NCBI RefSeq assembly: GCF_030116705.1
Contig: NZ_JAOTIK010000001.1
Location: 7,158,501 to 7,222,500, forward strand
Source: Streptomyces sp. ML-6
Lineage (GTDB): Bacteria > Actinomycetota > Actinomycetes > Streptomycetales > Streptomycetaceae
Reading direction: 5' to 3'
DNA length: 64,000 nucleotides
Shown here: positions 1-64,000 of the stretch, one piece after another
Layout: every line of letters starts with the position of its first letter
How positions within the stretch are numbered: position 1 is the stretch's first letter
Notes under the pieces: generated by a model
Database searches by the model: none
What the model saw: the letters and a program-made list of their open reading frames with translations, nothing else
Told to the model about the DNA's origin: nothing
Program-made: the position numbers and the translations under genes

Positions 1-143
1 GTCGATCGGCCCACGCCGAGCTGGGGGCCGAGCGTGTTTTCCCCCGGGATCTTCGAGCCGAGCGGCCATTCGCCCGCGCGGATCCGCTCGAGGAGCAGGT
101 CCGCCGCCTGCTCTGCGAGCGGCGTGCGCGTCACCTGTGCCAT
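1..143 (-). CDS. GntR-family transcriptional regulator, N-terminal part (runs off the window)
   Basis: The leftward frame starts at ATG 143-141 and encodes MAQVTRTPLAEQAADLLLER followed by IRAGEWPLGSKIPGENTLGP, the opening of a GntR winged-helix domain (the AxxLxxxIxxGxxxxGxxLPxE pattern). Only 47 residues are visible, so the effector domain and subfamily cannot be seen; the spacing is FadR-like. It is divergent from the MFS/ABC pair and probably represses it from the shared intergenic region. GC content is a little lower than in later genes, in keeping with the rest of this block. Confidence 0.75.
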   Translation of the reverse strand, partial: MAQVTRTPLAEQAADLLLERIRAGEWPLGSKIPGENTLGPQLGVGRS

Positions 144-154
144 GGGATCTCCAC

Positions 155-192
155 TTCGCTACTTGTCTGAGAAGTTGTGTAGAGTCTAGCCC
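155..192. promoter_or_regulatory. Divergent promoter/operator region between GntR gene and MFS gene
   Basis: This is a short relatively AT-rich stretch in GC-rich surroundings. It contains two imperfect direct copies, TTGTCTGAGA (163-172) and TTGTGTAGAG (175-184). GntR proteins usually autoregulate and bind between divergent genes, so this is the most likely operator; the exact site is inferred. Confidence 0.4.
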
Positions 193-339
193 ATGCCCCA
201 ACGACTTCTCCTTCGTCGCCGCGCCAGGAACTGACCCGACCGATCGACCGGCCGACCTGTGCGCGGAGTGACTTTGAGCCCTGCCGGTCCCCTCGTCCGA
301 TGCGCGCCATGTCCGCGCGCTCCGAATCGAAAGAAGCGC

Positions 340-1575
340 ATGAGCACGTCCTCTCCTCGCACTCGCCACAGACTGGGCCTGTGGGCACTGACCGCCACTC
401 ACGCCGCGAACGACTTCTACACCGGCGCGGTCGCCGCGCTGCTGCCGTTCTTCGTGCTCCACGCGGAGTACTCCTACGCCGCAGTTGCAGGGATCACCCT
501 CGCCGCGACCGCCCTGTCGAGCGTTGCTCAGCCGGTGTTCGGCTACCTCGGCGACCGCTACGGAATGAGATGGATGAGCCTCGCCGGACTCCTCGCCGCC
601 GGCGCCGGCATCGCCCTGAGCGGGATCGTCGCCGATTCGTACGCGGCCGTCTGGATCGTGGTGGCGATCTCCGGGATCGGCGTCGCCGCATACCATCCGG
701 CGGCGACGATGGAGGCGCGCGAGCTCGGCGGCGGCACGAGTGGATCGATGAGCCTGTTCTCCGTGGGTGGGAACGTCGGCGTGGCGCTCGCCCCGTCGGC
801 CGTGATCCTCGTCGTAGGCGCATTCGGCCTCTCGGGGTCCGGCTTCCTCATCATTCCCGCCGTGGTGCTCGGACTGGTGTACGCGCTGGTCTCCTGGCGG
901 CACCTGTTCTCGCGGACAACGCCCGCCGAGCAAACTCCTGCGACGTCGAGGGCCTCCATTCCCGATGACTGGCGGGCCTTCCTGTGGCTCACCGCGGTGC
1001 TGGCCACCTGGTCGATCGCCTACGTCGGCACCTCGACCTTCATCGCGCTGTACTCGATCGAGCGGTTCGAGGTGAGCACGGGCTTCGCGTCGATCGCACT
1101 CTCGCTGTTCCCCGCCGCCGGCGCAGTGGGAACCCTCGCCGGCGGCTGGCTGGCCGATCGCTTCGGGCGGCTGCGCATCATCCGCACCGGCTACCTGCTG
1201 GCCGCCGTCTCGGCCATCGCGATCGTGCTCGCCCCATCACCGCTCGTGGTCATCATCGCGACTGCCGTCCTGGGCACAAGCCTGTTCCTGCCCTTTGCCG
1301 CGCAGATCACCCTGTCGCACTCCTACCTGCCGAACAGGATCGGCATGGCCAGCGGCGTCACCCTCGGACTGACGCTCTCGCTCGGGGGACTGGTCAGCCC
1401 ATTGCTGGGATCCGTCGCGGACAAGGCCGGCGTCCAGACGGTCTTCATGATCGTCGCCGCCCTGCTCGTGGCCGGATTCGCGCTCTCGTTCGTCCTCAAA
1501 GAGCGTCGGAGCAGCTCCGAGACGAGCGCCGAGCCTCAGGACCCGGCGATCGAACTGGAGAACGCCAATGGCTGA
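340..1575 (+). CDS. MFS exporter, fosmidomycin-resistance (Fsr)-like
   Basis: 411 residues with about 12 hydrophobic segments. The start at ATG 340 follows an AAAGAAG-type ribosome site and begins MSTSSPRTRHRLG; the frame is open upstream to 259 but that stretch lacks membrane-protein character. The opening THAANDFYTGAVAALLP and the motif GVAAYHPAA in the fifth helix region resemble Fsr-type exporters, which pump small drugs or phosphonates by proton antiport; the loop GDRYGMRW after helix 2 is the MFS motif A. The stop overlaps the ABC ATPase start by 8 bp, so the two are co-transcribed. Substrate unknown; the divergent GntR gene is the likely regulator. Confidence 0.85.
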   Translation: MSTSSPRTRHRLGLWALTATHAANDFYTGAVAALLPFFVLHAEYSYAAVAGITLAATALSSVAQPVFGYLGDRYGMRWMSLAGLLAAGAGIALSGIVADSYAAVWIVVAISGIGVAAYHPAATMEARELGGGTSGSMSLFSVGGNVGVALAPSAVILVVGAFGLSGSGFLIIPAVVLGLVYALVSWRHLFSRTTPAEQTPATSRASIPDDWRAFLWLTAVLATWSIAYVGTSTFIALYSIERFEVSTGFASIALSLFPAAGAVGTLAGGWLADRFGRLRIIRTGYLLAAVSAIAIVLAPSPLVVIIATAVLGTSLFLPFAAQITLSHSYLPNRIGMASGVTLGLTLSLGGLVSPLLGSVADKAGVQTVFMIVAALLVAGFALSFVLKERRSSSETSAEPQDPAIELENANG

Positions 1576-2362
1576 TCGGGAGATCCTCCGCCTCGAAGCC
1601 GTCGACTTCGTCAGGGAGTCCCGGCAGATCCTCACCGGCATCGACCTGACCGTTCGGGCCGGGGACCGCTGGGCGATGATCGGTCCGAACGGCGCGGGCA
1701 AGAGCACGATCCTGAGCATGTGCGGCGCGATCGAGCACCCGAGCCGCGGCAGCGTGCACGTGCTCGGCCGCACGCTCGGACGGGTCGACATCCGAGAGCT
1801 GCGCGAGTCCATCGGGCACGTCAATCCGAGGCACCCGCTGAGGTCATCACTCACGGTCCGCCAAGTGGTCCTCACGGGAGCCACCGGCACGACAGAGCTC
1901 ATGCCGAGATGGGCACCCGACCAAGAAACCGGGAACCGGGCCGACGAGCTGATCGGGATGCTCGGCCTCGCGGACCTCGAAAAGGCGACCTGGCCGACGA
2001 TGTCCCAGGGTGAACGAGGCCGCGCCCTCATCGCACGCGCACTGCTCACCGACCCGCCCCTGCTGCTGCTCGACGAGCCATCCACCGGGCTCGACGTCGC
2101 GGCGCGCGAGCAGTTCCTCACCACGATCGACGAGCTGCACCAGGCACGACCGGACCTCGCCACCGTGCTGGTGACGCACCACCTCGAAGAGCTGCCCACC
2201 ACGACCACTCACGCGATGCTGGTCAAGGACGGCCGGGTGCACGCGTCGGGACCGGCCCCCGAGGTGCTGACGACCCGGCTGGTGAGCGAGTGCTTCGATC
2301 ATCCGATCGAAATCGAGCACCGCGCCGGCCGCTGGCAGGCACGAGCGCTGGTGGCAGGCTGA
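1568..2362 (+). CDS. Orphan ABC transporter ATP-binding protein
   Basis: 264 residues, cytoplasmic ATPase. Walker A is GPNGAGKST near residue 39, the signature is MSQGERGRALIARAL, Walker B is LLLLDEPSTGLD, and the switch His lies in LVTHHLEEL. The start overlaps the MFS stop (ATGGCTGA). No permease gene is adjacent, which fits the single-protein ModF/iron-type or regulatory ABC-ATPase group rather than a full importer; the pairing with an MFS exporter is unusual. The stop codon lies at the junction with a truncated IS5-type transposase read from the other strand, so the last few residues (ALVAG) may be of insertion origin although the fold appears complete. Confidence 0.85.
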   Translation: MADREILRLEAVDFVRESRQILTGIDLTVRAGDRWAMIGPNGAGKSTILSMCGAIEHPSRGSVHVLGRTLGRVDIRELRESIGHVNPRHPLRSSLTVRQVVLTGATGTTELMPRWAPDQETGNRADELIGMLGLADLEKATWPTMSQGERGRALIARALLTDPPLLLLDEPSTGLDVAAREQFLTTIDELHQARPDLATVLVTHHLEELPTTTTHAMLVKDGRVHASGPAPEVLTTRLVSECFDHPIEIEHRAGRWQARALVAG

Positions 2363-2672
2363 GGAGCTGCCACTGACAGCCCGTCCGGTTCTGGCAGAGC
2401 AGCGCGTTCACGACCTCGCGCAGGTCACAGGAGCCCCGGTCCCCGGTCGCCGACCGCGACACCCCATCCTGCTTCCACACGGTGACCAGCGGCTCGATCA
2501 ACGCCCACTGCTTCTCGGACAAGTCGGTTGCGTACGGCATCCGTTCCATGCCCGCGCCCCCACCAGACACACGACATGACGCGAGGGTGGAACCGATCCA
2601 TCACCCACGAAAGAGCGACACCACATCACCAGGGACGGGACTCAACACCCTCTGAAATGATCAGTTAGTCCA
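2361..2672 (-). mobile_element. Truncated IS5-family insertion sequence (5' end only)
   Basis: The fragment contains the transposase N-terminus plus about 110 bp of upstream IS sequence ending near ACCCTCTGAAATGATCAGTT (2649-2668), which looks like the outer end of such elements. The other end is missing. It lies between the foreign MFS/ABC block and the attachment-site scar. Confidence 0.6.
2363..2549 (-). pseudogene. IS5-family transposase, N-terminal fragment
   Basis: From ATG 2549 the leftward frame reads MERMPYATDLSEKQWALIEP and then has LREVVNALLCQNRTGCQWQL, the conserved N-terminal (DUF4096-like) segment of Streptomyces IS5-family transposases. Similarity stops after GCQWQLL, at about 2360, exactly where the ABC ATPase ends; the catalytic DDE core is absent. 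The frame continues into the ABC gene but that part is antisense. The fragment is dead and marks an old recombination junction. Confidence 0.75.
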
Positions 2673-2861
2673 AGTCGTTACGCCGATGTCCCGGCCGACC
2701 AATCAGGTTGGGCTCTTCAACTGGCCGGTGACTGCCGGGCGGGACTTGGGTCCGGGCGGAGCGCGGGCGGGACCGGCCGACTGAGAAAGCGTTCTCTGAC
2801 CCGCGTCTCTTGGCGAGGTGTGAAGGGAGCGGATCGGGTCAGCCTCAGTCCGGGTGCGGTC

Positions 2862-2882
2862 TTGGGGACCAGTTGGGGACCA
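2862..2882. repeat. Direct repeats next to att site (possible integrase arm sites)
   Basis: TTGGGGACCA occurs at 2862-2871 and again at 2873-2882, an 11-bp period. Such paired repeats beside a tRNA att core are typical of tyrosine-integrase arm-binding sites, but no integrase gene is visible in this window. Confidence 0.45.
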
Positions 2883-2978
2883 CACGGTGTGCGCAGTCCT
2901 GAAAGGCAGGGCCCCATATGCACAACACGCAACTCAATAAAGTCTGTTATATTCAGAAAATACCCTCGACTCTCACTC

Positions 2979-3020
2979 CTGGGGGTCAAGGGGTCGCAGG
3001 TTCAAATCCTGTCGTCCCGA
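2979..3020 (+). other. 3' half of a tRNA-Pro gene: attachment-site (attL/attR) scar
   Basis: The sequence runs from the anticodon loop CTGGGGG (anticodon GGG, proline) through stem TCAAG, a T-arm GCAGG-TTCAAAT-CCTGT and acceptor 3' strand ending CGTCCCGA. No D-arm, 5' anticodon stem or acceptor 5' strand is present; upstream is AT-rich, unrelated DNA. Streptomyces integrative elements of the pSAM2/SLP1 type integrate into tRNA 3' ends and leave such a partial copy at one border. I infer that 1-2978 belongs to an integrated island extending to the left. Confidence 0.8.
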
Positions 3021-3230
3021 CTCGTGAGAGTCGCAGATCAGGGGCTGGTCCGGAGGAAACCGGAACGGCCCCTCGGTCATTCCCGGGGGTGGCCGGGGCC
3101 GACATGGTCGGGCGGTGCCGTGGACGGACGGAACCGGCCCCCCGCCCCGTTCCGGCAGTACCGGGCACGGGTCATCCCGGTCACCGCCGCGCCGCTTCGG
3201 CCCCACGGAGCCGACAGGAACGAGGAGTAC

Positions 3231-4244
3231 ATGAATCCGCGCCCGCGCCGAAAGTGCGTCGTCATCGCCGCGGTGGTCGTCCTGGCGCTCGCGGGAGGGG
3301 TGCTCGCCTGGGGTATCGGAAACCGCGACGGATCCGACAACGGCCTCGACGACGCCTGCCACGGGTCCGTCGCCATCGAGGAGGCCCGGAACTTCTTCGA
3401 CGGCGCCGAGTTGGAAGGCAACGGACACACGGGGGAGTGGGTCGGCCACGAGACGGACTGGTGCTCGGTCTGGGCCGGGAACGACGACCGGAGCGCCACG
3501 CTGCGCTTGCAGATACGGCCCGCCGCCGCACACCGGAGCTCAGGAGCGGCCGAGGAGCCGGGCGCGGCGCCGATCGGGCACGGCTGGAACGGCTCGGTCG
3601 CCTTCCGCGGAAGTCCCCAAGCCGCCGTGCTCGTGGACTGCGCCCCGCTCCCGGGCAAGGGACTGCTCGTCCTCACCAAGGCGACGAGGGACGCCGGCGA
3701 GCTGACCGGTAGTCAGATACGTGATGTCGCCCGCCTCGCCACCGAGACCGCTCGTCGCGCGGCTGAACGCTTCGACTGCGAAGGGCCCCTGGGTACGCGA
3801 CCCGAAACGGTCGACCGCACCGGCGTCGCGACCCGCCCGGCCGCCGGGGCCGACGCCACCTGCCGGGACGTCGTCAGCCCGCGCACCGCCCGGCTCGCCC
3901 GGGTCGTCACCGTCGACGAGTACCCGGCCGGCCGCGCCCTGACCGAGGAATGCCGGGTGAACCGGGGCGAGCACGACCATGTGCGCCTCAACGCGTACTA
4001 CGGCCCCTCCGCCCTGCAGGAGAAGTACCTCGACGACCGCTACCCCGGCAGCGTCACCGGCTCCCGCACCCGGTCGCACGCCTGCCGGGGCGCACTGGGC
4101 ACCGCGTACTTCAAACTCACCCCTCCGAAGCGCGGCGACGGCCGGCCCGCCCCGATCGACGCCCCGACGGCCGAGGTCTTCGACGAACTCCTCGAGGCCT
4201 TCGCCAGGAGCTCCGCGGCACGCCACGGATGCCCCATGAACTGA
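3231..4244 (+). CDS. Membrane-anchored exported protein of unknown function
   Basis: 337 residues. ATG 3231 follows GGAACGAGGAG. The N-terminus MNPRPRRKCVVIAAVVVLAL is a basic segment plus one hydrophobic helix (about residues 9-28), so it is either an uncleaved anchor or signal peptide. The rest is two related halves, each with paired cysteines (residues about 42 and 79 in the first; about 208, 240 and 284 in the second), suggesting a duplicated extracytoplasmic domain with disulfides. An upstream in-frame start at 2820 would translate through the att scar and is rejected. It is the first resident gene after the island border. I do not recognise the family. Confidence 0.75.
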   Translation: MNPRPRRKCVVIAAVVVLALAGGVLAWGIGNRDGSDNGLDDACHGSVAIEEARNFFDGAELEGNGHTGEWVGHETDWCSVWAGNDDRSATLRLQIRPAAAHRSSGAAEEPGAAPIGHGWNGSVAFRGSPQAAVLVDCAPLPGKGLLVLTKATRDAGELTGSQIRDVARLATETARRAAERFDCEGPLGTRPETVDRTGVATRPAAGADATCRDVVSPRTARLARVVTVDEYPAGRALTEECRVNRGEHDHVRLNAYYGPSALQEKYLDDRYPGSVTGSRTRSHACRGALGTAYFKLTPPKRGDGRPAPIDAPTAEVFDELLEAFARSSAARHGCPMN

Positions 4245-4260
4245 TGCTCCATCAGTTCAT
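4236..4260 (+). terminator. Perfect inverted repeat overlapping the stop codon
   Basis: ATGAACTGATG (4236-4246), loop CTC, CATCAGTTCAT (4250-4260): an 11-bp perfect stem that includes the last codon and the TGA of the upstream gene. There is no T-tract, as is common in Streptomyces terminators. It could also bind a protein, since the arms are AT-rich for this genome. Confidence 0.6.
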
Positions 4261-4668
4261 ATGACGCACACGAGAGTTGTCGTGAACGTGATCACCAGGT
4301 GGTCAACGCGCCGTAACCTTCACCCGGCCAGGTGGTTCGGGCGGACACGGTCGAGGCGACGGACAGCACGGCTGCGTATGGGGACTGTCGCGCCTGTTCG
4401 CCACCCTCGGTGACGGCGTCCCGGCAGCCCGGACCTGCGGACTTCCGGCGGGAATCGCGGTGACCGTGACGCTGCGGGCGGTCTGCCGCAGCCGTGGCCC
4501 CGCCACCTGTTCGCGGGCCCGTGAAACGGCCGCCGCGGCCCGCCCAGTCGCGGGACGCCACGGGCACGAGGGGGTTTCTGCCTGGTGGGGCGGGGTCCCG
4601 TACTCTTTCCCCGGGCCGCCCCGACCGGGGCGGGCGCGGCCCGGGGAACGCGAGGGGGGAGCGGAGCC
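4261..4668. other. 408-bp intergenic stretch
   Basis: I see no convincing gene here. A near-palindrome TGATCACC-A-GGTGGTCA at 4289-4305 is the only regulatory candidate. The remainder is GC-rich with random codon-position bias. Confidence 0.5.
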
Positions 4669-5514
4669 ATGCGGCACGACCGCGATACGGACAGGGCACT
4701 CGACGTACTGGTCTGTCTGGCCGGGGCGGACGAGGTCCGGCAAGCGGTGAGGGAGCGGATCGGGGTCGCGGAGCGGCCGAGCGGGCTCGTTCCCGAACTC
4801 CGCTGGACCAACCTGTCACGGCTCTCGGCCGACGCGCTGCCGGTCTCCGCCCGGCTGTGGGTCCTGGAGGAGGACCGGGCGGACCTGAACGAACTCCTCG
4901 TCCTGGCCGACGGGTTGCCCCCGGGGCTGAAGTCGGCGGTCCTCCACGGCGAATCCTTCGGGCCCGGCAGGAAGAAACCCGTCCCGCTGCCCGAGACGCT
5001 GCGGTACCGGCTCCGCACGGAAAACGCCGAGCAGCTTCCCGCAGCGGAACTGATCCCCGCGCTGCGGGCCGCGAGGACCATGCGCCAGGGCCGCCGGGCC
5101 GCCCGCTCGCTGGGCCGCGGGGACTGGCCGCGCGTCATCGCGGCCGACACCGAGCAGCCGCTGCCCGGGTACACGCGATGGGCGCTCGCGTTGCGGCCCG
5201 ACTGCCCACCGGTTCTGAGGGAACGCTTCTCCACCCACCCGGGCCACGCCCACCGGATGCGGCTCGCGGGCATCGTCGACGGCCCGGAGACCTACGTACG
5301 GGAGTGGCGTCCGGCCCGCACGGTGCTGTGCGTCCTCGACACCGGCCGCTGGGCGTTCCCCACCCGGCAGAGGGTGGCCGAGGACGTACTGCGGCCCCTG
5401 GTGCGCGACTCGTTGGGGGCGAACGTCGAGGCGTGGGCCGCCCTGGCGCAACTGCTGCCGACGTTCACGGGAACCGTCCCGGAGCTGATCGCGACCGCGG
5501 GCGCCCTCGCCTGA
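4669..5514 (+). CDS. Hypothetical protein (281 aa)
   Basis: ATG 4669 follows GGGGGGAGCGG; the frame is open upstream but without a ribosome site. The product, beginning MRHDRDTDRALDVLVCLAGA, is soluble, Leu/Arg/Ala-rich and mostly helical, with no signal peptide and no motif I recognise. Several stretches have the spacing of HEAT/armadillo-type helical repeats, but this is an impression only. Third-position GC is high throughout, so it is very probably expressed. It ends 27 bp before the tRNA-Trp-like gene that lies on the opposite strand. Confidence 0.7.
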   Translation: MRHDRDTDRALDVLVCLAGADEVRQAVRERIGVAERPSGLVPELRWTNLSRLSADALPVSARLWVLEEDRADLNELLVLADGLPPGLKSAVLHGESFGPGRKKPVPLPETLRYRLRTENAEQLPAAELIPALRAARTMRQGRRAARSLGRGDWPRVIAADTEQPLPGYTRWALALRPDCPPVLRERFSTHPGHAHRMRLAGIVDGPETYVREWRPARTVLCVLDTGRWAFPTRQRVAEDVLRPLVRDSLGANVEAWAALAQLLPTFTGTVPELIATAGALA

Positions 5515-5541
5515 GACCTGGCGGCGGGCGAGGGGAGGGAG

Positions 5542-5615
5542 GCGGGGCGGCTGGAATCGAACCAGCGTGTTCCGGTTTTGGAGACCGGTGCGACTGCCCC
5601 TGCGCTACGACCCCG
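5542..5615 (-). tRNA. Atypical tRNA-like gene, anticodon CCA (Trp)
   Basis: Read leftward: acceptor CGGGGTCG/CGCCCCG (seven pairs if one T is bulged), TA-GCGC D-arm, anticodon arm CCGGT-CTCCAAA-ACCGG giving anticodon CCA, variable AACAC, T-arm GCTGG-TTCGATT-CCAGC, discriminator C, no encoded CCA. The bulge in the acceptor and the D-arm shared with the two tRNA-like genes at 8755-8907 set it apart from a housekeeping tRNA-Trp. It may be a specialised or decaying tRNA. Confidence 0.7.
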
Positions 5616-5677
5616 CCCTGCGGTCGATCCTAGGCGAATCGTCCGGGCGGAAACAGCGTCCCCGTGCACGGGCACTC

Positions 5678-6170
5678 ATGACGAGCACGGGCGACGGAGC
5701 GCGGAGGGGCAGCCGGGACGGCGTACGGGGAGCGCGGGGGACGGCCGCCTGTTCCACGAGGCGCGGCACCTGGTCCGCCGGCACCTGTTCGTGGAGGAGG
5801 AACTGCGGGGCGACCCGGTGTTCACCCTGGCGGCGGAGGTCTCCATCAACCACGTGGCGATGGCCCGGCTCGGCACGGAGGCACTCCCGCTCAGGGACGG
5901 CAGACCGGTGGGCATCGACCCGCGCGAGATCCACGCACTCTACCGGGAGGACCTGCTGGCGCACGGCCTGGACCCGGTGGACCACCCGGTCTTCGTCGCC
6001 ACGGACATGTCGGTGCACGGCGAACTGCCGCGGATGGCGCACCCGTCGGTACCGGCACCCGCGCTGTGCGTCCGGCTCTCGCCCACCCCCGTGGCTCCGG
6101 TCCCGGAGTCTCCGGTCGGTCCCGGCGGGCTCGCGGGGCGGCCGGGACCCCGCCGAAGTTACGGGGTCCG
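5678..6170 (+). pseudogene. Degenerate gene of unknown family
   Basis: Between about 5740 and 6090 one rightward frame has clear coding character (almost every codon ends in G or C, plausible composition: RHLVRRHLFVEEELRGDPVF, later RPVGIDPREIHALYREDLLA). That frame has no usable start; the nearest ATG (5678) is in another frame, and downstream the frame runs without a stop straight through the antisense of the leucine-rich-repeat gene. I read it as a gene that has lost its start by a frameshift near 5735 and its natural end. The end given is approximate. No domain is recognised. Confidence 0.45.
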
Positions 6171-7355
6171 GGGCGGGGGCGTCCGGTGGACACTGCGTAC
6201 GGCCTCGACGTCCGCGGAGACCGCGGGCCGCGGCAGATGCGCGCTGAACGCGTCCAGCCGGTGCCGGACACTGGTCGCGATGCCCTTGCCGAGGACGAAG
6301 CGGGTCGGGGTGGCGGCCCGGGGCGCGGCGTCCAGGAGCCGGTGCGCCTCGCGGCTGCGCAGTCCGGTGTGGGAGAGGACGAGATGGGTGAGGCGGTGCT
6401 CCCGGGCCGCCAGGCTCTCGCCGATCGCGGTCGTGGCGGCGAGGTCGAGGCGGTTGTCCGCCGCGCCGAGGGTCCCGGCGGCCCGGACCCGGCCGAGGTC
6501 CAGGAGCTCGACGCCCGCGCCGGCCGCCGCGGCGACGAGCCGGGCGGCGGCCCGCGGCCCGACACCGTTGCTGGCGACGGAGAGCCGGGCGGTACGGCCG
6601 TACGGGGCGCGTTCCAGGGCGTCGGCCAGGAGCAGCGCCCCGTCGTCGCCCAACCGGGCTGCGGACGCGTACAGTTCGTCGACCGCCCCGGCGGCGAGCA
6701 GTGCGGCCAGCGGGGCCGCGCCGGTACGGCCGAGCGGGTTTCCGCCGACGAAGAGCCGCTCCACCCGGCGCCCGGAGGCGACGGCCCCGAGCAGGGCCTC
6801 GGCGAGCACCGCGAGGCCCGCCGGGTCCAGGCCGGTCTGCACCAGGTCGAGGGTGCGCAGCCCGGACGCGGCGGCGACGAGGTCCGCCGCGGCCCGTCCG
6901 CCGCCCGTGCCCAGCGGGTTGCGTTTGAGCCAGACCCCGCTGACGACGTGTTCGGAGGCGCGCAGGCTGTCCGCGATCCGGCACGCGCCGCCCGCGGTGA
7001 TGCCGTTGCAGCCCAGGTAGAGGGTCTCGATGCCCGCTCCGACGGTCCGCTCGGCGACGTCCGTCGCGCCGTCGTCGCCGAGCCCGTCGGTGCCCAGGAG
7101 CAGGTGCCGGACCCGGGCCGGGGCCGCGGTGTCGCCGAGGGCCTCGGCGATCAGGGCGGCTCCTTCGGGGCCGAGGGCCTGCTTGCACAGGTCGAGCCGG
7201 CCGTCGGGCATCGCGGTCCCGGCCGGGAAGTCGAGCCGTCGGTCGGTGACCGCGCCGCCGCGCAGCCAGTCGATCAGCGGGCCGAGGTCGGCGATCGAGC
7301 GGGGCAGGACGTGGGGGACACCCGCGAAGGGCGCGTCCCCGGCGGGACCGGTCAC
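6159..7355 (-). CDS. Leucine-rich-repeat protein (RNase-inhibitor type)
   Basis: 398 residues from GTG 7355, which overlaps the TGA of the upstream SDR gene by 4 bp (GTGA), so translation is coupled. The sequence is a run of about ten LRR units with the pattern L..L.L..N.LG..G...LA, e.g. VRHLLLGTDGLGDDG, IETLYLGCNGITAGG, LRTLDLVQTGLDPAG, as in ribonuclease inhibitor and NLR receptors. No signal peptide or other domain is present, so it is a cytoplasmic scaffold or binding protein. Bacterial LRR proteins of this shape are rare in Streptomyces. Its partner in the operon is a zinc-ribbon SDR. Confidence 0.8.
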   Translation of the reverse strand: MTGPAGDAPFAGVPHVLPRSIADLGPLIDWLRGGAVTDRRLDFPAGTAMPDGRLDLCKQALGPEGAALIAEALGDTAAPARVRHLLLGTDGLGDDGATDVAERTVGAGIETLYLGCNGITAGGACRIADSLRASEHVVSGVWLKRNPLGTGGGRAAADLVAAASGLRTLDLVQTGLDPAGLAVLAEALLGAVASGRRVERLFVGGNPLGRTGAAPLAALLAAGAVDELYASAARLGDDGALLLADALERAPYGRTARLSVASNGVGPRAAARLVAAAAGAGVELLDLGRVRAAGTLGAADNRLDLAATTAIGESLAAREHRLTHLVLSHTGLRSREAHRLLDAAPRAATPTRFVLGKGIATSVRHRLDAFSAHLPRPAVSADVEAVRSVHRTPPPRTP

Positions 7356-8707
7356 CACGCCACCTCCCGGTAGTCCTTGAGGAAGACGCCCGACACGGGT
7401 GAACCCGCCTCGCCCCGCACGATCGGGTCGTACACCCGCGCCGCCCCGTCCACGATGTCCAGCGGGGTGCGGAAGCCCTCGGCGGCGATCCGGTTCTTCT
7501 TCGGCACCGGGTTCTCGTCGGTGATCCAGCCGGTGTCGACGCTGCACATGTGGATGCCCCGCGCGGCGAGTTCGGGGCCACTGGTACGGGTGAGCATGTT
7601 CAGCGCGGCCTTCGCCATGTTGGTGTGCGGATGCCCGGCGGTCTTGCGCCGCACGGCGAAACGGCCCTCCACGGCCGTGACGTTGACGACGTACCGGTTC
7701 GGCCGGGGCGAGGCGAGCAGCAGCGGCAGCAGCCGGTCCACCAGCAGGGCGGGCGCGAGGGCGTTGACGAGCTGGGTCTCCAGCAGCTCGGCCGGGTCCA
7801 GCTCGCCGATCCGGGCGGACCAGGAGTTCACCGGGGCGGGGTCGGGCAGCAGTCCCGCCTCGTCCGCCTCCGCGAGGACCAGCGCGAGCGCACCCGAGGC
7901 GGCGGGGGCCGCCAGGGCCCGCATCGGCGCGTAGCCGGGGGCGGCCCAGGCGCCCTCGGGGAGCGCGCCGGTCTCACCGGCGGCGAGCAGCGCGTACGAC
8001 TCGGGCGGGCGGCGCACGGTCTGGGCGGCGTTGTTGACGAGGATGTCCAACGGCTCGCCGTCCCGGTGGAGCCGTTCGCACAGCCCCAGGACCTGGCGCG
8101 GGTCGCGCAGGTCGACGGCGACGACGGTGAGCCGGTCGAGCCACGCCCCGCTGCCGGGCTCCGCACGGAACCGGCGCAGGGTGTCCTGCGGGAAGCGGGA
8201 GGTGACGAGGAGTTCGGCACCGTCGCGGAGCATCATCAGCGCCAGCTGGAAGCCGATTTTGACCCGGCCGCCGGTGAGCAGCACCCGGCGGCCGGTGAGA
8301 TCGGTGGACAGGGCGCGACGGGAGGTGTGGTCGGCGGCGCAGTCCGGGCAGAGCGCGTGGTAGAACGCGTCGACCCGCCGGTAGAACGACTTGCAGACGT
8401 AACAGCGCCGGGGCCGGTGGAAGACCCCGCCGCCCGTCCCGCTCCCGCCGGACAGCGGTGCGTCCTCGCGCCGGGCGAGCGCTCCGGTCGCGGTGGCGGC
8501 GACGACCGCGGCGTCGGCCTCGGCGCAGGCGTCGCTGCGGGCCTTGCGGCGGCGCGTGCGGCCGTCGCGGGTGAAGGACGCGGCGACCTGCTCGGCGCGC
8601 AGGCGCACCGGGTCGTCGACGGGCAGGGCGCGCAGCTTCCCGATCGTCCGGTGGAAGGCCGCCAGTTCCTCGTCGCCGAGTCGTTCCTCGTCACCGGTCC
8701 GCACCAT
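7352..8707 (-). CDS. SDR-family protein with N-terminal zinc ribbon
   Basis: 451 residues; ATG 8707 has a strong upstream GGAGGCGGAGGGGG. Residues 1-100 are a polar helical region, followed by a zinc-ribbon-like pair CYVC...CPDC (about 106-128) and then a Rossmann SDR domain with nucleotide motif LTGGRVKIGF and NNAA. The region after NVTAVEG is HPHTNMAKAALNML: the usual YxxxK Tyr is replaced by Thr, so a normal oxidoreductase reaction is doubtful. Similar SDR-like proteins with VNSW and DTGWITDE motifs also occur in plants and fungi (family memory, not tested). It forms an operon with the LRR gene and lies just downstream of two tRNA-like genes on the same strand. Confidence 0.8.
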   Translation of the reverse strand: MVRTGDEERLGDEELAAFHRTIGKLRALPVDDPVRLRAEQVAASFTRDGRTRRRKARSDACAEADAAVVAATATGALARREDAPLSGGSGTGGGVFHRPRRCYVCKSFYRRVDAFYHALCPDCAADHTSRRALSTDLTGRRVLLTGGRVKIGFQLALMMLRDGAELLVTSRFPQDTLRRFRAEPGSGAWLDRLTVVAVDLRDPRQVLGLCERLHRDGEPLDILVNNAAQTVRRPPESYALLAAGETGALPEGAWAAPGYAPMRALAAPAASGALALVLAEADEAGLLPDPAPVNSWSARIGELDPAELLETQLVNALAPALLVDRLLPLLLASPRPNRYVVNVTAVEGRFAVRRKTAGHPHTNMAKAALNMLTRTSGPELAARGIHMCSVDTGWITDENPVPKKNRIAAEGFRTPLDIVDGAARVYDPIVRGEAGSPVSGVFLKDYREVAW

Positions 8708-8754
8708 GCCCCCTCCGCCTCCGTGCCCCTCGTCGCCCGCCCCGGCGGTCCCGG

Positions 8755-8827
8755 TGGTCCCGGCCGGATTCGAACCGGCGTGTTCCCTTCGAGCAGGAGG
8801 GGGCGACTGCCTCTGCGCTACAGGACC
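8755..8827 (-). tRNA. Atypical tRNA-like gene, anticodon probably GCT (Ser)
   Basis: Acceptor GGTCCTG/CGGGACC pairs fully; TA-GCGC D-arm, anticodon arm CCCTC-CTGCTCG-AAGGG (one C-A mismatch next to the loop), variable AACAC, T-arm GCCGG-TTCGAAT-CCGGC, discriminator A. Anticodon GCT would mean serine, but serine tRNAs need a long variable arm and this has five bases. D-arm, variable and T-loop match its neighbour and the Trp-like gene. Confidence 0.65.
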
Positions 8828-8833
8828 GGGCTG

Positions 8834-8907
8834 CCCGGACGGTCGGATTCGAACCGACGTGTTCACGACTTGGCAAGTCGGTGCGTCTGCCTCTGCGCTA
8901 CGTCCGG
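8834..8907 (-). tRNA. Atypical tRNA-like gene, anticodon probably GCC (Gly)
   Basis: Acceptor CCGGACG/CGTCCGG pairs fully, TA-GCGC D-arm, loop TTGCCAA giving anticodon GCC, T-arm GTCGG-TTCGAAT-CCGAC, discriminator G, no encoded CCA. The anticodon stem closes only if one C is bulged (AC[C]GAC/GTCGT). It is 6 bp from the Ser-like gene and transcribed toward the SDR/LRR operon. Confidence 0.65.
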
Positions 8908-9080
8908 ACAGTGCCGATGATCATACCGACGGTGTGCCGGGCGCGGGCCGGGCGGGTTCCCGGCGGCACCGTCCGGCCGCTCGGCGGTGTGCGAGGCGCA
9001 TTACGCTGGACACGGCAGCTCGACGCGGTACGGAGCCCTTCGCGTCCGTGCGGAGGCCCGTGTGCCCTCCGGGAGGCATG

Positions 9081-10334
9081 ATGAGCCAGCAGCCGGTGCT
9101 CCTGCCCTACACCGACCCGGCCTTCGTGGCGGACCCCTTCCCGCTCTACCGGCAGTTGCGCGACGACGGCCCGGTACGGCGCGCCGTCATCGCGGGCGGC
9201 CTGGAGGCATGGCTGGTCACCCGGTACGAGGACGGCCTGGCGGCCCTGTCCGACCCACGCCTGAGCAGCGACCTCCGCGACGCTTCGGACCCCCGGCTGG
9301 TCGAACTGCTGCCCGCCACGGACCGCGAGTCGGCGCTGCGCAACATGCTCCGCTCCGACCCTCCCGACCACACCCGGCTGCGCCGCCTGGTCTCCGGGGC
9401 GTTCACCGCGCGCAGGGTGGCCGGACTGCGGCCCCGCGTCCAGGAGATCGCCGACCGGCTGCTCGACGAGATCGGACCGGACGGCCGCGCCGACCTCGTC
9501 GAGAGCTTCGCCCTGCCGCTGCCGGTCACCGTGATCGGCGAACTGCTCGGCGTACCGGCCGCCGACCGGGACGACTTCCGGCGGTGGAGCGACGACATGA
9601 TCCTGCGGGGTGCCGAGCGGCCGGACCCGGCCCGCACGGACCGGGCGTGGCGGCGGATGCGCGGTTATCTGACCGGACTCCTCGAACAGAAGCGGGCCCG
9701 CCCCGAGGACGACCTGCTCAGCGCGCTGATCGCGGCGCGGGACGAGGAGGGGCGACTCGACGAGGACGAGCTGATCGCCATGGCCTTCCTGCTGCTGGTG
9801 GCCGGTTACATCACCACCGTCAACCTGATCGGCAGTGGCATCGCGGCCCTGCTCGCCCACCCCGACCAGCTGCGGGCGCTGCGGGACGATCCGGCGCTGC
9901 TGCCGGGCGCGATCGAGGAGTTCCTGCGGTACGACGGTCCGGTCAACCCGGGCATCGCCCGGTTCGCGCGCGAGGAGGTCACCATCGCCGGCGTGACCGT
10001 GCCGCGCGGGGCGACGGTGCTGATCGCGTCAGCCATCGCCGACCGCGACCCGGAGCGCTTCCCCGACCCCGACCGCCTGGACATCTCCCGGCAGGACAAC
10101 GCCCACCTCGCGTTCGGGCACGGCATCCACTACTGCCTGGGGGCTCCGCTGGCCCGGCTGGAGGGCCAGGTCGCCATCGGCACCGTGCTGCGCCGTCTGC
10201 CCGGCCTCGCCCTGGCCGTGCCGCCCGGAGAGCTGCGTTGGCGGCCGGGAGGTCTGCGCGGTCCCGAGCACCTGCCCGTCACCTTCATCGCCGACGCCGC
10301 GGCCCCCGGCGGCGTACCGGAAGCCGTCCGATGA
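9081..10334 (+). CDS. Cytochrome P450
   Basis: 417 residues; ATG 9081 lies 4 nt after GGGAGG (an adjacent ATG at 9078 is the alternative). All structural P450 motifs are visible: K-helix EEFLR (ExxR), heme loop FGHGIHYCLG with the Cys ligand, and an actinobacterial start YTDPAFVADPFPLYRQLR. The I-helix reads LLLVAGYITTVNLIGSG where class I bacterial P450s have AGHETT: the conserved acid is replaced by Ile, which affects proton delivery and suggests an altered reaction. Needs a ferredoxin and reductase; none is adjacent. It is divergent from the tRNA-like genes. Substrate unknown. Confidence 0.9.
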   Translation: MSQQPVLLPYTDPAFVADPFPLYRQLRDDGPVRRAVIAGGLEAWLVTRYEDGLAALSDPRLSSDLRDASDPRLVELLPATDRESALRNMLRSDPPDHTRLRRLVSGAFTARRVAGLRPRVQEIADRLLDEIGPDGRADLVESFALPLPVTVIGELLGVPAADRDDFRRWSDDMILRGAERPDPARTDRAWRRMRGYLTGLLEQKRARPEDDLLSALIAARDEEGRLDEDELIAMAFLLLVAGYITTVNLIGSGIAALLAHPDQLRALRDDPALLPGAIEEFLRYDGPVNPGIARFAREEVTIAGVTVPRGATVLIASAIADRDPERFPDPDRLDISRQDNAHLAFGHGIHYCLGAPLARLEGQVAIGTVLRRLPGLALAVPPGELRWRPGGLRGPEHLPVTFIADAAAPGGVPEAVR

Positions 10335-10432
10335 CGGCCCGAGGACGACCTGATGACGGCCCGAGGCGCACGCGCGGCCATCGTCCGCAGGTCACCGGCT
10401 GCCGGTCCTCGGTCCTCGGCCCCGCCCCGGAC

Positions 10433-10927
10433 TCAGTCGATGAGTTTGGCCAGGAACGCGTCGAGGTTGGCCCTGGTCCGCTCCACCTGTTCCTCCGTCG
10501 TCAGGGACTCCTTGAAACGGGCGCCCGGCGCGGCGACCTTCTTGCCCCGCACGTACAGCGAACAGGCGAGGTCGGTGCAGACGTACAGGCCGACCGAGTT
10601 CCCTTCCCGGCCCGCGGCCCCGGTCCGCCGGGCGGTCATCAGGGAGACGCCGTTGCCCGGGTGCGTGGTCAGACAGAGCGAGCACATGCTCCGGTGCAGG
10701 AAACCGCGCTGCCGGGAGGGGAACCGGAGCGCCACACCGGTGAGTTTCCCGTCGTACTCGGTGACGAGATAGCTGCGTCCGGGGGCGGAGAGATCGCGCC
10801 ACCCCAGGAAGTCCAGGTCGTCCCAGGGCTGCTCGTCCAGGTCGCGGGGGAGCGGCAGCCGCTTGGCCTCCCCCTTGGAGCAGTTGACGAACGACGTGCG
10901 GATGTCCTGTTCACTCATGGGCTTCAT
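10433..10927 (-). CDS. FBP-domain protein (EF-G-binding, FusB-like zinc finger)
   Basis: 164 residues. The start MKPMSEQDIRTSFVNCSKGE matches the usual beginning of this family; ATG 10918 is an alternative. The central CSLC and the later CTDLAC give the four-Cys zinc site of the FBP fold, which in FusB frees EF-G from stalled ribosomes and confers fusidic acid tolerance. Here the role in ribosome rescue is inferred from family. An AT-rich promoter region lies upstream (10940-10980) with the inverted repeat GCCTA-7-TAGGC. Monocistronic, convergent with the P450. Confidence 0.8.
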   Translation of the reverse strand: MKPMSEQDIRTSFVNCSKGEAKRLPLPRDLDEQPWDDLDFLGWRDLSAPGRSYLVTEYDGKLTGVALRFPSRQRGFLHRSMCSLCLTTHPGNGVSLMTARRTGAAGREGNSVGLYVCTDLACSLYVRGKKVAAPGARFKESLTTEEQVERTRANLDAFLAKLID

Positions 10928-11109
10928 GCCGGGGACGCTAGCTATGCCTATGACCACTAGGCAAATGGTTAATAAGGCAAGGGGGGAGGTCGTCCCCGGG
11001 GCGGTTCTCCCCGGCTGTCCCATCGGACGGCGGCTCAATCGGGCGGTGGCCAGGGGCCAGGTGGTCCGGTGGGTCGGTCGCCCGGTCGGACGCTCGCCCG
11101 GCCGGGCGG

Positions 11110-12009
11110 TCAGACGGTCAGACGCAGCGAGGTCGCCGAGATGCCGAGCCGCACCGTCTGCCCCCAGGTCAGTTCCAGCGCGTCCGCCTCCATCCCGTCG
11201 CCGAAGGCCACCACCCGGTCGGACTCGACGGTGAGCCGCATCCCCTGCCCGCGCTCCAGTTCACCCGCGACCAGCGAGGTGCCGGTCGCCGGGGAGGGCC
11301 AGGCCTCGCGCACGAACCAGAGGAGGCGCGGGTCGGTGGGTGCCGGGAGGCGGAGTTCGCTGTGCCGTTCCTGCCACAGCGAGCGGAGCCATCCCGTGGC
11401 GCCGGTGCCCGTGCCGACCAGGACGCCGGAGGACGCCTGCGGTTCGGCGGGTGCGTCGGGGGCGTCCGGGCCGAGCCGGTAGCGGGCGGTCTGGTGGCCG
11501 GGCGGCCCCAGGTAGATCTCGTTGAGGGCGACCAGGCGCTGGGTGTCGTCGGCCACGGCCTCGACCATGGTGAGTTCGTCCGCCGCGCCGCCGGGGGCCA
11601 CGGCCGCCCTGAGCAGGGCGGCCGCGTCGGAGGGCCGGTGCCGGACGAGCACCCCCGGGTTGCGCCCCGGATCGGTGTCGATGCCCACGACCGGCTGACC
11701 GGAGAGGTACTTGGCGGCGTTGGCCACGAGCCCGTCCTGCCCGACGACGACCACCACGTCCTCGGGGCCGAACAGGAAACGGTCCAGGTCCGCGCGCTCC
11801 ACCCGGGACTGGCGCCACTGGAGCGGCACGGCCGCCGCCACGTCGGCGAGCGCCTGCCGGGTCTGCCGGTGCCGCCGGGCCACCTCGTCGATGGACCGGC
11901 CGCGGCTGGAGAGGAAGAACGCGGCCTGGCCGTGCGTGCCGTGGCGGGCCAGCAGCTCCTCGTACTCGGTGGTGCGGTGGACCAGTACCGCGCGCGGTGC
12001 CAGGCTCAT
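11110..12009 (-). CDS. NAD-kinase-like protein
   Basis: 299 residues; ATG 12009 overlaps the SPFH gene stop (ATGA), so the two are translationally coupled. The middle has DVVVVVGQDGLVANAAKYLS, aligned with the NAD kinase GGDGT loop, NEI, and GVLVGTGTGATGW, aligned with the TpTGSTAY substrate loop. The catalytic Asp is kept but the loop is GQDGL, not GGDGT, so kinase activity on NAD is uncertain; it may be a sensor. The N-terminal part (residues 1-75) has an Arg-rich helical section. Function with the SPFH partner is inferred. Confidence 0.75.
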   Translation of the reverse strand: MSLAPRAVLVHRTTEYEELLARHGTHGQAAFFLSSRGRSIDEVARRHRQTRQALADVAAAVPLQWRQSRVERADLDRFLFGPEDVVVVVGQDGLVANAAKYLSGQPVVGIDTDPGRNPGVLVRHRPSDAAALLRAAVAPGGAADELTMVEAVADDTQRLVALNEIYLGPPGHQTARYRLGPDAPDAPAEPQASSGVLVGTGTGATGWLRSLWQERHSELRLPAPTDPRLLWFVREAWPSPATGTSLVAGELERGQGMRLTVESDRVVAFGDGMEADALELTWGQTVRLGISATSLRLTV

Positions 12010-13019
12010 GCCCGGGTCTCCGGGCCGGGCCGACCGAGCTTGCCGAGCAGGCCGGTGAGCACGTCGGGGGAGAGGGTGAGGCTGTCGATGCGCGGCAGGT
12101 TCTCGGCGAGCCGGGTCGCGGCCAGGGCGTGCAGGGTCGCGTCGTCCACCTCGCCGTGCACCCGCAACCAGGCGGCCTGGGCCTCGGCCCGTGCGGCGCC
12201 GACCTCGCGCGCCGCCTCGGCCTCGGCCCGCGCCAGGCGCACCTTGCGGGCCGCCTCCGCCTCGGCGCGCACCCCGTCGGCCCCCGCGTTCTCCTCGGCC
12301 TCGCGACGGGCGTTGGTGCCGCGCTGCTCGACGAGCTGCTCCTCCCGGCGCGCCAGTTCGATCTGGCTGGCGAGCTCGTTCTCGGCGATGGCCCGTTCCC
12401 GTTCGACGGCCACGGCGCGGCGCTCGTAGGTGGCTCGGTCGGCCTCCTGCTGGATCTGCTCGCGGGCGGGGGTGCGCAGGGCGCGCTCCACCTCGGCCTC
12501 GGGGCGGATGGCCACCACCCGCACGGCCACCACGTCGATGCCCGTGGCGGGCAGCCGCGGTTCGGCGGCGAGCCCCGCCGCGACCCGGTCGCGCACCGCT
12601 GCGACACCGTCCACCAGGGCCTCGGCCAGCGACGTCCTGGCCAGGACGTCCAGGGTGTGCTGCTGGGCGGTCTCGGTCAGCAGCGTGGCGATCTGCTCCA
12701 GCGGCGCGCCGCGCCAGGCCCCGGTGTCCGGGTCGATCGAGAAGTCCAGCCGGGCGGCGGCCTCGGCCGGGTCGTCGATCCGGTACGTCACGGTGGCCTG
12801 CACGGTCACGTCCTGGAAGTCGGACGTGCGGGCGTGGAAGGCCATCGCCAGCTCGCGGTCGTTGACCGGGACCTCCGAGAGCGCCGCGGTCAACGAGCGG
12901 TACCAGAAGCTCAGCCCGGGGCCGTCGTGGGCGAGCCGGCCCCGCTTGTGGTGGCGGATGTGCGCGGTGGGCGCGGAGCGCAGATGGCGCAAGCCGAAGC
13001 GCCTGGTGATGTCGGCCAT
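12006..13019 (-). CDS. SPFH (band 7/flotillin-like) domain protein
   Basis: 337 residues; ATG 13019 with AAAGGGGGG upstream (start at 13043 is less likely). No membrane helix is predicted at the N-terminus. Residues 30-190 are the SPFH domain (VTVQATVTYRIDDP, TLDVLARTSLAEALVDGV), then a long Glu/Ala/Arg coiled coil (about 190-280: RRAVAVERERAIAENELASQ), then LPRIDSLTLSPDVLTGLLGK. Such proteins form oligomeric membrane-associated scaffolds. Operon with the NAD-kinase-like gene. Confidence 0.85.
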   Translation of the reverse strand: MADITRRFGLRHLRSAPTAHIRHHKRGRLAHDGPGLSFWYRSLTAALSEVPVNDRELAMAFHARTSDFQDVTVQATVTYRIDDPAEAAARLDFSIDPDTGAWRGAPLEQIATLLTETAQQHTLDVLARTSLAEALVDGVAAVRDRVAAGLAAEPRLPATGIDVVAVRVVAIRPEAEVERALRTPAREQIQQEADRATYERRAVAVERERAIAENELASQIELARREEQLVEQRGTNARREAEENAGADGVRAEAEAARKVRLARAEAEAAREVGAARAEAQAAWLRVHGEVDDATLHALAATRLAENLPRIDSLTLSPDVLTGLLGKLGRPGPETRA

Positions 13020-13046
13020 GTCGGCCCCCCTTTTTCTCGTCATGAG

Positions 13047-13077
13047 GACGATAAGGGGAGTGGCTCATTATCGTCAA
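13047..13077 (-). promoter_or_regulatory. Promoter with inverted repeat for the SPFH operon
   Basis: On the minus strand TTGACG (13077-13072), an 18-bp spacer and TATCGT (13053-13048) fit a housekeeping-type promoter. The arms GACGATAA (13047-13054) and TTATCGTC (13068-13075) form an inverted repeat that covers both boxes, so a repressor site is likely. It lies across the stop of the next SDR gene. Confidence 0.55.
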
Positions 13078-13901
13078 GGGGACGAAAATGGTCGGTCGTC
13101 GGGCTCCGCCCCCGGTGACCCGTTCCGCCCGTCCCGTACGGCGAGGAACCTGGCCGGCGCCTCGCCGCCGCCGTGCACGGCCAGGTCGGCACCGTTGACG
13201 TACGGGGCCAGCCCGCTCGCCAGGTACAGGCAGGCGCGCGCCACGTCGTCCGGCTCCGCCATCCGCCGCATCGGGATGACCCCGGCCACCGCGGCGACGC
13301 CGCCCTCGCCGTACACCGCCGCCGCGCTCCCGGTGCGGACCGGGCCGGCCGTGATGTGGTTGACGCGCACCCGCGGCGCCCACTCCAGGGCCAGGGCTCG
13401 GGTCAGGGCCAGCAGCCCGGCCTTCGCCGCCGTGTAGGCGGCCGTGCCCGGCTGGGGGGTGTGCGCGGAGACGCTGCCGATGTTGATGATCGAGCCGCCC
13501 CCGGGCTGTTCCCGCATGATCCGGTTGGCGGCCTGTGCCAGGTGGAACGGTGCCAGCAGGTTCAGGGCGACGACCTTCTCGACGAAGCGCGGCGACATGG
13601 TGGCCGCGTCGGCGTCCGGGGAGCCGCCCGCGTTGTTGACGAGCACGTCCAGCCGCCCGAACCGTTCCGCCGCCGCCTCGACCAGGGAGGTGGCCGCTGC
13701 CGGGTCGCGGACGTCGGCCGCCCGGAAGTGCGCCCGGCGCGGGCCGCTCCCGAGGGGCTTCGGCGGCTCGCTCCGCCCGCAGACCAGTACGTCCGCCCCG
13801 GCGTCCAGGAAGGCCCCGGCGATCGCGGCGCCGATGCCCTTCGTGCCACCGGTGACGAGCACCGCCCGCCCCGTGAAGTCGATCGGATTGCCGATGTCCA
13901 T
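13074..13901 (-). CDS. Short-chain dehydrogenase/reductase
   Basis: 275 residues from ATG 13901 (MDIGNPIDFTGRAVLVTGGT). Cofactor loop TGGTKGIG, NNAGG, catalytic Ser in NIGSVSAH and YTAAK are all present: a classical NAD(P)-dependent SDR, with RS after the second strand suggesting NADPH. A longer 302-residue reading exists but has no ribosome site. The stop overlaps the SPFH promoter. Similar SDRs sit in steroid or CoA-ester degradation loci; nearby FadH-like and diiron-oxygenase genes support a catabolic role. Confidence 0.85.
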   Translation of the reverse strand: MDIGNPIDFTGRAVLVTGGTKGIGAAIAGAFLDAGADVLVCGRSEPPKPLGSGPRRAHFRAADVRDPAAATSLVEAAAERFGRLDVLVNNAGGSPDADAATMSPRFVEKVVALNLLAPFHLAQAANRIMREQPGGGSIINIGSVSAHTPQPGTAAYTAAKAGLLALTRALALEWAPRVRVNHITAGPVRTGSAAAVYGEGGVAAVAGVIPMRRMAEPDDVARACLYLASGLAPYVNGADLAVHGGGEAPARFLAVRDGRNGSPGAEPDDRPFSSP

Positions 13902-14040
13902 CGTCCGCCCCACTGTCCTCGACGTGCGCGTGTGTCCTCGACGTGCGCGTGCGGCCGGGGTCGCACCGACCGGTCCGGACAATCTACCGAGCGTTTGTTT
14001 GGTGGAACAGTCGTAGGGCGGCGCGGAGGGGTGGAACCGC

Positions 14041-14077
14041 GGGCGGCCGGTGACTCCCGGGGAGTCACCGGCCGCCC
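14041..14077 (-). terminator. Very strong 17-bp hairpin
   Basis: GGGCGGCCGGTGACTCC, loop CGG, GGAGTCACCGGCCGCCC: 17 perfect pairs. It lies downstream of the TetR remnant and upstream of the SDR gene, so it insulates the SDR from transcription of the regulator remnants. Confidence 0.8.
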
Positions 14078-14126
14078 GGACGGTGCGCCGTCCCCGTCCC
14101 CACGGTGCGGCGCCTGCGGGCCGTCG

Positions 14127-14440
14127 TCATCCGCTCGGACGGACGGCCCGCGGCTCGAGTGGCCGGGTCGCGGACGCGCCCAGGCCGAGCGGGGGAAGGA
14201 TGGCGCTCTCCACGAACCGGGTGAGATACCTCTCGTCCGCGTACTTCCCCTCCAGCAGCGGCCGGGCGCGCATCACGCCCAGCAACTGCGCGGAGACGAA
14301 CTCCGCCGCGGGGGCGTCCGCCGGGATCTCGCCGCGTTCCACGGCTCGCCGGACCATGGCGTCGATCGCCGAGGCGGCGGGTGCGATCAGCGCCTCGCGC
14401 AGCGCGCACAGCAGCTCGGGACGGCGGCGGCGGTGCGCGG
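14127..14440 (-). pseudogene. TetR-family regulator, C-terminal remnant
   Basis: The leftward frame ending at 14127 carries about 95 good residues (LIAPAASAIDAMVRRAVERG, EFVSAQLLGVMRARPLLEGK, RFVESAILPPLGL), the ligand-binding C-terminal domain of a TetR regulator. Upstream, where the helix-turn-helix should be, no frame has coding character up to 14640. The upper bound is approximate. I infer a decayed local repressor. Confidence 0.6.
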
Positions 14441-14640
14441 GGTGTTCCTGCTCAGCCGCGCCCAGGCGCGGGCTCCGGCCGTCGGCGCCCGGGGTGCCGC
14501 GGCGGCGCGGAGGGGAACGCCCTCGCGCGTCGTCATCGGGAGCCGGGGCCCGCTGGACCCGTCGGCGCTCCGGCCGGAAACCGACCGGACGCCGGTCGGC
14601 GGGGGCGTGACGGGAACGACGGGCGGGACGGCGCCCGACG

Positions 14641-15044
14641 TCAGCCGGTCGGCCCACCCGGCTCCGGTTCCTCGCCGGGGAACCGTTCCGCGGGCCCCGG
14701 CGTATCGGTCGCGGCGTCGGGCGCGGTGCCCAGGGCCCGTGTGAGCCGGCCGATCCAGAAGTTCTCCAGATCGATGCCGCCGCGCAGCACCGGGTGGCGC
14801 AGCCGGTTCTCCTCGGAGTCCCGTTCGGGCGGGAAATCCCGCTCCTCGATCTCCAGGCACTCCACCGGCTGCCGGCGGTGCAGTTCGAGGTGGCGGCGGA
14901 GTTCCGCGTCCAGACCGGGCGCCCCCACGACCGCCGCCGCCCACATCCGCAGCAGGAGCGGATCACGGACCTGCCACGGATCTGCCGCGGGTCCTCGGGA
15001 CGGGCCACCCACGCGGAGAGTTCCTCGCGCCCCGCCGGAGGCAC
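14641..15044 (-). pseudogene. PadR-family regulator remnant with frameshift
   Basis: The C-terminal PadR domain is clear (VRDPLLLRMWAA, LRRHLELHRRQPVECLEIEE, HPVLRGGIDLENFWIGRLTR). The preceding segment PPAGREELSAWVARPEDPRQ is in a different frame, so there is a frameshift near 14965-14975. The winged helix is missing: only 37 bp separate this from the neighbouring flavoenzyme gene. Confidence 0.65.
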
Positions 15045-15080
15045 CCCCGCCCCGACCTCGCGGGAAGCGCCCCGCGCCCG

Positions 15081-17856
<2,776 letters not shown>

Positions 17857-18223
17857 CGCCCTGATGGCCCGACGGCCTCACGACCCGACGGCCTGACAGG
17901 ACCGGTGCGGCCGTGCGGCCCGGACGGCGATCCCATGGACTTTCGTCGGGGCCCGGCGGCCCGGCGTGCGGAATCCCGGCAGCGGACCAGGGGCCACCGG
18001 GACCACCGAGCGGCGGGACGGGCCCCGAGGGTGCTCAGGGGCCGGGCGGCACCGAAGGGAGGGAGCCGCCCGGCCCCGGACGCACACCTGGCCCCGGACG
18101 GCGCCCTGCGCGGAAGACGGACGGAGCGGAAGGCCGACGAAGCGTGAGACCGACGGCGCGGTCGGGCAGCGGGATGGCCGGGATGAGTCGGCCGGGTACG
18201 GCGAACCCGCTCCCGCCCCGGTG
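17857..18223. other. 367-bp intergenic stretch
   Basis: No gene is supported. The beginning has short repeats of a CCCGACGGCCT-type unit (17871-17897). The stretch separates convergent genes; I see no strong hairpin. Confidence 0.5.
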
Positions 18224-19867
18224 CTACGGCTTCCAGCGACCGCCCCGCGCCGCCGCCACCAGCTCCGCCACCGTGCCGAACTTGACCCGCGGGCGTCCGC
18301 CGTCGCGGCCCCGTGCGAGTTCGACCCGTTCGATGGCGGCCAGCCCCCTGGCGTCGACGACATGACGGCTGCGGCTCCGGACCAGGCGGGCGAACGCCTT
18401 GGGGGCGGGTGCCGGAGCGGGCAGGGCGCCGGCGACGGCATCGGCCAGGAGCGTGCCGACCGTCTCCGCGGCGCAGGCGCGGTTGGCACCGATCCCGCCC
18501 GAGGGCCCGCGCTTGATCCAGCCGACGACATACGTCCCGGACCGCCCCGTCACGCGCCCGCCCTCGTGCGGCACGGTGCCGGTCGTCTCGTCGAAGGGCA
18601 GTCCCGCCACCGGGACGCCGCGGTAGCCGACCGCCCGCAGCAACACCCCGGCGGGGATGTCCAGTTCGCCCGCGTCCCCCGTCACGCGCACTCCCCGTAC
18701 GGCGTCGTCGCCCAGCACCCGGAGGGGGGCGGAGTGGAACCGGAACACGATGCGCCGCCCCGACGGCGGGGCCTGCGACCAGTCCACCGTTTCGCGCGCG
18801 ACGTCCCGCAGCAGCGCGGCCTTCCCGTCCGCCGCCGCGCCGTCGACGGCCGCGCCGGTGCGCGGATCGTGGTCGTCCATGACCAGCTCCACGCCCGGCA
18901 GGTGCCGCAGCGCGAGCAACTCGGAAGCGCTGTACGCCGCGTGCTCGGGGCCGCGCCGCCCCAGCAGCACCACCTCGCGTACCTTCGAGGCGCGCAGGGC
19001 GGCGAGGGCGTGATCGGCGATGTCCGTGCCCGCCAGCACCGACGGGTCCGTGACGAGGATGCGGGCCACGTCGAGCGCGACATTGCCGTTGCCGGCCACG
19101 ACCACCCGCTCCGATGACAGGTCGACGGCGTCCGGCGCGACCTCGGGATGGGCGTTGTACCAGGCCACGAACGAGGTCGCCGAGATGCTGCCGGGCAACT
19201 CCTCGCCCGGGATGCCGAGGCGGCGGTCGGTGGAGGCGCCCACGGCGTAGATCACCGCGTCGTGGTGGGCGGCGAGCTCCTCCGCCGTGACGTCCCTGCC
19301 GATCTCGACCCCCAGGTGCATCCGCACCCGGGGATGGGCGTGGAGGCGCGCGAAGGTGTCGCCCACCTTCTTGGTCGCGGGGTGGTCGGGCGCCACGCCG
19401 TACCGGACGAGCCCGCCGGCCACCGGCAGCCGGTCGACCAGGGTCACCTCGGCGTTGGTGTGCAGCAGCAGGTCCTCCGCGGCGTACATGCCCGCCGGTC
19501 CCGTACCGACGACCGCGACCCGGATCGGGGCGAAGTCGGCCGGCAGGCTGCGCTCGAACGAAGGCGCGTCCCAGTGGTGGAAGTTGGGCCCCGGGTCACC
19601 CGACACGGGCTCCCGGCCGGCGAAGTACGCCGCGTTGATCGCGGCGTACTCCTCCTGCCCCTCGGGCAGACGGTCCACCGGGAAGACCGCGTCGACCGGG
19701 CAGGCGTCGGCGCAGGCGCCGCAGTCGATGCAGGCCCTCGGGTCGACGTACAGCATCTCCGTGCTCCCGAACGCCCGTTCCTGCGGCGTCGGATGGATGC
19801 AGTTGACGGGGCACACGGCGACGCAGGTGGCGTCGCTGCAACAGGTCTGGGTGATGGCGTAGGTCAT
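18224..19867 (-). CDS. Ferredoxin / ferredoxin-NADP reductase fusion (FprB-like)
   Basis: 547 residues from ATG 19867. Residues 1-70 form a seven-iron-type ferredoxin (CCSDATCVAVCPVNC, CIDCGACADACPVDA). From residue 113 comes an adrenodoxin-reductase-like domain: FAD motif VAVVGTGPAGMYAAEDLL, NADP motif VVVAGNGNVALDVARIL, and the C-terminal GWIKRGPSGGIGANR. The architecture matches mycobacterial FprB. It moves electrons from NADPH to an oxygenase; the diiron oxygenase gene 93 bp upstream on the same strand is the obvious client. Confidence 0.9.
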   Translation of the reverse strand: MTYAITQTCCSDATCVAVCPVNCIHPTPQERAFGSTEMLYVDPRACIDCGACADACPVDAVFPVDRLPEGQEEYAAINAAYFAGREPVSGDPGPNFHHWDAPSFERSLPADFAPIRVAVVGTGPAGMYAAEDLLLHTNAEVTLVDRLPVAGGLVRYGVAPDHPATKKVGDTFARLHAHPRVRMHLGVEIGRDVTAEELAAHHDAVIYAVGASTDRRLGIPGEELPGSISATSFVAWYNAHPEVAPDAVDLSSERVVVAGNGNVALDVARILVTDPSVLAGTDIADHALAALRASKVREVVLLGRRGPEHAAYSASELLALRHLPGVELVMDDHDPRTGAAVDGAAADGKAALLRDVARETVDWSQAPPSGRRIVFRFHSAPLRVLGDDAVRGVRVTGDAGELDIPAGVLLRAVGYRGVPVAGLPFDETTGTVPHEGGRVTGRSGTYVVGWIKRGPSGGIGANRACAAETVGTLLADAVAGALPAPAPAPKAFARLVRSRSRHVVDARGLAAIERVELARGRDGGRPRVKFGTVAELVAAARGGRWKP

Positions 19868-19960
19868 CTCGTCAGCTCGGGTCGCTCGGCTCGGATGCGC
19901 GGATGCTTCGGGTACGGGGGTGCACAGGCGCGGGGGTGCGCGGGGGCACGGGTGCGCGGG

Positions 19961-20875
19961 TCAGATCAGGTTGGCGCGCTTGTAGAGGGCCAGCGCGGGT
20001 TTGGTGAGGAGGCGGGCCGAGGCCAGGAACTCCATCAGGCCCGAACAGCTGGACCGCATGAGGGACTTGTGGTGCTCGTTGGCCCCGGCCTCGGCGAGCG
20101 CGCGCCGGGTGTCGAGTCCGGCGTTCGCGTAGACCTCCCGGTTCACCATGCTGGTGACGATGAAGTAGGACGCGACCGCGATCACGAACGCGTTGAGCTG
20201 CCGGCGCACGGGGCCCGCGCTCCGCAGGCGCCTGCGGGTCTCGTCGCGCGCGAACTTCATGTGCCGGGACTCCTCCACGACATGGATGTTGTTGATGGTG
20301 CGCACGAACGGTGCGACCCGCTCGTCCCGCATCCAGTCGCGCTGCATGACGTCGAGCACTTCCTCGGCGACCAGGATCGCGGCATACGCGGCCTCGCCGA
20401 ACGCCAGGGTTTTGAAGGCCCGGCCCAGCTCGACCACCGCACGGCGCGGCCGGTACGCGGGGGCGCCCAGCTTCGCCGCGCCGCGGGCGAACATGATGGA
20501 GTGCCGGCACTCGTCGGCTATCTCGGTGAGGGCCCACTGGAACCGCGGGTCCGTCGCGTCCGTCGTGTAGATGTCGCGCAGCACCATCTGCTGCAGGATC
20601 ATCTCGAACCAGATGCCGGTGGCGGCCACCGAGGCGGCCTCCTGCCGCGTCAGCTCCTTGCGCTGGGCGTCGGTCAGCTCGTTCCAGTACGCCGTGCCGT
20701 AGAGAGTGCTCCACTCGGGGCTGGCGCCGTGGAAGTCCTTGTCCAGCGGGGTGTCCCAGTCCACCTCGGTGGCCGGGTCGTACGAGAGCCTCGCCGACGA
20801 TTCGAGCAGGCGTCGCGCGACGTCGTGCTCGTCGAGCCGGTCCCGGTCCTCCGGCCGAACGGTGCTGCTTGCCAT
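19961..20875 (-). CDS. AurF-type diiron oxygenase
   Basis: 304 residues from ATG 20875 with AAGGAGCC upstream. The ferritin-like four-helix core carries the metal ligands: EIADECRHSIMF, AEEVLD and VVEESRHMKFARDE. The family includes the p-aminobenzoate N-oxygenase AurF and related non-heme diiron enzymes, which hydroxylate amines or other substrates using two external electrons. Co-transcribed with the FprB-like reductase. Substrate unknown. Expression is probably controlled at the palindrome 20982-20996. Confidence 0.85.
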   Translation of the reverse strand: MASSTVRPEDRDRLDEHDVARRLLESSARLSYDPATEVDWDTPLDKDFHGASPEWSTLYGTAYWNELTDAQRKELTRQEAASVAATGIWFEMILQQMVLRDIYTTDATDPRFQWALTEIADECRHSIMFARGAAKLGAPAYRPRRAVVELGRAFKTLAFGEAAYAAILVAEEVLDVMQRDWMRDERVAPFVRTINNIHVVEESRHMKFARDETRRRLRSAGPVRRQLNAFVIAVASYFIVTSMVNREVYANAGLDTRRALAEAGANEHHKSLMRSSCSGLMEFLASARLLTKPALALYKRANLI

Positions 20876-20981
20876 GATGCGGCTCCTTGAATCGACAGAT
20901 CGCCCCGACGCCGGTCCACCGCCCCGCCCCGTATCCGCCCGGCGGGGTCCGTGGTTGCCCGGTGCCTCCCTCGCCGCTTGT

Positions 20982-20996
20982 TAGACTTTGTGTCTA
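20982..20996. promoter_or_regulatory. TetR-type palindrome in the oxygenase promoter
   Basis: TAGACTTTGTGTCTA has 5-bp perfect arms in an AT-rich patch 107 bp before the oxygenase start. A half-site TTAGAC repeats 9 bp to its right. This is the size and place of a TetR operator. Confidence 0.5.
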
Positions 20997-21080
20997 GCAA
21001 GCTGTTAGACGGAACGTATAGCAAGAGTGCCGTGTCGGCCTACCCCTTGTGAGAAATCCGCTCCGTCTCTCCCTCTTCCG

Positions 21081-21121
21081 CCCCGTGCCGCCCACGACTT
21101 GGGACCGTGGGCGGCACGGGG
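21081..21121. terminator. 16-bp perfect hairpin upstream of the hydrolase
   Basis: CCCCGTGCCGCCCACG, loop ACTTGGGAC, CGTGGGCGGCACGGGG. It is a textbook Streptomyces terminator but no rightward gene precedes it; it may end antisense transcripts or mark a deleted gene. Confidence 0.65.
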
Positions 21122-21245
21122 GCGTGCGGGTACGGCGGCGATCTCCGGGCCGGGGGTCGCCGCTATCGTGTGACGGCGCTCGCGCCCGTCATTCCGAATT
21201 CCGATCCGGGGCCGGAAGCCGTCCCGACACCACTGGAGGTCCACG

Positions 21246-21854
21246 ATGGCCGAAGTGACCGTGTTCCATCACGCCCAGGGCCTCACCCCCGGGGTGAGGG
21301 CCTTCGCCGACGAACTGCGCGCCCGGGGGCACCGCGTGCACACCCCCGACCTGTACGAGGGCCGCACCTTTGAGACCCTGGACGAGGGGGTCGAGTACAT
21401 GACCAAGGTCGGCAGCGGCGAGCTGCTCGAACGCGGCGTCCGCTCAGTGAACGACTCGCCCGCCGAGCAGGTGTACATCGGTTTCTCCCTCGGGGTGCTC
21501 CCCGCGCAGAAACTGGCCCAGACCCGACCGGGCGCCCTCGGTGCCGTGTTCGTCCACGCGTGCGTGCCGGCCTCCTTCTTCGGGTCGTGGCCGGAGCGGC
21601 TCCCGGTCCGCGTCCACGCCATGGAGGCGGACCGCCTGTTCACCGAGGAGGGCGACGCGGACGCCGCCCGAGACCTCGTCGCCGAGGTCCCCGACGCAGA
21701 ACTGCACCTGTACCCCGGCGACCGGCACCTGTTCGCCGACAGCTCCCTGTCGTCCTACGACGCCGCCGCCACCGCGTTGTTCCTCGACCGCACCCTGACG
21801 TTCCTCCACGGCCTGGACACCGCCCCGAACACCGCTGCCGCCCGCGACGCCTAA
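21246..21854 (+). CDS. Dienelactone hydrolase family protein
   Basis: 202 residues from ATG 21246 after ACTGGAGG. Alpha/beta-hydrolase: nucleophile GFSLG (Ser rather than the Cys of classical dienelactone hydrolases), acid in MEADRLF and His in YPGDRHLF. Cytoplasmic. Likely cleaves a lactone or ester in the catabolic neighbourhood. Its stop codon TAA lies within the CTAA target duplication of the adjacent IS701 element, so the insertion left the protein intact but would cut any downstream co-transcription. Confidence 0.85.
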   Translation: MAEVTVFHHAQGLTPGVRAFADELRARGHRVHTPDLYEGRTFETLDEGVEYMTKVGSGELLERGVRSVNDSPAEQVYIGFSLGVLPAQKLAQTRPGALGAVFVHACVPASFFGSWPERLPVRVHAMEADRLFTEEGDADAARDLVAEVPDAELHLYPGDRHLFADSSLSSYDAAATALFLDRTLTFLHGLDTAPNTAAARDA

Positions 21855-23228
21855 TACTGCAATCACAGTTATGGGGTGTGGCCTCGTCGTTTGTAGTGGC
21901 TGTAGCGGGCGCGGGTTTGGCTGAGTCGCCTCCACCATGACCAGTGCAGGTGGTGGGTCGGGGTGAGGTGTTGTGGGTGGAGGAGGAGTCCGATCAGGCG
22001 GCGGATCTCTGCAACGGACAGGGGTATCAGGCAGGTTTGTCCAGGGTTGCCGCCCCCTTTGGTAGTTCCTGGGCACGGATGGCTGTCAGTGCGGCGAGTG
22101 CGGCCATGGACAGGGTGATGTGCCGGTACCAGGCGTCGTAACGGCGGACCTGGTAGTGGTCCAGGCCACACTCGTTCTTCGCAGCCTGGAAGCACTCCTC
22201 CACCTGCCAGCGGGCTCCGGCCACCCGGGCGAGGTCCCTCAACCGGGTGCTGACCGGGCCATAGCAGACGTAGTAGGCGATGTCTGTGGGGCTGCTGACG
22301 CTGCGGCGGGCCAGGACCCAGTGGCCAAAGCCGTTCTCCCACCGGATCCGGACCGGCACCCGGGCCCAGTCATGGATCCGCTGCCCGTGGGCGCCCGGGC
22401 CGGCGGACAGGCGTTTCCACGCCTGCCGCGGCAGACCGGCCACCAGCACATCAACACGGATGTCAGCGCCCCGGGCGGTGACGACGGTGTCGTTGATCTT
22501 GGTCGCCAGCACGTGCGCGACCCCGCGCTGTTCCAGCCAGTACCGCAGCCGCTTGGCCTGCCCGTATGCCTCGTCGGCGGTCACCCACGCGAACGGCACC
22601 TTCGCGTCCAGGGCGCGCTGGAGCATGGCCTGGAAGTGCTCGATCTTCGTGGCGAACGGCACGTCGTCCGGGATGCCGGCCGCCCGGCACCGCTCCCGGT
22701 CGTCCGTCCAGGACTTCGGCAGATACAACTCCCGGTCGACCAACGCCCGCCCCCGCCGGGAGGCGTAGGCGAGGAAGGTGCCAATCTGGGAGTTCTCCGT
22801 CCGCCCCGCGGTGCCGGAGTACTGCCTCTGCACGCCGGCCGACCTGGTGCCCTTCTTCAGGAACCCGGTGTCGTCACCGATCAGCACCGCGTCCTTGTCG
22901 CCGATGCTCTCCACGACGAAGTCCCGGACGTCATCGCGGACCCCATCAGCGTCCCAGTCAGCCTCGCCCAGCAGCCGCTGCATCCCGATCGGATGTGTCT
23001 CACCTGCACGCTCCGCCAGCGACCAGCCGTTCTTCCGTTCCAACGGCGCAACCAGCCCGGACATGTACTCCAGCGCCCGACCCCGCGGCTCCGAGCGGGC
23101 AAACCGCGCAGCGAACCGCGCGTGCAACCCCACCAACACCTCACGCCAGGAATCAACTTGACGCACACCAAGATTCACAGACACGACGACACTCAATCAC
23201 ACCAGACCCCGTAACTGTGATTGCAGTA
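21855..23228 (-). mobile_element. IS701-family insertion sequence, complete
   Basis: Terminal inverted repeats TACTGCAATCACAGTTA(T/C)GGGG lie at 21855-21876 and 23207-23228. The flanks carry a 4-bp duplication CTAA (21851-21854 and 23229-23232), matching the YTAR target rule of IS701. Length 1374 bp. The intact duplication shows a direct, fairly recent insertion. Confidence 0.95.
22027..23196 (-). CDS. IS701-family transposase (C-terminus in a second frame)
   Basis: 389 residues in the first frame: DDE-type transposase with VLIGDDTGFLKKGTRSAGVQ (first Asp), VTADEAYGQ (second Asp) and RWQVEECFQAAKNECGLDHY (Glu). The frame stops at 22027, but typical C-terminal sequence (IPLSVAEIRRLIGLLLHPQH, RARYSHYKRRG) continues in the -1 frame to 21869. 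The shift point holds A-AAG-GGG (22060-22054), a valid -1 slippery heptamer, so it is either programmed frameshifting or an inactivating deletion. Without the shift the last 55 residues are lost. Confidence 0.85.
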   Translation of the reverse strand: MSVVVSVNLGVRQVDSWREVLVGLHARFAARFARSEPRGRALEYMSGLVAPLERKNGWSLAERAGETHPIGMQRLLGEADWDADGVRDDVRDFVVESIGDKDAVLIGDDTGFLKKGTRSAGVQRQYSGTAGRTENSQIGTFLAYASRRGRALVDRELYLPKSWTDDRERCRAAGIPDDVPFATKIEHFQAMLQRALDAKVPFAWVTADEAYGQAKRLRYWLEQRGVAHVLATKINDTVVTARGADIRVDVLVAGLPRQAWKRLSAGPGAHGQRIHDWARVPVRIRWENGFGHWVLARRSVSSPTDIAYYVCYGPVSTRLRDLARVAGARWQVEECFQAAKNECGLDHYQVRRYDAWYRHITLSMAALAALTAIRAQELPKGAATLDKPA

Positions 23229-23232
23229 CTAA

Positions 23233-23465
23233 TGGGACTTGCCGGGTCGGAGAGACTCGGTGCCGTAGCCGCCAGCAGGTGAGCACTTTCGCCGCCGGAA
23301 CCACTGCGAGTTCTGTGGTCAGACCGTGCCCCTGCTGGTCGGCCGGGAGGCCCGACCGCTGATGGGGTGGCGTGCCCGCCCTGGTGGCGTGAGCACTGGA
23401 TCCATTAGGCCGCGCGCCGCCTTCCGCAGGCTGCAAGGAGCGAAGTACCTGACCAGGAGGACGAG
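23233..23465 (+). ncRNA. Candidate bridge-RNA region of the IS110 element
   Basis: IS110 recombinases use a structured bridge RNA made from the non-coding end. This leader contains a stem-loop GGTCGGCC-GGGA-GGCCCGACC (23337-23357, one bulge) and further short complementary blocks. Assignment is by position and family knowledge; loops were not matched to target and donor. Confidence 0.35.
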
Positions 23466-24692
23466 TTGCTGCTGATCGGCGATGACTGGGCCGAAGACCA
23501 CCATGACGTCGAGGTCCAGGACGCGACGGGCCGGAAGCTGGCCACGGCAAGGCTGCCCGAGGGCGTGGAGGGCATCGCGAAACTGCACGCCCTGGTCGCC
23601 CGGCACGGCGGTGAGGACCTGGATCCGGCCGAGGTGGTGGTGGGCATCGAGACCGATCGCGGGTCGTGGGTGCAGGCTTTGATCGCCGCCGGCTACCTGG
23701 TCTACGCGATCAACCCGAGGCAGGTCGCCCGGTTCAAGGAGCGATACGGCACCTCGGGCGCCAAGAGCGACAAGGGCGACGCGCACGCGCTGGCGGACAT
23801 GGTCCGCATCGATCGTGACCAGCTGCGACCGGTGGCCGGGGACAGCGACCAGGCCCAGGCCGTGAAGGTCGTCGCCCGGGCTCACCAGACGCTGATCTGG
23901 GAACGCACCCGCACCTTCCAGCGGCTGCGGACCACGCTGCGGGAGTACTTCCCCGCCGCGCTGTCCGCTTACGCCGACCTTGAGCTGACCAGCACGGATG
24001 CCCTGGAACTGCTGATCAAGGCGCCTACCCCCGCGGCCGGGGCGAAGCTGACGCGCACCCAGATCACCGCGGTCCTGGCCCGCCACCGCCGTCACCACCG
24101 CGAGGCGAAGGCGAACACGATCCAGACCGCCCTGCGCGAGAAGCAGCTCGGCCTGCCCGAGCCGGTCACCGCCGCCTACGCGGCCGCCGCCACCGCCCAC
24201 GCACGGCTGATCATCGTGCTGAACGAACAGATAGCCGCGATGGAAGCGCAGGTGAAGGCCCATTTTCTCGCGCACCCGGACGCTGAGATCTACCTCTCGA
24301 TGCCCGGCATCGCGGAGATCACCGGCGCTCGGGTGCTCGCCGAGTTCGGAGACGACCCCACCCGCTACGCGTCCGCGAAGGCCCGCAAGAACTACGCCGG
24401 CACCAGCCCCGTCACCCGGGCCTCCGGCAAGAGCCACACCGTCCAGGCCCGCTACGTCCGCAACAACCGGCTCGCCGACGCCCTCCAGCGCCAGGCGTTC
24501 GCCGCCCTGCGCGCCTCACCCGGCGCCCGCCACTACTACGACAAACAGCGAGCCCGCGAGGCCGGCTACAACCCCGCCCTCCGCCAGCTCGGAAACCGCC
24601 TCGTCGGCATCCTCCACGGATGCCTCAAAACCCGCACCCACTACGACGAAGCGACCGCCTGGTCGCACCACGCACACACCCATGCCGCTTGA
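23466..24692 (+). CDS. IS110-family transposase (DEDD recombinase)
   Basis: 408 residues from ATG 23466. N-terminal RuvC-like domain with the DEDD set: IGDDWAEDHHDV, VVVGIETDRGSW, and KSDKGDAHALAD. The C-terminal Tnp_20 domain has YLSMPGIAEITGARVLAEFG and TSPVTRASGKS with the catalytic Ser. The frame is intact and ends with a His-rich tail. It acts with a bridge RNA to catalyse cut-free recombination. Confidence 0.9.
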   Translation: MLLIGDDWAEDHHDVEVQDATGRKLATARLPEGVEGIAKLHALVARHGGEDLDPAEVVVGIETDRGSWVQALIAAGYLVYAINPRQVARFKERYGTSGAKSDKGDAHALADMVRIDRDQLRPVAGDSDQAQAVKVVARAHQTLIWERTRTFQRLRTTLREYFPAALSAYADLELTSTDALELLIKAPTPAAGAKLTRTQITAVLARHRRHHREAKANTIQTALREKQLGLPEPVTAAYAAAATAHARLIIVLNEQIAAMEAQVKAHFLAHPDAEIYLSMPGIAEITGARVLAEFGDDPTRYASAKARKNYAGTSPVTRASGKSHTVQARYVRNNRLADALQRQAFAALRASPGARHYYDKQRAREAGYNPALRQLGNRLVGILHGCLKTRTHYDEATAWSHHAHTHAA

Positions 24693-24750
24693 CACCAAAC
24701 GACATGGGGTGTCTGACCAGGCGTTACCGCGCGGGGCACCGGGCCCGGCT

Positions 24751-25254
24751 TCAGGGCAGGCGCCGCCCCGCCGCGGCGTCGAGCCGTACGAACGGGATCC
24801 GCCGGCCGACCCGGCGGAAGGAGTCCTCGCTGCCGTCGACGTCGAAGCCCATGAAGGCGCAGAGGCGGCGGGCGGTACGGGGGCGGGCGGAGGCGTAGCG
24901 GACCATGATCTCGCCGCCCTCCTCCGCGGTGAGGAAGTGGGCGGTGACCGCGTAGTAGCGGCGGCCGAACTGGATCGTCGCCCGAGGGGTGTGGCGGAGG
25001 TTCTGGTACCAGGCGGACTTCGGGCCGAAACCCGCGGCCAGGGTCCAGCTGCCGTGCTCGTGGGCGACGACCTCCAGGGCCACCTTCCGGTCGAGACCGC
25101 TGGTCCGCCCCTTGTGGTGCAGCAGCAGGAGGCGCTTGCCGAACAACGGACCCAGGCCCACCCGGTACAGGCCGATCGGAAGCCGGGCCAACCGCCGCCG
25201 CCAGCCGGACGGAAGCCGGGGCCGCCCCTTTGCCGTACGTCGCGAATTCATCAT
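24751..25254 (-). CDS. Deazaflavin (F420)-dependent nitroreductase family protein
   Basis: 167 residues from the tandem ATG at 25254 with GGAAAGG upstream. The Ddn split-barrel is recognised by HHKGRTSGLDRKVALEVV, GFGPKSAWYQNLRHTP, and the F420-binding region ending RYYAVTAHFLTAEEG. Such enzymes reduce quinones, nitro groups or unsaturated lactones with F420H2. The promoter faces that of the phosphatase operon, and the palindrome 25331-25359 lies between. Confidence 0.85.
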   Translation of the reverse strand: MMNSRRTAKGRPRLPSGWRRRLARLPIGLYRVGLGPLFGKRLLLLHHKGRTSGLDRKVALEVVAHEHGSWTLAAGFGPKSAWYQNLRHTPRATIQFGRRYYAVTAHFLTAEEGGEIMVRYASARPRTARRLCAFMGFDVDGSEDSFRRVGRRIPFVRLDAAAGRRLP

Positions 25255-25330
25255 CGACACGCACCTTTCCCGGGCTCGGAACGGCCGGGCCGACGGCCTC
25301 GATTGCGTAACGAGAACCCGCCGAAGACCC

Positions 25331-25359
25331 TTAGTCGATGCAACTATTGCATAGTCTAA
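25331..25359. promoter_or_regulatory. MarR-type operator between divergent genes
   Basis: ATGCAA-CTA-TTGCAT (25338-25352) is a perfect palindrome; symmetry extends outward to TTAG (25331) and CTAA (25359) with three mismatches. It lies between the nitroreductase and the phosphatase-MarR operon, where an autoregulating MarR should bind. Confidence 0.65.
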
Positions 25360-25417
25360 AACGATGGAGGGGTCCGGTCGGCCGGGCCGGGCGAGTGCGA
25401 TACGAGTGGAGAGCGCC

Positions 25418-26557
25418 GTGTCCCGTACAGGGCGACCGCGCGGTCCCGTGGTGCTGTACTGCCTGCCGGCCGTGGTGATGGCGATCGTGGCCGTCGTGGA
25501 CGTCATGGCGGGCCCCGGGGCGGGATTCCTCCCCCTGGTGTCGCTGGGCCCCGCCTTCGCCGGGCTGATCGGGACGTGGCGGCGCACGGTACTGACGGGC
25601 GCCGCGGCACTGCTGCTCTGCGTGGGCCTCGGCATGTACGACGGGCTCTTCCAGACCCGGCGCGGCTCCACGGCGATGGGTTCCGTGGTGGGCGTCACCG
25701 CGGCGGGCGTCGCCGGGGCCGTGACGCGGGGCCGGCGGGAGGCGGAACTGGCCAGTGTCCGCTCCATCGCGGAAGTGGCCCAACGGGTGCTGCTGCGGCC
25801 GGTGCCGCGCAGTACGGGCCCGTTGCAGGTCGCGGTCTCCTACACCTCGGCGATGGCCGAGGCGCGGATCGGCGGCGACCTGTACGAGGTGGTCGCGTCC
25901 CCGTACGGAACCCGGGTGATCATCGGCGATGTGCAGGGCAAGGGGCTGGGGGCCGTGGAGACCGCCGCGGTGGTCCTCGGCGCGTTCCGCGAGGCCGCGC
26001 ACGACGCGCGGGACCTGACGGACCTCGGCGCCCGCCTGGAACGGAGCGTGGCCAGGGAGTCGGACGGCGAGAGGTTCGTGACCGCCGTCCTCGCGGAGGT
26101 GAGCGGCCGCGACGAGGAGGTCGTCCTCCTCAACTACGGGCACCCGCCCCCGATGCTCGTCCGGTGCGACGGCACGGTCGACTTCCCGCTGCCGCCCGCC
26201 CACGCGCTGCCGCTGGGGCTGGGACTGCACGGCGGGAAACCGCCCCGGCCCTACCGGGTGGGCTTCGCGCCGGGGGAGCAACTGCTGCTCTACACGGACG
26301 GGGTGACCGAGGCGCGCGACGAGGCGGGCACCTTCTACCCGCTCGGCGAGCGCTCCGCGCTCCTCGGGAACCCCGACGCGCAGGCCGCCCTCGAAGCGCT
26401 GCGCGCGGACGTGGTCCGGCACGTGACCGGTCCGTTGCACGACGACGCGGCGATGTTGCTGCTGCGCCGCCGCGGGCCCCGGGACGCGGGGCGGCGGACA
26501 GCGGCGACGGAGGGCACCGGCGGCGGGGGTGCACACGCCCGCGCCGAAGCGGGGTAG
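25418..26557 (+). CDS. Membrane-bound SpoIIE/PP2C-type protein phosphatase
   Basis: 379 residues from GTG 25418, chosen because GGAGAG lies 5 nt upstream; ATG 25364 would start only 5 bp from the operator. Three to four N-terminal helices (about residues 8-100) anchor it. The catalytic PP2C domain has GGDLYEVV, GDVQGKGLGA, YTDGVTEARD and DDAAMLLLRR with the metal-binding Asp residues. RsbU-like enzymes dephosphorylate anti-anti-sigma factors. No partner switch genes are nearby. Operon with MarR gene (9-bp gap). Confidence 0.85.
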   Translation: MSRTGRPRGPVVLYCLPAVVMAIVAVVDVMAGPGAGFLPLVSLGPAFAGLIGTWRRTVLTGAAALLLCVGLGMYDGLFQTRRGSTAMGSVVGVTAAGVAGAVTRGRREAELASVRSIAEVAQRVLLRPVPRSTGPLQVAVSYTSAMAEARIGGDLYEVVASPYGTRVIIGDVQGKGLGAVETAAVVLGAFREAAHDARDLTDLGARLERSVARESDGERFVTAVLAEVSGRDEEVVLLNYGHPPPMLVRCDGTVDFPLPPAHALPLGLGLHGGKPPRPYRVGFAPGEQLLLYTDGVTEARDEAGTFYPLGERSALLGNPDAQAALEALRADVVRHVTGPLHDDAAMLLLRRRGPRDAGRRTAATEGTGGGGAHARAEAG

Positions 26558-26566
26558 AAAGGGGGC

Positions 26567-27097
26567 ATGACCGAGGAGAGGGACCGGGCCGGGAGCGTCG
26601 ACGGTGTCGACGCGGTGACCCGTGCCGTCCTCACGGCGTCCCGGGTGCTCGTCGCGGTCGCCGCGAACTCGCTCGCCGAGGTCGAGGACCGGGTGACGCT
26701 GGCGCAGTTCCGGATGCTGGTGGTGCTCTCGACGCGGGGCGAGGCCAAACTCGTGACGCTCGCGGAACTGCTGCGCGTGGCCCCCTCGACCGCGATGCGC
26801 ATGGTCGACCGGTTGATCTCCTCCGGCCTCGTCGACCGGCGGACCAACCCCGGCAACCGTCGTGAAACCCTGCTCCGGCTCACCGAGGAGGGGCGGCGCA
26901 CGGTCGAGGACGTCACCGCGCGCCGGCGCCGGGAGATCGCCGCGATCGTCGCCCGGCTCGCCCCGGGGCAGCAGACGGCCCTCGTCGAGGCGCTGACCGC
27001 CTTCAACGAGGCCGGGGGCGAACCGCCCGCACCGGAGGGCCGGGCCGACGACCCGTACCCGCTCGGCTGGACGGACATGCCGACGGAGCGCGGGTGA
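26567..27097 (+). CDS. MarR-family transcriptional regulator
   Basis: 176 residues from ATG 26567. The winged helix spans about residues 35-125: VTLAQFRMLVVLSTRGEAKL, LAELLRVAPSTAMRMVDRLI (recognition helix), GLVDRRTNPGNRRETLLRLT (wing). No Cys, so oxidation sensing is unlikely; ligand sensing is inferred. The likely target is the palindrome at 25331-25359, and possibly the related site at 17154-17167. Confidence 0.9.
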   Translation: MTEERDRAGSVDGVDAVTRAVLTASRVLVAVAANSLAEVEDRVTLAQFRMLVVLSTRGEAKLVTLAELLRVAPSTAMRMVDRLISSGLVDRRTNPGNRRETLLRLTEEGRRTVEDVTARRRREIAAIVARLAPGQQTALVEALTAFNEAGGEPPAPEGRADDPYPLGWTDMPTERG

Positions 27098-27156
27098 GGA
27101 GAGCCGTCGGCTGATCGCCGGGGCGGGCCGGGAGCACCCCGACGCGCCGACGGGCC

Positions 27157-27190
27157 CCGGGCGGGCGTGCGCACCCCGGGGCCCGCCCGG
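27157..27190. terminator. Bidirectional terminator
   Basis: CCGGGCGGGC, 14-nt loop, GCCCGCCCGG. It lies between the ends of two convergent transcripts. Confidence 0.7.
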
Positions 27191-27219
27191 CACCGCCGGC
27201 ACCCGGCCCGCCCGACGGT

Positions 27220-27966
27220 TCACCGCTGCTGGGCGAACCAGTCGGCGAACCGGTGGTCGGCGATGTGCGCGTCCGGGCCGGGAAGCAGTGTGGACTCCTG
27301 CAACCGGGCGCCGAAATAAGGGGCACCGGCGTCGGTGACGACCTTGCGCGGATCGTTTTGGGCGGCGAGGTTCTCGCGGAGGAGCTCGTCCAGCCGGAAC
27401 GCCTCGGGACCGGCCACCTCCACCACCCCGTCGACGGGGTCGCCGACGGCCGTGCGGCCCACGGCGGCGGCCACGTCGTCGGAGTGGACGGGCCGGATCA
27501 TGACGGGCGCCAGACGAACGGTGTCACCGTCGGTCGCCGACGCCGCGATGCCCTGCATGAACTCGAAGAACTGCGTGGCGTGGACGATGGAGTACGGCAT
27601 CCCGGACTCCTTGATCAGCTCTTCCTGCGCCTGCTTGGCACGGAAGTAGCCGCTCTCCTGGAGCCGCTCCGTACCGACCACGGAGAGCGCCACATGGTGG
27701 GTCACACCGGCCTCCGCCTCCGCCCGCAGGAGATGGGTGGTCGAGGTCCGGAAGAACTCCATGACGGCGTCGTCCTCGAACGAGGGGGAGTTGGAGACGT
27801 CGACCACGACCGAGGCCCCTTCCAGGACCTCGGCCAGCCCCTTCCCCGTCAGCGTGTCGACGCCGGTACGGGGAGAGGCCGGCACCGCCTCGTGGCCGTG
27901 CTCGCCGAGCCGGGCCACCAGCTTCGAACCGATGAGTCCGGTGCCGCCGATCACTACGACCTTCAT
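27220..27966 (-). CDS. NAD(P)-binding NmrA/epimerase-like protein, ECF41 partner
   Basis: 248 residues from ATG 27966 (MKVVVIGGTGLIGSKLVARL), with a GAGAGG ribosome site. Rossmann motif GGTGLIG and the atypical-SDR core YFRAKQAQEELIKESGMPYS are visible. ECF41 sigma factors are typically encoded next to a COE gene (carboxymuconolactone decarboxylase, oxidoreductase or epimerase) which is their main target; this is the oxidoreductase/epimerase kind. The gene follows the ECF promoter at 28008-28034. Substrate unknown. Confidence 0.85.
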   Translation of the reverse strand: MKVVVIGGTGLIGSKLVARLGEHGHEAVPASPRTGVDTLTGKGLAEVLEGASVVVDVSNSPSFEDDAVMEFFRTSTTHLLRAEAEAGVTHHVALSVVGTERLQESGYFRAKQAQEELIKESGMPYSIVHATQFFEFMQGIAASATDGDTVRLAPVMIRPVHSDDVAAAVGRTAVGDPVDGVVEVAGPEAFRLDELLRENLAAQNDPRKVVTDAGAPYFGARLQESTLLPGPDAHIADHRFADWFAQQR

Positions 27967-28007
27967 GATGGGAGTCCTCTCGGGGTGATTTCTGCACTCA
28001 CCGGAAT

Positions 28008-28034
28008 GACAGGACGGCGACGGCATCCGTGACA
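28008..28034 (-). promoter_or_regulatory. ECF41-type promoter
   Basis: Minus-strand TGTCACG (28034-28028), exactly 16 bp, then TGTC (28011-28008). The published ECF41 promoter is TGTCACA-16-CGTC, so one mismatch in each box. It is 42 bp from the start codon of the partner gene. Confidence 0.65.
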
Positions 28035-28098
28035 GGGGCCCGGAGAATCCCGGACGCTTTCCCCCGGTCGGCCGACGGGCCGACCGGGGGTGGGGTGG

Positions 28099-28995
28099 TC
28101 AGCCGTCCAGGGACGCCACGTAGGGCGACAGCTTGGCCGGGTTCATCACCCACATGATCCGGTCGATGCCCTCCGCGGACACGTCGACGCACAGCAGGGC
28201 CATGGCGTTGCCGCCGGACGAGACGAGCACGGCCGCCCGTCCGTTGGCCTCCACCCGGCGGATGTCCGCCTGCGGCCAGAAACGCGGGGCGAAGGCCACG
28301 AGGTACTTGGAGACGTGCAGACGCCCGACGACCGGGATCCTCGAGGCCCCGCGTATCCCGCCACCGTCGGAGTAACTGACGACGTCCGAGGCGAGTACAT
28401 TCTCCAGCACCGCCAGGTCACCCGTCCGTGCCGCGGAGAGGAACACCTCCAACAGGCGTCGGTGGGCGGCCGGGCTGACGCGTTGTCTGCGCTCGGCGGT
28501 CAGGTGCTTGCGCGCCCGGCTCACCAGTTGACGGGCGTTGGCCTCACTCGTCCCCAGGATCTCGGCGACCCGCCCGTACGGGTAGTCGAAGGCCTCCCGC
28601 AGGACGTAGGCGGCGCGTTCCACGGGGTTGAGCTTCTCCAGGACGAGGAGGACCGCCAGCTCCAGCGCCTCGGCCCGCTCCGCCCCCAGCTGCGGGTCCG
28701 GGGCGGTGTCGACCGGTTCGGGAAGCCACGGGCCGACGTACGACTCCCGCCGCACCCGCGCGGACCGGGCCAGGTTGATCGCCAGCCGCGTGGTGATGGT
28801 GGTCAGGTAGGCCGTGGGTTCGAGGAGGTTCGTACGGTCCGCCTGCTGCCACCGCAGCCACGCCTCCTGCACGATGTCCTCGGCCTCGGCGGCGCTGCCG
28901 AGCATGCGGTACGCGATGCCGAAGAGCTGCGGACGCGCCGCGAGGAAGTCCTGCGTGGCCCGGTCGAGGGAGTCGGCGTCGACACCAGCGTGCAT
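28099..28995 (-). CDS. sigJ: ECF41-family RNA polymerase sigma factor (SigJ-like)
   Basis: 298 residues from ATG 28995 with GGAAGGG upstream. Region 2: GIAYRMLGSAAEAEDIVQEA; region 4: YPYGRVAEILGTSEANARQL. The group markers are present: PWLPEPV in the linker, SDGGG in the SnoaL/NTF2-like C-terminal domain, and NPAKL near the end in place of NPDKL. In this group the C-terminal domain replaces an anti-sigma factor and gates activity. Target: the adjacent NAD(P)-binding gene. Confidence 0.92.
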   Translation of the reverse strand: MHAGVDADSLDRATQDFLAARPQLFGIAYRMLGSAAEAEDIVQEAWLRWQQADRTNLLEPTAYLTTITTRLAINLARSARVRRESYVGPWLPEPVDTAPDPQLGAERAEALELAVLLVLEKLNPVERAAYVLREAFDYPYGRVAEILGTSEANARQLVSRARKHLTAERRQRVSPAAHRRLLEVFLSAARTGDLAVLENVLASDVVSYSDGGGIRGASRIPVVGRLHVSKYLVAFAPRFWPQADIRRVEANGRAAVLVSSGGNAMALLCVDVSAEGIDRIMWVMNPAKLSPYVASLDG

Positions 28996-29460
28996 GGTTT
29001 GGTTCCCTTCCGGCCTCGTCGCCCGCCATGCTACAAGCGGCCGGAGCGGCTGCGTCCGAGGCGAGAAGGGTTCGCCGAACCAGCCTTTTCCGCAGGGTAG
29101 TTCACCGTGGTACGTGTCGCGCCCCTCTCGATCGGTGAGGAAATGACTGCCGCGCATTACTCGGCGACGTAATGTTCATTTCAATGAATTGGCCATTACT
29201 CGATCGGTGGTTCGGTCGCCGGTCCAGAGGGCTCGACGGTGGCGAACACGGTCAGGACCTGGGCGGCGGGCCGGACCGTCTCCTGGTGGACGCCTCCGCC
29301 GGTCGAGAAGCCCTGGGGGCCACCTCGAAGCGGCCGGCAGCCCCGTCGAGGGGGCGTCATGTTCTGTTCAAGGGCGAGGTGTTGGAGGAATGCCCGGGTT
29401 CCGACGCATCCACGGACGGACGGTAATACGATCTGGCGCAGGTGGCCCGAGGAGGCATTC
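28996..29460. promoter_or_regulatory. 465-bp divergent region with AT-rich repeats
   Basis: No gene is supported; two short ORFs lack coding bias and ribosome sites. CATTACTCG occurs at 29155-29163 and 29194-29202, and CTCGATCGGTG at 29127-29137 and 29199-29209, inside the lowest-GC patch of the region. These repeats could bind regulators of the NTPase operon or the sigma gene. Confidence 0.45.
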
Positions 29461-30030
29461 ATGGAACCGATCACGCTCGCTGTCCTCAGTTCCGTCGTCC
29501 TCACGGAAGGCGTCAAGTTCCTCTACGAACAGACCGGGGAACTGCTGCAGCGCCGCAGGGACCGCAACGGGGCGGACGACGCCGAAGGCGCGGGCGGGAG
29601 CGATCCCGTGACACTGGACGTGACCGACCCCGGGCTCTTCCCCGCGACCGTGGAGCCGGCTCGCGCGGACACCGAGGTCGTCCAGCGGTACCGGGCGGAC
29701 CTGGCCGCGTTCTGGCAGGTACTGGCACCGTACGCGAACGGCATCACCGACATCGATCCCGCGGACCGGACCCTGCTGGAGACGGCCGACGCGGTACGGA
29801 ACATCCTCGAGGCGGTCTACGGCAGGCGCCTCACCTTCGCGGGCGAGACCCGTCCGGAGCCGGAGCTGGTGGTGTCGGGCCGGGTACGGGCCGAGGAGAT
29901 CGCCGGGGACGTGGCGGGCGTGCGCGCCCGGGGTGTCAGCTCCGGCCGGGTGGAGGGCAGTGTCGTGGCCGGGACGGTGACGCGCGGCAGCACCGTGTCC
30001 GGGGTCGAGATCCAGGGCGACATCGGCTGA
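29461..30030 (+). CDS. Small partner protein of the STAND NTPase
   Basis: 189 residues from ATG 29461, with GAGGAGGC 6 nt upstream. A hydrophobic N-terminal helix (LAVLSSVVLTEGVKFLYEQT) leads into a charged linker and a helical centre (VVQRYRADLAAFWQVLAPYA). The last 50 residues are a run of short Gly/Val-rich strands (GRVRAEEIAGDVAGVRARGV, SGRVEGSVVAGTVTRGS) that look like a left-handed or bactofilin-like beta solenoid. It is 24 bp from the NTPase start, so the two act together. I do not recognise the family; a membrane-tethered sensor or effector is possible. Confidence 0.7.
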   Translation: MEPITLAVLSSVVLTEGVKFLYEQTGELLQRRRDRNGADDAEGAGGSDPVTLDVTDPGLFPATVEPARADTEVVQRYRADLAAFWQVLAPYANGITDIDPADRTLLETADAVRNILEAVYGRRLTFAGETRPEPELVVSGRVRAEEIAGDVAGVRARGVSSGRVEGSVVAGTVTRGSTVSGVEIQGDIG

Positions 30031-30054
30031 TGACGCCGGCACGGGAGTACAGGG

Positions 30055-31932
30055 ATGAGTGAGTTCGTCGGACGCTCCTGGGTCGTGGAGCACGCACTCG
30101 ACCACCTGGCCCGGCGCGGGGACGAACCGCTGCTGATCGTGGGTCAGCCGGGTTCCGGCAAGACGGCCCTGGCGCTCGAACTGCTGCACAGGATCGGACC
30201 GGGCGATGCCTCCACGGTCGTGGTCGGGCACCTGTGCCGTGCGGACGACGACGACACGCTCCTGGGGCACGGTCTCGTGGCGGAGCTGGTCGACGCACTG
30301 GTCCGCCGGGACGGGCACTTCGCCGAACTGATGGGAGCGGAGTCCGGCCCGACCCTCAACGCCACCGTGACGGTCGGTTCCGCCGAGGCGGGCGCGCACG
30401 TCCGCGGGATCAACATCGAGTCCCTGCGGCTGGGGGCGGAATCGGCGCGTTCGGCCTTCAACCGCCTCGTGCGCAAGCCGCTGGAGAGCATGCCGGATCC
30501 ACCGGCCGTCGTTCTCGTCGTCGACGCGCTCGACGAGGCGCGGTCGGTCGACTCCCACGAGAACGTCATCACGCTGCTCGCCCACATGACCTCGGGCCTG
30601 CGCCGTGCCGGACTGGACTTCCGGATCCTGCTGACCAGCCGCGAAGTCGAGGAACCGGCGCTCCGGCGCATCAAGGGCCGACGCGTGCACCTCACCCACG
30701 ACGCGCCCGCCGGGACCGACGACGTCCACGACTACTGCCTGGCCCGCCTGACCCGCGACGAGCCGGCCCCCACCCGGGACGGATCGCGCCTCCGCGGGCA
30801 CGGGTGGGACGGATCGCGCCTCCACGGGGACGGGCGGGACCGGGCCGACCGCGACGGGGAACACCGCCCCGGAGCCCGGTCCCGGTCCCGACGGACTCTT
30901 GCGTCGAGGATCGCGGCCAAGGCGGCGGGCAACTACCTCTACGCCCGCCACGTCATCTCGTCCCTGGACGTCGACCGGCACGACGTGGACATCGACGCCA
31001 TCGAACTGCCCGGCGACCTCGGCGAGGTGTACGACGACTTCCTCGACCGGGCGTGCGCGTCCCTCGCATGGCGCACCGTCCGGCCGGTCCTGACCCTGCT
31101 GGCGGTCGCCCGCGCCCCCGGCATGACCGCCGGACTCCTCTCGGCCGTGACTGGGCGGAACCTTTCGGACATCGAGGACGCCCTCGCCGACATCGGCGAG
31201 TTCACCCACCGTGAGGGCGACGCGGTGCGGATCTACCACGAGTCCTTCCGCACCCACCTCCTGTCCGGCACCCGACACCGTCTCCACCCGGTCGAGGCGC
31301 ACCGGGCCGTGGGCACGGCGTTCCTCGACGGGGAGGCCGACGACCCCTACCTGTCCAGGTACTACAGCCACCACCTCCACCGGGCGGGCATGCACAAGGA
31401 GCTCTGCACCCAGGTGCTGGCCACCGTCGGCGGCCCGGGGGCGAGGGCCGCCACCTTCTTCGGTGCGGACCTGGAACACCTCGGACACGCACTCGCCTCC
31501 GCCGTCCGGATCGACGACCTCACCGCCGTGGCCTCGGTACTGCTGCGCCGGGCCGGGGCCACCCGGCTCCTGGCCGAGGACCCGTTGGCGGTGCTCGCCG
31601 ACACGGGCCCGGAAGCAGCCCGCGAGCTGGCAGGCGCCTACCCGTACGAACACGGCGCCCTGTGGCAGCTGATGATCGCTCACCGGCTCCGGAAGGACGG
31701 CCGGTACGGTGAGTGCGCCGAACACCTCCGGCGGTTCGACGTCGTCCACCGCGATGAACTGCCCGAGCGGTCACAGGGATTGGCGGCCGTTCTTCTCGCG
31801 AGCCTGCAGGCCGAAGGGGGCGACGAGGACGACGATCCAGCGGCGGTCCGGGGGCCGGGCTGCTCGACGAGTTCCACACCGGGATGCTGGTACGGCATCT
31901 GCTCGACCAGGGGGCCGTCGAGCGGGGGATGA
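30055..31932 (+). CDS. STAND/NACHT-type NTPase, N-terminal part (frameshifted)
   Basis: 625 residues in this frame. P-loop GQPGSGKT at residues 30-37, Walker B-like VVLVVDALDEA near 157, and FRILLTSRE sensor region near 190 define a STAND NTPase; winged-helix and TPR-like helices follow from about 300. The last 30 residues (after DEDDDPAAVR) are out-of-frame sequence: the coding signal passes to the -1 frame at about 31825-31865, near CCGGGGGCCGGG. A 30-bp in-frame tandem duplication (30778-30837, DGSRLRGHGW/DGSRLHGDGR) lies in the ATPase-to-helix linker. STAND proteins of this form commonly act in defence or signalling. Confidence 0.75.
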   Translation: MSEFVGRSWVVEHALDHLARRGDEPLLIVGQPGSGKTALALELLHRIGPGDASTVVVGHLCRADDDDTLLGHGLVAELVDALVRRDGHFAELMGAESGPTLNATVTVGSAEAGAHVRGINIESLRLGAESARSAFNRLVRKPLESMPDPPAVVLVVDALDEARSVDSHENVITLLAHMTSGLRRAGLDFRILLTSREVEEPALRRIKGRRVHLTHDAPAGTDDVHDYCLARLTRDEPAPTRDGSRLRGHGWDGSRLHGDGRDRADRDGEHRPGARSRSRRTLASRIAAKAAGNYLYARHVISSLDVDRHDVDIDAIELPGDLGEVYDDFLDRACASLAWRTVRPVLTLLAVARAPGMTAGLLSAVTGRNLSDIEDALADIGEFTHREGDAVRIYHESFRTHLLSGTRHRLHPVEAHRAVGTAFLDGEADDPYLSRYYSHHLHRAGMHKELCTQVLATVGGPGARAATFFGADLEHLGHALASAVRIDDLTAVASVLLRRAGATRLLAEDPLAVLADTGPEAARELAGAYPYEHGALWQLMIAHRLRKDGRYGECAEHLRRFDVVHRDELPERSQGLAAVLLASLQAEGGDEDDDPAAVRGPGCSTSSTPGCWYGICSTRGPSSGG

Positions 31933-34139
31933 ACGTGGCGGGGCGGCTCGAGTCCGGTGAAGCACGTGCCAAGCTCCACGGCTATGCGCTGTGGTCGGCG
32001 GCCGAACGGACGGGGCCGGTTCCGCCCCGCCGAGTCGCCGAGCGGATCGCCGCCGAACTGGCGCGGCAGCCGTACGGCAGGAACGCCACGGTCGAGGCGG
32101 TACATGCGATGGCCCTGTCCTGGGTGCCGCGGGAGCGGTCCGGGGAACGGCCCGGCATGATCGTCCGGCTGTCGCGTTTCCCGATCGAGTACTCCTCGGC
32201 GCTGGCATCGGTGCGCCCGCCCGCCGACGCGGCCGCCCGGCACGAGGCCGAGTGGGCGGCGCAGGCGATGGACCTGTTGCGTTCGCGCGACATGACACCG
32301 TACGAGCGGCTGTGGGTGGACCTGAACCGGGCCCGGCTGGCGAGACGTTCCGGCGCCGACGACCTGGCCCACGGCACCATGCGCCGGTTGCTGGGAAGCC
32401 GGCCCGACCTGTTCGACACGGAGGGCCGCCTCCAGCCCGTGAGTCCGCCCCACGACGATTTCGTCCACGGCCCGTGTCAGCAGGGGCTCGTCCTGGAAAT
32501 CGCCCGTGAGTGCGTGCGCGCCGGGCGCGTCACGGACGCGGAGGACCTGGCCCGCGAGATGCTCGCCTTCCACGGTCACGATGGTGTGACCATCGCCGTC
32601 GACCTCGTCCGCCGGTTCCACGAGCACGGCGAGGGCCCTCGCGCGGACGTGTTCCTGGACGACTGCGTGGCCCTGCTCCGCGAACGGACGACGTCCCACC
32701 GGTCCCTGGCGACGTACCTGTTGCGGATCTCCCGCGAACTGTCGGGGGTCCTGCCGGAGCGACGGGCCGCGGAACTGGAGGCGGAGGCCGAGCAGCTCGT
32801 GTGCGAGCTGCTGCGCGACCGACGCACGGCCCTCCGCTTCGCCCCTTCCGGGATGGCGGTTCTGTACGCCCGGCTGGCGGCCGCCCATCAGGAACGCGGG
32901 ACCGGCGGGCGCCAGGGAGCCGGGTGCGGGGACGGTGGCCGCGAGGACGACGGCCGAGGGAAGGACGGGTGCGAGGACGACGGACGTGTCGCGCACTGTG
33001 TCGCGCACTGTGTCGCGCGGGCCCTGTTCTGGGCGGACCCCTCGGACCTCGACAGCCCGTCCGCCGATGCGCTCGACACAGGGTACGAGTCCCTGGCCGT
33101 CCACTTCTCTGGGGTCCGGGAAGGAGCCGCCACGAGGACGGCCGCGGAACGGGTGGGAGGGCGGCGCGCCGAACGCGTGACGGCCGCGGCCGGTCGGCTG
33201 GTCAGACGTGGCGACCGGCGCGGCGCCCTGAACCTCCTCGATTCGTTCGGCCTCAGGAACGACAGTGCCCGGATTCTCGTCCTGGCCGAGCAGGGCCGGC
33301 CCGAGGAGGCGCTCCGGCAGGCGATGTCCCCGGACGTACCCATCGGAGTGCATTTGGGCCTGAGAAGAATGCTTCTGGACCACGGCGACACCGAACGGGC
33401 GCACACCCTGGCCGAAGTGATGCTGGAGCGGCTGGCGGCCCTGAGGAAGCACGGCCCCGCGAGTGGTTTCGAGGCGTGCCGCAGAGGGTTCCTCTTCGCC
33501 GAACTCCACGCGTGTCTCGGCATGTACGACGAGGCCGTCGCCGGTTTCCGGCGGGCCGGTGCCCTCTTCTCCGAGGAGGCCGAGACGTGGCTGGCCATGA
33601 GCGTGCCGCTCGGCGGCGACCTCTACGCGCCGGGGGAACGGGACGATTCCGCTCACGACGAGCAGCGAGACGGACTGAGCGAGACGGCTCTCGCCTTCGA
33701 GGGCAGATTCGCCGAGGCGGTGTTCGAGGGCGGGCACGTCGACCGGGCCCGTGAACTCGTCGAGGGCATCAGGACCTTGGAAGGCGGCCGTTTCGGATCC
33801 CTGTTCCTGGGCGGTGGCACGCTCGCCCCGCGTGCCAGGGCCCGGACGGCGGCCGCATGCGGCTTCCTCGACCTGATGACCGACAGCCTGGACGAACTTC
33901 CCGCCGACGGCCCGGCCGTGGCGGGGACCATCGCCTCGTACGCGCCCGAGACGCCCTACGGGCGTGTGCCGGGCAACCTGCGCAAGGTCGTCGCGGCCCT
34001 GGCCCCGTACTGCGTGGGGGACGTCGACGCGACCCTCGCCCTGTGCGCCACACTCCTGGACGCCGCCCCGGAAGCCGCCGACGCCGTCCACCGCGAGGTG
34101 CGGGATCGGCTGGACCTCCACGCCCCGATGGGCGAGTAG
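31884..34139 (+). CDS. STAND NTPase, C-terminal repeat part (continuation in -1 frame)
   Basis: 751 residues from ATG 31884; upstream residues GLLDEFHTG in the same frame join naturally to the previous ORF, so I consider both as one gene of about 1360 codons split by a frameshift. The sequence is TPR-like helical repeats throughout (LARSGMT-like spacing, LNLLDSFGLRNDSARILVLA, DEAVAGFRRAGALFSEEAET). Low-complexity insertions (GGREDDGRGKDGCEDDGR; a 12-bp tandem repeat VAHCVAHC at 32988-33012) break the repeats. It could be translated separately, but no ribosome site precedes 31884. Probably the sensor half of the NTPase. Confidence 0.7.
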   Translation: MLVRHLLDQGAVERGMNVAGRLESGEARAKLHGYALWSAAERTGPVPPRRVAERIAAELARQPYGRNATVEAVHAMALSWVPRERSGERPGMIVRLSRFPIEYSSALASVRPPADAAARHEAEWAAQAMDLLRSRDMTPYERLWVDLNRARLARRSGADDLAHGTMRRLLGSRPDLFDTEGRLQPVSPPHDDFVHGPCQQGLVLEIARECVRAGRVTDAEDLAREMLAFHGHDGVTIAVDLVRRFHEHGEGPRADVFLDDCVALLRERTTSHRSLATYLLRISRELSGVLPERRAAELEAEAEQLVCELLRDRRTALRFAPSGMAVLYARLAAAHQERGTGGRQGAGCGDGGREDDGRGKDGCEDDGRVAHCVAHCVARALFWADPSDLDSPSADALDTGYESLAVHFSGVREGAATRTAAERVGGRRAERVTAAAGRLVRRGDRRGALNLLDSFGLRNDSARILVLAEQGRPEEALRQAMSPDVPIGVHLGLRRMLLDHGDTERAHTLAEVMLERLAALRKHGPASGFEACRRGFLFAELHACLGMYDEAVAGFRRAGALFSEEAETWLAMSVPLGGDLYAPGERDDSAHDEQRDGLSETALAFEGRFAEAVFEGGHVDRARELVEGIRTLEGGRFGSLFLGGGTLAPRARARTAAACGFLDLMTDSLDELPADGPAVAGTIASYAPETPYGRVPGNLRKVVAALAPYCVGDVDATLALCATLLDAAPEAADAVHREVRDRLDLHAPMGE

Positions 34140-34309
34140 CCGCAACCCCGGGCGGTCGGGAAGCGACGTTCCGGCAGCCAGGGTCCGGGCGCGGCCCCGC
34201 ACTCCTTGCCACCGCGGTGGCCGACACCGCCCCCGGCTGCGCCACCTCCTCGACGAGGCACTGCGAAGAGCACTCGTCGCGGGACGCTGACCGCGCTGCG
34301 GGCGGCGGA

Positions 34310-34336
34310 CGGACCGGGGGGAGCCGCCCCGGTCCG
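34310..34336. terminator. Hairpin between convergent operons
   Basis: CGGACCGGGG, 7-nt loop, CCCCGGTCCG; between the NTPase gene and the leftward membrane-protein operon. Confidence 0.65.
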
Positions 34337-34396
34337 GCACGCGACCGGGAAGGGGGCCCCGCCGTGTGGCCCGGGCGGGCGGAACGATGGAGCGCC

Positions 34397-34429
34397 GGAG
34401 CGCCGGTCCCGTCGGGGAACCGGCGCTCC
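34397..34429 (-). terminator. Terminator of the leftward membrane-protein operon
   Basis: GGAGCGCCGGT, 11-nt loop, ACCGGCGCTCC; 20 bp after the stop at 34449. Confidence 0.65.
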
Positions 34430-34448
34430 GCTGAGGGACACGCGGTGC

Positions 34449-35777
34449 TCAGTCCCCGGCCGTTTCGTGCTCCTCGGACCGTCGCCGGGCACGGCTGAAC
34501 TCGCCGGAGCCGACCCGGGCGGCGAGGGTGTCGTCGGGACCGGACAGCAGGGAGCCGTAACCGGTCGCCGTCCACAGGCTGCGCGCGGCGGGCACCTCGA
34601 AGTAGGGCACGGTGCGGCCCCGGTCCCGGACCGCGAGCACCTGCGGCGACCGGCGGGCGCGCAGGGCCCGGTCGCAGTCCTCGCAGACTGCGACGTCGAC
34701 CCGCTCCCGGCGGCCGAGCGGGCGCCAGGTGGTCCGGCGGACCGCGGTGCCGTGCCGGGGATCGAAGAAGCACAGCGGGAGTCCGGGCGCCGGGGCCAGG
34801 GCGGAGCGCCCCTCGGCCACCAGGGCCAGTACGCCGGCCAGGTCGGCCGGCCCCCGCGCGGCGTCCAGCACCCGGCCGGCCGCGTCGTAGGCGTCCAGGG
34901 CCCGGCCCAGGCCCGGCGTGGCGGTGCCGTCGGCGTGCTCCACCGCCTCACCGAGGGCGAGCAGTTCGTCGGAGGCCCGGCGGCGCAGCCCTGCCTCGTC
35001 GGCGGCCTCGTCGGCGGCGAAGACGGCGTCGGGGAAGGTGAAGACGGTGTGCCGGGGCGAACGGCGACGGCGCGTCAGGAACACCCCGCCACCGGCGAGG
35101 GCCAGCACCGCGGCGACCACGAGCAGGGTCCCCGGGCCGCCGAAGGAGCCGGAAGCACTTTCGTCGTTCCCGGGCCGGTCCGAGTACTTCTTGTCGAGCC
35201 TGGCGGTCTCGGCCTCGTAGACCTCGGTGCCCTTGCCGGTCTCGATCAGTTCCACGGCCCTGCCGACCCGGGCGGCCAGTCCGGCGTCGTCGAGTTCGTC
35301 CAGGAAGCCGACCGCGGCGGCGGCGTCGCGGGTCTGATGGGCGTCGGTGGGCCACTCGGTCCCGTTGAGCCACTTCCCGTAGTCGTCGGTGGTGATCAGG
35401 ATCAGCTCCCGCAGGCCGAGCCGTTCCCTGACCACCGAGGCGAGGGCGCGGGCGCTGCCGTCGAAGGCGTCGCCCTTCTCCAGCGGCACCAGCACCACCT
35501 TGATCGGCAGGCCGGTCGCGGCGATCTGATCGGCCAGGGCCCGCTGCTGGGTGGGGGTGACGGCGGCCGAGTAGAACGGGTCGACGTAGACGGGGTCGGT
35601 GGCCAGCGCCCCGGCGATCGTCGAGGCGGTCGGCCCGGGCCCGGTGCTCTCCGCGCGGGCCGGGGCGCCGGTGCCGAGCAGCACCGTGCAGGCCAGCAAC
35701 AGCGCGGCGAGCAGCCCGGCGGCGGGGTTGCGGGAGGCACCGGACGGACGGTCGGCGATCGGTCGTTCACTGAACAC
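34449..35777 (-). CDS. Exported membrane protein with one copy of the repeated domain
   Basis: 442 residues from GTG 35777, overlapping the upstream gene stop by 11 bp. Signal peptide (LLAALLLACTVLLGTGAPARA), then a domain beginning ALATDPVYVDPFY with LPIKVVLVPLEKG and LRELILITTDDYG, one membrane helix (LLVVAAVLALAGGGVFLTRR, about residue 225), and a cytoplasmic part with VCEDCDRALRARRS, a possible zinc knuckle. The exported domain resembles the two copies in the next gene. Function unknown; the TPM-like layout (exported alpha/beta domain plus anchor) suggests an envelope role. Confidence 0.75.
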   Translation of the reverse strand: MFSERPIADRPSGASRNPAAGLLAALLLACTVLLGTGAPARAESTGPGPTASTIAGALATDPVYVDPFYSAAVTPTQQRALADQIAATGLPIKVVLVPLEKGDAFDGSARALASVVRERLGLRELILITTDDYGKWLNGTEWPTDAHQTRDAAAAVGFLDELDDAGLAARVGRAVELIETGKGTEVYEAETARLDKKYSDRPGNDESASGSFGGPGTLLVVAAVLALAGGGVFLTRRRRSPRHTVFTFPDAVFAADEAADEAGLRRRASDELLALGEAVEHADGTATPGLGRALDAYDAAGRVLDAARGPADLAGVLALVAEGRSALAPAPGLPLCFFDPRHGTAVRRTTWRPLGRRERVDVAVCEDCDRALRARRSPQVLAVRDRGRTVPYFEVPAARSLWTATGYGSLLSGPDDTLAARVGSGEFSRARRRSEEHETAGD

Positions 35778-38067
35778 TGGCGGACTCCCTGGCCCTGAGG
35801 ACGAGTGCTTCGATGCCTTCGCGGGCGGCCGGCAGGACCTGCCCGGCCCCGTCCCACGCGGTCCGGCCCCGGCCGCCCGCCCCGGGCAGCCGCAGCAGCA
35901 GTTCGGCGGCCACCCGTTCACGGGCGCCGGGGACCGCGGTGCCGCCGCGCAGGGCGTTCTGGCACGCGGGGCACAGGCGCGCGGAGACGGGGGCGATGCC
36001 GAGGCCGGCGAGCCACGCCGGGGCCTTGCCGCCGGTGGCCCCGCCGTGCAGCGGGTTGAGCCGGCAGAGAGCGGGGTGGGGGTGCCCGCCCAGGGAGTCG
36101 AGTCCGGCTCGGGCGAGCACCACGACGGCGGCCAGATCGCTCGCCGCGGTGGCCTCGTCCGGGCGTTCGTCGCCGGTGTCGGCCAGCAGCCCGGCGGCGT
36201 CCAGGCAGTCCCAGGCACGGCTGCGGCCGGGCGCGTCCTGGCCGGCGGCGGCCAGCCCTTCGGTGAGTTCGCGGACGTCGTCGGCGGCCCAGGCACGCAG
36301 TTGCCGGAGGGACGGCAGCGCGGCGGCCCGCCGGGAGCCGTCCCGCCGCGGTGACGAGGGGGCGGCCGCGCGGGCACGGCGGGCGGTCAGCACGGCCCGC
36401 GTGAGGGCGGTCCCCAGCCAGGCGAACAGCAGCAGCACGCCCAGCAGGATCGTGCCGAGCCCGATCCCCGGGCCGAAGTCGCTGCTGAACAGGCCGGGCA
36501 GCCGGTTGTCGTGCAACGGGGGCAGTTCGGTGTCGCGGGCCACGGGGTCGTAGCCCTCCCTCGGCCGGGCGGCGGCGACGGCTTCCAGGGTCCGGTCGAG
36601 CCGGGGCACCACCCGCAGGTCGCCGTCCCTGCGGTACTCCGGGTAGCGGACCTCGTACGGCAGGAGCCGGAAGCGCCGCGCGGCGTCCTGGCCGGTGCCG
36701 AAGGTCTCCAGGTCGATCCGGCCGGACAAGGGATCGACCAGCACGTAGACGCCGTTCTGGCCGGTGCGCTGGTGGACCCGGGCGAGCAGGAGGGCCCCGT
36801 CGCCGCCGCTCTCGTCGTCGCTGCCGGACGGCGTGACCAGTACGTGCACCGGCCCCTTGGGCGCGAGTGCGGCGATCCGCTGCCGGAGCGCGGGCAGGTC
36901 GGCGCCGGTCAGTACGTCCGGGGCGGACGGGTCCCGGTAGACCGGTCCGGCGGCGAGCCCCGCGGCCACCTCCTCCACCCGGGCGTCCAGGTCGGCCCGG
37001 GTGACGTCGAGGTACGGGCTGTCGATGGTCTGCGGGAAGACGGTGGGCGCGGCCAGCACCACGGCGAACACGGCGGCCACCGTCGCCACAGCCGTCACCG
37101 GCAGCACACCGCGCCGACGGGCGGTGGGCCAAGTGGTACGGGCCGGGGCCTTCGGTACCGCCGCGGCTCTGCCCGAGCGTTTGGCCGGGTTCGCGTCCGA
37201 GCGCTTGGCCGGGGCCTTGTCCAGGACGACGGGGGAGGGCTTCGGGGTGTCGGTGGCCTTCTTCTTCCGGGTCCTTCCCTTCCCGGCCTTCCCCGGTCCG
37301 GCCTTTCCTGCCCCGGCCGGTCGCGGTCGGCCGGGACGGCGGTAGGAGAGCCGGATACCGAGGGCCAGCACCAGGCCCGGGAGTACCACCACGGCCAGAC
37401 CGAGCAGCAGGTTCTGGTTCTGCCGGTCGGTGGAACTGATGTACAGATCGGGTTTGCCGTGCTCCTGGTACTGGTCGTGCAGTTCGTCGGCCTCGGCGGC
37501 GGCCCGGTCGTGGCCGGAGGCGATCGCGTCGACGAAGGACTCGAACGCGGCGAGCGGCCCGGCCCTGTACGGGGTGCCGTACAGGGCGATGCGGCGGGCC
37601 TCGTCGACCGGTACGTCGACGCCGAACGCGGAGGCGGTGATGGTGCTGTGGTCGCCGATCAGCACGTACAGGCCGTCCTTGCCGAGCCGGTCGTGCACCA
37701 GCGCGAGCAGTGTGGCGTCGCCCGCAGGCAGCGCGAGTACGTAGGTGGGCACGCCGGTGCGCCCGGCGAGGGCGGCGATCTTCGGAGCGAGCGAGCGCGG
37801 CAGCCTGCGAGGACGGTCGGCCGAGACGTACACCGGGTCCTTGCGGAGCTCCTCGGCCAGGCGCTCGGACTGGGTCGCGCCGTCGTCGTCGGCGGCGGTC
37901 GTGAGGGGCGTGGTGGGCGCTGCCATGGCGTTCGGCGCGGTGCCCGGGCCGGCCGCGACGGCCGTTCCCGCGCCACCGAGGAGCACGAGGGCCGCGAGTG
38001 CCGTGCCCGCCCGGACCCTGAACGTCCTGGCCCGTCCCCGTCCCCGTATTCCTGCCAACGTTCTCAT
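35767..38067 (-). CDS. Large membrane protein with two copies of the repeated domain
   Basis: 766 residues from ATG 38067 (MRTLAGIRGRGRARTF; GGGAGGG ribosome site). Order: signal/anchor helix (about 18-40), exported domain 1 (LRKDPVYVSADRPRRLPRSL, LYVLIGDHSTITAS), helix (LLLGLAVVVLPGLVLALGIR), a Lys/Ala-rich cytoplasmic linker, helix (VTAVATVAAVFAVVLAAPTV), exported domain 2 (AAGPVYRDPSAPDVLTGADL, GVYVLVDPLSGRIDLETF), helix (GTILLGVLLLFAWLGTALTR), cytoplasmic C-terminus with LCPACQNAL. The internal duplication and the copy in the next gene make three. No enzyme motif recognised. Confidence 0.78.
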   Translation of the reverse strand: MRTLAGIRGRGRARTFRVRAGTALAALVLLGGAGTAVAAGPGTAPNAMAAPTTPLTTAADDDGATQSERLAEELRKDPVYVSADRPRRLPRSLAPKIAALAGRTGVPTYVLALPAGDATLLALVHDRLGKDGLYVLIGDHSTITASAFGVDVPVDEARRIALYGTPYRAGPLAAFESFVDAIASGHDRAAAEADELHDQYQEHGKPDLYISSTDRQNQNLLLGLAVVVLPGLVLALGIRLSYRRPGRPRPAGAGKAGPGKAGKGRTRKKKATDTPKPSPVVLDKAPAKRSDANPAKRSGRAAAVPKAPARTTWPTARRRGVLPVTAVATVAAVFAVVLAAPTVFPQTIDSPYLDVTRADLDARVEEVAAGLAAGPVYRDPSAPDVLTGADLPALRQRIAALAPKGPVHVLVTPSGSDDESGGDGALLLARVHQRTGQNGVYVLVDPLSGRIDLETFGTGQDAARRFRLLPYEVRYPEYRRDGDLRVVPRLDRTLEAVAAARPREGYDPVARDTELPPLHDNRLPGLFSSDFGPGIGLGTILLGVLLLFAWLGTALTRAVLTARRARAAAPSSPRRDGSRRAAALPSLRQLRAWAADDVRELTEGLAAAGQDAPGRSRAWDCLDAAGLLADTGDERPDEATAASDLAAVVVLARAGLDSLGGHPHPALCRLNPLHGGATGGKAPAWLAGLGIAPVSARLCPACQNALRGGTAVPGARERVAAELLLRLPGAGGRGRTAWDGAGQVLPAAREGIEALVLRARESASVQ

Positions 38068-38098
38068 CGGCGCCCTCCCGGTGGTTCGGCCGGTCACT

Positions 38099-38218
38099 TT
38101 ACCCGCGCCGGATTTCGGCGACGACATTCACGAGGTCTTCCGCATTCACGAGACCGTCCGCCGAATATTCGGCCGTCGCCATGGCACCGGGTGTTTCCGT
38201 CGAAGTGGGACCGGTCAT
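38099..38218 (-). CDS. Candidate 39-residue small protein
   Basis: From ATG 38218 (ACGGGAACC upstream) to TAA 38099: begins MTGPTSTETPGAMATAEYSA and ends EDLVNVVAEIRRG. It lies 31 bp upstream of the membrane-protein operon on the same strand. Codon use is less GC-rich than the neighbours (AAT, TAT, GAA), as is common in very small Streptomyces genes and peptide precursors. No homology is known to me; it could be a leader peptide or a small partner of the operon. Confidence 0.4.
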   Translation of the reverse strand: MTGPTSTETPGAMATAEYSADGLVNAEDLVNVVAEIRRG

Positions 38219-38532
38219 TTTGGTTCCCGTACAGGATTGAATTCCCCCGGCGGTTCCGGAAGTGCCCGGGACGGAGGAACGAGCCGCATCCGGTGGAATT
38301 CCCGGGCCCGGGGCGGCGCACATCGAGTGTCGTCGTCCCGTTTCCCCCGTGGGTGAAAACAAAGTGGCGGTCAAAAGTGCGGGGAAGGAAGGGAGTTACG
38401 CCGAAAGAGGCCCCTCGGCGCGTCTCCGTGCCCGCTGCGCGGGCCCGTCGGTCCGGCACGAGGCAGGCGGCCGTGGAAGGCTGCTCCGGCCCACGGCATA
38501 CTGGGCCGCCGCGGGAACGGAAAGGCTCGGAA
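38219..38532. other. 314-bp divergent intergenic region
   Basis: No gene is supported. It must hold the promoters of the kinase gene and the membrane-protein operon; I see no clear palindrome. Confidence 0.45.
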
Positions 38533-39540
38533 ATGACCCGACAGCAGACTCGGTACGACGTCCTGGTCGTCGGAGGCAGCGGGGTGGACACCATCGTGCG
38601 GGTCGACGCCCTGCCCGTCCCGCTCGCCGACTCGGTCCACGTCGGGCCGATCGAGGAATGGCCGGGCCACACCGGAGGGAACGTGGCCCTCGGTACCCGG
38701 GCGCTCGGCCTGGAGGTCGCGCTCCTCGACTGCATCGGCGACGACTGGACGGGTGCCCAGGTGCGCGAGCGAATGGCCGCGGGCGGCGTGGAGTTCGACC
38801 CGCTGATCTCCGCGGCGGGCACCCGCCGCGCCGTGAACCTGGTGGACGCCACCGGACGCCGGATGTCGTTCTACGACGCCCGCGACCCGGCCGACCTGAG
38901 GATGCCCCGGGACTTCTACCTGCCGAGGCTGCGGCGCACCCGTCACGTCCACCTGTCCATCATGAATTTCACCCGATTCCTCTATGACGACATCGAGGAA
39001 CTCGGCGTCCCCGTCTCCACGGACCTGCACGATTGGGACGGACTGGCCGACCACCACCGGGAGTTCGCGTTCCGCTCCGACCTCGTCTTCCTCAGCGCGG
39101 CGGGCGCGGGCGAGAACACCTTCGACCTGATGCGGGAAATCCTCCGCGAGGGCCGCGCCGACACCGTGATCGCCACGGCGGGCGCGGACGGCTCCCACGT
39201 GCTCACCCGGGACGGCGGCTCCACCCCGCACCACATCCCGGCGGCCGTCCCGCCCGCACCGGTGGTGGACTCCAACGGTGCGGGGGACGCGTACGTCTGC
39301 GGCTTCCTGTACGGGAGGCTCGCCGGCCGGAGTCCACTGGAATGCGCCCGCCTGGGCGCCGTGGCAGGGGCGTACGCCTGCACCGCGCCGGGTTCCACCG
39401 CCCTCGTCCCGCAGGGGGTCCTGCCGGCGTCGGGCCTTGCCCGGAACGGGAACCGACCGCCCGTGACGACCCGGGACGCCGGTCCCTCGCCCGCCACGGA
39501 CCCGGGCGGCGTCCTCAGCCCCCCAGGATCCGGGCGGTGA
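38533..39540 (+). CDS. PfkB-family carbohydrate kinase
   Basis: 335 residues from ATG 38533 with GGAACGGAAAGG upstream. The N-terminal PfkB motif is EWPGHTGGNVALGTRALG, and the C-terminal catalytic motif is DSNGAGDAYVCGFLYGRLAG, with the Asp base of GAGD. The Asn in place of Thr before GAGD is unusual. Cytoplasmic ribokinase fold; substrate could be a sugar or nucleoside. The last 26 bp overlap the convergent DUF6630 gene. Confidence 0.88.
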   Translation: MTRQQTRYDVLVVGGSGVDTIVRVDALPVPLADSVHVGPIEEWPGHTGGNVALGTRALGLEVALLDCIGDDWTGAQVRERMAAGGVEFDPLISAAGTRRAVNLVDATGRRMSFYDARDPADLRMPRDFYLPRLRRTRHVHLSIMNFTRFLYDDIEELGVPVSTDLHDWDGLADHHREFAFRSDLVFLSAAGAGENTFDLMREILREGRADTVIATAGADGSHVLTRDGGSTPHHIPAAVPPAPVVDSNGAGDAYVCGFLYGRLAGRSPLECARLGAVAGAYACTAPGSTALVPQGVLPASGLARNGNRPPVTTRDAGPSPATDPGGVLSPPGSGR

Positions 39541-40030
39541 ACCCCGCGCGGTCGGCGAGCGCCGTCAGCTCCTCGGCCCGCGCCGCACGCAGACACACCA
39601 CCGGGTAGCAGTCCGACTCGATGTCGAGGACGGCGAGCGCCGCACCGACCTCGCGGTAGTGCCGGCCGCAGGCGGTCAGGAACTCGTGGGTCGGCAGGGA
39701 CTTCTCGGCGGCGTCGAAGAGCACCCAGGGGTCCGCCGACGGCCGGGAGGCGAGCATCCCCAACTGGGCCCGGATCTCCTCCGGGTCCTCCTTCCAGTCG
39801 AATTCCACGAGCAGCAGGTGGGCGTCGAGCGCGTCCACGAGCGCTATCCACGCGAGGTCCGCCACCGGCTCTTCGATGTCGCGCTCCGCCAGCCGGTCCG
39901 CGTGTGCCCGCACATAGCCCCCGGGATCGTCGTGGGCGTGCAACACCTGCTCGGCGACGTCCGGATGGTCCGGTGCGAGAAGCACCGCCATGGCTTCCAG
40001 CGAGGTACGGACCGGGTCGGCGTCGGACAT
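39515..40030 (-). CDS. DUF6630-family protein
   Basis: 171 residues from ATG 40030 with AAGGAGCG upstream. The family core DLAWIALVDALDAHLLLVEF followed by DWKEDPEEIRAQL is clear, as is the C-terminal LDIESDCYPVVCLRAARAEE. It is a small cytosolic protein of unknown function, common in actinobacteria and proteobacteria. Its 3' end overlaps the kinase gene by 26 bp, so both mRNAs share antisense tails. Upstream, a hairpin CCGGGAGG-CGATGC-CCTCCCGG lies at 40095-40116. Confidence 0.85.
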   Translation of the reverse strand: MSDADPVRTSLEAMAVLLAPDHPDVAEQVLHAHDDPGGYVRAHADRLAERDIEEPVADLAWIALVDALDAHLLLVEFDWKEDPEEIRAQLGMLASRPSADPWVLFDAAEKSLPTHEFLTACGRHYREVGAALAVLDIESDCYPVVCLRAARAEELTALADRAGFTARILGG

Positions 40031-40284
40031 GATGGGCGCTCCTTGTGCGGTGGGGCGATCACGCGGTGGGGCGATCGCACGGCCGAAGGTGTCACCGGGA
40101 GGCGATGCCCTCCCGGGCGTTCGTGAAGAAGCCTGGCACAGGGGTGTGACAACGGACGAGGACCGCGCCCGCCGGTACGGAACGAGCATCGAAAAGCATG
40201 AGGCTCAGCCATAGAAGAATGCGCTTTTGTGACCCCCCGCGCAGGCCGCAGGATGGCTGCGATCCGGTTTTTGGGGAGGAACGC

Positions 40285-41637
40285 ATGACGTCAGCCATCG
40301 AATCGGGCCTGCTGCCCGGCACATCCGAAATCCGTCCGGAAGGGCTGGCCGTCGGCGGCGTCCTGCTCACCGAACTGGCACACCGTTTCGGAACACCCCT
40401 CTTCGTGTACGACGAGGAGCATCTGCGCCAACGCTGCCGGGAGGCGGTCGCCGCCTTCGGCCGGGACAACGTCGCCTACGCCTCCAAGGCGTTCCTGTGC
40501 ACGGCCATGGCCCGACTGGCCCACGAGGAGGGGCTGTTGCTCGACGTCGCCTCCGGGGGCGAGCTGCGGGTCGCACTGCACGCCGGAGTGCCCGCCGACC
40601 GGATCGTCCTGCACGGCAACAACAAGGACGCGGCGGAGCTGCGCACGGCCATGTCCGCACGGGTGCGGCACCTGGTGGTCGACAGCTTCGACGAGATGGA
40701 CCGCATCGAACGGCTGCACGCCGAGGAACACCTGCCGCCCGCCCGGATCCAGCTGCGGGTGGCGCCCGGAGTGGCCGCCGGTGCGCACGAGGCGATCCGG
40801 ACCGGGGGCAACGACTCGAAGTTCGGCTTCGGCCTCGCCGGCGGGACCGCGGCGGCCGCCGTGCGCCGGGCCGCCGGTTCCCCGGCGATGGTCCTGGAGG
40901 GCGTCCACGCGCACGTGGGCTCGCAGGTGCTGGACCCGGCGGAGCTCGCGGCCGGCGCCGCGGCCGTCGCCCGGTTCGCCGTCGAGACCCGTGTGCACCG
41001 GCTCACGGTCGGCGGCGGCCTCGGCGTCGCGTACGAGGCGGGACAGACCGCCCCGTCGTTCGCCGAATGGGCGGCCCGGGTGCGGACCGCGGTGCGCGAC
41101 GCGGGCTGGGACTCCCCTGTGACCGTGGAGCCGGGCCGTTCCATCGCCGCCCGCGCCGGGCTGACCCTCTACCGGGTGGGCACGATCAAGCGGATCGAGG
41201 GCGTACGGACGTACGTCGGTGTGGACGGCGGGATGAGCGACAACCTGCGCCCCGCCCTGTACGGCAGTCGCTACGAGGTGTTCCTGCCGCGCAGCCCGCG
41301 CGCCTCCCGGCCCATGCGGGCCCGGCTGGTCGGCAAGCACTGCGAGAGCGGGGACGTGATCGTCGACGACGCCGCCCTGCCCGCCGACCTCGCGGTGGAC
41401 GACCTCCTGGCCACGCCGGTCACCGGTGCCTACGGGTACGCCATGGCCTCCAACTACAACAAGCTGCCGCGCCCCGCCGTCGTCTTCGTGCGCGACGGCC
41501 GTGCCCGCATCGTGGTGCGCCGGGAGACCGAGGAGGACCTGCTGCGGCTGGACGTGGACGAGCCCGCCGGGATCCCGGAGCCGACCCGGGTACAACGATT
41601 TGATGCCGGAGCGGCACAATGCGTCGGTACGTCCTAA
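40285..41637 (+). CDS. Fold-III PLP-dependent decarboxylase, diaminopimelate-decarboxylase-like
   Basis: 450 residues from ATG 40285; GGGGAGGA upstream. PLP lysine in NVAYASKAFL, phosphate-binding GGGLGVAYE, HVGSQ, EPGRSIAARAG, and the active-site CESGD and GAYGYAMASNYNK are those of diaminopimelate decarboxylase LysA. Because it is next to LysR and a D-aminoacylase/amino-acid transporter operon rather than the thrA-thrC region, it is probably a second, pathway-specific copy acting on meso-DAP or another D-centre amino acid. Nine bp before the LysR gene. Confidence 0.88.
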   Translation: MTSAIESGLLPGTSEIRPEGLAVGGVLLTELAHRFGTPLFVYDEEHLRQRCREAVAAFGRDNVAYASKAFLCTAMARLAHEEGLLLDVASGGELRVALHAGVPADRIVLHGNNKDAAELRTAMSARVRHLVVDSFDEMDRIERLHAEEHLPPARIQLRVAPGVAAGAHEAIRTGGNDSKFGFGLAGGTAAAAVRRAAGSPAMVLEGVHAHVGSQVLDPAELAAGAAAVARFAVETRVHRLTVGGGLGVAYEAGQTAPSFAEWAARVRTAVRDAGWDSPVTVEPGRSIAARAGLTLYRVGTIKRIEGVRTYVGVDGGMSDNLRPALYGSRYEVFLPRSPRASRPMRARLVGKHCESGDVIVDDAALPADLAVDDLLATPVTGAYGYAMASNYNKLPRPAVVFVRDGRARIVVRRETEEDLLRLDVDEPAGIPEPTRVQRFDAGAAQCVGTS

Positions 41638-41646
41638 CCTGACCCG

Positions 41647-42570
41647 ATGCTGAACAGTGCCCGCCTGCTCGTCCTGCTCGAGATCGCCCGTACCGGCACC
41701 ATCGTGGCCGCGGCACGGGCGTTGCACCTGAGCCCCTCCGCGATCTCGCACCAGCTCGCCCGCCTGGAGCAGGAGCTCGGGGTGGCGTTGGTGGAGCGTC
41801 AGCCGCAGAGCCTGCGGCTGACCGACGCCGGGGCCCGGCTGGCCGAGCACGCGCAGGCAGTCGCCGATCTGATGGCCGTGGCCCAGGACGACCTGCGGGC
41901 GCACGCCGAGGGTGAGGCCGGGGTCCTGCGGCTGGGTTTCTTCGCCTCCTCGGGCCTGGAGCTGCTGCCCCGGGCCCTCTCGGCGTTCGCGGCGAACCGG
42001 CCCCAGGTCGAGCTGGAACTGATCCTCGGGCAGCCGCACGAGCTGGTGCCCGACCTGGAGGCGGGACGGCTCGACGCCGCGGTCGTCTTCGAGCACCCGC
42101 TCGACCCCTGGTGCCGGCAGGCGACCGTGGACGTGGAGATGTTCTTCGACGAGCCGCAGCTGGTGGTCCTTCCCCTGCGGCACCGCCTCGGCCGGCACGC
42201 CGAGGTCCGGCTCGCCACCCTGGAGGGGGAGAGCTGGATCGGTACGCACGGCGGCCACACCGGCGAACCGGTCCTGGAACGCGCGTGTGCGGCGGAGGGC
42301 TTCCGCCCCCGGGTCCGCTGCCGCAGCGACCACTACCAGGTCACGATCAACCTGGCCCGTGCGGGCATGGGCATCGCACTCGTCCCGGCGCTCGGGATCG
42401 GCGACACCACCGGTGTGCACGTCTGCCGGCTGGACCACCCCCGGCTGCACCGGCGCATCGGCGTCGCCACCCGGCCCACCAACCGCAACCCGCTGCTGCG
42501 GATATTCCTCGACGACCTGCGGTCGGCCGCCGAGGAGATCCGGTCGCTGCTGGAGGTGCAGTGGGCGTGA
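41647..42570 (+). CDS. LysR-family transcriptional regulator
   Basis: 307 residues from ATG 41647. The N-terminal helix-turn-helix is GTIVAAARALHLSPSAISHQ followed by LARLEQELGVALVERQ; the periplasmic-binding-like effector domain follows. Co-transcribed with the decarboxylase and convergent with the deacylase operon. It likely senses an amino acid taken up by the neighbouring ABC system and controls the operon from the region upstream of 47814, by guilt of association. Confidence 0.9.
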   Translation: MLNSARLLVLLEIARTGTIVAAARALHLSPSAISHQLARLEQELGVALVERQPQSLRLTDAGARLAEHAQAVADLMAVAQDDLRAHAEGEAGVLRLGFFASSGLELLPRALSAFAANRPQVELELILGQPHELVPDLEAGRLDAAVVFEHPLDPWCRQATVDVEMFFDEPQLVVLPLRHRLGRHAEVRLATLEGESWIGTHGGHTGEPVLERACAAEGFRPRVRCRSDHYQVTINLARAGMGIALVPALGIGDTTGVHVCRLDHPRLHRRIGVATRPTNRNPLLRIFLDDLRSAAEEIRSLLEVQWA

Positions 42571-42583
42571 CCGGGCGGACCGG

Positions 42584-43557
<974 letters not shown>

Positions 43558-43561
<4 letters not shown>

Positions 43562-45177
43562 CGGACCCTCACCACTTCTCCCGCCCGTGCCGAGGTCGGG
43601 CGGCCGTCCCTTGCCGCGATCCGCCCCGACACCACGACGGTATCGATGCCTTCGGGGGCCAGCAGGGGGTGGTCGAAACCGGCGGTGTCGCGCACCGACG
43701 CCGGGTCGAGCACGACCAGGTCCGCGACGGCGCCGTCGCGGACCACCCCGCGGTCGGTGAGGCCGAACCGCCCGGCGGGCAGCCCGGTCATCTTGTGCAC
43801 CGCGGCCTCCAGCGGGAACAGCCCCTCGTCGCGGGCGTAGTGGCCGAGCACCCGGGCGAAACTCCCGGCCCAGCGCGGATGCGGCCGACCGGGTTTGGGG
43901 ACCCCGTCCGAACCGATCATCGACAACGGGCTGGCGAGCACCCGGCGGACGTCGTCCTCGCGCATCGAATGGCTGATGATGGTCACCTCGCCCCGCTCGG
44001 CCAGCAGGAGATCGCACGCCTGGTCGACCGGATCGACGCCGCGTTCGGCCGCGAGGTCGGCGACGGTGCGCCCCTCGGCCTCGGGAGACGTCGGCGCGGC
44101 GGCCACCGAGATGAGGTCCCAGCCGCCGTTCCCCACGGTGTTCTCCCACCCCTCGACGCCCCGGGCGATGTCCGTCCTGATCCGGTCGCGCGTCCCGGGC
44201 ACGCGCAGCCGTTCCAGCAGGGCACCGATGCCGCCCTCACTCGCCCAGGGGGGCAGCATGGCGTGCAGGACGGTGCTTCCCGCCGTGTACGGATAGACGT
44301 CGCACAGCACGTCCACACCCTCGGCGCGGGCCCGTTCCAGCCGGGGCAGGGTGCGCAGCGTGGCGCCCCAGGCGTGCCGGCCCGCGGTCTTGTGGTGGGA
44401 GATCTGCAAGGGGGCGCCGGAGCGCACCGCGATCTCCAGGGCCTCCTCCAGGGCGGACTCCACCTGCGACATCTCGTCGCGCAGATGGGTGACGTAGGGC
44501 TTGCCGTGCCGGGCGGCGACCCCGGCCAGCGCGACGATCTCCTCGGTGTCGGCGTAAGTGCCGGGAGGGTAGATGAGGCCGGTGGACAGACCGGCCGCCC
44601 CCTGGGCCAGCGCCCGGTCCAGCAGGGCGCACATGGCGTCCAGTTCGTCGGGCCGGGGAGGCCGCGCCGCGAAGCCCATCACTCCGGCGCGCAGCGTGCC
44701 GTGGCCGACCAGCGAGGCGATGTGGGTGTGGCGCAGGGCCGGGTCCTGGCCGGCGGCGAACGCGTCGAAGTCCACGGCGGGCCGCACCGGCCCGAGCCCG
44801 AACGTCACCCGGAGGTGCTCGGCGAGTTCCGGCAGCCGCTCGGGGAGCGACGGGAACAGGCTGGTCCCGCAGTTGCCGCAGATCTCCGTGGTGACCCCCT
44901 GGAGCAGCGGGGCGAGACGGAGCTCGTCGAGCGGCTCCGCGGCACCGCCGGCCCCGTGGGGCGCCGCGAGGGCGTCGGAGTGCGTGTGCACGTCGATGAA
45001 GCCGGGCGCGACGACCTGCCCGGTCACGTCCAGGGTCTCGGCGGCGGTGACGCCGGCGCCGGCGGGGAGCACGGCGATCCGCCCGTCCACCACCGCGACG
45101 TCCGCCTCCCGGCCGGGTGCGCCGGTTCCGTCCACGAGCGTGCCGCCGCGCAGCAGCAGCTCGGGGGAGCGGCCCAT
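43558..45177 (-). CDS. N-acyl-D-amino-acid deacylase (D-aminoacylase)
   Basis: 539 residues from ATG 45177. Amidohydrolase fold: metal site DVHTHSD, the family-specific Cys ligand in TEICGNCGTSLFPSLPE, ISHHKT His residues, and catalytic Asp in SMIGSDGVPKPGRPHPR. It hydrolyses N-acyl-D-amino acids to the free D-amino acid and an organic acid; related family members process D-glutamate or D-aspartate derivatives. Cytoplasmic. Start and stop codons overlap those of the ABC ATPase and hydrolase genes. Confidence 0.9.
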
Positions 45178-45950
45178 CACAGCACCGTCGACAGGAAGGC
45201 CCGCGTGCGCTCGTGCCGCGGGTCGGTGAACAACACGTCGGGGCTGCCGGCCTCGACGACGGCGCCCCGGTCCATGAACAGGACCCGGTCGGCGACCTCG
45301 CGGGCGAAGCCCATCTCGTGGGTGACCACGATCATCGTCATGCCGCTGCGGGCCAGGTCCCGCATGACGCCGAGCACCTCGCCGACGAGTTCGGGGTCGA
45401 GGGCGGAGGTGGGCTCGTCGAAGAGCATCAGGGCGGGTTCCATGGCCAGCGCGCGGGCGATCGCCACACGTTGCTGCTGCCCGCCGGACAACTGCCCCGG
45501 GTAGTGGTCCGCCCGGTCCGCGAGACCGACGTCGGCCAGCAACCCGCGGGCCTGCTTCTCGGCCTGCGCCCGGGACCGTCCCTTGACGGCGACCGGCCCC
45601 TCCATCACGTTCTGCACCGCCGTGCGGTGCGGGAACAGGTGGAACCGCTGGAACACCATGCCGATCCGTTCGCGCTGACGCCGCACGTCCCGGGGACTCC
45701 GCTCGCGCAGCACCCGGCCGGAGGGGCCGTGCTGTTCGTAGCCGACCAGTTCGCCGTCCATCCACACCCGCCCCGCGTCGATCCGCTCGAGGTGGTTGAA
45801 GCAGCGCAGCAGGGTGGACTTCCCGGAGCCGGAGGGGCCGATGACACAGAGCACCTCACCGCTGCGGACGTCGAGGTCGATGCCCTTCAGCACCTCGGTG
45901 TCACCGAATCGTTTGCGGACCCCGCGGGCCCTGAGGATCACGTCGTTCAT
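45177..45950 (-). CDS. Polar amino-acid ABC transporter, ATP-binding protein
   Basis: 257 residues from ATG 45950 (overlaps permease stop as ATGA). Walker [10 protein letters not shown], signature [15 protein letters not shown], Walker [15 protein letters not shown], and [18 protein letters not shown], the Q-loop typical of GlnQ/HisP. Works with the adjacent permease and binding protein. Confidence 0.92.
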
Positions 45951-46933
45951 GCCGTCGCTCCCTTCTTGGCGCGTCCGGGCCGGAGATTGGCCAGGATCCT
46001 GCTCCGCAGCACGGGAGCGGTACCGGGGCTGTAGCGCCGCTCGACGGCGTGCTGGCCGATGCTGGCGACCGTGGTGAGCACGAGGTACCAGATCGAGGCC
46101 ACCATGAGCAGGGCGACCACCTCGAAGTTGGCGAGGTAGAGGTGCTGGGAGACGGTCATCAGATCGGCACCGGCGATGACCGAGACCAGCGAGGTAGTCT
46201 TCAGCATGGAGATGAACTGGTTGCCGAACGGCGGGATGATGACCCGCATCGCCTGCGGGAGGATGATCCGGGACAGGATCTGACGGTTCGACATCCCGAT
46301 GGAGGCTCCCGCCTCGCGCTGGCCGGGATCCACGCTCTGAATGCCGGCCCGCACGATCTCGGCCATGTAGGCGCCCTCGTTGATGGAGAGACCGAGGAGC
46401 GCGGCCACGAACCCGGTGATCACCTGGTTGGACTGCCAGCTGACGAGTTTGGGGCCGTCGAACGGGATCCCGATGCTGATCACGGGGAACAGCAGGGCCA
46501 GGTTGAACCAGAAGATGAGCTGGACCAGCAGCGGGGTGCCCCGGAAGAACCAGGTGTAGGCACTGGCGGTGAGACGCAGGACCGGGCTGTCGGACAGCTG
46601 CATCACCGCGACGACGACGCCGATGGCGATACCGACGGCCATCGAGACGAGGGTGAGCTGAATGGTCACCCAGAGACCCTTGAGGATCACCCCGTCGAAC
46701 TGGTACTTGGCGACGATGTCCCAGTGCAGATTGGGATTGACGATGACGGTGTAGGCCAGCCACACCACGAACAGCACGGCGGCCAGGACCGCGAGCCAGC
46801 GGCCGGGACGCGGACGTCCGGTCACCTGGAGGGAGAGATCCTCCTCCGACAGGGGACCGTCCGAGGAGGCGGCGTCCGGCGCCGTGCCGAGGGCGGCGCC
46901 GGGTGTCTTCTGAAGTTTCATGTCCGTTCTCAC
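45947..46933 (-). CDS. Polar amino-acid ABC transporter permease
   Basis: 328 residues from GTG 46933, overlapping the binding-protein stop (GTGA); ATG 46921 is an alternative. The N-terminal 40 residues are a cytoplasmic polar extension. Helices follow, with the HisM/GlnP region [20 protein letters not shown] and EAA loop [21 protein letters not shown] single permease suggests a homodimer. Confidence 0.9.
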
Positions 46934-47814
46934 TGCCCGTCGTTGACGGTGGCCTCGGGCACGGCGCTGTCGCCGACGCCCCAGGTGTCGAGGATCTTCT
47001 TGTACTCGCCGTTGTCGATGAGCTCCTGCAGTGCCTTGCGGACGGCGTCACGCAGTCCGCTCCGGTTCTTCGAGGACGCGATGCCCCAGGGAGCGGTGCT
47101 GTACTGCTCCGGCAGGACCTCGTACGCGCTGCTCTTCTTGGTGAACGTCTTGGCGACGGGGTAGTCGACGATGGTCGCGACCGCGCGACCGCTGTCCAGT
47201 TGCAGCAGCCCGGTCGGCGCGTCCTCGCTCTGCGAGATCCGCATCTTCTCCTGGCACTTGGCGTTCTGCTCCTCGCCGATGTGGAGGTTGGAGCTGCCCT
47301 TGGCGAGGACGACGGTCTTCCCGCAGAGGTCGGCGAGGGACTTGATGTTCTGCGGGTTGCCCCGCTTCGTCATGATGACGCCGCCGGTGCGGAAGTAGTC
47401 GACGAAGTCGACCGCCTGCCGCCGCTGCGCGTTGTCGGTCATGGACGACATGACCAGGTCGAACCGCCCGGACGCCAGACCGGGGATCAGCCCGTCGAAG
47501 GCGGCGTTGGTGAGTTCCAGCTTCAGCCCGAGCCGCTTGGCGATGGCCTCGGCCAGATCGGGGTCGACACCGGTGAGCCGGGTGGTGCCGGGCTCGTACA
47601 TCTCCATCGGTGGGTAGCCGACCGCGGTGGCCACCCGGAGCACCCCCTTCTGCCGGTCCTGGGCGGGCAGCAGCTCGGCGGCGGTCCGGCCGGAGGCGGC
47701 ACGGGACTCGGCTCCGGCCGGGGCGTCGCCCTGGCCGGAGCGCCCACAGGCGGTGGCGGCGAGGGCCACCACGGCCAGGGCTGCCAGACAACGCAGGGAA
47801 CGGGGACGATTCAT
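46930..47814 (-). CDS. Polar amino-acid ABC transporter, substrate-binding lipoprotein
   Basis: 294 residues from ATG 47814. Signal peptide [18 protein letters not shown] with lipobox Cys at about residue 23. Family-3 solute-binding domain: [60 protein letters not shown]. It binds a polar or D-amino acid outside the membrane. First gene of the operon; a near-palindrome ATTCATG...CATCGAAAT (47891-47913) upstream could be the LysR site. Confidence 0.9.
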
Positions 47815-48102
47815 CGGATTCTCCCTCACGGGGGTGGCGGTGCGCCGATGCTGGCAGCCAGGCCCCGGTGAACGGAAGATGATGAAGCTATTCATGCCTG
47901 ACCATCGAAATTCGTACGGGTACGGGGTATGGGTCGGGGCACGGGCCCGGGTCCGGATCCGGGCCGGTGTGGGGCTGCGGTACGAGGGCGGGCCCGGCGG
48001 CCGTCCGGCAGGGACCGCCTTCCATCCCGGGCCGGATGCCCGGGATGGGAAGAGACTGGTTCCTGTGGGGGCCTGCCCCTGAGGCCCCGGAGGGTGGTGA
48101 GC

Positions 48103-50910
48103 GTGGACGCACTCCGCGACGGCTTCCCGCAGGGAGCGGACGGCACCGACGTCGACCCCGTCGGGGACCCGTTCCTGCGGACCAGGTTCGTCGCGCCGGC
48201 CAGACCCACCACGTTTCTGCGGCGCGAGCGGCTGGCCGCGCGCCTCGGACAGGCGTCGCGGACCCCGCTGACGGTGGTCGAGGGCTGCGCCGGCGCGGGC
48301 AAGACCCTGCTGGTGGCGGACTGGGCCGGGCGACTCGACCCGCCGGTTGCCTGGCTCACCCTCGACCCGGCGATCCGGACGCCCGACATGTTCTGGGCAC
48401 ACTTCCGCCGGGCACTGTGCCTCGGCGGCGCGCCGGTGCCCTCCACGACTGGCCCGCCCGCCCCGGCGGGCCCGCTGGTCGACCACGCGCTGCTCTCCCG
48501 GCTCGCCGCGGAGCTCGACGGCCGAGACCGGCCCGTGACCGTGGTCATCGACGAGTTCGACCGGGCGAACACCCCGGAGATCGCGCGGCAGCTCGCCTTC
48601 GTCCTGCGTCACGGCGGCCCGGGACTCCGTCTGGTCCTGATCACCCGTACCGAACCGCTCCTCCCGCTGCACCGCTACCGGGTGGCCGGCGAGATGACCG
48701 AGATCCGGGACGCCGAACTGGCCTTCACCGCGCAGGAGGCGGCCACGCTGCTCCGGCTGCACGGGCTCGACCTGCCCACCCGCGCGGTCGGCGCGCTGGT
48801 GGAACGCACCCGGGGATGGGCGGCGGGTCTCCGGCTGTGCGCCCTGGCCGCGCTGCTGAGCCCCGACGACCCCGAGGTCTACCTGAAGGAGTTCGAGGCG
48901 GGCCGCAGCACGATCGCCGATTTCCTGCTCGCCGAAGTGCTGGAACGGCAGCCGCCCCGGACCCAGGACCTGCTGCTCCGGGTCAGCGTCCTGGACTGGT
49001 TCCGGCCCGGCCTCGCGGACGCGCTGACCGGGCGGCGCGACGCGGCACCGATCCTGGCCGCACTGGTCCGCGCCAACGCGTTCGTCGAGGACTTCGGGCC
49101 CACGGGGTACCGGCTCCACCCCCTGTTCCGGGAGATCCTCCTGGCCCATCTGCGCCGGCGCTCTCCCGGTCTGGAACGGCAGCTCCACCGGCGGGCGGCG
49201 CAATGGCTGTGGCGCTCCGGGATGCTGCCGGAGGCGCTGGCCCACGGCGCCGCCGCGGGGGACGGGACGTTCGTCGCCGAGGCCCTGGTGCACGACCTGG
49301 CGATCGGCCGACTGTTCACCGGCCCGTGCCCGGCCGGGCTGACGAAACTGTTCACGGGGCCGGAGGCCGAGCGGGCGGGCCCGGCAACGAACCTGGTCCG
49401 CGCCGCGTGCGAGCTGTCCCGCCACGACCTCGCCCGGGGCCTGGAGCACCTCCGGCACGCCGAGGAGCAACTGGCCTCCGGCGCCCGCGACGGGGCGGCG
49501 GCCCGGCTCGGCTGCGCCCTGCTCGAAGCCACGGCGGGCCGGCTGACCGGCTCCGCGCACCAGGCCGAGGAGGCCGCCCGAGCCGCCTCGGCACTGCTCC
49601 GGTCGGTGCCCGCCGTCCTGCTCGACCAGCACCCCGAGCTCTGGGCCCTGTTGCAGACCCAGCTGGGCTCCTCCCGGCTGTGGGCCGGGCGTCTCGACGA
49701 GGCGCGGGCCGCCCTCGACGAGGTGTGCCGGGGCCCCGGAGCCGCCGCCACGGCCCTGCCCCGGAGGGAGTCCTCGGAGTACCTGGCGCTCATCGACTAC
49801 CTCGAGGGATGGCCGGGCCGGGCCGAACACAGGATCCGGGCGGCGGCGGCCGAGGCCGGGCGTTCCGGTCTTCCCCGGTCGGCCGAATCCGGAACGGTCG
49901 AAGAATCCGGAACCGTCGAACCCGGATCGGCCGGACCCGGAGCCGTCGAACCCGAATCGGCTGGACCGGGACCCCTCGAACCCGAATCGGCCGAATCCGA
50001 AGCAGTCGAACCCGGACCGGCCGCATCCGGAATCGGGCAGGCGGTCCTCGCCGCGGTCGCGGTCGAGCGGGGCGAGACGGACCGGGCCCGGACCCTGCTC
50101 GACCGGATGCCCGACGCGGCGGCCCCGGACCCGGTGACGGCCGCGGGCCGCCACCTCGCCAGAGCCCACCTGCTCCTGGCGCAGGGGCGCCCCCGTGCCG
50201 CGCTGGACGTCGTGGAACGAATCATTCCCGCCGACGAGGAATCCCCCTGGGCCCGGGCCCACGCCGCCCTGGTCGTCTCGGCCGTCCGCCTGGCCGAAGG
50301 CCGCCCGGATGCCGCCGTCGAGGCCCTTCGGGCGGTGCCCGGGGACCAGCCGGCATGCCTGGTGGGCGCGGCCCGCGCCCACCTCGCGGCCGGTGACCGC
50401 GCCACCGCCCTCCGCCTGCTCGACGGCCTTCCCGGCCCCGGACGCACCGGACCGGCGGTGACCGTACGCGCCGCCCTGGTGCGGGCGCAGGCCGCGAAGC
50501 TGGCGGGCGACCTCCCCGCCGTGCACCGGCTGCTCGACCGGGCGCTTCGGCAGGCCGAGCCCGAGGGACTGCGGCGCCCCTTCCTGGAGGCCGGTCCCTG
50601 GCTGGCCCCCTTCCTGGCGACGGCGTCCCCGTGGACCCGCACCGACGGCCGACCCGCGCCCGCGCCCGTACGGGACGGCGACACGGCCGGTCCGGACACC
50701 GGAGCCGGGCCGCCGGTGGAACCGTTGAGCGAACGGGAACGCGACGTGCTGCGGCGGCTCGCCCGGACGATGTCGACCGAGGACATCGCCGCCGATCTGT
50801 ACGTGTCGGTCAACACGGTGAAGACCCACCTCAAGAGCGCCTACCGCAAACTGTCGGTGCACCGGCGCAACGACGCGGTGCGCCGGGCCCGTGACCTCGG
50901 CCTGCTGTGA
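48103..50910 (+). CDS. LAL-type LuxR-family regulator (large ATP-binding)
   Basis: 935 residues from GTG 48103; GGAGGG lies 8 nt upstream (GTG 48097 also possible). MalT-like N-terminal ATPase: P-loop EGCAGAGKTLL near residue 62, Walker B VTVVIDEFDRAN, winged helix RTRGWAAGLRLCALAALLS, then TPR-like helices and a C-terminal LuxR helix-turn-helix (LSERERDVLRRLARTMSTED, VSVNTVKTHLKSAYRKL). A degenerate Glu/Pro/Ser linker (GTVEE, PESAGPG, PESAES repeats, about 49875-50035) interrupts the helical part. LALs activate nearby genes; the exporter and small-protein cluster downstream are the likely targets. Confidence 0.9.
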   Translation: MDALRDGFPQGADGTDVDPVGDPFLRTRFVAPARPTTFLRRERLAARLGQASRTPLTVVEGCAGAGKTLLVADWAGRLDPPVAWLTLDPAIRTPDMFWAHFRRALCLGGAPVPSTTGPPAPAGPLVDHALLSRLAAELDGRDRPVTVVIDEFDRANTPEIARQLAFVLRHGGPGLRLVLITRTEPLLPLHRYRVAGEMTEIRDAELAFTAQEAATLLRLHGLDLPTRAVGALVERTRGWAAGLRLCALAALLSPDDPEVYLKEFEAGRSTIADFLLAEVLERQPPRTQDLLLRVSVLDWFRPGLADALTGRRDAAPILAALVRANAFVEDFGPTGYRLHPLFREILLAHLRRRSPGLERQLHRRAAQWLWRSGMLPEALAHGAAAGDGTFVAEALVHDLAIGRLFTGPCPAGLTKLFTGPEAERAGPATNLVRAACELSRHDLARGLEHLRHAEEQLASGARDGAAARLGCALLEATAGRLTGSAHQAEEAARAASALLRSVPAVLLDQHPELWALLQTQLGSSRLWAGRLDEARAALDEVCRGPGAAATALPRRESSEYLALIDYLEGWPGRAEHRIRAAAAEAGRSGLPRSAESGTVEESGTVEPGSAGPGAVEPESAGPGPLEPESAESEAVEPGPAASGIGQAVLAAVAVERGETDRARTLLDRMPDAAAPDPVTAAGRHLARAHLLLAQGRPRAALDVVERIIPADEESPWARAHAALVVSAVRLAEGRPDAAVEALRAVPGDQPACLVGAARAHLAAGDRATALRLLDGLPGPGRTGPAVTVRAALVRAQAAKLAGDLPAVHRLLDRALRQAEPEGLRRPFLEAGPWLAPFLATASPWTRTDGRPAPAPVRDGDTAGPDTGAGPPVEPLSERERDVLRRLARTMSTEDIAADLYVSVNTVKTHLKSAYRKLSVHRRNDAVRRARDLGLL

Positions 50911-51017
50911 CCTTCCGTGGCCTTGGCCTGCTGTGGCCTTCCGGCGCGGAGCCGCTGGGCCGACGGGCGGCTGGGACGGCGGGGCATCGGGCCGACGGGG
51001 CCACGGGGCGGGCCCGC

Positions 51018-51034
51018 TCACCCGTGACGGGTGA
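51018..51034. promoter_or_regulatory. Palindrome copy 1 (before the exporter)
   Basis: TCACCC-GTGAC-GGGTGA, extended to perfect 8-bp arms (51017-51035) and followed by GGC. First of three matching sites. Confidence 0.7.
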
Positions 51035-51159
51035 GGCGGCCGACGGGCGTTTCGGATGCGATGGCAGCGGCGGAACGAGGCCGTCGCAGCGGCGGTGCGC
51101 TCCGCCGGGTGGCCGACCGGTCCCCGGGCCGCCCGACCCGACGCGGTGAGGTGGACAGG

Positions 51160-52809
51160 GTGAGACGGTGGCGGGCACTGATCGTCCTGGGGGCGGCCCA
51201 GTTCCTGATGGTGCTGGACACCGCCGTCATGAACGTCTCCATCAGCCAACTGGTCGATGACTTCGACACCGAGGTGACCGCGATCCAGGCCGTCATCACC
51301 CTGTACGCCCTGGTCATGGCCGCGTTCATGATCATCGGCGGTCGGCTCGGGGACATCCTGGGGCGCCGTCGCGTCTTCCTGACCGGCATGGCCGTCTACG
51401 GCGTGGGGTCGGCCCTGACCGCCGTCTCGCCCACCCTGTGGGTCCTGGCGCTGGGCTGGTCGGTCGTCGAGGGGCTGGGCGCCGCCCTCGTACTGCCGTC
51501 CATGGCGGCCCTGGTTGCCGAGTCCTACCGCGGCCGGGACCGCGCCGTCGCCTACGGCGTCATCGGCGGCCTGGCCGGGGCCGGCATCGCGGTGGGGCCG
51601 CTGCTGGGCGGCTGGATGACGACGTACCTCACCTGGCGCCTGGTCTTCGCCGGCGAGGTCGTGGTGGTGCTGGGCGTACTGATCCTCCGGCGGGCGGTCA
51701 CGGAACGGCCCGCAGTGGGCCGGGCCCCCGGCCTGGACGTCGTCGGCGCCGTGCTGTCGGCGGCCGGACTGGGCCTCGGCGTGCTCGGGGTGCTGCAGAG
51801 CACCACCTGGGGATGGGTGAAGCCGCGCGATCCGCCCTTCACGGTGTTCGGCTTCGCCCCCACCCTGTTCGTGGTCGCGGCGGGAGCCGGACTCCTCTGC
51901 CTCTTCCAGACCTGGGAGCGGCGCCGGGAGGGGCGCGGCGACGACCCGCTGGTCCACCTGGCCCTGCTCGGCAGACCCGTGCTGCGCTCGGGGCTGCTGA
52001 CCCTGCTGAGCCAGAACCTGATCCTCCTGGGGCTGTTCTTCACCATCCCGCTGTACCTGCAGGTGGTGCAGGGGCTCGACGCCTTCCGGACGGGGCTGCG
52101 GCTGCTGCCGGTCTCCGTCACCATGCTCGTGGCCTCCCTGGGCGGGGCCCGGCTCGGACGCAGGGCGGGACCGCGCCGGGTCGTGCGGGTTGCCCTGGTG
52201 CTGCTGGTGGCGGCGATCACCTGGCTGCTCGCCACCATCGACCCGGTCATCGACAACGGCCAGTTCTTCGGGGCCATGGCGCTCCTCGGGCTGGGCATGG
52301 GGATGCTCGCCTCGCAGCTCGGCAACGTCGTCCAGTCCAGCGCGGGGGAGCGGGAGCGCAGCGAGGTCGGCGGCCTGCAGTTCACCGCCCAGAACCTGGG
52401 CTCCGCGCTGGGCACGGCCCTGATCGGGTCGATCCTGGTCGGCGCCCTGGTCCAGGCCTTCACCACACAGGTCGAACAGGACCCGCGCCTTTCCGAGAAG
52501 GCCCGGCAGGAGACGAGCATCGCCCTGGAATCCGGAGTCGGGTTCGTCCCCACCGACCAGGTCCGCTCGGCGGCCGTACGGGCCGGGCTTCCCCCGCAGG
52601 AGGTGGACGCCGTCACGGAGTCCTACGCCTCGGCCCAGCTCGACGGCCTGAAGGCGGCCGTCCTCGCGACAGGGGGCATCACCCTGGCGAGCTTCCTGGT
52701 GACCAGGGCCCTGCCCACCGCGGGCCCGGCTCCCGGAGCGGGCGATCCGACCCCGCCGGCCCCGCCGAAGCGGCGCCCGCGGAGACCGGGGAGGCCGGGC
52801 AGGACCTGA
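51160..52809 (+). CDS. MFS exporter, DHA2 (14-helix) family
   Basis: 549 residues from GTG 51160 (GAGGTGG 5-6 nt upstream; begins MRRWRALIVLGAAQFLMVLD). Earlier in-frame starts at 51061 and 51031 lie close to or inside the palindrome and are rejected. About 14 helices; motif A GGRLGDILGRRRVFL and motif C-like GPLLGGWM are present. DHA2 pumps export drugs or toxic metabolites using the proton gradient. Preceded by palindrome copy 1, 107 bp after the regulator gene region. A Pro/Arg tail ends the protein. Confidence 0.9.
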   Translation: MRRWRALIVLGAAQFLMVLDTAVMNVSISQLVDDFDTEVTAIQAVITLYALVMAAFMIIGGRLGDILGRRRVFLTGMAVYGVGSALTAVSPTLWVLALGWSVVEGLGAALVLPSMAALVAESYRGRDRAVAYGVIGGLAGAGIAVGPLLGGWMTTYLTWRLVFAGEVVVVLGVLILRRAVTERPAVGRAPGLDVVGAVLSAAGLGLGVLGVLQSTTWGWVKPRDPPFTVFGFAPTLFVVAAGAGLLCLFQTWERRREGRGDDPLVHLALLGRPVLRSGLLTLLSQNLILLGLFFTIPLYLQVVQGLDAFRTGLRLLPVSVTMLVASLGGARLGRRAGPRRVVRVALVLLVAAITWLLATIDPVIDNGQFFGAMALLGLGMGMLASQLGNVVQSSAGERERSEVGGLQFTAQNLGSALGTALIGSILVGALVQAFTTQVEQDPRLSEKARQETSIALESGVGFVPTDQVRSAAVRAGLPPQEVDAVTESYASAQLDGLKAAVLATGGITLASFLVTRALPTAGPAPGAGDPTPPAPPKRRPRRPGRPGRT

Positions 52810-52836
52810 TGCCCGCAACCCGACCGGACGCGCGGG

Positions 52837-52853
52837 TCACCCGTACGGGGTGA
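52837..52853. promoter_or_regulatory. Palindrome copy 2
   Basis: TCACCC-GTACG-GGGTGA, followed by GGCC; 36 bp before the 65-residue gene. Confidence 0.7.
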
Positions 52854-52888
52854 GGCCGGCCGGGGTGCCCGGGAGGGACCATCGCAGC

Positions 52889-53086
52889 ATGCAGTACGAG
52901 ATCCGCGTCGATGGACACATGTCGGAGACGCTGGTCGGCGCCTTCCCCGAACTGGAGCACGTCACGATCTCCCACCAGACGGTGCTCTACGGCCCCGTCG
53001 TGGACGAGGCGCACCTCTACGGACTGCTGGCCCGCTTCCAGTCGCTCGGCCTCCGGGTGGTGGAACTGCGGCGGCTCCTGGACTGA
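52889..53086 (+). CDS. Small protein of unknown function (65 aa)
   Basis: From ATG 52889 with GGGAGGG about 11 nt upstream; reads MQYEIRVDGHMSETLVGAFP and ends GLRVVELRRLLD. The pattern (beta-strand, helix, beta-strand, ALYGPV-like turn, helix, strand) resembles a small ferredoxin-like fold seen in actinobacterial stress clusters. Preceded by palindrome copy 2, and followed by copy 3 and the SHOCT gene. Confidence 0.75.
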   Translation: MQYEIRVDGHMSETLVGAFPELEHVTISHQTVLYGPVVDEAHLYGLLARFQSLGLRVVELRRLLD

Positions 53087-53111
53087 CCGTGCCCGGAGCC
53101 GGTGAACGCAC

Positions 53112-53128
53112 TCACCCGTGCCGGGTGA
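53112..53128. promoter_or_regulatory. Palindrome copy 3
   Basis: TCACCC-GTGCC-GGGTGA, followed by GGCG; 80 bp before the SHOCT-domain membrane protein gene. Confidence 0.7.
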
Positions 53129-53207
53129 GGCGTCCCCGCACGGGACCGCGCACGCTGGAGACGGGCCGGGACGGCACCACGGAACCCGACCGGAACGGAG
53201 CACGGAG

Positions 53208-53624
53208 ATGAGTACCACTCTCGCCTACGACTATCCGCTGCTGAGCGCTTTCTGGACCATGCTGTGGTTCTTCCTGTGGGTCCTGTGGTTCATCCTGCTC
53301 TTCCGGATCATCGGCGACATCATCCGCGACGACACCCTGGGCGGCTGGGGCAAGGCGGGCTGGCTGGCGTTCGTCGTCCTGCTGCCCTTCCTCGGGGTGT
53401 TCGTCTACCTCATCGCGCGCGGCAGGGCCATGGGCCGCCGGGAGATCACACACGCCCGCAAGCAGCAGGCGGATTTCGAGGCGTACATCCGCGAGGCCGC
53501 GGGCAGCGGCGGCACCGGCCGGGCCGAGGAACTCTCCAAGCTCTCCGAACTCCGCTCGCACGGGGACATCACCGACGAGGAATTCCGCCGGGCCAAGGAA
53601 CTCGTCCTGAGCGGCAGCCGCTGA
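53208..53624 (+). CDS. Membrane protein with C-terminal SHOCT domain
   Basis: 138 residues from ATG 53208 after CGGAGCACGGAG. Two membrane helices (FWTMLWFFLWVLWFILLFRI; GWLAFVVLLPFLGVFVYLIA, a PLDc_N-like segment), a linker, and the SHOCT motif ELSKLSELRSHGDITDEEFR at the end. SHOCT domains mediate oligomerisation; such proteins recur in Streptomyces stress regulons. First gene of a run of four. Confidence 0.88.
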   Translation: MSTTLAYDYPLLSAFWTMLWFFLWVLWFILLFRIIGDIIRDDTLGGWGKAGWLAFVVLLPFLGVFVYLIARGRAMGRREITHARKQQADFEAYIREAAGSGGTGRAEELSKLSELRSHGDITDEEFRRAKELVLSGSR

Positions 53625-53668
53625 GGCCGTGCGTCCCGTGATCCCCGGTCAGTCCGCTGGAGGCAGCT

Positions 53669-54037
53669 GTGAAGCACCTGAAGTTCGAACAGAAGGGTTC
53701 CCTGTCCCGCAGCGAGGCCGCGGAGCAACTGGCGGGACTCGCCGAGGCGTTCCGGAAAGGCGGAGAGGCCGAACTCGAGCTCGGCACAGGTGTGCTGAGC
53801 ATGCGCGTGCCCGACGAGTTCCGCAGCGAGGTGGAGTTCGAGGTCGGCGACGGCGAGATCGAGCTGGAGATCGAACTGAAATGGCGGACGGACGGCACAC
53901 CCGGCGCTCCCGCACGGAAGGCCGAGCAGCCCGAGCAGCCCGAGCGCGCTCCGGCCGAGCAGACCGCGCCCGCCACCCGGAGCCGGAAGTCCACGCCGCC
54001 CGCCAAGCCGAAGCGTTCGGCCGCCAAGCGGTCGTGA
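53669..54037 (+). CDS. Amphi-Trp domain protein
   Basis: 122 residues from GTG 53669 with TGGAGG upstream. The family pattern is KFEQKGSLSRSEAAEQLAGL and later VEFEVGDGEIELEIELKW, with the conserved terminal Trp. The tail is Ala/Pro/Lys-rich. Small soluble protein of unknown function; co-occurs with the following DUF6325 gene. Confidence 0.85.
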   Translation: MKHLKFEQKGSLSRSEAAEQLAGLAEAFRKGGEAELELGTGVLSMRVPDEFRSEVEFEVGDGEIELEIELKWRTDGTPGAPARKAEQPEQPERAPAEQTAPATRSRKSTPPAKPKRSAAKRS

Positions 54038-54133
54038 CCCGGCTGCCGCAATGAAGCGCGAAGCCGCGCCCGGTCGCCTCCGCGGGGGCGCACCGGGCCG
54101 GGCACGATCATCCTCCAGCGACACGGAGCGGTC

Positions 54134-54595
54134 ATGAACGACGATTTCGAGGACATGGGCCCGGTCGACTTCCTGGTCATCGAGTTCCCGGGCAACCGCA
54201 TGACGGGCGAGGGCTTCCCCCTGCTCCTCGACCTGGTCGACAGAGGAATCATCCGCGTGCTCGACCTGCTGTTCCTCCGGAAGGACACCGAGGGGAGCAT
54301 CGTCGCCCTGGAACTGAGGGAGCTGGACGTCGGCGGCGATTTCGACCCGTCGGTGTTCGAGGGCTCCTCGTCCGGACTCCTCGGCCAGGACGACCTCGAT
54401 GAGGCGGGGGCGGCTCTCGAACCGGACAGTTCGGCCGCCGTCCTGGTCTACGAGAACCTCTGGGCCGCCCCTCTCGCACGGGCCCTGCGACGCGGTGGCG
54501 CACAACTCGTGGCCGGCGGACGCATCCCCGTACAGGCCCTTCTGGCCTCGCTCGACGCCGCGGAGGCGCAGACCGTCGGCGAAGCCGCCCCCTGA
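54134..54595 (+). CDS. DUF6325-family protein
   Basis: 153 residues from ATG 54134 (GACACGGAGCGG upstream). MGPVDFLVIEFPGNRMTGEG, LVDRGIIRVLDLLFL and SSAAVLVYENLWAAPLARAL are the family marks. Found with SHOCT genes in actinobacteria; the fold suggests a membrane-associated stress protein. Rightward operon member. Confidence 0.88.
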   Translation: MNDDFEDMGPVDFLVIEFPGNRMTGEGFPLLLDLVDRGIIRVLDLLFLRKDTEGSIVALELRELDVGGDFDPSVFEGSSSGLLGQDDLDEAGAALEPDSSAAVLVYENLWAAPLARALRRGGAQLVAGGRIPVQALLASLDAAEAQTVGEAAP

Positions 54596-54655
54596 CACCA
54601 CCGGACGGTGCGCCGGGGAAGCCGATCCGCTCGAAAACAGCCAAGGAGGACGGCC

Positions 54656-54976
54656 ATGCCAGGACTTCTTCGGGGAGTCGCCCGTACCGCGGTCGTGTCC
54701 GGAACGGCGACAGCGGTCTCCAACCGGGTCTCGCGACGCCAGGCGGGCCGGTGGGCCGCGCAGGACGCGGCGGCCACCGGGCGGAACACACCGACACAAC
54801 AGACCACACCGACACAACAGAACGCATCGACGCCGCCGTCACCGGGGCCCGCCGCCTCCGGTGACGTCATGGACAACAGGATCGCCCAGCTCAAGGAACT
54901 CGCGAAGCTGAAGGAACAGGGCGTCCTGACCGACGACGAGTTCGCGGCCCAGAAGAGCAGGATCCTCGGCTCCTGA
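54656..54976 (+). CDS. SHOCT-domain protein
   Basis: 106 residues from ATG 54656; AAGGAGGA 6 nt upstream. Start MPGLLRGVARTAVVSGTATA, a Thr/Gln/Pro linker with two TPTQQ repeats, and C-terminal SHOCT NRIAQLKELAKLKEQGVLTD. In actinobacteria this form follows DUF6325 genes. Last gene of the cluster, before the 55011 terminator. Confidence 0.88.
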   Translation: MPGLLRGVARTAVVSGTATAVSNRVSRRQAGRWAAQDAAATGRNTPTQQTTPTQQNASTPPSPGPAASGDVMDNRIAQLKELAKLKEQGVLTDDEFAAQKSRILGS

Positions 54977-55010
54977 CCACACGTTCCCGAGAACCGTCAC
55001 AGGCCCTGTG

Positions 55011-55051
55011 GGCCGGGACCGGGGGCGCGATGCGGCTCCCCGGTCCCGGCC
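55011..55051 (+). terminator. 14-bp hairpin ending the SHOCT/DUF6325 operon
   Basis: GGCCGGGACCGGGG, 13-nt loop, CCCCGGTCCCGGCC. A second small stem CGTTGT-10-ACAACG follows (55051-55072). Confidence 0.8.
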
Positions 55052-55072
55052 GTTGTGTTCCCGAAAACAACG

Positions 55073-55402
55073 CGTCGACCTCGTGCTCCGCCAAAGAGGG
55101 CGGGGGCTCGTCGAAGGCGATCGGGCGGGCCGTGGTGGTCCTGGCCGGAACACGCATGATCTCCACCGACTTCCTTTGTGCGGGCATGTGTTGACAGCCA
55201 GTCAGGCCCGGCGCTCCGAGAGTCGAGGGGAAGCCGAGTTCACCGCGCTCACGTGAACATGTCGGGGGTGACCGCCCTCCGTGGGAGGCCGGAGGGCGGT
55301 CGGCCGACGCGGGGCGGACGTGCGACGACGACGGGCGCGTTCGGATGTCAGTGGTCGCCCCTATGGTCGGTATCGGTACTTCCAGGGGCTTCAGGGGGGA
55401 AC
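55073..55402. other. 330-bp leader upstream of the large ATPase gene
   Basis: No gene is firmly supported. The region should contain the promoter of the next gene; ATGTGTTGACAG at 55187-55198 includes a TTGACA-like box. Confidence 0.4.
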
Positions 55403-58400
55403 GTGACCGAAGGACGGAAGCGGGCAAGGCGGTCCGCGGGCCTCGGCAGTTCGGCCAGGCGGTGGCGGAGACAAGTCGTGGCGACGGCGGTCATGGAGGC
55501 CGAGGGGTGTCTCGACGACCTCGGACGCGGACGTCGCGCCGCCCTCGAACTCAAAGAGATCACCGAGCAGATGCTCTCGCCCGAGTACAAGGGTCGCGTA
55601 CTGGTCGAGCTCCTTCAGAACGCCCATGACGCGCATCCGGCCCGGCAGGGCGACGGCCGCGTCGAGATCGTCCTCGACGAGGACGAGGGCGAACACGGTG
55701 TGCTCTACGTGGCGAACGGCGGCAGACCCCTCGGCCCCAAGAACTTCGAGGCGTTGTGCAGCATCGGCCTGTCCAGCAAGCGTCCCGACGAGGGCATCGG
55801 CCACAAGGGCGTCGGCTTCAAGAGCGTGCTCCAGTTCACCTCCGCCCCGGAGCTGTACTCCGTCATGGGCCCCGCCTCCAAGGTCTTCGACGGGTTCTGC
55901 TTCCGTTTCGCCCAGGGCGAGGACTTCGACCGGCTGGCGGACCAGGTGGCGCCCGACAGCCCGGAGGCCGCCGGTCAGCTGCGCGCGAACCTCTCGTCGC
56001 TGAAGGTCCCGGTGCCGGTGGACGACATCCCGGAAAGGGTGGCGCCCTTCCGCCGACGGGGACTGGTGACCGTGGTCCGGCTCCCGTTGCGGTCCGCCGC
56101 GGCCAGACTGGAGGCGGCCTGCCAACTGCGCGAACTGACCGACGACGGGGCGCCGTTCGAGCTCTTCCTGAACCGCCTCGGCAAAGTGACCGTGACCCAC
56201 CGGGTGAACGGCCGGGGGCGCCCCAGAACCTACACGCGCAAGGTCGAGACCCTCCACACCTCGCGTGACCTGAGGATCCAGCAGGTCACCCTGCGCCGCC
56301 GCATCCGCCTGATCGTGGTGACGGCCCCGGTGGACCGCGAGCGCGCGCACGTGGTCATCGCCGCCGGCCTGGAGTCCGGTTCGCTGAAGGACGGCTGGCG
56401 GGCACTGGGGGACTCGGCCGCGGTCGGCGTCGCGGTGCCCGTCGGCGAGCCGCTGGAGCGGGGCAGGCTCTACACGTTCCTGCCCATGGGCGCGGAGATG
56501 GCTTGCCCGGTCCCTGGCTTCCTGAACGCCCCGTTCCACACGGACGTGAGCCGGCGCACCATGACGCAGTCCACGCCGTGGAACGACCTGCTGCTCGACA
56601 CCGCGGCCGAGGCCTGCGCACGGGCGGCCGTCCTGGTCGACGAGGGACGCGTCGCGATGCCCGACGGTGCCCTGGTCGACCTGATGTGCTGGACACACCA
56701 TCAGATCCGGCGCCTGGAGTCGGCCTTCGGGAAACAGAGCCGTGAGTTCGGCGACGTGCCGTTCATGCCGGTGCTGCACCCCGTCGGCACCCGCACCTCG
56801 TACCGTGACGGCCATCTGTGGCACCGTCCCGACCGGGCCCGGGAGTTCACCCCGCAGGCCGTGGCCGCCACCGGCGTCCGGCATGTCATCGACCCGGGGC
56901 TCCACCCCCGGCGTGCCGAGCGGGTGACCGCGTTGGGCACGGTCCGCGGCCGGGGGCTCCGCCCGTCCGCCGCGGTGCTCGCCGACTGGGCGGAACGCGT
57001 CGCATCGGCCCTGGCCCGGGAGGACTTCGACGCGGGAAGGTGGGCGGACTACTACCACGACCTCTCGGTGTGCTTCCCCCGCGCCATCGAGGAGCTGGAG
57101 GGCCGGAGGATCGTCCTCACGACCGGTGGGAGGCCCGCCCCGGCCGGGAACCCCGGGCTGTTCTTCCCCCGCCCGGACGGGCCGACGACCACGCTCCCCG
57201 GCCTTCCGCCCGGCCTCGCGGACAACATCTCCTTCGTGCACGCGGAGATCGCCCGGACGGGCAGGAGGACGAGCCGGCGGTCCCGCGGCCGTGCCTGGCT
57301 GGCGGAACAGGGACTGGTGCGGGACTACACCCCGCAGGCACTCCTGGACCTGCAGGGCAAAGCGATGCACGAGCACCGAGAGGACGACCGGACCCTGCGC
57401 GAGCATCTCCTGTTCGCCTGCGCCCTGTGGTCGGCCTCTCTGGACCGGCACGGCAGAGGCCCCGTGGTCAAGGGGCTGCTGGTGCCGGGCCGCAAAGGCT
57501 GGATCCCCGCGACCGAGGCCATGTTCGGGGACGGCTGGCCCGGCGGGCACAGCGGCGTCGACCGGACGCTGTCCCGCTTCCTCGAACGCACCGAGGAGGT
57601 CTCCGACGCGCTGGCCGTCGCCGCCGACCGGGTCCTGCTTCCCGCGGCGGAGATCTGTGCCGGCACCCGGACCGACGCACAGACCCTGCGGCGCTTCCTC
57701 GAACAGCAGGGCGTCCGCCACGGCCTGCCACCCACCTACCGCGTGACGTTCCAGACGGTGAAGGGACAACTCCTCAACCACCCGTCCCGCTTCTCCGGCC
57801 TGTGGGCGCCGGGCCTGGACCAGGACGAGCGGGACCGATGGCGGTCGACCGCCGAACGCTGGCCGAAGCGGCGTGCCGACCTCTACCAGACCGTCGACTA
57901 CCGGCCCGTCCGCAGGAAGGTGGCCGTGCTCCCGGGCCAGCGGGAGTACGCCGCTTTCGACGAGGAGAGCCGCCGCCTCTACGCCGAGCTGATCGTTCAC
58001 GGCCTGGACAACTGGCCCGCCGACGCCCTCGAGTTCCGCTTCGTGGGCGGCTCCGACCGGCAGGGCACCCCGTGGCCCACTCCGCTGGCGGCCTTCCTGA
58101 GCCGAGCCCCGTGGATTCCCCAGTCCGGCGAGGACGAGGACGCCCCCGCCTTCGCCACGGCCGGCCAGGCGTGGTGGTGGGCCGCGGTGGAGGCACCGCC
58201 CGCCTTCCTCACCGTGGCCTCCGCCGCCCTGCGCAGGCGGCAGTCGGACCGCGCCCTCGGACGCCTGCGCCTGCTCGGAGTACGCCGCTGGGACGACCCG
58301 GAAACGGCCGGCGACCGGCTCCGCCACCTGCCCGTCCTGCTGCGCCGCATGCCGCGGCTCCGGCAGGGCCGCCTCGGGCACCTGCTGGGCAGGGCCTACG

Positions 58401-60694
58401 AACAGGCCTGGGCGGACCTGCTGCCCCCGCCCGGGACGGACCCCGGCCGGCACCCCGGCCACCTGCCCGACCTCCTCGTGAGCAGGGCCGGGACACTGGA
58501 CGTCCTTCCGGCCGGCCCCGAGGCCGAACCGGTCCACGTGCCCGACATGGCGGGAACACAGAACCGCCGGCTGCTCGACCAGGTACCCGTGCCCGTCCTC
58601 CCCGTCGACGACCGCGCACTGGGGCGCCGCGTCCACGACCACCTGGCGGAACAGGGACGCCACCCGGTCCGCCGGACGAGCGAGGCGGAGGTCGACATCC
58701 TGGTGGACCTGCTGCCGATCGCCGACGCCCCCGGCGCGCCACTGCTCGCCCTCGCCGGGCCCTGGCTGCACACGCTCCTGGCCGCGCTGGTGGAATTCGA
58801 CGACGACCGGTCCTCCCGGCCCGAGACCCCCTCCTCGCACCGGATACGCCGCCGGCTGGAAACCTGCGACGCCGTGTCCGCCCGGACCGCGGTCACGCGC
58901 GTGGCCGGGCACGTCCTCGACGACCCCGGCCACGACCGCTCCCTCCTGCACGACGATCCGGAGCGGCCCCGAGTCGTGGTCGTGTGCGCGCAGCGGCCCT
59001 CTGGCTGGCACCTGCTCCAGACCGCCTCCACCGCCCTGAGCACCCTGATCGGTGCCCCGTACCTGGCCACCTCGGTACGGCTGGCACTCATCGAACTGGA
59101 GCGCCGTGGCCGTACCGTCACGGACGTCACCGACGCGGACATCGCCGCCGTGGCCGGCATCCCGCCGCAGCGGCTGGAGGCCGCCCTCGCCGATCGCGCC
59201 TCGATCCGCTCCGGCAGCGCCCGGCTCGTCCCCCTGCTCGCCTGCGTCGACCCCGACCTCGCCGAGGAGTTGCGGCGCGGGCAGGAGAACCTCCACGACC
59301 GCGGCGAACTCCATGACTGGCTCGTGGCCCGGCTCGACCTCGACCGGACCGACCGCCTCCTGGGACTCGTGGACGACAGCGACTGGCGGCGGAAGCTGTC
59401 CGCCCTGGGAGTGCCCCTGGCCGAGGCCAACCGGGCCTGGGAGGTACTGGGCCTGCCGACCGTCGACAACTCGGAGCCCCACCAACGGCAGTTCCGGGCC
59501 TGGCTGCAGCAGAACCGGGCCCGACTGGCCGACCGCGTCCGTGACGCCCACCTTCCGGCGTACGAGGCGGGCGGCCCCCTCACGGAGTACGTCCGCATGC
59601 GCTCGCTCCCCGGACTGGAGCCGGACCCCCGGTGGGGACGCGTCCACTGGGACCTCACCCCCGACCGGCTCGACGCCCACGCCGAGGCGTGGGCCGCCCT
59701 CCGGCTGCCCCCGGCACAGGCCCGGCAGCACCTGCCGCGCCCGGTGGCCGAGATCCACGAAGGGTGCGTCGACACCGTCCACATGCTCCTTCCCCGCCTG
59801 CGCGCCCGGATGGAGGCATGGCTCGACCGCCGGGGCCGTGAGGGGCCCCTGCCGCCTTCGGCCACCGAGGTCGCGTCGGCGATGGACGCCGAGGGCCTGC
59901 TCGACTTCGAACCGATCGGCGTCCGCACGCTGATCGCCTGGCTCGGTGCGCACGGCCACTGGCCCGAGGACATGCCCGCCACGGACCGGGCGGCCGACCT
60001 GGGCCTGAACGAGCCCCCACCCCTCGAACCGGCCCGGCCCGGCACCCCCGCCCTCCCGGCCGCCCCCGGGCCGTCACTTCTCCTCAACGGCCGGGCGCTC
60101 CCGATCGGCTCGGACGACCTGCGCGCTCTCGCACGCCAGGTCGCCGCGGACCTCACCCCCGGCCAACTCGACACCTCCCCGCGGCCCGGCACCCCGTCGG
60201 CACCGGTGCTCCCGGGCCGGCGAATCGCCTCCCCGGCCACCGGCCGCGGCGCGGGCCACCGGGCCGCTCCCCGCGACCCCCTGAAGGACCGGGCCGTCGG
60301 ACTCGCGGGAGAGGTGGCGGTGGCCGCCTGGCTGGAGCGGCAGTACGGCGTCCCCCGCGAGGAGTCCTGGAAGTCGGGGCTGCGCCAGTACGTCTTTGCC
60401 GACGGCTCGGGCGACGACGGCCTCGGTTACGACTTCCTCGTCCACCACGGGGACCACACCCTCCTGTACGAGGTGAAGGCGTCGACCGGCAACCGGGGCG
60501 AGTTCGAACTCGGCGAGTCCGAGGTCGAACGGGCGAGCCGCCTGCGCCCGGACGAGAAGTACACCATCGTCTACGTCTCCCACGTCCTCGACAGCGCCCG
60601 CCGGCGCATCACCCCTCTCCCCAACCCCTTCGGCGCTCCCGGCCTCGCCGGCTACCGCCTGGTCGGCACGACCATGCGGCTGCGCTTCGAATGA
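55403..60694 (+). CDS. NO VEIN-like protein: sacsin/HSP90-type ATPase with C-terminal NOV/DUF3883 nuclease-like domain
   Basis: 1763 residues from GTG 55403 (AGGGGGGA upstream; the frame is open to 55178 but without character). Residues about 35-250 are a GHKL/HSP90 ATPase: LLQNAHDA (metal Asn), YVANGGRPL, and GIGHKGVGFKSV. The long middle (400-1550) is helical with no recognised domain. The end (about 1640-1763) has GLAGEVAVAAWLERQYG, YDFLVHHGDHTLLYEVKAST and SEVERASRLRPDEKYTIVYV: the PD-(D/E)xK-like DUF3883/NOV_C domain with D...E-x-K. The same pairing is found in plant NO VEIN and in bacterial conflict systems. Predicted NTP-dependent defence protein, acting alone. Confidence 0.85.
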   Translation: MTEGRKRARRSAGLGSSARRWRRQVVATAVMEAEGCLDDLGRGRRAALELKEITEQMLSPEYKGRVLVELLQNAHDAHPARQGDGRVEIVLDEDEGEHGVLYVANGGRPLGPKNFEALCSIGLSSKRPDEGIGHKGVGFKSVLQFTSAPELYSVMGPASKVFDGFCFRFAQGEDFDRLADQVAPDSPEAAGQLRANLSSLKVPVPVDDIPERVAPFRRRGLVTVVRLPLRSAAARLEAACQLRELTDDGAPFELFLNRLGKVTVTHRVNGRGRPRTYTRKVETLHTSRDLRIQQVTLRRRIRLIVVTAPVDRERAHVVIAAGLESGSLKDGWRALGDSAAVGVAVPVGEPLERGRLYTFLPMGAEMACPVPGFLNAPFHTDVSRRTMTQSTPWNDLLLDTAAEACARAAVLVDEGRVAMPDGALVDLMCWTHHQIRRLESAFGKQSREFGDVPFMPVLHPVGTRTSYRDGHLWHRPDRAREFTPQAVAATGVRHVIDPGLHPRRAERVTALGTVRGRGLRPSAAVLADWAERVASALAREDFDAGRWADYYHDLSVCFPRAIEELEGRRIVLTTGGRPAPAGNPGLFFPRPDGPTTTLPGLPPGLADNISFVHAEIARTGRRTSRRSRGRAWLAEQGLVRDYTPQALLDLQGKAMHEHREDDRTLREHLLFACALWSASLDRHGRGPVVKGLLVPGRKGWIPATEAMFGDGWPGGHSGVDRTLSRFLERTEEVSDALAVAADRVLLPAAEICAGTRTDAQTLRRFLEQQGVRHGLPPTYRVTFQTVKGQLLNHPSRFSGLWAPGLDQDERDRWRSTAERWPKRRADLYQTVDYRPVRRKVAVLPGQREYAAFDEESRRLYAELIVHGLDNWPADALEFRFVGGSDRQGTPWPTPLAAFLSRAPWIPQSGEDEDAPAFATAGQAWWWAAVEAPPAFLTVASAALRRRQSDRALGRLRLLGVRRWDDPETAGDRLRHLPVLLRRMPRLRQGRLGHLLGRAYEQAWADLLPPPGTDPGRHPGHLPDLLVSRAGTLDVLPAGPEAEPVHVPDMAGTQNRRLLDQVPVPVLPVDDRALGRRVHDHLAEQGRHPVRRTSEAEVDILVDLLPIADAPGAPLLALAGPWLHTLLAALVEFDDDRSSRPETPSSHRIRRRLETCDAVSARTAVTRVAGHVLDDPGHDRSLLHDDPERPRVVVVCAQRPSGWHLLQTASTALSTLIGAPYLATSVRLALIELERRGRTVTDVTDADIAAVAGIPPQRLEAALADRASIRSGSARLVPLLACVDPDLAEELRRGQENLHDRGELHDWLVARLDLDRTDRLLGLVDDSDWRRKLSALGVPLAEANRAWEVLGLPTVDNSEPHQRQFRAWLQQNRARLADRVRDAHLPAYEAGGPLTEYVRMRSLPGLEPDPRWGRVHWDLTPDRLDAHAEAWAALRLPPAQARQHLPRPVAEIHEGCVDTVHMLLPRLRARMEAWLDRRGREGPLPPSATEVASAMDAEGLLDFEPIGVRTLIAWLGAHGHWPEDMPATDRAADLGLNEPPPLEPARPGTPALPAAPGPSLLLNGRALPIGSDDLRALARQVAADLTPGQLDTSPRPGTPSAPVLPGRRIASPATGRGAGHRAAPRDPLKDRAVGLAGEVAVAAWLERQYGVPREESWKSGLRQYVFADGSGDDGLGYDFLVHHGDHTLLYEVKASTGNRGEFELGESEVERASRLRPDEKYTIVYVSHVLDSARRRITPLPNPFGAPGLAGYRLVGTTMRLRFE

Positions 60695-61057
60695 CGCACC
60701 ACCGGCTCGCCGACGGGCGGGGCGTCCGGCCACCGCCCCCGGCGTAACCACGCGGTAACCGGCCCGGCCGACACCACCTGAGCTCCGACGGCTGGTCGCG
60801 CGGGGGCTGTTGTGGACCCTGTCGGCCGACTACGGCGCCCGCGTCCTGGGCCTGCCACCCCCGCCCCGGCCACCGGCCCCCCGGACCGGCTGTGGGACCG
60901 GCCGGCGCGGGAACGGGCCGCGACCGGGCACCCGGTCGGTCGATGGCGGCTCGCCACGGCCCCGCAGGCCGCGGTCCCGGCCCGGGTGCCGCTCCCCGTC
61001 CGCGCCTGCGCGGCGTCGCTCCGCCCGGCGACGCCGTGTGACCCCGAGGGGCTCCGT
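60695..61057. other. 363-bp intergenic stretch
   Basis: No gene is supported; the Arg/Pro-rich ORFs here have no ribosome sites. CGTAACCACGCGGTAACCGG at 60744-60763 repeats GTAACC. Confidence 0.5.
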
Positions 61058-61087
61058 TTGACAGAGCTCACAGCGACGGCTTAGTTA
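61058..61087 (+). promoter_or_regulatory. Promoter of the peroxidase-oxidase operon
   Basis: TTGACA (61058-61063), 17-bp spacer, TTAGTT (61081-61086; TAGTTA with 18 bp also fits). The perfect -35 box and the AT-rich patch with ACTTAAAGT (61087-61095) stand out in this genome. Confidence 0.6.
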
Positions 61088-61185
61088 CTTAAAGTGTCCA
61101 GTTCGTAGCATTGTGTTACTGGCGGTGATCGTGTCATCCCCATCCGAATCTGCCGCCGCCCTCCACCCCCGCGAGGAGCCCCACT

Positions 61186-62676
61186 GTGACCACGACCCCC
61201 ACCCGCCCCACCGCCGTCCCCTCCATCGAGCAGCTGCCCCAGCCGGAGCTGCGTGGGTCCACCGACATCCAGGGCAACATCCTGGCCGCGTTCAACAAGG
61301 ACTTCATGGACTTCCGCTACCTGCACTTCCCGGACGCCGCCAAGGGCCGCGGCTGGCTCTCCGCGATCCTCAACACCGTTGCGACAACCAACGAGACGGA
61401 AGACTTCAACGAGCAGTTCTCGCTGGCCCGCCGGGCTTTCGGCCGCGACCCGTCGCTCACCGCCGTCCGCTGCGGAGTCTCCCTGACCTTCGAGGGCCTC
61501 GTGACGATCGCCGGCAAACCCGATCAGATCAAGAAGGACCTCAGCACCTTCACGTCGTTCTGCGCGGGCGCGGCCGCACGGGCCGAGAGCCTCGGGGACA
61601 CCGGCGAGAGCGACCCCAGGACCTGGTTGTTCGGGGCCGGGACCGGCGACAAGGCCGTGCACGCGGTCCTCATCGTCGCCGCGGACACCGAGGCGCTGCT
61701 GAAGGAGAAGCTGAAGAACCTCGACACGGTGGAGCAGGCCCACCAGATCACCCGCGTTCATGTGGACGAAGGCCGCACCCTGGAGGGCGATCTGAAGGGC
61801 CACGAGCACTTCGGCTACAAGGACGGTATCTCCCAGCCCGGCGTCAAGGACTTCCACCGCGAGGACGCCGACCGCAAGGGGTTCCGCGACAACCACGCCG
61901 GAACCGAGCTGATCGAGCCCGGCGAGTTCGTCTTCGGCCACAAGAGCGAACAGGGCGACCGGAAGGCGCCGGAGTGGATGAAGAACGGCTCCCTCCAGGT
62001 GGTGCGCCGCCTTCGCCAGGACGTCGCCGGCTGGAACAAGGCGATGGTGGACGGTGCCAAGAACTTCACCGGGAACATGGACGCCGACCGGCTCGGTGCC
62101 TGCCTGGTCGGCCGGGCCAAGGACGGCACACCGCTCGCCCCGCCCTGCAGCGCCGTGACCGGCCTCGGCCCGGACCGGAACGGCTTCGACTACACGAACG
62201 ACCCCACCGGCCGGCACACTCCCTGGGCCGCGCACATCCGCCGCACCCACCCGCGCGCCTTCGCCGGAATCGTCGACAAGAAACCGAAGAGCCACCGCCT
62301 GATGCGCCGCGGCATTCCGTACGGCCCCGAGTTCAAGGGCGGCCCGGACGACGGCAAGGACCGCGGGCTGATGTTCGTCTGCTACGGCACCTCGCTGGAG
62401 GAGCAGTTCGAACTGGTCCAGCAGCACTGGTCCAACGACGACACGTTCCCTCCCGGGGAAAGCCGGCCCGGCCAAGTGGTCGCCAACGGCTTCGACAAGG
62501 TCACCGGACTCGCCGGCAAGGCCTCGATCGAGCTGGAGGACGGCACCTCCGGCACGGTCGACATGAAGCGCTTCGTCCGCACCACGGGCGCGCTCTACGC
62601 CTTCACCCCCTCGATCAGCACGCTGCGGCTGCTCGCCGAGGGCAAGGACCTCCCCAACAAGCCGGTCGGCTCCTGA
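61186..62676 (+). CDS. Dyp-type heme peroxidase
   Basis: 496 residues from GTG 61186; GCGAGGAGC upstream. The fingerprint [10 protein letters not shown] carries the catalytic Asp of GxxDG; distal Arg and proximal His are in the expected C-terminal half ([17 protein letters not shown]). [18 protein letters not shown] is the family N-terminus. No Tat signal, so it is cytoplasmic (class C/D-like length). Uses hydrogen peroxide to oxidise dyes, phenols or a physiological substrate; the oxidase gene 16 bp downstream would make the peroxide. Confidence 0.93.
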
Positions 62677-62692
62677 ACGGCGAGGAGAAGCC

Positions 62693-64000
62693 ATGAATGA
62701 GAACCCCACCGTCCAGGGCACGGCCGACAACCGCGCCCGCCGGCGGACCTGCGAGGAGCTGGCCCGCGAGCTGCTGCTGGTCGGTCCGGACGACAAGGAC
62801 CTGAAGCTGCGCTACCTCGACGTCCTGATCAAGGAGGGCATCCCGGAGACCGACGAGCCCAAGGACGTGCTGATCGTCGGCGCCGGGATCGCCGGCCTGG
62901 TCGCCGGGAAGCTGCTCAAGGACGCCGGACACAACGTCACCGTCCTGGAAGCCAACGCCAACCGGGTCGGCGGCCGGATCAAGACCTTCCGCTCCACCGA
63001 TGACGGGCAGGACGGCCCGTTCTTCGATCCGGCGCAGTACGGGGAGGCCGGGGCGATGCGGCTGCCCAGTTTCCACCCGCTCACCCTGGCCCTGGTCGAC
63101 AGCCTCGGCCTGAAACGGCAGCTGTTCTACAACGTCGACGTCGATCCCGACAGCGGAAACCAGAACCCGCCCGTCCCGCCGGTGGTCTACGAGTCCTTCG
63201 AGGACGGCAAGGTCTGGAAGTACGGCGAGGACAGCCCGGACTTCCGCGAACCGGTCAAGCGCTTCAACAGCTGGATCCGCACCAACCGGACCCAGGCCCG
63301 CCGCCGCGAGTACGCCGCCGACCCCAGCAGCATCAACGAGGGCTTCCACCTCACCGGCGACGAGGCCCGGATCACCACCGCCGAGATGGTCAACCAGGCG
63401 CTGGAGCCGGTCCGCGACTACTACTCGTACATCGACAACGGCAAGCGGGTGCGCAAGCCGTTCGCCGAGTGGCTGGACGGCTGGGCCCGGGTGATCCGCG
63501 ACTTCGACGGCTACTCGATGGGCCGTTTCCTGCGCGAGTACGCGGGCTTCAGCGACGAGGCCATCGAGGCGATCGGCACGATCGAGAACATGACCTCGCG
63601 GCTGCACCTGTCCTTCTTCCACTCCTTCCTGGGCCGCAGCGACATCAACCCGGACGCCACCTACTGGGAGATCGAGGGCGGCAGCTGGAAGCTGCCCCAC
63701 GCCCTCGCCGAGGAGCTCCAGGACGAACTCGAAATGGGCGAGCGGATGATCCGGATGGAGTACTGGGATCCGCGCCGCGACGGCGCGGCAGGCCAGGACG
63801 TCGGGCCGAACGGCCCGCAGGTCGCCGTCCACACCGTGCCCGAGGACGAACCGGAGGCCGAACCCACGGTCTGGAAGGGCGACTTCGCGATCGTCACCGT
63901 CCCGTTCTCCGCGCTGCGGTTCGTCCAGGTCGCGCCCCCGTACTCGTACAAGAAGCGCCGGGCGATCATCGAGACGCACTACGACCAGGCCACCAAGGTG
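62693..64000 (+). CDS. L-amino-acid oxidase, L-glutamate-oxidase-like (3' end outside the window)
   Basis: 436 residues visible from ATG 62693 (CGAGGAGAAG upstream). FAD motif [20 protein letters not shown], then [14 protein letters not shown] and [59 protein letters not shown] and [19 protein letters not shown] closely recall the Streptomyces L-glutamate oxidase. It oxidises an L-amino acid to the keto acid with ammonia and peroxide. The family is made as a precursor that is later cut; no signal peptide is seen. Operon with the DyP peroxidase. Confidence 0.92.

Follow-up and report, generated by a model that had tools for sequence, protein, structure and literature searches.

Three tRNA-like genes flank a gene pair for a zinc-ribbon pseudo-SDR and an LRR protein in the 64,000-nucleotide stretch of Streptomyces sp. 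ML-6 DNA analysed here (the window), and the linkage of such tRNA-like genes to the SDR is strong. The sequences suggest that these tRNA look-alikes have a job beyond ordinary protein synthesis. We tentatively favour, at less than even confidence, the reading that the locus encodes a specialised module with tRNA-like RNAs at its core, which would act as SDR-bound baits or decoys against anticodon-directed attack. This reading builds on the preserved tRNA body and fold, the quick swapping of the anticodon arms, the rarity of anticodon repeats within a locus, and the linkage to the pseudo-SDR, often together with the LRR gene and an AAA/vWA-HExxH pair.

In an ordinary tRNA, anticodon and amino acid belong together. 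In these RNAs the anticodon shifts fast while the body stays, the partner proteins have no known part in translation, and the arrangement occurs in several actinobacterial families. If confirmed, the proposal would mean a further group of tRNA-like RNAs with regulatory or defence tasks and a function for a pseudo-SDR family that is widespread in actinobacteria, and tRNA-Asp-AUC, already published, would have to be seen afresh.

The tRNA-like genes of the window

ARAGORN and Rfam both detect all three predicted tRNA-like genes, on the minus strand, at 8833-8907 (Gly), 8753-8827 (Ser) and 5541-5615 (Trp); Table 1 gives the extents adopted here. With Rfam RF00005 the Gly-, Ser- and Trp-type genes score 49.9, 36.4 and 43.5 bits, respectively, above the gathering score of 29, and they are cloverleaves with a canonical T-loop. 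Of the 71 above-gathering tRNA matches in their own genome, however, they belong to the bottom six. Since they rank low yet pass the gathering score, they are weak, not failing, tRNAs. High tRNA scores, which the original prediction had named as evidence against itself, were not obtained: the Rfam values are low, though over the cut-off. The corresponding scores with our family model R1 (86.3, 82.1 and 80.5 bits) are self-scores, all three genes being among the sequences from which R1 was built. A fourth ARAGORN call (Glu, 7941-8015, plus strand) was taken as false because it lies inside the SDR reading frame and has no Rfam match. At the tRNA-like genes of the window and of five other loci no non-tRNA Rfam family reached its gathering score.

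Table 1. Features of the locus (window coordinates)
Feature	Position	Strand	Remarks
Gly-type tRNA-like	8834..8907	-	distal upstream gene; anticodon GCC; acceptor CCGGACG/CGTCCGG
Ser-type tRNA-like	8755..8827	-	proximal upstream gene; anticodon GCT; acceptor GGTCCTG/CGGGACC
Zn-ribbon pseudo-SDR, 451 aa	7352..8707	-	Pfam PF00106/PF13561; AF2 model and Foldseek
LRR protein, 399 aa	6159..7358	-	resembles ribonuclease inhibitor (PDB sequence search)
vWA/HExxH protein remnant	5749..6078	+	residues 123-232 of 486 (tblastn)
Trp-type tRNA-like	5541..5617	-	anticodon CCA; acceptor stem bulged and extended
Gene X, all-helical protein	4669..5511	+	found beside complete module; start codon chosen by us

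The D-arm, the AACAC variable region and the T-loop are common to the three genes, as had been noted, the Trp-type gene being one base off in the D-loop and T-loop. Each gene had also been credited with a defect for translation. The acceptor bulge of the Trp-type gene is present in the window copy and recurs in most distinct CCA-anticodon sequences (43 of 50), and the Ser-type gene indeed has no long variable arm, nor has any of the 14 distinct Ser-type sequences. The supposed bulge in the anticodon stem, however, consists of mismatches, C27.U43 in the Gly-type and C31.A39 in the Ser-type gene. A scan of positions 5400-9200 found no promoter or terminator, a result that carries little information because the genome is high in GC.

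The protein genes of the locus

Pfam, the AF2 model and Foldseek agree on an SDR fold. The protein had been described as a catalytically altered SDR, and in an alignment to SiaM, by which the catalytic positions were assigned, the catalytic Ser and Tyr are replaced by Ala345 and Thr362. Both residues are invariant across 30 aligned SDR sequences, which thus lack the classical catalytic Ser and YxxxK. The proposed two-gene operon is real: the LRR frame overlaps the stop codon of the SDR gene on the same strand.

A complete locus consists of upstream tRNA-likes (usually two), the SDR, LRR, AAA ATPase and vWA/HExxH genes, and a Trp-type tRNA-like. In complete loci the AAA protein belongs to Pfam AAA_5, and the vWA protein carries a DTSGS motif and an HExxH motif. 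Searched by tblastn, the window's first 25 kb gave no match to the AAA ATPase gene, and the vWA/HExxH gene, intact at loci L062, L066 and L067, is reduced to a remnant; judged from the sequence, the window copy of the module has evidently lost AAA and most of vWA. Gene X had no Pfam match, and its confidently predicted structure gave no fold match. The module proteins included no recognisable nuclease, and the sole PADLOC hits in a search for known defence families were weak, ATPase-type ones to the AAA protein. A Pfam scan of proteins from the window and three other loci (L065, L066, L067) recognised neither an aminoacyl-transferase or ligase nor, at E 0.001, a TROVE/Ro60 domain. The SDR had no match in phages and four distant matches in plasmids; a mobile origin was rejected on these grounds.

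Recurrence of the linkage

The linkage was predicted to recur in other genomes, and it passed this preset test. Among 392 genomes of the same genus (Streptomyces), 42 have an R1 hit of at least 77 bits, and at all 42 loci there is an SDR homologue, which is full length in 39 and partial in 3; no other gene accompanies the tRNA-likes as constantly. R1 was built from 12 of these loci, the other 30 being independent of model building, and the cut-off was picked after inspecting the scores. Just under it, one genome with 76.6 bits is linked (G172) and another with the same score is unlinked (G199); lower down, both kinds mix. No R1 score separates the family cleanly, because its members score as low as 49 bits (20 of 264 aligned hits are below 70 bits) and Arg-GCG tRNAs of a different kind reach 69 to 73 bits in other genera. 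At the 42 loci the LRR gene is full length in 20. AAA and vWA are each unseen at 22, so the supposed response arm appears dispensable.

The AAA ATPase was surveyed at the best 80 of 114 confirmed loci. SDR and tRNA-likes accompany it at 50 of these 80, tRNA-likes alone at 2, SDR alone at none and neither at 28, where absence means that a gene was not seen in the stretch examined per locus; the 28 include a 3-kb contig (L251) and three loci shorter than 9 kb (L300, L303, L319). In a quick tree of the same best 80 of 114, the 52 tRNA-linked AAA proteins group in one branch, together with three that have no tRNA-like (from a 3-kb contig and from two loci without SDR or LRR in the stretch examined), and the linkage spans four families.

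The order tRNA-like, SDR, LRR (here LRR2) is repeated at two divergent, type II loci (L351, L352), and at L324 and L325 a tRNA-Asp(ATC) is followed by LRR2. In all four, as in the window, a tRNA-like whose D-arm has G21 shares a same-strand unit with a member of the same LRR gene family. Around eleven GGU-loop tRNA-like loci no neighbour gene cluster was found in more than two loci, barring the LRR of L324 and L325. The LRR gene of L325 had been missed by the gene caller.

A constant body with a changing anticodon

The body is conserved among 210 distinct tRNA-likes. All 210 have G21 in place of the A21 of ordinary elongator tRNAs; a simple script, run on a partial list, found A at this position in 30 of 33 distinct own-genome tRNAs and G in one. 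The T-loop TTCGAAT was found by fixed-frame parsing in 186 of 210, and in 11 more it is offset by one base. U33 is present in 188 of 200. No more than nine amino acids are represented among the anticodons: A, G, D, E, S, C and W, with R and V rare.

Divergence was measured on 35 disjoint closest pairs, which gave 56 tRNA-like comparisons. The fraction of differing sites was 0.189 in the anticodon arm versus 0.077 in the body (Wilcoxon p = 1e-5, related loci being treated as independent). The amino acid of the anticodon was changed in 37 of the 56 comparisons, in 27 of 46 when ten comparisons with at least 8 body differences (maybe not true counterparts) were left out, and in 10 of the 15 with identical bodies. 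Anticodon repeats within a locus are almost absent: of 58 loci one has a repeat, where 7.8 would be expected (P = 0.0005). Two of the 110 distinct 17-nt arms, found in 7 distinct RNAs, exactly copy the Ala-GGC or Asp arm of their own genome, as far as the partial list of own tRNAs goes. A version from Catenulispora does not have the 7-nt anticodon loop, and decayed copies occur at loci L069 and L070.

The helices covary: in an alignment that had itself been fitted to the model, 427 cells are changed versus 138 in shuffles, whereas 15 of 20 pairs are altered in both partners, hardly more than the 13.5 of shuffles. The case for RNA structure rests on this covariation and not on single-sequence folding, which for six RNAs gave unremarkable z-scores (-0.8 to -2.0) and sometimes missed the cloverleaf.

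Identity elements for aminoacylation reside in the acceptor and variable arm: G3:U70 for Ala, the long arm for Ser, and the base at position 73. Genuine tRNAs of the own genome (partial list) have G3:U70 (Ala), U73 (Gly and Cys) and G73 (Trp). Most tRNA-likes do not have the elements that fit their anticodon. G3:U70 is found in 3 of 37 Ala-type sequences, U73 in 2 of 31 Gly-type and 4 of 13 Cys-type, and G73 in 5 of 50 Trp-type sequences. Across the whole set, the base read at position 73 is unreliable in 11 one-base-shifted sequences and nominal in bulged acceptors. By these rules, charging with Ala or Ser, as the anticodon would demand, is not expected for RNAs without G3:U70 or the long arm. 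Counted by place, the acceptor is bulged in 44 of 58 downstream and 23 of 140 upstream genes. The figure of 51 bulged acceptors among 53 Trp-type sequences is circular, because the 53 were selected partly for poor pairing.

A published relative and the rival explanations

The tRNA-Asp-AUC of Streptomyces violaceusniger SPC6, in the excerpts of Chen et al. 2022 (PMC9262613), is expressed, is reported to decode GAU, and lies by a conserved four-gene cluster that includes an LRR gene and a MoxR-like ATPase gene. Its D-arm (GTAGCGCAGAGG..CGC with G21) and T-loop resemble those of the window family, and the LRR protein encoded directly downstream is 42-44% identical to that of the window. It differs in having one anticodon and the GGUCG loop subtype and in being read as a decoding tRNA. 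With R1 it scores 62 bits; ordinary-looking Pro and Arg tRNAs from other actinobacteria score 62-73. Its surroundings were examined in two genomes, over 19.0 and 14.0 kb, and contained no match to SDR, AAA or vWA. The excerpts describe no family, no SDR and no anticodon swapping, and among open-licence papers we found no other that describes the family.

Because this relative is expressed and reportedly decodes, a role in translation stays under consideration. The tRNA-likes would then be auxiliary tRNAs, expressed, charged and decoding, whose swaps tune certain codons, as claimed for tRNA-Asp-AUC. That RNA was sequenced from cells at an abundance near that of tRNA-Asp-GUC and raised the expression of a GAT-rich reporter (excerpts of PMC9262613); it shares the family D-arm and the position upstream of an LRR relative, U33 is what decoding too would need, and some loops match genuine ones. 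We nevertheless consider this explanation unlikely, as anticodon and acceptor identity elements mostly disagree, most CCA-type acceptors are bulged, the Catenulispora RNAs have no normal anticodon loop, and the linkage to the pseudo-SDR is left unexplained. That it is mainly the anticodon arm that changes, rather than the acceptor, and that anticodons differ within a locus, would also suit uncharged mimics whose anticodon loop pairs with codons in the ribosome or with a target RNA, for instance as a starvation or stalling signal; the Catenulispora form speaks against such an antisense or sensor function, which we rate as distinctly unlikely.

More improbable is a supply of amino-acyl groups for a non-ribosomal reaction of the module proteins. 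The restricted amino-acid set and the constant neighbourhood of the SDR agree with it; 34 of 37 Ala-type RNAs without G3:U70, the short-armed Ser-type RNAs, the missing catalytic pair of the SDR and the proteins scanned, among which no transferase or ligase was recognised, do not. The genes could also be ordinary tRNA genes or decaying leftovers of integrating elements, an ancestral integrative element having been proposed in the excerpts of PMC9262613, and there are decayed copies at two loci and module genes lost at many. This last explanation was set aside as very improbable in view of the covariation, the linkage over four families and the near absence of anticodon repeats, beside the universal G21. 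The roles named in the original prediction are thus partly supported: the decoy fits best, the amino-acyl donor worst, and the guide falls between. The non-ribosomal function common to them gains indirect support from anticodons that change on an unchanging body, the acceptor misfits, the Trp bulge and the Catenulispora loop; the reported decoding by the relative counts against it.

A possible mechanism and its precedents

The mechanism that we infer for the bait or decoy module is as follows. The SDR, perhaps with the LRR protein, would hold the constant RNA body, and the exposed anticodon arms would imitate those of host tRNAs that are or formerly were targets of phages or competitors, whose weapons would be anticodon-directed nucleases or further toxins aimed at tRNAs. 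The RNAs could serve as decoys or tripwires, and fast anticodon swapping may mirror a shifting set of attackers. In complete loci the AAA/vWA-protease pair would form the response arm. Several observations speak against this bait reading: the module has no recognised nuclease, the SDR has no phage matches, few arms copy own-genome arms exactly, U33 is mostly retained, the response arm seems dispensable, the G199 hit is unlinked, and tRNA-Asp-AUC reportedly decodes. A chromosomal immune or stress module of a new kind, in which a pseudo-SDR-held panel of hypervariable-anticodon baits triggers this AAA/vWA-protease response, is conceivable, though we would put it forward with considerable reserve.

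Bacterial Ro60 (Rsr) and the YrlA Y RNA likewise link a vWA-containing protein to a tRNA-like non-coding RNA. The RNAs studied here differ from YrlA in being near-complete tRNAs, in sets with differing anticodons. An AAA ATPase and a vWA protein, found as a pair in complete loci and represented in the window by the vWA remnant, also characterise the vWA-MoxR ternary conflict systems of multicellular actinobacteria (Kaur et al. 2020, PMC7159879, in excerpts). In a word search of parts of that paper tRNA and LRR appeared just in the references and SDR was absent, whereas tRNA-likes and the pseudo-SDR are constant partners here. For an SDR as a tRNA platform touching the anticodon loop there is a precedent in SDR5C1 of human mitochondrial RNase P, part of a tRNA-binding platform near that loop (excerpts of PMC8437803); SDR5C1 binds NADH and partners TRMT10C and PRORP, and has just the SDR fold in common with the window protein. 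An arms race over the anticodon stem-loop, nuclease against variant tRNAs, is described for PARIS and phage-encoded resistant tRNAs in excerpts of PMC11455837. Unlike those phage-encoded variants, the tRNA variants here are chromosomal and linked to host genes.

tRNA-like genes and their neighbours in the window

ARAGORN and Rfam concordantly placed three minus-strand tRNA-like genes where the original prediction had them. The Rfam tRNA model scores them at 36 to 50 bits, and all three are among the lowest six of the 71 above-cut-off Rfam tRNA matches in the genome. A tRNA-Glu called by ARAGORN lies within the reading frame of the Zn-ribbon pseudo-SDR (SDR), has no Rfam support and was rejected as false.

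The predicted structure of the SDR (mean pLDDT 79.7) matches folds of the FabG type. Its catalytic Ser and Tyr are substituted, and Cys 102, 105, 120 and 123 are invariant across 30 relatives. Of the further module genes, the AAA gene is lost from the window and the vWA gene is reduced to 330 bases.

Coordinates of features in the window, elsewhere in the same genome (G000; contigs C1, C2) and at a relative's locus (L066)
Feature	Position	Strand	Remark
SDR	window 7352-8707	minus	451 aa; same strand as tRNA-like genes, between them
LRR protein (ribonuclease-inhibitor-like)	window 6159-7358	minus	between tRNA-like genes; overlaps SDR
tRNA-Glu (ARAGORN)	window 7941-8015	plus	rejected
Pseudo-SDR paralogue (L079)	G000:C1:7253052-7254467		about 48% identical
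Odd tRNA-Gly(TCC), two identical genes	G000:C2:314748-314817, 365806-365875		second contig; 41.3 bits
Rfam ASdes match	L066:16120-16187	plus	antisense to adjoining desaturase gene

Linkage to the SDR in Streptomyces

SDR matches of either kind (pseudo-SDR or paralogue) occur in 131 of 150 Streptomyces genomes, and SDRs of at least 75% identity in 18, our own counted. ARAGORN found tRNA genes within about 1.5 kb at 12 of these 18 loci, and near the SDR match at none of 12 other loci examined (paralogues or partial matches); none lies in the 17 kb examined around the L079 paralogue. Decayed tRNA-like pairs of 26 to 40 bits are present at two of the six SDR loci lacking an ARAGORN tRNA (L069, L070).

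R1, a covariance model trained on 28 tRNA-like genes from the window plus 11 other loci, gives at least 70 bits for 244 of 264 aligned family hits and at most 58 bits for genuine tRNAs of the own genome (loci tested). In other genera, though, ordinary-looking Pro and Arg tRNAs score 62 to 73 bits. Among 392 Streptomyces genomes searched, all 42 with a hit of at least 77 bits, a cut-off chosen post hoc after inspecting the hits, possess an SDR homologue there, which is full length in 39 and partial in 3 (9 kb from the tRNA-like gene in one genome), and the linkage thus recurs in other genomes. Full-length LRR, AAA and vWA genes accompany 20, 18 and 16 of these loci, respectively. The 15.5 kb examined around a 76.6-bit tRNA-like gene of genome G199 (L148) contained no SDR.

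L148-L156 and L357-L359, in Streptomyces, and L353, from a genome outside it, have tRNA-like genes whose D-loop is mostly of the GGU type; the stretches examined there contained no SDR or LRR match and no neighbour widely in common.

The complete module and its AAA ATPase

Complete loci have the order upstream tRNA-like genes, SDR, LRR, convergent genes for a 607 aa AAA ATPase and a HExxH/vWA protein, a Trp-type tRNA-like gene on the same strand as the SDR, and finally gene X, encoding an all-helical protein. Of 84 non-redundant loci, 51 have two upstream tRNA-like genes, and the number varies from 0 to 5. Catenulispora-type loci (L222-L228) run on a single strand as vWA, AAA, one 83-nt tRNA-like gene, SDR and LRR; the tRNA-like gene is present in 7/7 and the SDR in 6/7, with none in the 3.2 kb following the tRNA-like gene of L228.

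Genomes were also scanned with an AAA alignment, and the best 80 of 114 confirmed loci were analysed. SDR and tRNA-like gene occur together at 50, neither at 28, a tRNA-like gene alone at two (L312, at a contig end, and L291, which probably duplicates the L228 record) and the SDR alone at none. In a quick tree, one starred branch takes in all 52 tRNA-linked AAAs and spans Streptomycetaceae, Catenulisporaceae, Actinospicaceae and Pseudonocardiaceae. It also includes three rows lacking a tRNA-like gene: one is a 3-kb contig, and at the other two (L278, L279) SDR, LRR and tRNA-like gene are all absent from the stretch examined. AAA-vWA pairs with neither SDR nor tRNA-like gene (L293, L296-L311, L313, L314, L316-L321) fall outside the branch, in Nonomuraea, Actinomadura, Embleya, Yinghuangia and some Streptomyces.

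Conserved body and variable anticodon

The 264 hits comprise 210 distinct tRNA-like sequences, in all of which G21 is invariant; of the 200 whose anticodon arm is normal, 188 carry U33. The helices covary (427 cells changed on both sides of a pair vs 138 in shuffles). There are 110 distinct anticodon arms, two of which exactly copy an arm of their own host. Anticodon identities among the 200 are Trp 50, Ala 37, Gly 31, Glu 26, Asp 24, Ser 14, Cys 13, Arg 3 and Val 2, with no anticodon for the remaining eleven amino acids; this set corresponds to GNN codons plus AGC, UGC, UGG and a few Arg.

Over 35 disjoint closest locus pairs, the anticodon amino acid differs in 37 of 56 comparisons and agrees in 19; it differs in 27/46 when the 10 most divergent are removed, and in 10/15 comparisons of identical bodies. 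Of 58 loci, 1 contains a repeated anticodon, where 7.8 would be expected. Acceptor elements mostly do not match the anticodon, although a minority do. A bulged acceptor occurs in 43 of the 50 distinct sequences of CCA type and, by position, in 44/58 downstream genes vs 23/140 upstream.

Function and relation to a published tRNA

Sequence comparison thus establishes a tRNA-like gene family whose body and neighbours are conserved and whose anticodon changes fast. We infer that the proteins bind the tRNA-like RNAs, which would be uncharged and act as bait or decoy. Service in translation is a live rival, because PMC9262613 reports that a relative, tRNA-Asp-AUC of Streptomyces violaceusniger SPC6, is expressed and decodes GAU. 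The paper also places it next to a conserved gene cluster that includes LRR and MoxR-like genes. The literature searched shows no system with the parts of the present arrangement; part of it is already in print.

A pattern derived from the primers in PMC9262613 found tRNA-Asp-AUC in 2 of 392 genomes. Like the window family it has the family D-arm and an LRR relative downstream; unlike the window locus, it had no SDR in the stretches examined. Its R1 score of 62 bits is insufficient alone for family placement. The same subtype, with a GGUCG loop, lies upstream of SDR and LRR2, the LRR of such loci, in two non-Streptomyces genomes (L351, L352), and before LRR2 without SDR in a third (L356). These loci and the context of tRNA-Asp-AUC therefore represent two divergent types that share a layout, and tRNA-Asp-AUC fits best with this second type rather than with that of the window.
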